Shown one piece after another: positions 1 to 27,157 of a stretch of 27,157 nucleotides of DNA. Source of the stretch: a virus; the IMG/VR virus record IMGVR_UViG_3300037246_000240, positions 1 to 27,157 of that record; one strand, written 5' to 3'. The notes beneath the pieces are model-generated. The model searched no databases and was not told where the DNA came from. It saw only the letters and a program-made list of their open reading frames with translations. How positions within the stretch are numbered: the stretch's first letter is position 1; each line of letters starts with the position of its first letter. The position numbers and the translations under genes were made by a program.

Positions 1-60
1 TGCATACTCTTACTGTATCCCTATATTTTATATATTTTTTATAATATCCCTTTGTTCCTC

Positions 61-87
61 TTGTCTATTATGGGAGTCGAATTAAAA
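61..87 (-). promoter_or_regulatory. Putative phage RNA polymerase promoter P1
   Basis: Read on the minus strand this contains TTTTAATTCGACTCCCATAA followed by TAGACAA. It matches P2 (19631-19657) at 24 of 27 positions and shares AAT.CGACTC.C with the T7 consensus. A GATATCA block lies 6 nt further upstream (plus 94-100), as at P2 and P3. It fires leftward out of the window just after the terminator at 155-215. The leader contains TATAGGGATA, also present in the P3 leader, and an ATG occurs at 5-3, so another gene probably begins at or beyond the left edge. Being a single-subunit RNAP promoter is an inference from motif similarity. Confidence 0.7.
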
Positions 88-154
88 GCTGAATGATATC
101 AATACCTTTCTCGCGTCAAGGAGTGTCTCAGGTTCATCTCAAGTAACACGCACG

Positions 155-215
155 AAAAAGGGGTGAGACAATAGTATCAGCAATCATTCCAATCGATTAC
201 CTACTGTCTCACCCC
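155..215 (-). terminator. Intrinsic terminator ending the late operon
   Basis: Plus-strand arms 160-170 (GGGGTGAGACA) and 205-215 (TGTCTCACCCC) form a perfect 11-bp stem. On the minus-strand transcript the stem is followed directly by five U residues (plus 155-159 are A). The 34-nt interior can pair further in two short blocks (GTAG/CTAT and AATC/GATT). It lies after the last late genes and before promoter P1, so it separates two transcription units. Confidence 0.8.
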
Positions 216-242
216 ACCATCATTAAAGTGTCTCACTGATAT

Positions 243-271
243 CTGATATATAAAGACCGGTGATATATCAG
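243..271. repeat. AT-rich inverted repeat in the 3' non-coding region
   Basis: CTGATATAT (243-251) and ATATATCAG (263-271) are perfect 9-nt inverted repeats around an 11-nt spacer. The right arm overlaps the stop of the possible small ORF 268-354. There is no U tract on either side, so it is not a typical terminator. It could be an RNA-stabilising hairpin or a protein site. The octamer gtgtctca also occurs nearby at 123-130 and 229-236. Confidence 0.4.
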
Positions 272-354
272 TCGTACGTGCTGTAAGCGACCATCCCTGC
301 TATGAAACAAGCTGCTGCCAATAGAGATACTACAGGCATGATTATATCATACAT
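268..354 (-). CDS. Possible 28-aa single-pass membrane peptide
   Basis: An ATG at 354 opens a 28-codon frame ending in TGA at 268. Its start overlaps the end of the upstream gene in ATGTATGA, and AAAGGA lies 9 nt before the ATG. The peptide begins MYDIIMPVVSLLAAACF and is one hydrophobic stretch (about residues 4-23) ending in a short polar tail, STYD. The coupling, the ribosome site and the clean membrane segment support it as a real small gene. T7 also has a very small gene (19.5) after its large terminase, but no sequence relation is claimed. A role such as a lysis accessory peptide is speculation; it may be chance. Confidence 0.45.
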   Translation of the reverse strand: MYDIIMPVVSLLAAACFIAGMVAYSTYD

Positions 355-616
355 GGCCGAATATCCTTTCGTACTCACTCTGGAATGTCTCTGAGGGAGT
401 GAACCGGATCATATGCATCTGTTTCGACATGCCAATACCCTTACCGTACTCGCCTGTATTCACATCCAGTACACCACGGCGTACCTGTGACAGAGAGAGC
501 TCCTCTGGTTTAGTCTGTACTGCCTCCGGACTGTTCTCTCTCGCGTCCCATTCGTTGTACTCTGTTGCTAAGTCCTGAGCTTCTGCAGCCCATGTTTTCG
601 GTTTGAACTCTTTCAT
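347..616 (-). CDS. Small hypothetical protein (89 aa)
   Basis: The start chosen is the ATG at 616 (protein begins MKEFKPKTW), because AAAAGGAG lies just upstream. The open frame extends 25 codons further but without a ribosome site. The 15-nt leader ACTAAAAGGAGTTAA is identical to that of the 123-aa gene at 1562. The product is polar and mixed-charge (DATEYNEWDAREN, QTKPEELSLSQVRRG), with no membrane segment and no recognised domain. It follows the DUF1353 gene closely and ends 8 nt into a possible small membrane-peptide gene. Function unknown. Confidence 0.75.
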   Translation of the reverse strand: MKEFKPKTWAAEAQDLATEYNEWDARENSPEAVQTKPEELSLSQVRRGVLDVNTGEYGKGIGMSKQMHMIRFTPSETFQSEYERIFGHV

Positions 617-627
617 ATTAACTCCTT

Positions 628-1077
628 TTAGTATCGGATGAATATCCGTCTTAACCTGCGTACACTGGCACGTTTGTACCTGTCGTAGCAAGAACGTTTT
701 ATTTTTACGCTATATGATTCTTTTCTATATAAACCACCACCACCACACCGGACTGCTGTCCAAGCTGTATACGCCAGAGCCTTAGTACCGCCATTGGCGA
801 TTGTAAGCTCTTTAAGGCACTTATCTGCAAAATCCCTTGGAACACTCGGGCTATCATTGTTATAGAACCAATCATGTAACACACTCGCTTCAGCTATTGC
901 ACTTTGCACCGGAGGAACTAAACGAACGAACAATCTCGGTACTGAAGCATGGTCGGTAAGATACCCTTTTGGCACTGTGAATTTTCCACGAGGTGTGGTA
1001 TATTTCATCGGTGCAAGAAGCATCCATAATTTCGGCCCAACCTTGACCGTTTTTAATGCTGAATCTACACTCCACAT
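628..1077 (-). CDS. DUF1353 family protein (149 aa)
   Basis: The ATG at 1077 is preferred over an in-frame TTG at 1104 because GGAG sits 6 nt before it. The protein shows the DUF1353 pattern: a beta-rich start, then VPKGYLTDHASVPR (about residues 36-49), AEASVLHDWFY (about 62-72), a helix with DFADKCLKEL, and a late AVRCGGGGLYRK. DUF1353 proteins are common in tailed phages and have no firmly established function. The C-terminus is strongly basic (RYKRASVRRLRR), which might bind nucleic acid or membrane. It lies downstream of the large terminase, separated from the preceding gene by two tandem hairpins. Confidence 0.8.
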   Translation of the reverse strand: MWSVDSALKTVKVGPKLWMLLAPMKYTTPRGKFTVPKGYLTDHASVPRLFVRLVPPVQSAIAEASVLHDWFYNNDSPSVPRDFADKCLKELTIANGGTKALAYTAWTAVRCGGGGLYRKESYSVKIKRSCYDRYKRASVRRLRRIFIRY

Positions 1078-1120
1078 AATAATCTCCAAACTTTTTGTAA
1101 TCAATGCATACTACCATATA

Positions 1121-1182
1121 GGCTGGACAGAGATCGTCCAACCTGCGGCCTCTCAGGGAGTCGGCCTGTAGAGCCAACTCCC
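1121..1182 (-). ncRNA. Two tandem RNA hairpins between genes
   Basis: In the transcript, plus 1182-1156 gives GGGAGUUGGC - 7-nt loop - GCCGACUCCC, a 10-bp stem with one G-U pair. Then 1143-1121 gives GGUUGGAC - 7-nt loop - GUCCAGCC, an 8-bp stem with one G-U pair. They are 12 nt apart and fill most of the gap before the DUF1353 gene. Neither is followed by a U tract, so a simple intrinsic terminator is unlikely. RNase III processing or mRNA stabilisation, as at T7 intergenic hairpins, is an inference. Confidence 0.6.
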
Positions 1183-1190
1183 ATAAGGGT

Positions 1191-1562
1191 TTACAGATTC
1201 TGTAGAACGAATGTATAAGAACCGTCTGTAATATCCACCAACATCATGGAATTACCTGTCAGCACCCATATTTCATCTGTATCTTTATAGATGATGTTAT
1301 CGATATTCTGAATCTTGGTAATCAGAGTAGCAACACCTGTATCCTGTGCAATGGAATACAACCCATCAGGAGTAGCTCCGTACAATACACTGTCTCCACC
1401 GTAACACAATGCAGTATACATAGAGTTGGTTGTAAGTGTTACATCTGTACCATCAGCCAATGTGATCTTACGTAATGTATCACCAACACCGAGGAAACCA
1501 TAAGTACCGCCAGCATTAACGAACGAACGTGCTCTTATCTTTTTATCAAATTTATCAAACAT
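1191..1562 (-). CDS. Hypothetical beta-rich protein (123 aa)
   Basis: The gene starts at an ATG with AAAAGGAG upstream, 15 nt after the large terminase stop. After a short basic start (MFDKFDKKIRARSF) the sequence alternates hydrophobic and polar residues in short strands with repeated turns: GTYGFLGVGDTLRKITLADG, SVLYGATPDGLYSIAQDTG, EIWVLTGNSMMLVDITDG. This resembles successive beta-propeller-like blades of about 40 residues, although 123 residues is too few for a full propeller. It may be a trimeric or tip-type virion protein; that is a guess. No catalytic motif or signal peptide is seen. Confidence 0.7.
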   Translation of the reverse strand: MFDKFDKKIRARSFVNAGGTYGFLGVGDTLRKITLADGTDVTLTTNSMYTALCYGGDSVLYGATPDGLYSIAQDTGVATLITKIQNIDNIIYKDTDEIWVLTGNSMMLVDITDGSYTFVLQNL

Positions 1563-1577
1563 TTTAACTCCTTTTAG

Positions 1578-3392
1578 TTACCGAGCGATTTTGCCCGGTG
1601 ATCCACCAAACCGTCCCATAGCATTTCCACCACCCACACGATTGCGAGCTTTCATCTGCGTATGGGAGTTTCTCCACATACCTTTAGGATCGGATTGGTA
1701 TTCTTTTAATTTCTGTGCTTTCTTCTTAGCGATTTCATCAGCCGCATTTATCGATATGCGTGTTATTAGATGTCTAACACCTTGAGCCAATGAATCTAAT
1801 CTATCATCATGTATTAATGCATTCCGTATACGAGTGATCTTACATATCTGGAATAACACTTGATATGAGGATCGCAACTGTGCAGGATACTTCTGCGTGC
1901 TTTGTATGTCATGTTCTAATACACGCCTATCAAATATAAGTCTATGCGAACCAATTACAGGATCGAGGGAATCAATTATACGTAGTTCCTTCTGACCCGT
2001 TGCCCATACTTCTTCAATTCCGCATCTAACATCGGCTGCCTTCAATGCACCACGCAATGCTTCTGCGTACGCGCCAGCTCCGAAGTTCTTTTCGACAAGG
2101 ATTTCATTGATGCTGAATCTCTTAATTATGGATATAATCTTATCGAACTTATCTGGTGATGTACCACCGGGCAAGCCTGTAACCCACTGAACAGACAGAA
2201 AGCCGTTACATTCAAATATAACTGACACGCCTGTTTCATCGCCATTCTGACCACCACCAGCAGGATCGATACTCATAAGCCGGGATGTATAATGGAAATA
2301 CTCTTCATTTGGATTGCTTGCTAAATAGATATGTTCGTTATGTAGTGGACTCCCTGCAGGATGCGGTATCTTATTAGCTGGATCATTAGTCCATTTGAAT
2401 GAACCCTGAGATTCATCGAGCTGGTAATTCCAGAACATTAAGTCCTTGAGTTTCAAGGGATACCTGTCCTGATCCATTAGGGATGTGTTAAGCATGAACT
2501 GCAAATTGAAGTATGCCATACCTTGATCTAAAACTTTCTTATTCAATACGAATTCATCCAACATCCCGGGGTCTGTCGGTTGACCTAAATCACCGTCTAT
2601 ACCACCGCCTGTTCTTAATGTTGGGTCTGCCTTTAGGCGTTCCTGTAAGGATGGTGCCAAAGCATTACCGTATACTTCCTGTTGTTCTTTAACCGATGGG
2701 TAACGTCCCGGCCAGATACGTACAGCAAAATCCCGGGAAGGGAGATCATTGTATATTGAATCTACTGACTGCGGTGTACCTAAATACAGTATCTTACCCT
2801 TTGAATTAATACTTGAGAAATCCCTTGTTAAGTGTCTCAACTGCTCACGCATTAATTGAGTTAATGCATTCTTACTTGATTCAACATCATCGGGGATCAG
2901 TAGATCTGCTCGATACCCCTGCATGTTTGATGTGATACCAAGGCATGCAATACTGGGTGACTTCTCAGCACCCTTCAACATGTGATGTATATCGAACTCT
3001 TCTACAGATGATCGAGTCCCGGGATTTGATTTATCCCCTCTAAGTATCTCTAACTCAGGCATATTCATTATGATCTGGATACACCATATACTAATCTGCT
3101 TTGCCATTTTGGATCCAGCAGAGAGTATCAAGACCCTCATACTCGGATCGTGGATCAGACACCAGACTGCATAACAGCCGGCAATCGTAGTTTTAGCCTG
3201 TCCACGTTGGGCTTGAACCATAGCCCATAGAGGGCCGTTCGCTACATAGTCGGCTATGTCGTACTGCAACCATGTAGGTTCAAACCCTAACAGATTCTCA
3301 GATACATCTCCGTAGAAGTCTCTGAAGTCACTGTAATGTTCTTGGAGCTTTTCTAACTCCTTCCACCTATGGGCGTATTCATCAAAATTCAT
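1578..3392 (-). CDS. terL: Terminase large subunit, T7 gp19-like (604 aa)
   Basis: This is the ATP-driven DNA packaging motor and genome-end nuclease that docks on the portal of the procapsid. T7 gp19 is 586 aa. The N-terminal ATPase shows a deviant Walker A, QRGQAKTT (residues 62-69), and a Walker B, LLIPDDVE, with D168/D169. A coupling motif LYLGTPQ follows at about 202-208. The C-terminal RNase H-like nuclease shows three acidic sites: D376 in SIDPAGGG, E434 in LVEKNFG and D529/D530/D533 in HDDRLD. The basic, Gly-rich tail (KARNRVGGGN) is typical of the end that contacts the portal. GGGGG lies before the ATG, and the upstream gene ends 3 nt earlier, so the two are probably translationally coupled. 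Confidence 0.96.
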   Translation of the reverse strand: MNFDEYAHRWKELEKLQEHYSDFRDFYGDVSENLLGFEPTWLQYDIADYVANGPLWAMVQAQRGQAKTTIAGCYAVWCLIHDPSMRVLILSAGSKMAKQISIWCIQIIMNMPELEILRGDKSNPGTRSSVEEFDIHHMLKGAEKSPSIACLGITSNMQGYRADLLIPDDVESSKNALTQLMREQLRHLTRDFSSINSKGKILYLGTPQSVDSIYNDLPSRDFAVRIWPGRYPSVKEQQEVYGNALAPSLQERLKADPTLRTGGGIDGDLGQPTDPGMLDEFVLNKKVLDQGMAYFNLQFMLNTSLMDQDRYPLKLKDLMFWNYQLDESQGSFKWTNDPANKIPHPAGSPLHNEHIYLASNPNEEYFHYTSRLMSIDPAGGGQNGDETGVSVIFECNGFLSVQWVTGLPGGTSPDKFDKIISIIKRFSINEILVEKNFGAGAYAEALRGALKAADVRCGIEEVWATGQKELRIIDSLDPVIGSHRLIFDRRVLEHDIQSTQKYPAQLRSSYQVLFQICKITRIRNALIHDDRLDSLAQGVRHLITRISINAADEIAKKKAQKLKEYQSDPKGMWRNSHTQMKARNRVGGGNAMGRFGGSPGKIAR

Positions 3393-3395
3393 TTA

Positions 3396-4277
3396 TTAAT
3401 TACCCCCGTTTACAACTTCACTACCTTCAACAACACATTCCAGAGATACCAGACCTCTTAGATCATCTTGTACAATGAACTCAAGACTCTCACCGGCTGC
3501 AATTCTAATAACTGCACCCATCTTAGACTGACCACCGAATGTGATCCTGCCAGCGAACCCGAAAGCTCCCTGACTTGGATTTTTAGCTTCAAGTGATTGC
3601 CAATCATACATAGTACCCATCATGCCTATATTGCTTTTCCAATTCACGATGTTATGAGTTGTTCCATCAACTCTACGTATAACAAGACCTCTCGTTAATG
3701 CAGTTATATCACCGAACTCATCGAATGCTGTTGCTGTGGCCGTGATACATGTTATGATTATACGTACTATATCAAGGGTAATATCTACACCCGGATCAGC
3801 ACCACGTACTGTGAATATCTGTCGAGTACCACTACCGTCTACAGCCATATTAGTTGAACCTGTGCCAACAATATCACCCACAGCAAGAACACTATCTACC
3901 GGAGAATCCAGTGACAAGGTATTAGAATTAATATCAATGACATGGCCTACGTAGTATCGCTCTGTAGCATTATTGAATACTCCAATATAGTCGCCTATAT
4001 TAATACCTACAGCACTCGTCACGACAAGCTCATAATCATCAATCTCTGCCTGTGTTGTTAATGTGGTTGCATTCGTTACCTGCGCTGCGTGTATTATAAA
4101 TATAGGGGATGTCTGATCCTGTAATGTAACAGGCATAGAACCATTAGGCTCTAATACCAATTCAAGACCACTGGTATCTGTGATTATAGCACCTTTGGCA
4201 GCTCCCCAGTAACCGGCTGCTGTCGCCGGTGTTACATAAAACAGTACTGCGATTAATACAATAAAATACTTCTTCAT
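3396..4277 (-). CDS. Exported beta-rich protein with signal peptide (293 aa)
   Basis: The first 20 residues form a clear Sec signal peptide: MKK, a hydrophobic core FIVLIAVLFYV, then TPATA with cleavage likely just after. The mature part is about 270 aa, Thr/Gly/Val rich and beta-strand-like, without Lys/Arg clusters or membrane segments. There is a phage-like C-terminal stretch (LDIVRIIIT, FGDITALTRGLVIRR, TFGGQSKMGAVIRI, VQDDLRGLVSLE). Its ATG overlaps the small terminase stop in ATGA. In T7 the equivalent slot holds the spanin genes 18.5/18.7; this protein is not spanin-like (no inner-membrane coiled coil, no lipobox). It could be a periplasmic or surface protein, or a virion protein with an unusual leader. 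Function unknown. Confidence 0.85.
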   Translation of the reverse strand: MKKYFIVLIAVLFYVTPATAAGYWGAAKGAIITDTSGLELVLEPNGSMPVTLQDQTSPIFIIHAAQVTNATTLTTQAEIDDYELVVTSAVGINIGDYIGVFNNATERYYVGHVIDINSNTLSLDSPVDSVLAVGDIVGTGSTNMAVDGSGTRQIFTVRGADPGVDITLDIVRIIITCITATATAFDEFGDITALTRGLVIRRVDGTTHNIVNWKSNIGMMGTMYDWQSLEAKNPSQGAFGFAGRITFGGQSKMGAVIRIAAGESLEFIVQDDLRGLVSLECVVEGSEVVNGGN

Positions 4278-4546
4278 TCTTCCCCCATAGCTATAGCAGC
4301 TTTTGTGGCGAATTCAGTTACATTCGTTCCTTTAAATCGTTTCCGTCTCGCCTGTAAATGTTTGTCTAACTCTCCTAATTCATTGTCCAACTCTGCAAGC
4401 ATTGTAACCTTATTGTCTGACAAGAACTTAATTGCCATACCTACATACCGAGGATCGGACTCATCATTTAGAATCTCTTTGGAGAGTCGGTTGCTTACAG
4501 CAACATGCAAGCTACCCATAACTTCTTCTTTGGTTGCTTTACCCAT
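4274..4546 (-). CDS. terS: Terminase small subunit, T7 gp18-like (90 aa)
   Basis: The small terminase recognises the concatemeric genome and regulates the large subunit. T7 gp18 is 89 aa, and this 90-aa product sits in the same place between the holin and the large terminase. It is helical and charged (KATKEEVMGSLHVAVSNRLSK, ELDNELGELDKHLQARRKRF), with a central helix pair and a basic RRKRFK stretch. The segment DPRYVGMAIKFLSDN resembles the region found in T7-type small terminases. GGAG precedes the start. The stop overlaps the next gene's ATG by 4 nt. The call rests on position, length and helical pattern rather than on a diagnostic motif. Confidence 0.8.
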   Translation of the reverse strand: MGKATKEEVMGSLHVAVSNRLSKEILNDESDPRYVGMAIKFLSDNKVTMLAELDNELGELDKHLQARRKRFKGTNVTEFATKAAIAMGEE

Positions 4547-4564
4547 AATGCTCTCCTTCCTTAA

Positions 4565-4810
4565 TTAAAATACATCTCTTATTTTAGCCATGACAGGCAA
4601 CCAGTGCTCACGTAGAGTCACCGATGTTATAATTGCAAGGACTGTAGCGAATGCTGTCTTGATGTTCTTAACAGTTCCTTCAGTCCGGATCATCCTGTCG
4701 TTCAGTTTGCAGTCGGCTCCGCTACAACCGACTGCAATATGTTTCTCAATCATCGTTATGATGTACTCTTGACGAGTCTCCATTACGACTAATCGTTCAG
4801 TGCTATCCAT
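4565..4810 (-). CDS. Holin candidate with one membrane segment (81 aa)
   Basis: The protein has an N-terminal amphipathic helix (about residues 1-26), a short middle with C29 and C34, one hydrophobic segment (about 52-66, TAFATVLAIITSVTL) and a charged C-terminal tail (LREHW, MAKIRDVF). Length, single membrane span and location directly upstream of the small terminase match T7 gp17.5, the class II holin. The coiled-coil-then-membrane layout also resembles XhlA-type proteins. AAAGGAG precedes the ATG. Holins open the inner membrane for lysis. The assignment rests on topology and position only. Confidence 0.6.
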   Translation of the reverse strand: MDSTERLVVMETRQEYIITMIEKHIAVGCSGADCKLNDRMIRTEGTVKNIKTAFATVLAIITSVTLREHWLPVMAKIRDVF

Positions 4811-4819
4811 GTTACTCCT

Positions 4820-5302
4820 TTAATTATTTGTCCGTATAAACAGAACGACTTTCTTGAACATCTGTCTAATGGTTTCTTTGAGTTCTGCATTCGTAGTAGC
4901 TGCATCGAACTGGGCATCGATTATAGCATGCAGTTCTTGGATGCTTTTATTAGCCATACCTGTAGCCTGTTGTCCCTCTGCACGTACAACCTGTTCAGCC
5001 TGTTCAGCAGTGTCTTCATCCTGAGCTATTATAGCCTCTTCAGATAATACCCATTCATCAGATTCATTCAAGACAAAACCATAACGTATTTGCTTCTTAA
5101 TGAAATGAGCGTCTACATAAGGTTTGATGAAATCGTAGTCTGTAAATTCGACATGAGGTCTATTTGAATCTGTAAATGAGATGCTCCCATTAGAACCGTT
5201 CCATTTAATTTCATAGATATCATCAGCAATCTCACACTCAAAAGTGTACGGTTGCCCATCAACCTCTACGATATTGACAGTAGCCATTATAAGTACTTCC
5301 AT
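4820..5302 (-). CDS. Hypothetical protein after the tail fibre (160 aa)
   Basis: Two starts are possible: ATG 5302 (MEVLIMATV) with AAAGGA 8 nt upstream, or the internal ATG giving MATVNIVEVDG with GGAAG upstream; the longer is given. The N-terminal half is beta-like (QPYTFECEIADDIYEIKWNGS, GSISFTDSNRPHVEF). The C-terminal half is helical and acidic with Gln/Glu-rich coil (AQDEDTAEQAEQVVRAEGQQ), ending KKVVLFIRTNN. It begins 12 nt after the fibre gene. Tail-fibre assembly chaperones often lie in that position, but no chaperone family is recognised. Confidence 0.75.
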   Translation of the reverse strand: MEVLIMATVNIVEVDGQPYTFECEIADDIYEIKWNGSNGSISFTDSNRPHVEFTDYDFIKPYVDAHFIKKQIRYGFVLNESDEWVLSEEAIIAQDEDTAEQAEQVVRAEGQQATGMANKSIQELHAIIDAQFDAATTNAELKETIRQMFKKVVLFIRTNN

Positions 5303-5314
5303 ATATATATTCCT

Positions 5315-7897
5315 TTATGTTTTAATAATATAGTTACAAGCAACGTACGGATTCAAGATGTTCTGAGTAGCACTTTCTGCGTACCCTGTATTACCTGTAC
5401 CACCAGAACCTGTTGTACCTGATTGGTTGTTTGTCCAATAGTCTTTGGTTCCTCTGGAAACTGAGCTTGTTGTGGATTTGGATAGGATTCCAACTGCTGA
5501 ACTCGTGTCTGTACCAAGATTGATCGCAGCACCGCCACTGTCATAAGCGTCAGCTGTACTAAAATCCCACCATTTATGATTATGATTCGGCGCTGAATGC
5601 GTATGACTCGGCCCTGTATGCCTATGGTAATTATTGAAAGTTTCTTGACCGGCTGTAGCACCCATAGCTACAGAACCGACACCTCTTGGTAACTTATCCA
5701 CCATATTCGGTACATTAAATGTAGTTGAACCATCACCGACACCGAAGGCTTCACCAATAACTGCGAACAGGTCTGCGTACACTGTACGATCTATAGCAGC
5801 ACCGTCACATAGTACGTAACCATCCGGTGCAACTGCGCCACCAAAAGGCATATAACAACCTGTAGGCGATCCACCGCCACCACTCGGAGCAATCCAAGCT
5901 GCATTCGAGCCATCTGTGGTTAGTACCTCATCTGTATGACCTGTCTGAACAGGCAATACATCTGTTTCATCCACACTATGCGGATTAGTTTCATCAGTTA
6001 AATGTGCTACGAATGGTGCTACTGTATCATCAGCATCTGATGCAGACTGTGCTGCATTCGCTTCAGACGTAGCGGCATTACCTGCTGATGTACTCGCATT
6101 ACTCTCTGCTAATTCAGCAGCGGTCTGTGCAGCCAGTGCATCAGTCCTTGAATCGAAAGCAGCAGCAGCATCGAACGCAGCATCAGCAGCACTTCCAGCA
6201 GCATTCGTCTCAGAAGTTCCAGCAGCATTCTCAGATGCTAAAGCATTCGTCTCACTTATACCGGCTGCAGTTTCACTTGCACCAGCATTCGTTTCAGAGG
6301 TGCTTGCATTAGATGCAGATGTAGCAGCATTAGATTCACTCGTTGCTGCATTGCCTTCAGATATACCAGCAGCAGTTTCACTGTCACTCGCATTATTCTC
6401 TGATGTCAAGGCATTAGCTGCTGACGTACTTGCAGCACTTGCGCTATTACCAGCATTTGTTTCTGATATACCAGCGTTAGTCTCAGATGTTCCTGCATTA
6501 GTTTCTGATACTCCTGCATTTGTCTCTGCTAATTCAGCAGCAGTCTGTGCTGTCTCTGCAAAGCCTTGAGCTGCTACTGCACCTGTTTCGGCAGTCTCAG
6601 CGTTCGTTTCAGCAGTCTGAGCATTCGTCTCACTTATGCCAGCATTGGTTTCACTCGTTGCTGCATTGTTCTCAGATACTAAGGCATTAGCAGCCGATGT
6701 ACTCGCCTGTCCTGCACTCGTACCTGCATTAGTAGCAGATGTACCTGCGTTCGTTTCCGAGATAGCAGCCGCATCTGCACTATCTGATGCATTACTTTCT
6801 GATATAGCAGCATTATCTTCTGAAGACTGTGCATTCGTTTCAGCGAGTTCAGCAGCAGTTTGAGCAACTTCTGCTAATCCTTGCGCTGTCTCTGCATTAG
6901 TCTCAGCAGTCTCAGCACTTACTTTAGCGGCAACTGCTCCTGTCTCAGCAAGCTCTGCTCCTGTCTGTGCTGACTCTGCGGCTGTCTCAGAATTACCCGC
7001 ATTTGTCTCGCTTATACCAGCATTTGTTTCTGAAGTCGATGCAGCATTTTCACTGGCTAAAGCATTAGTTTCAGATGTGGATGCATTCCCTTCGGATGTA
7101 CTGGCTGCATTCTCGCTTGCTAAAGCATTAGTCTCACTTGTAGATGCATTTGATTCGCTTGTTGCAGCGTTTGTTTCAGACACTCCTGCATTTGTTGCAG
7201 CAGTCTCAGCAAGGATTCTATCTGCTTCAACCCCTGCTTCACTACCTGCTGCATTACTTTCAGATATACCTGCTGCTGTCTCACTTGCAGAGGCATTAGA
7301 TTCACTTACTCCTGCATTAGTTTCAGACAATGCTGAAGCGACTTCAGACAAACCAGCCGCAACTTCACTTGCAAGAGCTGCATCCTTTGAGCCACTTGCA
7401 GCAGATGCGCTTGCACTTGCTGCCACAGCATCAGCAAAAGCCTTAGCTGCATGATGTAGACTTGAATATCCTCCAACTACGACCTCCGTATCTTCTATCT
7501 CTTCTGCCCACCTTCGGGCCAATTCTGTATAAGCTGCTGCCTCACTAACACTAATAGCACCTGAATCACCTGACTCTTGTGAGAGGTACAGGTACTGTGT
7601 ATTTACTAAATCCAATAATATCTCTGTGACTGGTTTACCTGCAAGCCAATCAACAAGAGCTTCTTCAGGACTTGTTTGTCTACGGAAGGATATGATTGTA
7701 CCATCTATCGGCACAGGATCAATCCGGACTTTCGTAGCGGTTAGGAATATCCTTGAACCTAACCCTTGTTCGAACTCACCGATGTAGTATTTAACATGAT
7801 CCTCTTCTACATAACCGGGACTCACCCCTGCGAATGTAAGATCATAATCACTTTGACCACCGGTGACTGTATGTGTATTTATACTGTATGTTGACAT
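5315..7897 (-). CDS. Tail fibre: T7 gp17-like N-terminus, T4-like collar tip (860 aa)
   Basis: This is the receptor-binding fibre. Residues 1-110 match the T7 fibre N-terminal domain that anchors to the tail (DYDLTFAGVSPGYV, ISFRRQTSPEEALVDW). Residues about 171-623 form a shaft of 7-residue repeats of the type S-E-T-N-A-x-x. A HLTDETNPHSV motif at about 632-642, common in phage fibres, precedes a phage tail collar domain (about 684-731: PFGGAVAPDGYVLCDGA, FGVGDGSTTFNVPN). The tip has three HxH pairs (H758/H760, H765/H767, H772/H774), as in metal-binding T4 gp12/gp37 tips, and ends NPYVACNYIIK. T7 gp17 is 553 aa; the extra length is mostly shaft. The gene follows the gp16-like gene by 2 nt with GAGGAG before the ATG. 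Confidence 0.95.
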   Translation of the reverse strand: MSTYSINTHTVTGGQSDYDLTFAGVSPGYVEEDHVKYYIGEFEQGLGSRIFLTATKVRIDPVPIDGTIISFRRQTSPEEALVDWLAGKPVTEILLDLVNTQYLYLSQESGDSGAISVSEAAAYTELARRWAEEIEDTEVVVGGYSSLHHAAKAFADAVAASASASAASGSKDAALASEVAAGLSEVASALSETNAGVSESNASASETAAGISESNAAGSEAGVEADRILAETAATNAGVSETNAATSESNASTSETNALASENAASTSEGNASTSETNALASENAASTSETNAGISETNAGNSETAAESAQTGAELAETGAVAAKVSAETAETNAETAQGLAEVAQTAAELAETNAQSSEDNAAISESNASDSADAAAISETNAGTSATNAGTSAGQASTSAANALVSENNAATSETNAGISETNAQTAETNAETAETGAVAAQGFAETAQTAAELAETNAGVSETNAGTSETNAGISETNAGNSASAASTSAANALTSENNASDSETAAGISEGNAATSESNAATSASNASTSETNAGASETAAGISETNALASENAAGTSETNAAGSAADAAFDAAAAFDSRTDALAAQTAAELAESNASTSAGNAATSEANAAQSASDADDTVAPFVAHLTDETNPHSVDETDVLPVQTGHTDEVLTTDGSNAAWIAPSGGGGSPTGCYMPFGGAVAPDGYVLCDGAAIDRTVYADLFAVIGEAFGVGDGSTTFNVPNMVDKLPRGVGSVAMGATAGQETFNNYHRHTGPSHTHSAPNHNHKWWDFSTADAYDSGGAAINLGTDTSSAVGILSKSTTSSVSRGTKDYWTNNQSGTTGSGGTGNTGYAESATQNILNPYVACNYIIKT
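6029..7387 (-). repeat. Heptad-repeat shaft of the tail fibre
   Basis: About 450 residues are built from 7-residue (21-nt) units rich in Ala, Ser, Glu, Asn and Thr, such as SETNAGI and SENAAST. A 20-residue block starting NASTSETNALA recurs after exactly 21 residues (250-269 and 271-290), and blocks around AETAQTAAELAETNA recur at 335-355 and 446-460. The underlying DNA of such copies differs at many synonymous sites. Similar Ala/Ser heptads occur in lambda Stf-type side fibres, where they form an extended trimeric shaft. Confidence 0.85.
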
Positions 7898-7899
7898 AC

Positions 7900-10800
7900 T
7901 TACTCCTCTTCGTTAAATGCAAACCTATTAATAACTCCTTTATTAAAGGCAGTTGAACCAAACCACGAACCTAATGGAAGTGCTCCAACGAGGGCGTTCC
8001 ATTCAGACTTACTTACGGATTCACCGGGAAGCATTCCACCGGCTACTCCTGTTATACCTTTAAAGGCCCGATCTGCATAGCCTAATCCGGGTACTTTACC
8101 TGTGAGTCCTTTACCATTACTATACTGACTTGTTCCAGTTAAGTGACCCCATGCATCAGGCATAACAGCACCGAATAGCATATCAGCACCATCTACCATA
8201 GGTGATAACTGACCATGATATCCAACAACCTTCTTAGTGATTGCTCTTAGATTCATGTTATTTTCTATATACTGCTTACGATCTGCAGCAGGTAATACAG
8301 CAGCATCAAAGACCATACGTGATACTACAGCCATAGTACTTGTTGCAATCATGTACTGAAATGCTTTAGCAGCCTCGACATCACCTTGTCTATACATCTG
8401 CCAATCGTGTACAGTCTGTTTACCAATAGCTGCAACAGAGAATGTTCTGAACTGTGACATAAACTTACCTAAACCACGATTCATCCATAGAGGAGTTTCT
8501 CCTGCTATGATATCCTGTATTGCATTACTCGACTTACGATGTAACATGTACGCCATTGTACGCCTGTTATCCGGACTCCAATTACCAAGACCTAATGTTT
8601 CTAATATACCATCCTTATTGAATGTAGCATGTTTCATCATATCAGCTTTAAGACTATCGAGCTGATCGAATGGAACACCTAAATCTTTAAGGCGTACCTC
8701 AGTCATTGTACCATCAGCAATCTCTCTGTACCATTTATGACCAAGAGCATTCATCAAGGTTTTCTTCTGTTGTGTATGAACCAGATGCCAACCTGATGCT
8801 TTAGACTGCCAGTAACTCATGCGATCTAAAAGTCTCTCAGAATCTTTAATCCTGTAACCAAAATCATCTGCACGCATACTCGGATGATTCATGTAATGAT
8901 CGTCACCGATCTTACCTATAGCCCATTCCTGTATATCTCTTACCATAGCGGTATCGAGTCTACCATCGTGCAAATCCATAATCATATCACGGATCATAGG
9001 AATCCCTTCCCATATATTCTTAACACCAGCAGCAGCCATAACACGGCCTGTCTCACCCGCCTGTACTATACCGAGTTTACCAAGAGATGCAGTTGCCATA
9101 AGTTTACGTACTACACGCATGGCTGCGAATCCTAACTGACCCATAGGTTCAATAGGTTCACCTTTAATCATTTTCCAACCCATCTCTAATCTCTGTATAT
9201 CCATTTGAATCTGTTTACCGTCTTGATCCCGATCTATACCATGCCTACGTACCTGTTCTACGAGGTCTTGGAACATCTCTTCAGATGCAATACCTTTACG
9301 AGCACCAGCAGCACGACCTAACCAATACCTTGTTTGCGAACTGAAGGTACTACCTAAGTCTGTATGCATAAGATCGAATATACGCAAACCTGATTGAGAA
9401 TCTTTATAACTGATCGTAATACCCATCTGATGTTTAGTTGGGTTAGCTTTCAAATCACGACCTGATGTATCTAACACAGCTTTGATATGACGTATTTCTA
9501 CATCACTTAAATTCGTATCTCTCAAAGCATCCAAGAGAAGACTCCTGTTAGCAGAACTTAATAAATTCGCATCTGCTGACATGGTTGTACCTCTGTGTAG
9601 GAATCGGTTATATAATGCTTGTGACATAGCTTTAGCCATAGCATCTACATCCGGCATATCATACTGAACTCTCTCAAGTTTAGGTTTCTTTACTGCTTTC
9701 TTTCTGACCTTAACCTTTTTCTTCTTGGCTTCAAGATCTGCAATCTTCGCTAAAAGCCTCTGCTCTTTAGCACCTTTACGTAGACCTTCAGGACTGATAT
9801 CACCCTTATCGAATTTAAGGGCCCTGATCTCTTTATTAATAGCCTTGATCTCTACGTCCATTGCCTTCTGAGCATCTTTAATCTCTTTAACATTAGCTTT
9901 ATCACGAGCCTTAATCTCTGCATCATACTTCTTCTGAAGTTTATCTAACGTCTTTGCGTAGTCAGCTTCAGCTTTCTTATGTGCTGTCTTGAATTCATTA
10001 CCATCAAGAATGGCATCTTTAATTGTACGTAGCACAGTTTCTTCACCGTACTTATGTTTAGCATCAAGGAACTTCTCCCCATCATAACCTCTTCCGAGAT
10101 GTCGTGGATCGAGTTCACCGGCTGCTTCTATAACACCAGCATCTTTCAATATCTGGTATGTAGTTTCATTTGTCTTAATATACAACTCTTCGAAACTTTC
10201 AACTAACTCCCTCATTTGTTTGGTAGCACCTGTTACGTGCTTACCTGTTTCAATAAAGGCGTAAGCTGCTTCATCGAATGTACTCTTTGCAGCATTACCT
10301 GATCTCTCATTTGCTACTTCCCATGCAGATTTAGTCCTCAAGAATTGAGGTGTATAATCAGCAGAGAACTTATGGAACTCAGTAGCAGTCTCAAGTGCTG
10401 CAGTTGTGTCATTCCATCTACCTGTACTTTCAGGGTATTCAAATAACTTACTTGCAGCCCATCTTGTAAATGGGTTCTCTGAGGTATGCATACTGTGACT
10501 CATTGATACGAGTCCTATCCTTTCATGCAAGAGGGTCTTAGCTTTAGGAAGTTGGCCTGTTGCAACTGCATGAATTACAGCAGCTACAGTCGGACTCTCT
10601 AAATCTATTGTTCTTTTAGTACCCGGAACAAAGTTCTCATCAAGTACTGAATCAACAGTTTTATTCATAGCCTTAACTTCAAGTGTACCTGCTTCGATAT
10701 CCTCTTTAGTCTTCTTTATAGTAGCATGTAAAGAACTCACGGCATCAGCATCAGTTGCGTATGGAACTGCATTATGATTATCCATAGTTTCATCAATGGT

Positions 10801-11568
10801 ATCTTTCATATGAGCTTTACCGAAGTTATCTGTAACTTCATCCATATGATGTGCCATATTAACATCAGCCCTCTTAGCTGCACCACCTAATGTACCTAAC
10901 CAACCTAAACCCATACCCATTGTACCAGCTACGATGTAATCTGTTGCTGTTCTATCTTTATACATCTCATTAATAAAAGCCTCTTCAACAACATTGGCTG
11001 TACCAACTACTGCACCGGCTGTAAGGAATCTACGTAGCTTATTAGCTTTCTGTAATCCGGATAAACCGAATGAGAAGTAATTAGGTACATTCGCTAACTC
11101 AGCAACAAGCTGCAATCCCATTGTGGGAAGCAGTCCTAAATCCTGAGCATTTAACATGAATTGTCTTTTACCTTTGATACGTTCTTTAAGTACTTCATAA
11201 TGTTCCGGGGATTTAGACTCTTTAATGAGTTCTATCTCCCATTGCGCTTTAGGACGGAATGTAGCTTCATCGGTTTGGAGTGCGTCTTTAAGAACGAAAT
11301 CCTCTTCAACTCTATAACTCGCTACATCCTCATACATCGTTTTAGCGATGCCTGTCCCGGTTTCATATTTATGAGCCCCTGAGATACCTGTCCATATAGA
11401 GGCTGTATTATCTTCAAGGGCTTGTCTGTGCGCCTGTTCTTCACGGAGCATTGCATCTGAATTCTGTCTTACATTCAATGCCCTTTGAACATTAGGATCA
11501 TCTTTCAAACTTCTTACAGGGGCGGTATCGAAATCACCGATCCCTGTTTCCTCTAATATATCTGCCAT
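7900..11568 (-). CDS. Internal core / ejection protein, gp16-like (1222 aa)
   Basis: Its place between the gp15-position protein and the fibre, and its size (T7 gp16 is 1318 aa), identify it as the large internal core protein ejected into the cell envelope to help DNA entry. T7 gp16 starts with a lytic transglycosylase domain; no such domain or Glu motif is apparent in this N-terminus. Residues 140-230 contain hydrophobic stretches (GLLPTMGLQLVAELA, FLTAGAVVGTANVV, IVAGTMGMGLGWLGTLGG) that could be membrane-active. Residues about 525-640 are Lys/Glu-rich coiled coil with a KKKKVKVRKK basic block. Residues about 1026-1056 (GLGKFMSQFRTFSVAAIGK) resemble the conserved C-terminal region of gp16-like proteins. 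AAAGGA precedes the ATG. Confidence 0.85.
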   Translation of the reverse strand: MADILEETGIGDFDTAPVRSLKDDPNVQRALNVRQNSDAMLREEQAHRQALEDNTASIWTGISGAHKYETGTGIAKTMYEDVASYRVEEDFVLKDALQTDEATFRPKAQWEIELIKESKSPEHYEVLKERIKGKRQFMLNAQDLGLLPTMGLQLVAELANVPNYFSFGLSGLQKANKLRRFLTAGAVVGTANVVEEAFINEMYKDRTATDYIVAGTMGMGLGWLGTLGGAAKRADVNMAHHMDEVTDNFGKAHMKDTIDETMDNHNAVPYATDADAVSSLHATIKKTKEDIEAGTLEVKAMNKTVDSVLDENFVPGTKRTIDLESPTVAAVIHAVATGQLPKAKTLLHERIGLVSMSHSMHTSENPFTRWAASKLFEYPESTGRWNDTTAALETATEFHKFSADYTPQFLRTKSAWEVANERSGNAAKSTFDEAAYAFIETGKHVTGATKQMRELVESFEELYIKTNETTYQILKDAGVIEAAGELDPRHLGRGYDGEKFLDAKHKYGEETVLRTIKDAILDGNEFKTAHKKAEADYAKTLDKLQKKYDAEIKARDKANVKEIKDAQKAMDVEIKAINKEIRALKFDKGDISPEGLRKGAKEQRLLAKIADLEAKKKKVKVRKKAVKKPKLERVQYDMPDVDAMAKAMSQALYNRFLHRGTTMSADANLLSSANRSLLLDALRDTNLSDVEIRHIKAVLDTSGRDLKANPTKHQMGITISYKDSQSGLRIFDLMHTDLGSTFSSQTRYWLGRAAGARKGIASEEMFQDLVEQVRRHGIDRDQDGKQIQMDIQRLEMGWKMIKGEPIEPMGQLGFAAMRVVRKLMATASLGKLGIVQAGETGRVMAAAGVKNIWEGIPMIRDMIMDLHDGRLDTAMVRDIQEWAIGKIGDDHYMNHPSMRADDFGYRIKDSERLLDRMSYWQSKASGWHLVHTQQKKTLMNALGHKWYREIADGTMTEVRLKDLGVPFDQLDSLKADMMKHATFNKDGILETLGLGNWSPDNRRTMAYMLHRKSSNAIQDIIAGETPLWMNRGLGKFMSQFRTFSVAAIGKQTVHDWQMYRQGDVEAAKAFQYMIATSTMAVVSRMVFDAAVLPAADRKQYIENNMNLRAITKKVVGYHGQLSPMVDGADMLFGAVMPDAWGHLTGTSQYSNGKGLTGKVPGLGYADRAFKGITGVAGGMLPGESVSKSEWNALVGALPLGSWFGSTAFNKGVINRFAFNEEE

Positions 11569-11571
11569 AAT

Positions 11572-14500
11572 TTATCCTTTACGTATTATTTCAACAAGTT
11601 CTTTACCTCTGCCTTTAACCTGTGTATACCATTTGCTATCAATTAAAGTTTCTGCAACTTCATTCCAGTCAATCTTATCTCTGGACATAGCCTCAGTGAA
11701 GTCAGGCCATTCTTTACCTTTCTTCTTATTCCATCCACCACCTAAATTAAATGTGATGTCAATCAAGGCTGCTTTCCTCGCGTTACTCGCTTTAGAATAA
11801 CCGGGCAATTTCTCAGCAGCTTTCTTATGTGAAGCATAGTCTTTCTGGAACATTGCTAAAGCCTCTGGCTTTGTAACCGATTTAGTAGGCTTAGTTGCAC
11901 TCCAATGACCATAACCTATCGCCCATCCACCCTTATCTTTATAGGGTTCAGATCGGAAACCTTCATGCCTTTTAAGCATAGTCTTAATAGGTTCATCATT
12001 TAATTCACCTGTATCTGCTACGGAGAACTTTACCTCATTCTCTGTTTGAACTTCAGCAACAGGTTCTACAGTAGGTTCTGCAACAGGTGTATCAAGACCT
12101 AAATCCTGAGCTACACGATCTGCAGGATTCACATAACCAGCAGGTTTGCGATCAAACATACCGCCTGTGAATGTCCTTTGATTAGGATCAAGTCCACCTT
12201 CTTCAGAAAGCGGTATCTTCTTATCGAAGTCGATACCTACCTTTACCATACTGTATTCAATAGCCTTTTTCGCCATACCCATTGCACCACTATACTGAGC
12301 TTCATAGAAGTTCTGCCGTGAAATGGCTTTCTCTGGTTCAGATAATCTTAGGTATTCATGAGTTGGAATTAAACCATAGTTCATACCTATTGAAGTATTG
12401 ATAACATTAGTAAGGAACTCAGCATTCAAATCTCTCTGCTCTAATACCCACTCCTTTATTTCACCTGTAGGATTACCTGAGTCGTATTCCTTATAGTACG
12501 CATGTATCTGTTCATTAGAATACTCACCATGCTTCTCAGCAGCAAGAGCTGCACCTATGTAATTGCCCGGTATATATAATACACCAGCTTCAGGGTTCAT
12601 AGGATTACTGAGTTCTAAGTACCCTGTATCTTCGTTAATGTTAATACGTGCTCTTGATGTATCAACTTTAATTTTATCCCATCCATCACCACTGACATCA
12701 GCAGCCATAAGTTTTTGCTGGTTTATTTTGGCTTGAAATGACTGATCGGCAGTTAGAACTCTTTCATCTCCAAAAATCCCCTGTATGAAAGCTACTGCAC
12801 CTATCTGAGACATCCAACCAGTTTGCTCCATTGGTACATCTTTTGCACCGAATGCAATACCCTCTTTTATACCGAACATTTCTTTCATTCTACCTTCATA
12901 TTTCAGATCATCTTTCAAGAGATCAATACCAACATCTATCTGACTTGTACTACATCCAAGAATAGAAGCAGCTACCGTTGGTTTAATCATAAGTAACTGA
13001 TTGTCAACAACTACACTGTTCTGTACTAAATTCTTTATAGCCAAATTCTTTGCATCCTCCGGATTATGTCCTGATTTCCTAAGTCGTGCTATGTCGGCTA
13101 ATACAAAGGCTTCAGCTTGTATCGTCTTTTCAGGGTCACGCCACAACCCACTCCATCCCACCTTTGTATTGAATGCATCATTAACAGCATCTAACGCTAC
13201 TTCCTGTTCTTCGTCTGTATACTCTGCGTATGTTTCATGAGCCTTATTATCTGTATCGATGTTATCAAGAATTGTAGCAACTATAGGGTATGTCTCTTCT
13301 ATCGGCCCTGCGGTACGTGCTAAGTTACTTTGAATAGCTACGTAACTTTCTAATGAATCATCCATATACTCTGCGAACTTACGTGCACCAGCAATAGGAG
13401 CCTCACTCATTAGACCTTTCTCAAAAGCCTCAATAGCTTTAAAACTCTGTAACGATTCTGGATTAATTGTACCATCTTTAAATGTCATAGGCATAGCATC
13501 AAACATTTTTACTTGGGATTGGAACTGTTTCCATATACTATCCTGTTTTACAACGTGTTGACCCATACCATACAGAACAGTAGGCATATCATCGGGATTC
13601 TCTGTTACCAACCCATCGTACAAACTACCCATAGTACCTGCGAACTGAGCAGGGGTTCCTTGTATATTTACACCGGCTTTAGCCTGACGTAAGTGTTTCT
13701 CTTCTGTGAATATTCTATCACGATTCACTTCAGATTTAGTGAACATACTTTTAATCTTGGCTTCAGTGTATACTTGTCTCCCTTTCTTATCAGCCAATAA
13801 AGCCATTTGTGCTACTGATTCCTCAGTGAGTATGCCTTGCTCCATAAGCGATTCGTACTGATCTTTCTGAGTATCTATCTCAGCTAAATCTAAACCATCA
13901 CGAGTATACTTCGCCTGTATTATAGCAGTATCATACAAACCTTTAAACGAAGATACATCATAACCGAACTGAAGATTCAATGCCTCTAACACTTCAATGT
14001 CACCTGTCTCTACTGCACTTTTAGCAGCACCCATGAAAGCAGCTTTCGATATCGCTTCAGGGTCTAACAGATTATATTTAGGATCAGACAATGTATTTAT
14101 ATAATGATCTATAGTTGTATTAGGGTCTTTTGCTAACTGTGATACATGTAGAGTAAGATTCATACCCTGTTTCTTCTTCTGGTCTAATCTCCATCTACCA
14201 TTTTGAGCAGCTACAAGAGCAGGTTGCTGTTTAAGCATATAGTTATTGTACGCACCTATAGCCATACCAGCATTAGGATTATTTTTCCAAGATTCCCTGT
14301 ATACTCGATGTCGTTCTTTAACGTCTGCTTGATAGCCTTCCGGAGTCATTTCATCGTAATCTCCGTTATCTATCGCAAGAGCTTCCTCAGACCATCCCTG
14401 CTGTGCTTGAAGTTCTGCTGTGCTAACTGCGTACATAGCTTCAGTATGCTGTCTATCTGGATTAATCGCATCATTAATCATATCGTTCTGTGCATCAAGT

Positions 14501-14667
14501 TGTGCATTAATGTCCTGCTGATCTGCCACCGATGCGGCGATACCAGCAGCTAATGCACCCATCTGAGATATAACTGTTGATGTTTGACTTGATCTACCAC
14601 GAGTTGATCGTACTGTACGCCCACCTGTATCAATAGGGCTGCCGAATTTTGTTCTTTCTAATGCCAT
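11572..14667 (-). CDS. Internal virion protein (gp15 position) with C-terminal GH24 lysozyme domain (1031 aa)
   Basis: Position between the gp14-like and gp16-like genes marks it as the second core protein; T7 gp15 is 747 aa. Residues 1-850 are mostly helical with no recognised motif. A Pro/Val/Glu-rich linker (about 860-880) leads to a T4-lysozyme-type domain from about residue 890: E902 in RHEGF, D911 in PYKDKGG, then AIGYGH, and later the family pattern ALIDITFNLGGGW and a C-terminal KGRGKEL helix. The usual third residue, Thr in T4-type enzymes, is Ala916 here (GCG at plus 11920-11922), and the loop is one residue shorter. It probably degrades peptidoglycan during genome ejection, replacing the transglycosylase of T7 gp16. 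GGAGGG precedes the start. Confidence 0.88.
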   Translation of the reverse strand: MALERTKFGSPIDTGGRTVRSTRGRSSQTSTVISQMGALAAGIAASVADQQDINAQLDAQNDMINDAINPDRQHTEAMYAVSTAELQAQQGWSEEALAIDNGDYDEMTPEGYQADVKERHRVYRESWKNNPNAGMAIGAYNNYMLKQQPALVAAQNGRWRLDQKKKQGMNLTLHVSQLAKDPNTTIDHYINTLSDPKYNLLDPEAISKAAFMGAAKSAVETGDIEVLEALNLQFGYDVSSFKGLYDTAIIQAKYTRDGLDLAEIDTQKDQYESLMEQGILTEESVAQMALLADKKGRQVYTEAKIKSMFTKSEVNRDRIFTEEKHLRQAKAGVNIQGTPAQFAGTMGSLYDGLVTENPDDMPTVLYGMGQHVVKQDSIWKQFQSQVKMFDAMPMTFKDGTINPESLQSFKAIEAFEKGLMSEAPIAGARKFAEYMDDSLESYVAIQSNLARTAGPIEETYPIVATILDNIDTDNKAHETYAEYTDEEQEVALDAVNDAFNTKVGWSGLWRDPEKTIQAEAFVLADIARLRKSGHNPEDAKNLAIKNLVQNSVVVDNQLLMIKPTVAASILGCSTSQIDVGIDLLKDDLKYEGRMKEMFGIKEGIAFGAKDVPMEQTGWMSQIGAVAFIQGIFGDERVLTADQSFQAKINQQKLMAADVSGDGWDKIKVDTSRARININEDTGYLELSNPMNPEAGVLYIPGNYIGAALAAEKHGEYSNEQIHAYYKEYDSGNPTGEIKEWVLEQRDLNAEFLTNVINTSIGMNYGLIPTHEYLRLSEPEKAISRQNFYEAQYSGAMGMAKKAIEYSMVKVGIDFDKKIPLSEEGGLDPNQRTFTGGMFDRKPAGYVNPADRVAQDLGLDTPVAEPTVEPVAEVQTENEVKFSVADTGELNDEPIKTMLKRHEGFRSEPYKDKGGWAIGYGHWSATKPTKSVTKPEALAMFQKDYASHKKAAEKLPGYSKASNARKAALIDITFNLGGGWNKKKGKEWPDFTEAMSRDKIDWNEVAETLIDSKWYTQVKGRGKELVEIIRKG

Positions 14668-14677
14668 ACAACCCTCC

Positions 14678-15385
14678 TTATAAGGTGTCTATTTGTGCAG
14701 AGTCTACTTTAGTCTTTGTACCGAAATCGAACTGTTTAAAACTAAAGACGTTCTGTACATCTTTTTGTTGTGTTGTTGATAAGTTATTATAATAATTCAA
14801 ACCTGATCCTACGGTATTAATTAACCCTGTCATTACTGAAGGGGTTGCCATAGGAGTAGGTGACTGAGCGTTAAGATTATCTACCGCAGATCTTGCAGCA
14901 TCGTTGAACTGATTGACTGTATTAATCATTTGAATCTCGGTATTTATCATAACCTCAGATACTGCATTAGCTTCCTCTATTGATATATCACGGGTAATAT
15001 CTGCTTGACCTCTACCCTGTATACCCATCTGTGCAGCTTTTACAGTAGCCTGACCTTTAGCTCTATGTGCAGCTCCTCTAATAGCGATCTGCTGTACTAT
15101 GTTATCACGCCTGATCTGTACCTCAATATCACCCGTTCTATTATAGCCTGTAGATAACTGATCCCTTAGTGCTGATGCAGCTACATTCCATGCTTGTAAA
15201 CGTGCTTCGTTCTGTGCCTCTATAGCATCTACTTCGTCCTCCCATGCGTACAGACCAGCGATGGTTGAGGCGATAGTACCAAATGCTCCCATGTACCCTG
15301 CTGTCGGTGACGCTGTTGCAGACACGCCAGCAGTACTTGGACTTTGACTCGGCACGTATTGTGTAAAACTCGGTGCTCTTGCCAT
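14678..15385 (-). CDS. Internal virion protein, gp14-like (235 aa)
   Basis: Located between tail tube B and the large core proteins, as in T7 (gp14, 196 aa). An N-terminal Ser/Thr/Pro/Ala-rich stretch is followed by a hydrophobic segment (about residues 31-47, GYMGAFGTIASTIAGLYAW). Long Ala/Gln/Glu helices follow (DEVDAIEAQNEARLQAWN, AAHRAKGQATVKAAQMGIQG). T7 gp14 inserts in the outer membrane after ejection, and the helix plus membrane pattern fits that role. AAGGAGG lies just before the ATG, and the gene begins 9 nt after the tail tube B stop. Confidence 0.85.
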   Translation of the reverse strand: MARAPSFTQYVPSQSPSTAGVSATASPTAGYMGAFGTIASTIAGLYAWEDEVDAIEAQNEARLQAWNVAASALRDQLSTGYNRTGDIEVQIRRDNIVQQIAIRGAAHRAKGQATVKAAQMGIQGRGQADITRDISIEEANAVSEVMINTEIQMINTVNQFNDAARSAVDNLNAQSPTPMATPSVMTGLINTVGSGLNYYNNLSTTQQKDVQNVFSFKQFDFGTKTKVDSAQIDTL

Positions 15386-15394
15386 AAAACCTCC

Positions 15395-17905
15395 TTATTG
15401 TGTTCTCCGGCCTCTCTCTTGGTATTTACAAATCCAATCCACATCAAGCACATTGAAAGGTAAATGACTCGTAGAGCCTATTGTTATTGTACATCGTTCT
15501 GCTGCACTCCTTATAGGGACTTTGATACTCACGTCCTGTAAAGGTGCATGCGAATTCAGTAGATACTCAGGGTCACTAATCGTCTGAGCGTTATATTCTT
15601 TAATGTATGTAACCGAATGACTCTTATCAACGATTATATATAACTCGCCGGTTTGAGCACAATTAAATTTCATACTTTTATACGTTGTTCTTGCTGTAGT
15701 TAAAGGACTTCCTTGACCATCCCTTACATAAGGGTTCGTGATTTCTGCATAAGCCTCGTACTCAATACCTACATAGAAGTATGGCAATCCTACTGCATCT
15801 GGCATCGATTCTGTCGGAACCAATATAGTACGATCATCCACATCGATCATGTAATCTACGGCTGCTCCTTCAATACCTGAGTTCTCTGCACCTATTACCT
15901 TAATAGCATCAAGGTGTGCATCAAGCCATGTATTATCTATAGCAGAGTACAGACCATCTAATACATCAACCAAAGTGAAATCACCATTAACAGTATCAGC
16001 TTGAACCTTTATAGTAGTATCGAGTTTCAACGGGAATGCAATACCTTCGGAATCTGTTGTAGACAAATCAATCGTCATGTATCCTGTACCTATACCACCC
16101 TCTTCATTATACCACAAATACAATACATCTCTTACAATTTTCATATATGTTATATCTTGAGGGAGTATCCATTCATGCCATGCAGCTTGCTTACGTGTAT
16201 TATCCTGATCGAACCATTCATAAACGAATATCTTCTCAGGGGCCCCTTCTGTTCTTATAAGTAGGATATCATAATCTGTACTTGATTCTACCTGTAAACA
16301 TTTCCCGGGCATGTACTCTCTAACGTGCGTTGTAATTGATTCAGCCATAACTGTTCCTGTTAATGCATCTGTTTTGAATTCTCTTACTCCGGTATATGTA
16401 CCGAAGCTATACGGAAAGAATGCACTGTTAGCTGAAGCAACAGGTGCAGCAGTTGTATCCATACTGTACCGTGATTTCGATACTAAAGCGAATGTCTTAG
16501 ATGTAAACAAGGCATCTGCTGGATGTAAGAACTGAGCCCTATCTGAGAATATCATCAAGGATGCATCGAAGACGAGCAGATGGTTCAATTCAGTTACATC
16601 ATTATCTGATGATACTGCATCAATAGGATCATCATCTGAAGCTACTATCACTGATTGTGAGAAGCAGTTGAAATGATCGTACGCAACCGATGCAAAACAA
16701 TTCTCGTCATTCAACATAACAATCCTATTCTGATACAAACCTATTCCAGAGATTGTTTTACCTATAAACGATGGTTGCGGATTAGAGTTATCATCACCGG
16801 CTGTTCTATCAATCCAATCTATGAGTTCAAAATCAAATTCACCTGTAGTACCATTACGTATTAATTGATGTGGCATTGTTGTTGGATTAATACGAGTAAA
16901 CGAATCAAACCCTACGCACTCAGCCCAATGTCCTGTCAGTATCCTATCAGTCTCTTCTGAAACCGGAATTACATCTGCTACGAACCTAACGTAATAATCA
17001 TTATCACTATCAGGATCAACGCCTGTGATCTTTATTTTATAGTCATGTACACACTTCTCTGGTAAATCATCATAATCCGTACTTACACGACCTATTGCTT
17101 TAATATCGTTATTATTATTATCATCTGTAACTTCTACACTATATGATTCTTCATCAGACCACATAACGAGTTGACCTTCATTAGCGTCTAATTCAAAGAA
17201 TACATTACCATTACCAACTCCTGCATGAGCTGCAAGCCACGCATCCAACCCTATACCACCGTCTGTACCACTCCTAAGTCCATTTATAATGGTAGTAGTT
17301 TTAAGTGTAATAGCTTTATTAGATTGTATCGTACTTGAAGTTTGCTGCAAAGTTACTGTAGCTGCTGCATTGTATTGTGCAACTAATACGTTATCTATCT
17401 TAACTCTGTAATTCATACCGAAACTTGCTTTGACACAATGTATTACCATTGTCCAGAGATGTTCATCATCCTTTGTATCCATTACCGGAGTTGCTGATGT
17501 ATTGCATACAAATGTTGTATCAGCTATTGTAAAGAATTTCATGAACTCTCTTGCAGGTCTACCATCTCCGGAATAATCCTGTATATAATCAAATGATGCT
17601 CCCTCATTAACAGTCTTCTCTATACCGTTTACTATATCAACTACATGGATATGATCCAGATGTGATGATATAGTATATCGTTCAGTACCATCGCCTCTAT
17701 CGTACGTATGTTTAGCTGCCTCACCAAAATCCTCTATAGCGAATACAGGGGAATTTAATACAGCTCCTGTTCTTTTGCCTAATCCAGATGTAATCGAACT
17801 ACGGCAATTCACCTGAGAACCAACCTGTTCAGGCCGGCGATCTCTTCGTGACTGCTGTGATACACCTTGAAGTAGGTTATTTATATTGCCGTTATATGTC
17901 GTCAT
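15395..17905 (-). CDS. Tail tubular protein B, gp12-like (836 aa)
   Basis: The start NINNLLQGVSQQSRRDRRPEQ followed by NCRSSITSGLGKRTG matches the diagnostic opening of T7 gp12 (xIxNLxxGISQQ...R.P.Q...N..SS...GL.KR). T7 gp12 is 794 aa. This protein forms the nozzle at the distal end of the short tail and carries the fibre sites. The rest is beta-rich with many Asp/Asn turns. CAGAGG precedes the ATG, and the gene begins 2 nt after the tail tube A stop, so the two are co-translated. Confidence 0.95.
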   Translation of the reverse strand: MTTYNGNINNLLQGVSQQSRRDRRPEQVGSQVNCRSSITSGLGKRTGAVLNSPVFAIEDFGEAAKHTYDRGDGTERYTISSHLDHIHVVDIVNGIEKTVNEGASFDYIQDYSGDGRPAREFMKFFTIADTTFVCNTSATPVMDTKDDEHLWTMVIHCVKASFGMNYRVKIDNVLVAQYNAAATVTLQQTSSTIQSNKAITLKTTTIINGLRSGTDGGIGLDAWLAAHAGVGNGNVFFELDANEGQLVMWSDEESYSVEVTDDNNNNDIKAIGRVSTDYDDLPEKCVHDYKIKITGVDPDSDNDYYVRFVADVIPVSEETDRILTGHWAECVGFDSFTRINPTTMPHQLIRNGTTGEFDFELIDWIDRTAGDDNSNPQPSFIGKTISGIGLYQNRIVMLNDENCFASVAYDHFNCFSQSVIVASDDDPIDAVSSDNDVTELNHLLVFDASLMIFSDRAQFLHPADALFTSKTFALVSKSRYSMDTTAAPVASANSAFFPYSFGTYTGVREFKTDALTGTVMAESITTHVREYMPGKCLQVESSTDYDILLIRTEGAPEKIFVYEWFDQDNTRKQAAWHEWILPQDITYMKIVRDVLYLWYNEEGGIGTGYMTIDLSTTDSEGIAFPLKLDTTIKVQADTVNGDFTLVDVLDGLYSAIDNTWLDAHLDAIKVIGAENSGIEGAAVDYMIDVDDRTILVPTESMPDAVGLPYFYVGIEYEAYAEITNPYVRDGQGSPLTTARTTYKSMKFNCAQTGELYIIVDKSHSVTYIKEYNAQTISDPEYLLNSHAPLQDVSIKVPIRSAAERCTITIGSTSHLPFNVLDVDWICKYQERGRRTQ

Positions 17906-17907
17906 AA

Positions 17908-18471
17908 TTACCTCTGTACCTGTGCTCCTAATAATAAGGAAGCGTTATTAACTGAGAGTCTATTCGGCCCTGAGAACCTAAGATCAGCCTTCAATGCATA
18001 GGCGTTCTGTATAGCCTGTTCATCACCTAATACCTGTAACTTCGTACCGTCCTGATCTCTACCCATTACCATGTCTATCTTAGTGCGTGTTAATACGAGG
18101 TTATATATAATAGGCGGTAACTCTTCTAATTCCCACTCCATTATGCAACCTACTGTTTCACCGGCACTGAATTCATACGTGTGTTCTACGAGGTCATATA
18201 AGAATCTACCACGTTTAACAATTGTAGTAGAGCCTAAATCAACCTCAAGCACACCGTCCGGAAGGGTGATCTTATTTGTTACTACATCAGGTTCAAGATC
18301 GAACGATTCCCTGTTGTACCACCACCCTTTTGCCTGTACTGTAACAGACTGTTTATCCCACATATCTAATGCGAACACGACATCAGGGTGTGTATTATCT
18401 ATTGCTTGGAGTGTTGATTCCTCGATTATCTCAAGGCATGCATTCACCATAGCAAGTTCTGTTTGTATCAT
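17908..18471 (-). CDS. Tail tubular protein A, gp11-like (187 aa)
   Basis: This is the adaptor ring joining the portal to the tail nozzle; T7 gp11 is 196 aa. The opening AMVNACLEIIEESTLQAID matches the family start (AVNDILxxIGExPV...), followed by the typical QAKGWWYNRESFDLEPD (T7: QSRGWTFNIEEG) and GRFLYDLVEHTYEF. AAGGAGG lies before the ATG. It is the first gene after the intrinsic terminator at 18487-18524, so it depends on readthrough or on a weak termination signal, as T7 gene 11 does after T-phi. Confidence 0.92.
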   Translation of the reverse strand: MIQTELAMVNACLEIIEESTLQAIDNTHPDVVFALDMWDKQSVTVQAKGWWYNRESFDLEPDVVTNKITLPDGVLEVDLGSTTIVKRGRFLYDLVEHTYEFSAGETVGCIMEWELEELPPIIYNLVLTRTKIDMVMGRDQDGTKLQVLGDEQAIQNAYALKADLRFSGPNRLSVNNASLLLGAQVQR

Positions 18472-18486
18472 AAGTCCTCCTTGGAC

Positions 18487-18524
18487 AAAAAAAGCTCCCT
18501 CAACGTATGAGGTCGAGAGAGCTT
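18487..18524 (-). terminator. Intrinsic terminator after the capsid gene (T-phi-like)
   Basis: Plus arms 18492-18501 (AAGCTCCCTC) and 18515-18524 (GAGAGAGCTT) form a 10-bp stem; the one imperfect pair is C-A on the plus strand but G-U on the minus-strand RNA, which shows the signal is meant for the minus-strand transcript. The RNA stem is followed by a run of U (plus 18487-18493). The 13-nt loop includes CCTCA that can pair with TGAGG as an alternative. Placement between capsid and tail tube A matches T7 T-phi. Confidence 0.88.
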
Positions 18525-18549
18525 GAATTTTATTGAGCTTTAGCTGGTA

Positions 18550-19593
18550 TTAAGCAGCTTTCTTTGAGATGATACCATTAACATCAGTACGATCCGGTGC
18601 AGCACCGAAAGCAGTATACATATCAATGAACCACGTCAGGAGACGTTTCTCCCAGTAGACATCAGATGTCATAGGAATAGATTCAGCAACCATGATTGAA
18701 TCAGGAGTTGCGTATACAGCTACAGCATCAGCATCAGTTACAGATGTTTCGTAGTGACCATCGCCTGTATCATAAAGAGCAGCAACAGAATCAACTTTAG
18801 CAGGAGCAGCAACTGTATCCTCTTCCTGAGTAAGTCTGTTGGTCATTACAAGAACCATACCAGATGCAACGTCAATTGCAGCATGGGCGTAAGAACCATT
18901 CTCTTTAGAGATATCTCTGTTAAGCAGCGCATCATTCTTCAACAGTGTGAAGTACTGAGCAGGGGCCATATAGAGTTTGCCGTCATTCTGATCGATATCC
19001 AGTTCAGCAAGACCCTGTGCAATAGCATATACCGCAGTAGTCAGCTTAGTGTAATCGAGTTCATCACCATCAGCAGCCAAATCAATAGCTGTACCACCCG
19101 GAAGGATACCACCAGAACCTACGTCCTTGTTAGTACCGCCAGCAGGGGCAGTCGGATGTGTATAAAGAGCAGATTTAACACACTGAACGAAGAGAACTTC
19201 ATCCTGTGAAACGGCAAGCTGTTTGCCGAAGTTGCCCGGAGTCTTACCTTTGATATCCAGATGATCCTGTACTGTTGCCAACATCGGAGTCGTAACTCGT
19301 GCAATGACAGGTGTCTTAACCTGAACGATCATTTTACCTACATCAATGGATTTACCATCGGGTTCTACACCAGCTACAACCTTCTGTAGTTCTGGATTTC
19401 CCATAGTGTTATTAGACATAGTATCTGTACCAATCAGGGGCATGAATTTAAACACACCATCTGTGATAGATGCTTTACGCATGATATCATGTACAGTACC
19501 TTCGAATTTTTCAATGGTCAGAGCGAATTTATCAGTAGACTGATTCTCTGACATAGGGTACATAAGTCCCGCGGAGATGTCCTGTAATGCCAT
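18550..19593 (-). CDS. Major capsid protein, gp10-like (347 aa)
   Basis: HK97-fold shell protein; T7 gp10A is 345 aa. Family signs are KFALTIEKFEGTVHDIMRKASI near the start (E-loop region), VQVKTPVIARVTT, and the C-terminal APAQYFTLLKNDALLNRDIS and VLVMTNRL, which parallel T7 gp10 (PPATYSLL...FINRD...VETPHL). The gene has its own promoter P2 and its own terminator, as expected for the most abundant protein. AAAAGGAAC precedes the ATG. No slippery site leading to a long extension is seen near the stop, so a T7 10B-like frameshift product is unlikely. Confidence 0.95.
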   Translation of the reverse strand: MALQDISAGLMYPMSENQSTDKFALTIEKFEGTVHDIMRKASITDGVFKFMPLIGTDTMSNNTMGNPELQKVVAGVEPDGKSIDVGKMIVQVKTPVIARVTTPMLATVQDHLDIKGKTPGNFGKQLAVSQDEVLFVQCVKSALYTHPTAPAGGTNKDVGSGGILPGGTAIDLAADGDELDYTKLTTAVYAIAQGLAELDIDQNDGKLYMAPAQYFTLLKNDALLNRDISKENGSYAHAAIDVASGMVLVMTNRLTQEEDTVAAPAKVDSVAALYDTGDGHYETSVTDADAVAVYATPDSIMVAESIPMTSDVYWEKRLLTWFIDMYTAFGAAPDRTDVNGIISKKAA

Positions 19594-19630
19594 AATTTTT
19601 GTTCCTTTTCTATAATATTATAAGTTTACC

Positions 19631-19657
19631 TTGTCTATTATGAGAGTCAATTTAAAA
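19631..19657 (-). promoter_or_regulatory. Putative phage RNA polymerase promoter P2 (capsid)
   Basis: On the minus strand this contains TTTTAAATTGACTCTCATAA followed by TAGACAA, nearly identical to P1 (24 of 27). GATATTA lies 6 nt further upstream (plus 19664-19670). It sits in the 83-nt gap between scaffold and capsid genes, exactly where T7 has phi10. A bacterial -35/-10 reading does not fit: TTGACT is only 2 nt from CATAAT, and 22 nt from the next TATAAT. Confidence 0.75.
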
Positions 19658-19676
19658 CTCACCTAATATCAGGGAC

Positions 19677-20573
19677 TTACACAGCGTACCTTTTACCGTC
19701 TCGGACGTTGTGCCATGTTCCCGGCATTACAGTCTGAGAGTCCATACCCTTTGATTTCAGACGATCTGCATCTACTTTTGCAGCATAGATACGATCTGTC
19801 TTATATTTATCAGTTGCAATGATAGTTTGAAAATCACGTTTTGTCATGAAATGAAAACCTTTATCACCTGCGTTACTTGCATCACCACTCATACGGTTAT
19901 TACCCCTTCCTGTTAATTTTTTATACGCCTGTACAGCCTGTTTCATACCTTCATCAACAAGCAAGGTATTATCAGAACGTAACTTAGCGTTAATTACATC
20001 GATCTCATTCTGAGGGAGATTCGACTTCAACGCCCCTGCGAGAATCTTGAACTTATCTTCACCACCTACACTATCGTAGATACGTTTATTCATCGCCTCT
20101 TTAGCGGAATTAGTTTCACTAAGGTCAGTATCAGCATTTTTCTTCTTCTCTGCCTGAGCGACCGCTAACTCGTCCTGAAGGGCATCTGCGTATGCGTCAA
20201 CATCTTCGGCATTGAATTTCTCTTTTAATTCAGCCCGGAGTGCATCAGATACTTTACCCTCTTTAGCGACACGATCAAAGATATCTTGTTCTTTAAATCC
20301 TTCTGCTTCCAGAGCTTTCGTGATCTCGTCAACGTCTGTTGATTCATCGTTCGATTCTGCTGGAATTTTAGGTTTCTCGTCTTCATTCGGAGCAGGTTCT
20401 TCTATCTTACCTGCTTCATTTGTTGTAACTAAATCAATCTCAGGGAGTCCTGTATCAACTACCGGCTCAACAACTGGCTCGTCTACAACGATGTTGTCTA
20501 AAACCGGTTCAGTGATTACACCCTCTTCCTTCAATTTAGCTGCTGTGTCTTCGTTCAAACCTGCGAATGCCAT
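19677..20573 (-). CDS. Scaffolding protein, gp9-like (298 aa)
   Basis: Acidic internal scaffold that guides procapsid assembly; T7 gp9 is 307 aa. The N-terminal half is very acidic with repeated Val/Pro/Glu (VVDEPVVEPVVD, NEDEKPKIPAES). The middle is helical (DALRAELKEKFNAEDVDAYA, DELAVAQAEKKKNAD). The C-terminus is more basic (KKLTGRGNNRM, TKRDFQTIIATDKYK), which in scaffolds often binds the coat. It lies between portal and capsid, with AAGGAGG before the ATG. Confidence 0.9.
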   Translation of the reverse strand: MAFAGLNEDTAAKLKEEGVITEPVLDNIVVDEPVVEPVVDTGLPEIDLVTTNEAGKIEEPAPNEDEKPKIPAESNDESTDVDEITKALEAEGFKEQDIFDRVAKEGKVSDALRAELKEKFNAEDVDAYADALQDELAVAQAEKKKNADTDLSETNSAKEAMNKRIYDSVGGEDKFKILAGALKSNLPQNEIDVINAKLRSDNTLLVDEGMKQAVQAYKKLTGRGNNRMSGDASNAGDKGFHFMTKRDFQTIIATDKYKTDRIYAAKVDADRLKSKGMDSQTVMPGTWHNVRDGKRYAV

Positions 20574-20588
20574 TCGGCCTCCTTATTA

Positions 20589-22157
20589 TTATTGTTGGTT
20601 CATACCTGCTGCGATATCCTCTGGTTCAGACTTATCTATAAGAGCTTCACCAGCTATCTGGCCTTCCTGTGCTTTAGCCTTTGCCTGTTGCTCTGCCAAA
20701 TAATCATCCTCTGACTTCACGATTGAAGTATCGATATCACGACCTGTACCGAGTTTAGTCATTAGCGCACTTGAATTCAATCTGGCTAAGAACTGTTCTG
20801 GTACACTATTCAATGCTGCTAAGTCTTCAAAGAAATTCAGAATCTTCTCATTATCAGAAGCTCTACCCATAGCATCCAAACCTGTTAGTATCACAGGCTC
20901 AATGCTTGAGTCTTCAACCAAGACATCTACATCACGTAGAATCAGAGTTGCCATAGGTGCTTGCAATGTAAGAGCAAGATTACCGAATACACCACCATGA
21001 GCTTTATTAAGTTCTGCAGCCCTCATTCTATTTTCTTGTGCTGTAACCCTTTCTGCATCACGCATCTGAGAGGACAGTACAAGGAATATTTTACCGAGTT
21101 GTTTTCGGTACATATCAACTAACTGCATTACGATATCTAATTCATCACGTTTCCCCATGTCAATTACATTAACATCTTCTGGATTACCGTAATGATAAGT
21201 ACCGGATGCTGCGTTATTCATTTCAACTACATCAACCATACTTCCGGGTTTAACCAAGAATTTATAGTCTGTTGATATAGCTCCTGCTGTCACAAGGGCT
21301 TCAACGAGAATTGACATAGCATAGAATGCTCCGTAATGATCTTCAACAAGACCACGACCCCATGTTTCTCTACGGACTCTATTCCAGTACGTAGGAATCC
21401 ACGGTAGGAGATGTTCCTTATATGAACTTTGTTCACCAATCGGCACAGCCTCTAATGCCTGATCTACAAGGAACGTCTCTGGATTATCTTTATCACGCCT
21501 GATGTACGTATATATACTCGCATGATGTTTCGTCATGTCTGTATTATCATCGATAGCATCATCAGCAGCTATCACTTGAGCACGTAAATCTGCATCAAGG
21601 GACATCAATGCTTTCTTATCTACCGTAATAATTTCTAACAATTTACCGGATAAATCCCTGTACATTACGTATTCATCGATAGCGTAATTCTGTACGAGTT
21701 CTTCATCTGGAAGTGCATACAGTAATGCATTCCCGGCTACTATGAGTTGTTTTATATGATCCAGAATAGCAACCCTTGCGTGTTTCTTCTCGAATTTCCA
21801 TCGGGCTTCATTTTCAGTTAGAGCAAATAATGCTTCAATGTCAACTGAATCCTCGCCTGATCCTTCTTCAGCCTCTTTCATTTCTTCTACAGGCATCTGA
21901 AGTTTAAAGAAACTACGATGAGCAGGGAACATCTCATCAACGTATGTATTAGAGAGATGATTAACGTACTCTGATCCTACGCCAGCGTAATCAATCAGCA
22001 TCTCTGTTACAGCATTATCACCTTCTTCTGGAATCAGATAAGGTAATGTGATCTTACTGTATTTTTTCGCTCGATCTAAGTAAGGGGCACGAATACCAAC
22101 TAACTCATTATATCGAGAGAGTATATCACCTTCTACGGGTGCATTTGTATCTTCCAT
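20589..22157 (-). CDS. Portal (head-tail connector), gp8-like (522 aa)
   Basis: The portal is the dodecameric ring at the packaging vertex; T7 gp8 is 536 aa. The start ILSRYNELVGIRAPYLDRAK with SKITLPYLIPEE is the family opening (Y..L...R.PYL.RA...A..T.P.L.P). Further on, AGVGSEYVNHLSNTY, WIPTYWNRVRRETWGRGLVEDHYG and LSSQMRDAERVTAQENRMRAA all match T7-type portals, the last being the clip/stem region (RDAERVTAEE.R). The Gln/Ala-rich tail ends IAAGMNQQ. AAGGGG precedes the ATG. Confidence 0.95.
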   Translation of the reverse strand: MEDTNAPVEGDILSRYNELVGIRAPYLDRAKKYSKITLPYLIPEEGDNAVTEMLIDYAGVGSEYVNHLSNTYVDEMFPAHRSFFKLQMPVEEMKEAEEGSGEDSVDIEALFALTENEARWKFEKKHARVAILDHIKQLIVAGNALLYALPDEELVQNYAIDEYVMYRDLSGKLLEIITVDKKALMSLDADLRAQVIAADDAIDDNTDMTKHHASIYTYIRRDKDNPETFLVDQALEAVPIGEQSSYKEHLLPWIPTYWNRVRRETWGRGLVEDHYGAFYAMSILVEALVTAGAISTDYKFLVKPGSMVDVVEMNNAASGTYHYGNPEDVNVIDMGKRDELDIVMQLVDMYRKQLGKIFLVLSSQMRDAERVTAQENRMRAAELNKAHGGVFGNLALTLQAPMATLILRDVDVLVEDSSIEPVILTGLDAMGRASDNEKILNFFEDLAALNSVPEQFLARLNSSALMTKLGTGRDIDTSIVKSEDDYLAEQQAKAKAQEGQIAGEALIDKSEPEDIAAGMNQQ

Positions 22158-22169
22158 ATTATCCCCTTA

Positions 22170-22544
22170 TTATATTTGTGCGCCGTGTATATACCTACCG
22201 CTACCTGCGCCTCTTTGTCTCATTTCTAATCTACGTTGCCTATTAGACTGTAGACGTTGACCAGCTACATTAAAATATCTACTGAATCGGCCACGATATT
22301 TAGGTGCTTGACGCAAACGTCTGGCTTCTGCTTTCCTTGCAAGAGCTGCTTTCTGAGCTGGTGTTAATGGTGGTGTCGTAACTCTCCTCTTCCTACGTAG
22401 GGATCCTCGGCTACTTCCACCCCGACCACCACGACTACCGCCTCTACTGCTTCTTGAACCACCTGCACCACCACGACTACCTCCACGGCCTCCGCCGCCT
22501 CCACCACGACCGCCTCCGCCGCCGCCTCCTCCGCCTCTTGGCAT
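22170..22544 (-). CDS. Gly/Arg-rich (RGG) basic protein (124 aa)
   Basis: AAAGGAG sits 7 nt before the ATG, so the frame is almost certainly translated. Residues about 3-48 are a low-complexity run of Gly, Arg and Ser (GGGGGRGGGGGGRGGSRGG, then SRSSRGGSRGGRGG), then RRKRR. Residues 55-124 are a strongly basic, Arg/Gln-rich helical segment (ALARKAEARRLRQA, LQSNRQRRLEMRQRG), ending GRYIHGAQI. It has very few acidic residues. RGG regions bind nucleic acids in other organisms; a DNA-binding virion or packaging role is an inference. It lies directly between the gp7.3-like gene and the portal. No homologue is recognised. Confidence 0.85.
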   Translation of the reverse strand: MPRGGGGGGGGGRGGGGGGRGGSRGGAGGSRSSRGGSRGGRGGSSRGSLRRKRRVTTPPLTPAQKAALARKAEARRLRQAPKYRGRFSRYFNVAGQRLQSNRQRRLEMRQRGAGSGRYIHGAQI

Positions 22545-22556
22545 AATCTATCTCCT

Positions 22557-22862
22557 TTATATCTGTACGCCACCGCCATTACCGACAGTAACTCCTGTTG
22601 AAGTGTCAGCAGTTGTGCCTGCCAGTAAATCACTTTTGAATTTAGCCTTTGCAGACTGCTTCTTCCTCTTTAAACTATCTTCATCGCCTATCAGAGCTTC
22701 ATCGACTGTACCTGCTTCGATCTCACTTGTCTTATCTGAGATTTGAGCCTGTGGTACTTCACCGCCCATATCAGGTCTATTCTGATTCTGATATATAGCT
22801 GATCCTGCGCTTACTGCTACTGATGCGACTGCAGCCCATGCTGCTATTACTGCTGGTGCCAT
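22557..22862 (-). CDS. gp7.3-like virion/tail protein (101 aa)
   Basis: A hydrophobic, Ala/Val-rich N-terminus (about residues 2-24, APAVIAAWAAVASVAVSAGS) is followed by an acidic middle and a Lys-rich stretch (LKRKKQSAKAKF), ending GNGGGVQI. T7 gp7.3, placed just before the portal, has the same order: VPQA in the middle (here EVPQAQI), an acidic part followed by a KK-rich part, and a C-terminal GGGINI. gp7.3 is a small virion protein of the tail. AGGAGG lies before the ATG. The similarity is short, so the call is moderate. Confidence 0.6.
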   Translation of the reverse strand: MAPAVIAAWAAVASVAVSAGSAIYQNQNRPDMGGEVPQAQISDKTSEIEAGTVDEALIGDEDSLKRKKQSAKAKFKSDLLAGTTADTSTGVTVGNGGGVQI

Positions 22863-22870
22863 TTTTCCTC

Positions 22871-23272
22871 CTATAATGTCATTGTACCTATGTAATACGG
22901 TTTCAGATCGAATCCGAATAACCGTATTAGGTTGTGTATCTTTGTATCATCGTAGTCACATCCGGTGATTAAGATACTTTTGCCTTTGCCTTTTAGATAC
23001 TTGGAGATGATAGGTCTGACATACTTCGTTATAGCTTTAAAGGTAGATGGAGTTCTATGGTCGTCTAAGATATGAATGTGAATCATGCATACATCCACAT
23101 TTGAATCCTCTAAACATAGATAACCAACCTCTGTACCACCAACAGTTATACTCATGGTGTCGTACGTGGGTATACTAACGTCCGGAAAGTATTCCTTCAT
23201 CTGGTTTTTAGACAGATCGATTAGGTGTATTTTTCCGACTAACTTTTGAGATGTCTTTTTCTTGCTGTGCAT
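22871..23272 (-). CDS. Possible GNAT-fold protein (133 aa)
   Basis: The layout resembles small phage acetyltransferase-fold proteins: a lysine-rich start, a strand GGTEVGYLCLEDSNVDVCMIH, a conserved-looking IHILDDHRTPSTFKAITKYV (where GNATs have the acetyl-CoA loop and helix), then KSILITGCDYDDTKIHNLIRLFGF and a final strand. The last part (N..I...GF) is typical of the GNAT C-terminus. The acetyl-CoA R/Q-x-x-G-x-G/A loop is not intact (DDHRTPSTF), so it may be non-enzymatic, like the GNAT-like virion proteins of podoviruses. GAGGG precedes the ATG; the start lies 65 nt inside the upstream gene. Confidence 0.5.
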   Translation of the reverse strand: MHSKKKTSQKLVGKIHLIDLSKNQMKEYFPDVSIPTYDTMSITVGGTEVGYLCLEDSNVDVCMIHIHILDDHRTPSTFKAITKYVRPIISKYLKGKGKSILITGCDYDDTKIHNLIRLFGFDLKPYYIGTMTL

Positions 23273-23498
23273 TAGTGTCCCTCAACTTTCTAAGGACTTT
23301 ATCAATCCCTAATTGAATAATAAGTTTCTGTGACATCAGAGGGTCATTAGCCAGTATATCTTCTGGTTGGAACATATTCTCTAACCATTGAATTAACTGC
23401 TGACTAATACCCGGCGATTCAATGATTTGCTCACTGGCCTGTAACTTCTGTCGCCTGAAACCGTCTAATAAACTCTTTTGGGGAGATTCCGATTCCAT
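23208..23498 (-). CDS. Small hypothetical protein (96 aa)
   Basis: AAAGGGA lies before the ATG (protein starts MESESPQKSLLDGFRR). The product is helical and charged, with LIQWLENMFQPEDILANDPLM in the middle and QEKDISKVSRKN near the end. No membrane segment or known domain is seen. Its 5' end overlaps the 70-aa gene by 68 nt and its 3' end overlaps the 133-aa gene by 65 nt, all in different frames. This makes it the middle of an overlapping set upstream of the portal module. Function unknown. Confidence 0.65.
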   Translation of the reverse strand: MESESPQKSLLDGFRRQKLQASEQIIESPGISQQLIQWLENMFQPEDILANDPLMSQKLIIQLGIDKVLRKLRDTNAQQEKDISKVSRKNTPNRSV

Positions 23499-23643
23499 TT
23501 AATTCCCTTTCTGTCTTCGTATTTAAACCTAAAGACATCCTTAATTCTCTTGTTGCTGTTTCAATTATATCAATCCTACGCATCTTCTCCAAGATGTTAG
23601 AGGGTTCAGCGCATACTTCTTCAAAGTGTTCAATAACTTCCAT
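23431..23643 (-). CDS. Small hypothetical protein, first gene after P3 (70 aa)
   Basis: TAGGGA lies 8 nt before the ATG. The protein is helical (MEVIEHFEEVCAEPSNILEK, RRIDIIETATRELRMSLGL) and acidic at the N-terminus. It is the first gene after promoter P3, so it is probably made with the structural proteins. The end overlaps the 96-aa gene by 68 nt in the +1 frame. No family is recognised. Confidence 0.7.
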   Translation of the reverse strand: MEVIEHFEEVCAEPSNILEKMRRIDIIETATRELRMSLGLNTKTERELNGIGISPKEFIRRFQATEVTGQ

Positions 23644-23693
23644 ACATTATATCCCTATATTTATAGATATTATTATGATTCCTATATGCCTTT

Positions 23694-23720
23694 CCTCTGT
23701 TATGTGAGGTCATTTAAAAA
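23694..23720 (-). promoter_or_regulatory. Putative phage RNA polymerase promoter P3
   Basis: On the minus strand this contains TTTTTAAATGACCTCACATA followed by ACAGAGG. It is more divergent than P1 and P2 but keeps TTTAAAT, CTC and CATAA.AG, and GATATTA lies 7 nt further upstream (plus 23727-23733). It sits in the 96-nt gap between the metabolism genes and the first gene of the structural region. Its leader contains TATAGGGATA, as in P1. Confidence 0.6.
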
Positions 23721-23739
23721 TCATAATAATATCGGTTAG

Positions 23740-24552
23740 TTAATCTTGTGGTAATTCATGCCCTCTCAGACGTAATTCAAGCCTGCAAAGTGCGTTCCAT
23801 GCAACCATGTAATCATGCGGAAGATGCAACTCATCATCCTCTTGGACACCATTCTCAGGGCCCTCTTGGAAATAATGCCTCCACATAGCCGCTGTGTAAC
23901 GCCTACGGGCATTAGGAACATCTTTGAATGAACCACGTACATATTTGACACAGCCCTTCATACTGACCTGACAGACAGCTCCTAATGCAAGAGGGAAATA
24001 TTCAAGGAGAGACATGTCTGCTTTCCCACCATCGAATTTCATATCATCTCCGGTCTTACTTTCTGCAACCTTCTCAGCAAGCTCCAGGAAATGATCATCA
24101 TTCGGATGTATTTCTAACTGGCGGTACTGCATGAAACCGAAGCATTTATTACAAAGGGTTAGACCTTGGTACTCACACGAGTCGCATTTAGTAACATCTG
24201 GTGCAGCTATATCTTTTATCGGATCACCCTTCGGTTCAACGTACCCTTCAACGTGTTTAAGATCACCTTCGTACATAGGGTGATCGTCAACGATAATCTG
24301 ATCTGGCCTCATACCACGGATTTCACCGAAGTCTATCGGCTCTTTAGGGCCACAGTGCGCGAAACACTTATCTTGATAGATGCCGGGTGTTATACAGGTA
24401 TTCTGACCTGCGTGTATACAGTCTGTACATGCGCCATGTACAACTTGTGGTTCGTATTTATCATCTGCAATGCAGTCACCCACTTTAGTATGACATTCAC
24501 CTTCTTCCATACCGCAAGGGGCATGCTTACATGAGTTACATTTATCGAACAT
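23740..24552 (-). CDS. Cys-rich protein with dATP/dGTP diphosphohydrolase-like domain (270 aa)
   Basis: The last 100 residues match the phage family named dATP/dGTP diphosphohydrolase, N-terminal: KFDGGKADMSLLEYFPLAL (about 172-190), GCVKYVRGSF (about 200-209), AAMWRHYFQEG, and EDDELHLPHDYMVAWNALCRL (about 238-258), with the expected His and Asp positions. The N-terminal 140 residues instead hold three Cys clusters: C5/C8/C13/C20/C27, C42/C45/C53/C63/C67 and C123/C126/C134/C137, all with CxxC pairs that look like zinc sites. Members of this family are thought to act in nucleotide metabolism. It is the last gene before promoter P3. AGGAGG precedes the ATG. Confidence 0.75.
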   Translation of the reverse strand: MFDKCNSCKHAPCGMEEGECHTKVGDCIADDKYEPQVVHGACTDCIHAGQNTCITPGIYQDKCFAHCGPKEPIDFGEIRGMRPDQIIVDDHPMYEGDLKHVEGYVEPKGDPIKDIAAPDVTKCDSCEYQGLTLCNKCFGFMQYRQLEIHPNDDHFLELAEKVAESKTGDDMKFDGGKADMSLLEYFPLALGAVCQVSMKGCVKYVRGSFKDVPNARRRYTAAMWRHYFQEGPENGVQEDDELHLPHDYMVAWNALCRLELRLRGHELPQD

Positions 24553-24560
24553 ATAGCCTC

Positions 24561-24803
24561 CTATAGTTTAATTGTATAGTTAAGTGTGTACGCCTTATGG
24601 CCTGAAAGGTTAGTGCCGTACTTAACCTTCACACGATCTATATTTAGTTTACGTACTATGTTCCGAACTTCATGGAACAGAGCTTGCCCATCTTCACCTT
24701 TAGTATTTTCCGGAATGACAACCTCTACCTCTACCTCTGCTCCTCCCACGTCCTCTAATATATTACGTGGGAAGAGTCTCTCATTTCTCTTCCACCAAGC
24801 CAT
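24561..24803 (-). CDS. Small hypothetical protein (80 aa)
   Basis: GAGG precedes the ATG, 2 nt after the metallophosphoesterase stop, so it is co-translated with it. It starts MAWWKRNERLFPRN, then has strand-like VGGAEVEVEVVIPE, a helix (ALFHEVRNIVRKLN) and a final strand (HKAYTLNYTIKL). No motif is recognised. Its place between a phosphoesterase and a nucleotide hydrolase suggests a metabolic or accessory role only by context. Confidence 0.7.
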   Translation of the reverse strand: MAWWKRNERLFPRNILEDVGGAEVEVEVVIPENTKGEDGQALFHEVRNIVRKLNIDRVKVKYGTNLSGHKAYTLNYTIKL

Positions 24804-24805
24804 TA

Positions 24806-25480
24806 TTACCTCATTGGGACGAACTTCATTTCCGATTCATTAAATACGATCCCACAACCAAGAGACATACCAACCTTGTATACATTCTTGGCATAGCGTG
24901 CGTTATATTTATCCTTATCAATCAAGGCTCCTACATTCATAGCAGAGAGTCTACGGCGTACTTGAGGTATATCAAACACAGCTCCGTAAGCATGGGTATG
25001 ACCTTGAACATAAGATGAACCGTATTTAATACAGGTGTTCTTAGCTCCGTACATACCATTCGAACCCAAGCCATGCTCATAAATAACACTATCTATATCC
25101 CACTGAGTCTTCCATCTCCATGTGCTCGGTAATCCGTACACTTCATTCAGAGGTTTCAGGAATATATCCTTTGGCATACCTAATGTCTTAGCCTGACGTA
25201 CAGGGCGTGCATCATGATTACCAATACAAGCATAAACTATAGGGAATGCATCTACCCATCTCTTGAGTTCTTTCTTGGATGCTTTCCATTCTTGTTCTGG
25301 ATTCATAGCATCTAACTCAGATTGAAATGCACTGATGTAATGGTGATCTATTATATCACCTACACATACAATACGTGTAACCTTATGGTCACTGAATGCA
25401 TCCTGCACGAACTCAAGTGCATGAAGTACATGCCCCGGAATATGTAAATCGGGGATAACCCCGGTCACTATATCTTTCAT
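24806..25480 (-). CDS. Calcineurin-like metallophosphoesterase (224 aa)
   Basis: All five family motifs are present: D11-L-H13, G41-D42 in VCVGDIIDHH, G87-N88-H89-D90, H136 in YEHGLG, and G160-H161-T162-H163 (QGHTHAYG). These residues bind two metal ions and attack phosphoesters. Phage members are often annotated as nucleases or phosphatases of the SbcD/protein-phosphatase superfamily, but the substrate here is unknown. The protein is compact and has no extra domain. AAAGGA lies before the ATG. It sits in the cluster with endonuclease VII and the nucleotide hydrolase. Confidence 0.92.
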   Translation of the reverse strand: MKDIVTGVIPDLHIPGHVLHALEFVQDAFSDHKVTRIVCVGDIIDHHYISAFQSELDAMNPEQEWKASKKELKRWVDAFPIVYACIGNHDARPVRQAKTLGMPKDIFLKPLNEVYGLPSTWRWKTQWDIDSVIYEHGLGSNGMYGAKNTCIKYGSSYVQGHTHAYGAVFDIPQVRRRLSAMNVGALIDKDKYNARYAKNVYKVGMSLGCGIVFNESEMKFVPMR

Positions 25481-25507
25481 ATGTTAATCCTTTACCAAGT
25501 TTAAGGT

Positions 25508-25864
25508 TTACAGTGTGGCGAGTTTAGCCTGAGCTGCTTCGATCTGTGCAATCAGGGCTGCTTTACCATTGGCTGCCTGTACTTCAGATACGCTGGCAAT
25601 CAAGGTATTCTTAACGCCGAGAACGCTTTTGTAGATGTCACGAATTGCAATACTGGATGCAAGCAGTTCATCACGTAGGGTTACAGAGGCTTTAGAGATA
25701 CTTGATTTAGTATCCAGACCTTCTTCAAGTGTAATGGCTGACTGTACGATCTCTTTAAGTACGTCTACCTCTACTGCTACTGCCAATGCAATCGGTGTAA
25801 GCTCTACGGCTTCTTCTTCTACCAAGTCAATGTCCTGTGATCCTGCGATAAGTCCTGTGTTCAT
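25508..25864 (-). CDS. Helical low-complexity protein (118 aa)
   Basis: The product is rich in Ala, Val, Ile, Leu, Ser and Glu and has no Cys, His, Phe or Trp. After a short acidic start (DIDLVEEEAVELTPIALAV) it reads as a long helical coil (EVDVLKEIVQSAITLEEGLD, SSIAIRDIYKSVLGVKNTLI, AALIAQIEAAQAKLATL). A strong AAAGGAGTTAA precedes the ATG. It could be a coiled-coil accessory or abundant structural protein. No homologue is recognised and no motif is seen. Confidence 0.75.
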   Translation of the reverse strand: MNTGLIAGSQDIDLVEEEAVELTPIALAVAVEVDVLKEIVQSAITLEEGLDTKSSISKASVTLRDELLASSIAIRDIYKSVLGVKNTLIASVSEVQAANGKAALIAQIEAAQAKLATL

Positions 25865-25893
25865 GTTTAACTCCTTTATTGTTATAATTAATG

Positions 25894-26328
25894 TTAGTTA
25901 CAGACTACTTCGTAAATGTCTTCTGTAATAGTTTTGGTTTTATGGCCTATAACTTTCCTTGTGCAATTCCCATTACCGTACCATACGGATAACCTTTGAT
26001 CTCCCCATGAATACGTAAAGCAGCTATATTCCGGTTGGTGATCCACTTCGTATTGCTTTTCCCTACCGAAGAATTCAAGAAATTCTAAATTATTATCAAG
26101 GAACAACAGAACGTCTTTACTAACGTTAAATTCTTTCGTTAAGTGTAATGATACACAGCATTGATACGAATTATGATCTACATTCACAGTACAGTCAGGA
26201 AATGCATCCTTGACTTTCATGAATAATACATCAGTCTTACGATATCTAAATGCATTCTTCTCTATAACACTTATAGTAGTTTCATAAACCTTCTTAGCTT
26301 TAGCTTTAAGTTCCTTAATTGAATCCAT
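25894..26328 (-). CDS. Hypothetical protein (144 aa)
   Basis: The start overlaps the endonuclease VII stop in TAATG, so translation is coupled. An N-terminal Lys-rich helix (SIKELKAKAKKVYETTI) is followed by a mixed alpha/beta body: DVLFMKVKDAFPDCTVNVD, YQCCVSLHLTKEF, LLFLDNNLEFLEFFG and EYSCFTYSWGDQRLSVWYG. Five Cys residues (in DCTV, QCC, SCF, NCTR and VCN, as read) are scattered rather than in CxxC pairs. No domain is recognised; the fold looks globular and cytoplasmic. Confidence 0.72.
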   Translation of the reverse strand: MDSIKELKAKAKKVYETTISVIEKNAFRYRKTDVLFMKVKDAFPDCTVNVDHNSYQCCVSLHLTKEFNVSKDVLLFLDNNLEFLEFFGREKQYEVDHQPEYSCFTYSWGDQRLSVWYGNGNCTRKVIGHKTKTITEDIYEVVCN

Positions 26329-26708
26329 TATCTCTTTACCCTCCGTTTCCTTATCTTCTTTGGCCCTACATGCTTACCTTTAACCACAGTGGTTCCGGGG
26401 TAGTACACGTCTGTTGGTTCTTTAGCTGTTCGTATCCAGTAATTAATTATGTTATTCATCCACTGAATATTTCCAACGAATTTGCCAGCACGAACACACA
26501 AGTTATATAACTTACCTTCAAGCCCATTGCAATTCCTGCATAGCACGCCACGTACCATGCCTGTCTTGTGGTCATGGTCTACAACTCTGTTAGCGAGTGT
26601 AAATGTATTCATAGGGCGTTCACACAACGGACATTCATCCGGTGTATTCTTATTCTTCCATGCAGTAAGCTCTTTACCTACCTTTAAAATGGTACTCTTA
26701 TGTCCCAA
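26328..26708 (-). CDS. Endonuclease VII-like HNH nuclease (126 aa)
   Basis: The T4 endonuclease VII core is complete: C26-P-L-C29, then VVDHDHKTG with D44/H45/D46/H47, and GVLCRNCN with C57, C60 and N61. These form the zinc site and the catalytic His-Me finger. Such enzymes resolve branched DNA, and in phages clear packaging blocks or take part in recombination. The start is TTG at 26708 (MGHKSTILK): GGGAGG sits 7 nt upstream, and no in-frame Met occurs before residue 33. The start overlaps the upstream gene by 25 nt. The C-terminus is strongly basic (KKIRKRRVKR). T4 endo VII is 157 aa, so this is a compact form. Confidence 0.9.
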   Translation of the reverse strand: MGHKSTILKVGKELTAWKNKNTPDECPLCERPMNTFTLANRVVDHDHKTGMVRGVLCRNCNGLEGKLYNLCVRAGKFVGNIQWMNNIINYWIRTAKEPTDVYYPGTTVVKGKHVGPKKIRKRRVKR

Positions 26709-27157
26709 TCAATTACCTCCCTCTCTATTCCATTTGGGTTAACGAACATTGCATCAGGATAATACTTCCTGTATTTATCTTCTGCTCCACCACCTACGTA
26801 CACAATGATAGGGTTCTCTTGGAATCCTTTACCATATTGAATGATACCATCAACCTGTTCTGCCCTGCGCTGAATGCTCAGAGGGAATCTCTCAAGTACA
26901 TCATCTATATTTTTGTATTTGTGATTAACGAACAGGAAGTCGAACTTAATACCATCCATCACCACATTATAGATAGAGTGATAGATATCATCCTCCTGTC
27001 CTTCATATGTTTTATGGTACTTGAATGTATCAATAGCACCGCAGTCCCTCAGATAGATCATAATCATTTCTACTGTCTCCACCTTCAGAGGACAGAAGAT
27101 AGCTAAATCATAGTCCTTGGTTTCGTGTTTACATAAAGCACCACCGACAAGATACAC
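26684..27157 (-). CDS. Nucleotidyltransferase-fold protein, 5' end cut by window
   Basis: The open frame runs off the right edge without a start, so the N-terminus is missing. The visible part begins YLVGGALCKHETKDYDLAIF: a GG, then a D-Y-D pair, as in the pol-beta nucleotidyltransferase superfamily (GG...DxD). A third acidic site follows in IKFDFLFV. The middle is helical and the end is VNPNGIEREVIDWDIRVP. Phage members of this superfamily include tRNA or nucleotide-modifying enzymes; the substrate cannot be read from sequence. It overlaps the endonuclease VII start by 25 nt. Confidence 0.7.
   Translation of the reverse strand: MYLVGGALCKHETKDYDLAIFCPLKVETVEMIMIYLRDCGAIDTFKYHKTYEGQEDDIYHSIYNVVMDGIKFDFLFVNHKYKNIDDVLERFPLSIQRRAEQVDGIIQYGKGFQENPIIVYVGGGAEDKYRKYYPDAMFVNPNGIEREVIDWDIRVPF

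Follow-up and report, generated by a model that had tools for sequence, protein, structure and literature searches.

Lysozyme domains on the internal protein at the gp15 position are already known from phiKMV, SP6, K1E/K1-5 and PhiM1. One review counts phiKMV gp36 among the virion lysins, together with SP6 gp36 and K1-5, and gives 4800 U/mg and heat stability for the phiKMV lysozyme domain (PMC5380687). According to a review of ejection proteins, the gp15-like proteins of K1E and K1-5 bear the lysozyme activity that is found on gp16 in T7, and domain swapping among ejection proteins is called thematic (PMC8954989). In the PhiM1 ejectosome structure, a lysozyme-like domain is seen on the octameric gp15-position protein (PMC11440229). 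Solved chains in the PDB come from phiKMV (28sd, 9sfd, 9sfn), PhiM1 (8vb2) and a KP34 relative (23sg). A preliminary description of the locus studied here had implied that such an arrangement was new, which these phages contradict.

The late gene block and its lysozyme domain

The window, meaning the whole stretch of DNA analysed, is a viral record of 27,157 bases with a T7-like late block encoded on the minus strand (Table 1), in which the terminase subunits are also encoded. The gene order is nozzle, gp14, 1031-aa protein, gp16 and tail fibre. Since the 1031-aa protein lies between the gp14-like and gp16-like genes, it occupies the position of T7 gp15, and its gp15 assignment comes from gene order alone. 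For the first ~880 residues no relative was found by sequence, the scan of viral contigs included, and the same scan with the nozzle protein as query found no close relatives. Nor did blastp, phmmer and hhalign detect a relation of these 880 residues to phiKMV gp36, SP6 gp36 or other gp15 proteins, which diverge strongly. A full-length model made from the single sequence, without alignment, is poor (mean pLDDT 36). The source of the protein is a single metagenome-derived record, itself a fragment.

Table 1. Late gene block of the window and predicted active-site residues of the lysozyme domain
Feature	Position	Strand	Evidence
Head-tail connector	20589-22157	-	late gene block
Scaffold	19677-20573	-	late gene block
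Capsid	18550-19593	-	late gene block
Nozzle	15395-17905	-	late gene block
gp14-like internal protein, 235 aa	14678..15385	-	PF24072 T7_gp14, E 3.6e-15
Internal (ejection) protein at the gp15 position, 1031 aa, lysozyme domain at the C-terminus	11572..14667	-	ORF; flanked by gp14-like (PF24072) and gp16-like (phrog_342) genes
GH24 (T4-lysozyme-type) domain, residues ~892-1031	11575..11994	-	PF00959; AF2 model; T4 lysozyme match
Glu902, predicted general acid (T4L Glu11)	11962..11964	-	alignment and codon
Asp911, predicted general base / water-activating residue (T4L Asp20)	11935..11937	-	alignment and codon
Ala916 (GCG) at T4L Thr26 position, preceded by a loop with one residue less than that of T4L	11920..11922	-	alignment and codon
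Arg1020, T4L Arg145 equivalent	11608..11610	-	kept in 98/99 aligned domains
gp16-like internal protein, 1222 aa, transglycosylase undetectable	7900..11568	-	phrog_342, E 4.7e-100
T7-type tail fibre	5315-7897	-	late gene block

The Phage_lysozyme family (Pfam: PF00959) has a single match in the entire record, in the last 140 residues of the 1031-aa protein (residues 899-979, E 5.4e-13, scoring 49.8 bits where the cut-off is 22.3). For residues 880-1031, the AlphaFold2 model built with 45 aligned relatives has a mean pLDDT of 93.0 and a pTM of 0.88, and Foldseek matched it to T4 lysozyme (T4L) and T4 gp5. VIA-align superposed model positions 13-152 on T4L 1-156 with Z 16.3 and an rmsd of 1.8 over 134 residues. 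The profile match above the curated cut-off and the T4-lysozyme fold both place the domain in GH24, and E 5e-13, pLDDT 93 and Z 16 rule out a chance resemblance. Together with the gene order, these results uphold what had been proposed before, a GH24 domain at the C-terminus of the gp15-position core protein, and the coordinates and residue numbers given for it are correct.

The gp16-like protein had been described as free of a transglycosylase domain, and none is detectable in its 1222 residues. No SLT domain is found at E<=1 anywhere in the record, so the N-terminal SLT of a T7-type gp16 is missing. The phrog_342 match starts at residue 35 with profile column 200, which leaves too few residues upstream for an N-terminal transglycosylase. 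In an alignment that is weak (identity 12-21%), 35 residues of the gp16-like protein stand opposite the endolysin-like insert of PhiM1 (261 residues), a region in which the gp16 proteins of KP34 and PhiM1 have 229-261 residues. A hidden enzyme in gp16 was thus rejected: Pfam gives no SLT, and in this weak alignment an internal insert of the PhiM1 type looks absent. Another candidate, a second endolysin at 23740-24552 (-), was also rejected: it matches phrog_5033 (‘endolysin; inhibits RNA polymerase’), yet Pfam finds an N-terminal dATP/dGTP diphosphohydrolase domain. The phrog_5033 label on this gene looks misleading. The Pfam and PHROG family searches recognised no other peptidoglycan-cutting domain in the record, and by these profiles the lysozyme domain is the sole recognised peptidoglycan-cutting part of the predicted virion.

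The 27,157-base fragment has no recognised endolysin, holin or spanin. Two further proteins were noted. A 293-aa protein (3396-4277, minus strand), between the large and small terminase genes, has a signal-peptide-like start (MKKYFIVLIAVLFYVTPATAAG) and no family match, and an 81-aa protein (4565-4810, minus strand) has a possible membrane segment close to its C-terminus.

Active-site residues and the length of the catalytic loop

The motif of the domain is EGFRSEPYKDKGGWAIGYGHW, in which Glu902-x8-Asp911-x4-Ala916 is followed by IGYGH. The canonical motif Glu-x8-(Asp/Cys)-x5-Thr is therefore absent. In the alignment with T4L the pairs are E11/E902, Y18/Y909, D20/D911, T26/A916, G28/G918, G30/G920 and H31/H921, followed by F104/F973, G107/G976, S136/S1011, W138/W1013, Y139/Y1014, Q141/Q1016 and R145/R1020. 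The structural aligner prints ranges and not residue pairs, and the equivalence of A916 and T26 comes from the sequence alignments and their agreement with these ranges. The Thr26 side chain of T4L helps to position water. A misaligned catalytic Thr is ruled out: residues 911-921 contain no Thr or Ser that could fill the catalytic position, and therefore the Ala substitution is real under any alignment of the loop. Its codon, GCG, was read in a single record. The E-x8-D spacing, the loop shorter by one residue and the Ala at the Thr position were thus all described correctly.

Among 99 aligned GH24 domains the Glu is invariant and the Asp nearly so. The third triad residue is Thr in 58, Ser in 30 and Ala in 11 of them, counts which are not natural frequencies as the set was partly chosen by motif. 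The Ala recurs, for example in phage phiB1_1 and contig L013. Like the window domain, phiKMV gp36 departs from the canonical motif (x4 and Ser), and therefore the motif does not bound the active GH24 enzymes.

In a scan of all viral contigs for D..G-x-[X]-IGYGH, 50 stretches had Ser (counting TCN codons only), 10 had Ala and two had Thr, a few of them being non-lysozymes. The pattern longer by one residue gave Thr in at least 120 cases and Ala in 13, and most of these 13 are really E-x8-D-x4-A with a YDD sequence. Counting distinct viral domains with the Glu in register, and covering those with an IGYGH core, E-x8-D-x4 is followed by Ser in 28, Ala in 10 and Thr in one (Ser/Ala in 38/39), and E-x8-D-x5 by Thr in 97 and Ala in three (Thr in 97/100). 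Bacterial genomes were sampled as well, T, S and A being allowed, and in them the long loop with this core has Thr in 91/91 domains. On the best tree, for which the loop columns were left out, there are about 13 switches of loop length. Among the branches with support, four independent pairs nearly always follow the expected direction, a number too small for significance. A short loop thus comes with the absence of Thr, and the combination recurs.

The coupling is seen alike in virion proteins and in small endolysin-sized proteins. Since small endolysin-sized GH24 domains, too, can combine a short loop with a residue other than Thr, a virion-only short-loop subfamily is ruled out, and with it the earlier idea of a subfamily specialised for virion use.

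The published structures of this endolysin family are all x5-Thr (PMC8228626). We found no description of the coupling between loop and residue in the papers that could be searched, and it is the sole part of the case for which that search gave none. We tentatively suggest, at somewhat below even chances, a recurrent short-loop class of GH24 (Glu-x8-Asp-x4-Ser/Ala), in which a one-residue deletion after Asp, arisen several times, would make the third residue dispensable or lead to its replacement. The window domain would be an extreme (Ala) member, working as a Glu-Asp dyad. The textbook Glu-Asp-Thr motif misses such a natural class, and motif-based annotation would wrongly call its domains dead. 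The association between loop and residue also gives a simple testable prediction on the role of Thr26 in T4-type lysozymes.

Activity and mechanism

It is likely that the window domain is a virion-associated GH24 muramidase of a T7-like podovirus, located C-terminally on the ejection protein at the gp15 position and arranged as in phiKMV gp36. In our analysis it is probably an ordinary and active short-loop form of the phiKMV-type virion muramidase. Ala916 is probably compatible with normal activity, and alanine recurs in related lysozymes. From the predicted fold, the gene order, the residues, the precedents and the association between loop and residue, we infer how packaging, ejection and catalysis might proceed. 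The 1031-aa protein would be packaged in the internal core, and its lysozyme domain would probably enter the periplasm by ejection when infection begins, there to cut the MurNAc-GlcNAc bond locally and let the ejection channel cross the peptidoglycan. Glu902 would serve as acid and Asp911 would activate water. With Ala916 the water-positioning side chain would be lost, at a short-loop position that is normally Ser or Ala and probably not essential.

A different mechanism or weak activity had been considered in the preliminary description, and we found no direct support for either. In the GH24 endolysin Lys68, the Thr35Ala mutant has an activity similar to wild type and Glu18Ala is inactive (PMC4188523). 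Because the Glu and Thr of Lys68 have no Asp between them and its mechanism may differ, this precedent for the window domain is supportive but imperfect, and not decisive. In the literature searched we found no enzymatic assay of a natural D-x4-A domain.

The loss of the third residue and the shortened loop might instead belong to a decaying domain, still folded as a lysozyme but with weak activity or none, whose only role in the core would be structural or to bind peptidoglycan. Such decay does happen at this position in relatives, as the domains of KP34 gp47 and of the PhiM1 gp15-position protein have lost the Asp as well. For the window domain we consider it improbable. Of the other key residues of the cleft, those checked, among them Glu, Asp, His, Trp, Gln and Arg, are intact, and the phiKMV domain, with short loop and Ser, is active by the value quoted in the review (PMC5380687). 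Moreover, the insert region of gp16 has only 35 residues here against 229-261 in KP34 and PhiM1, and therefore a dead domain would leave the virion without a recognised enzyme.

A different catalytic route (retaining, substrate-assisted or transglycosylation), conceivable because the water-positioning Thr is missing, because T26H converts T4 lysozyme from inverting to retaining so that this position can set the stereochemistry (PMC2976769), and because a single-Glu retaining route was proposed for Lys68 (PMC4188523), is very improbable, given that Asp911 is kept in the exact E-x8-D register, that the loop DKGGWAIGYGH offers neither a new acid nor a His or another obvious nucleophile in place of the Thr, and that short-loop Ser/Ala domains are numerous and scattered over the tree.

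Comparison with known lysozyme domains

T4 lysozyme and T4 gp5 share with the window domain the fold, the Glu and Asp and the equivalents of His31, Trp138, Gln141 and Arg145. They differ from it in Thr26 and in a loop longer by one residue.

The nearest domain sequences, with 38-45% identity, lie in large proteins of the cyanophage S-SSM5 and of contigs L001, L103, L040 and L060. S-SSM5 is a T4-like phage, and the T7-like gene block was not seen in any of these five records. In the domains of S-SSM5, L001, L002 and L103 the loop is long and the residue is Thr, unlike in the window domain, and those of L040 and L060 have E-x8-D-x4-Ser with the same short loop. In the latter two (L040:2-487 and L060:4081-4566), D-x-G-G-M-S replaces the D-K-G-G-W-A of the window, a sister short-loop series with Ser. 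In the tree the window domain clusters, with modest support, with L001, L002, L103, L180, S-SSM5, L040 and L060, mostly domains within large proteins, and not with the phiKMV domain. As it groups apart from the latter, lysozymes may have been joined to the gp15-position protein more than once, as far as a tree of few columns suggests.

SP6 gp36, the K1E/K1-5 gp15-like proteins and the gp15-position protein of the T7-like contig L013 also carry a lysozyme domain in this position, and the short D-x4 loop has Ser in SP6 gp36 and Ala in L013. Unlike the window domain, they form part of another branch of GH24, in which the domain is longer and Glu and Asp are separated by an insertion. In SP6 gp36 the domain is followed by a C-terminal tail, which the window protein does not have.

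In KP34 gp47 (L024:6244-8928), annotated with a lysozyme motif, the corresponding stretch reads KFEGFREGKGKGSVGFGLH, and in the PhiM1 gp15-position protein (L217:3474-6188) it reads SYEGYTPSKGFSVLGVHP. Both have the Glu and have lost the Asp and several loop residues. These domains may be decayed or glutamate-only enzymes.

Protein 39 of phiB1_1, an isolated Pseudomonas phage of the Krylovirinae, agrees with the window protein in gene position, C-terminal GH24 domain and E-x8-D-x4-Ala. Its domain falls in the phiKMV clade, whereas that of the window falls, with weak support, with T4-like and cyanophage lysozyme domains. The window adds a distant phage to those that bear the entry lysozyme on the gp15-position protein rather than on gp16.

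phiKMV gp36 (Autographiviridae, Krylovirinae) is like the window protein in its gp15 position between the gp14-like and gp16-like genes, in its C-terminal GH24 domain and in the E-x8-D spacing with a one-residue-shorter x4 loop and a non-Thr third residue. The gp16-like protein of phiKMV, too, has no Pfam SLT domain. In contrast, phiKMV gp36 has Ser where the window has Ala, the identity between the two domains is just 26%, and its N-terminal part is not recognisably related to that of the window protein. The region that aligns with the endolysin-like insert of PhiM1 is covered by phiKMV gp37 but not by the gp16-like protein of the window.
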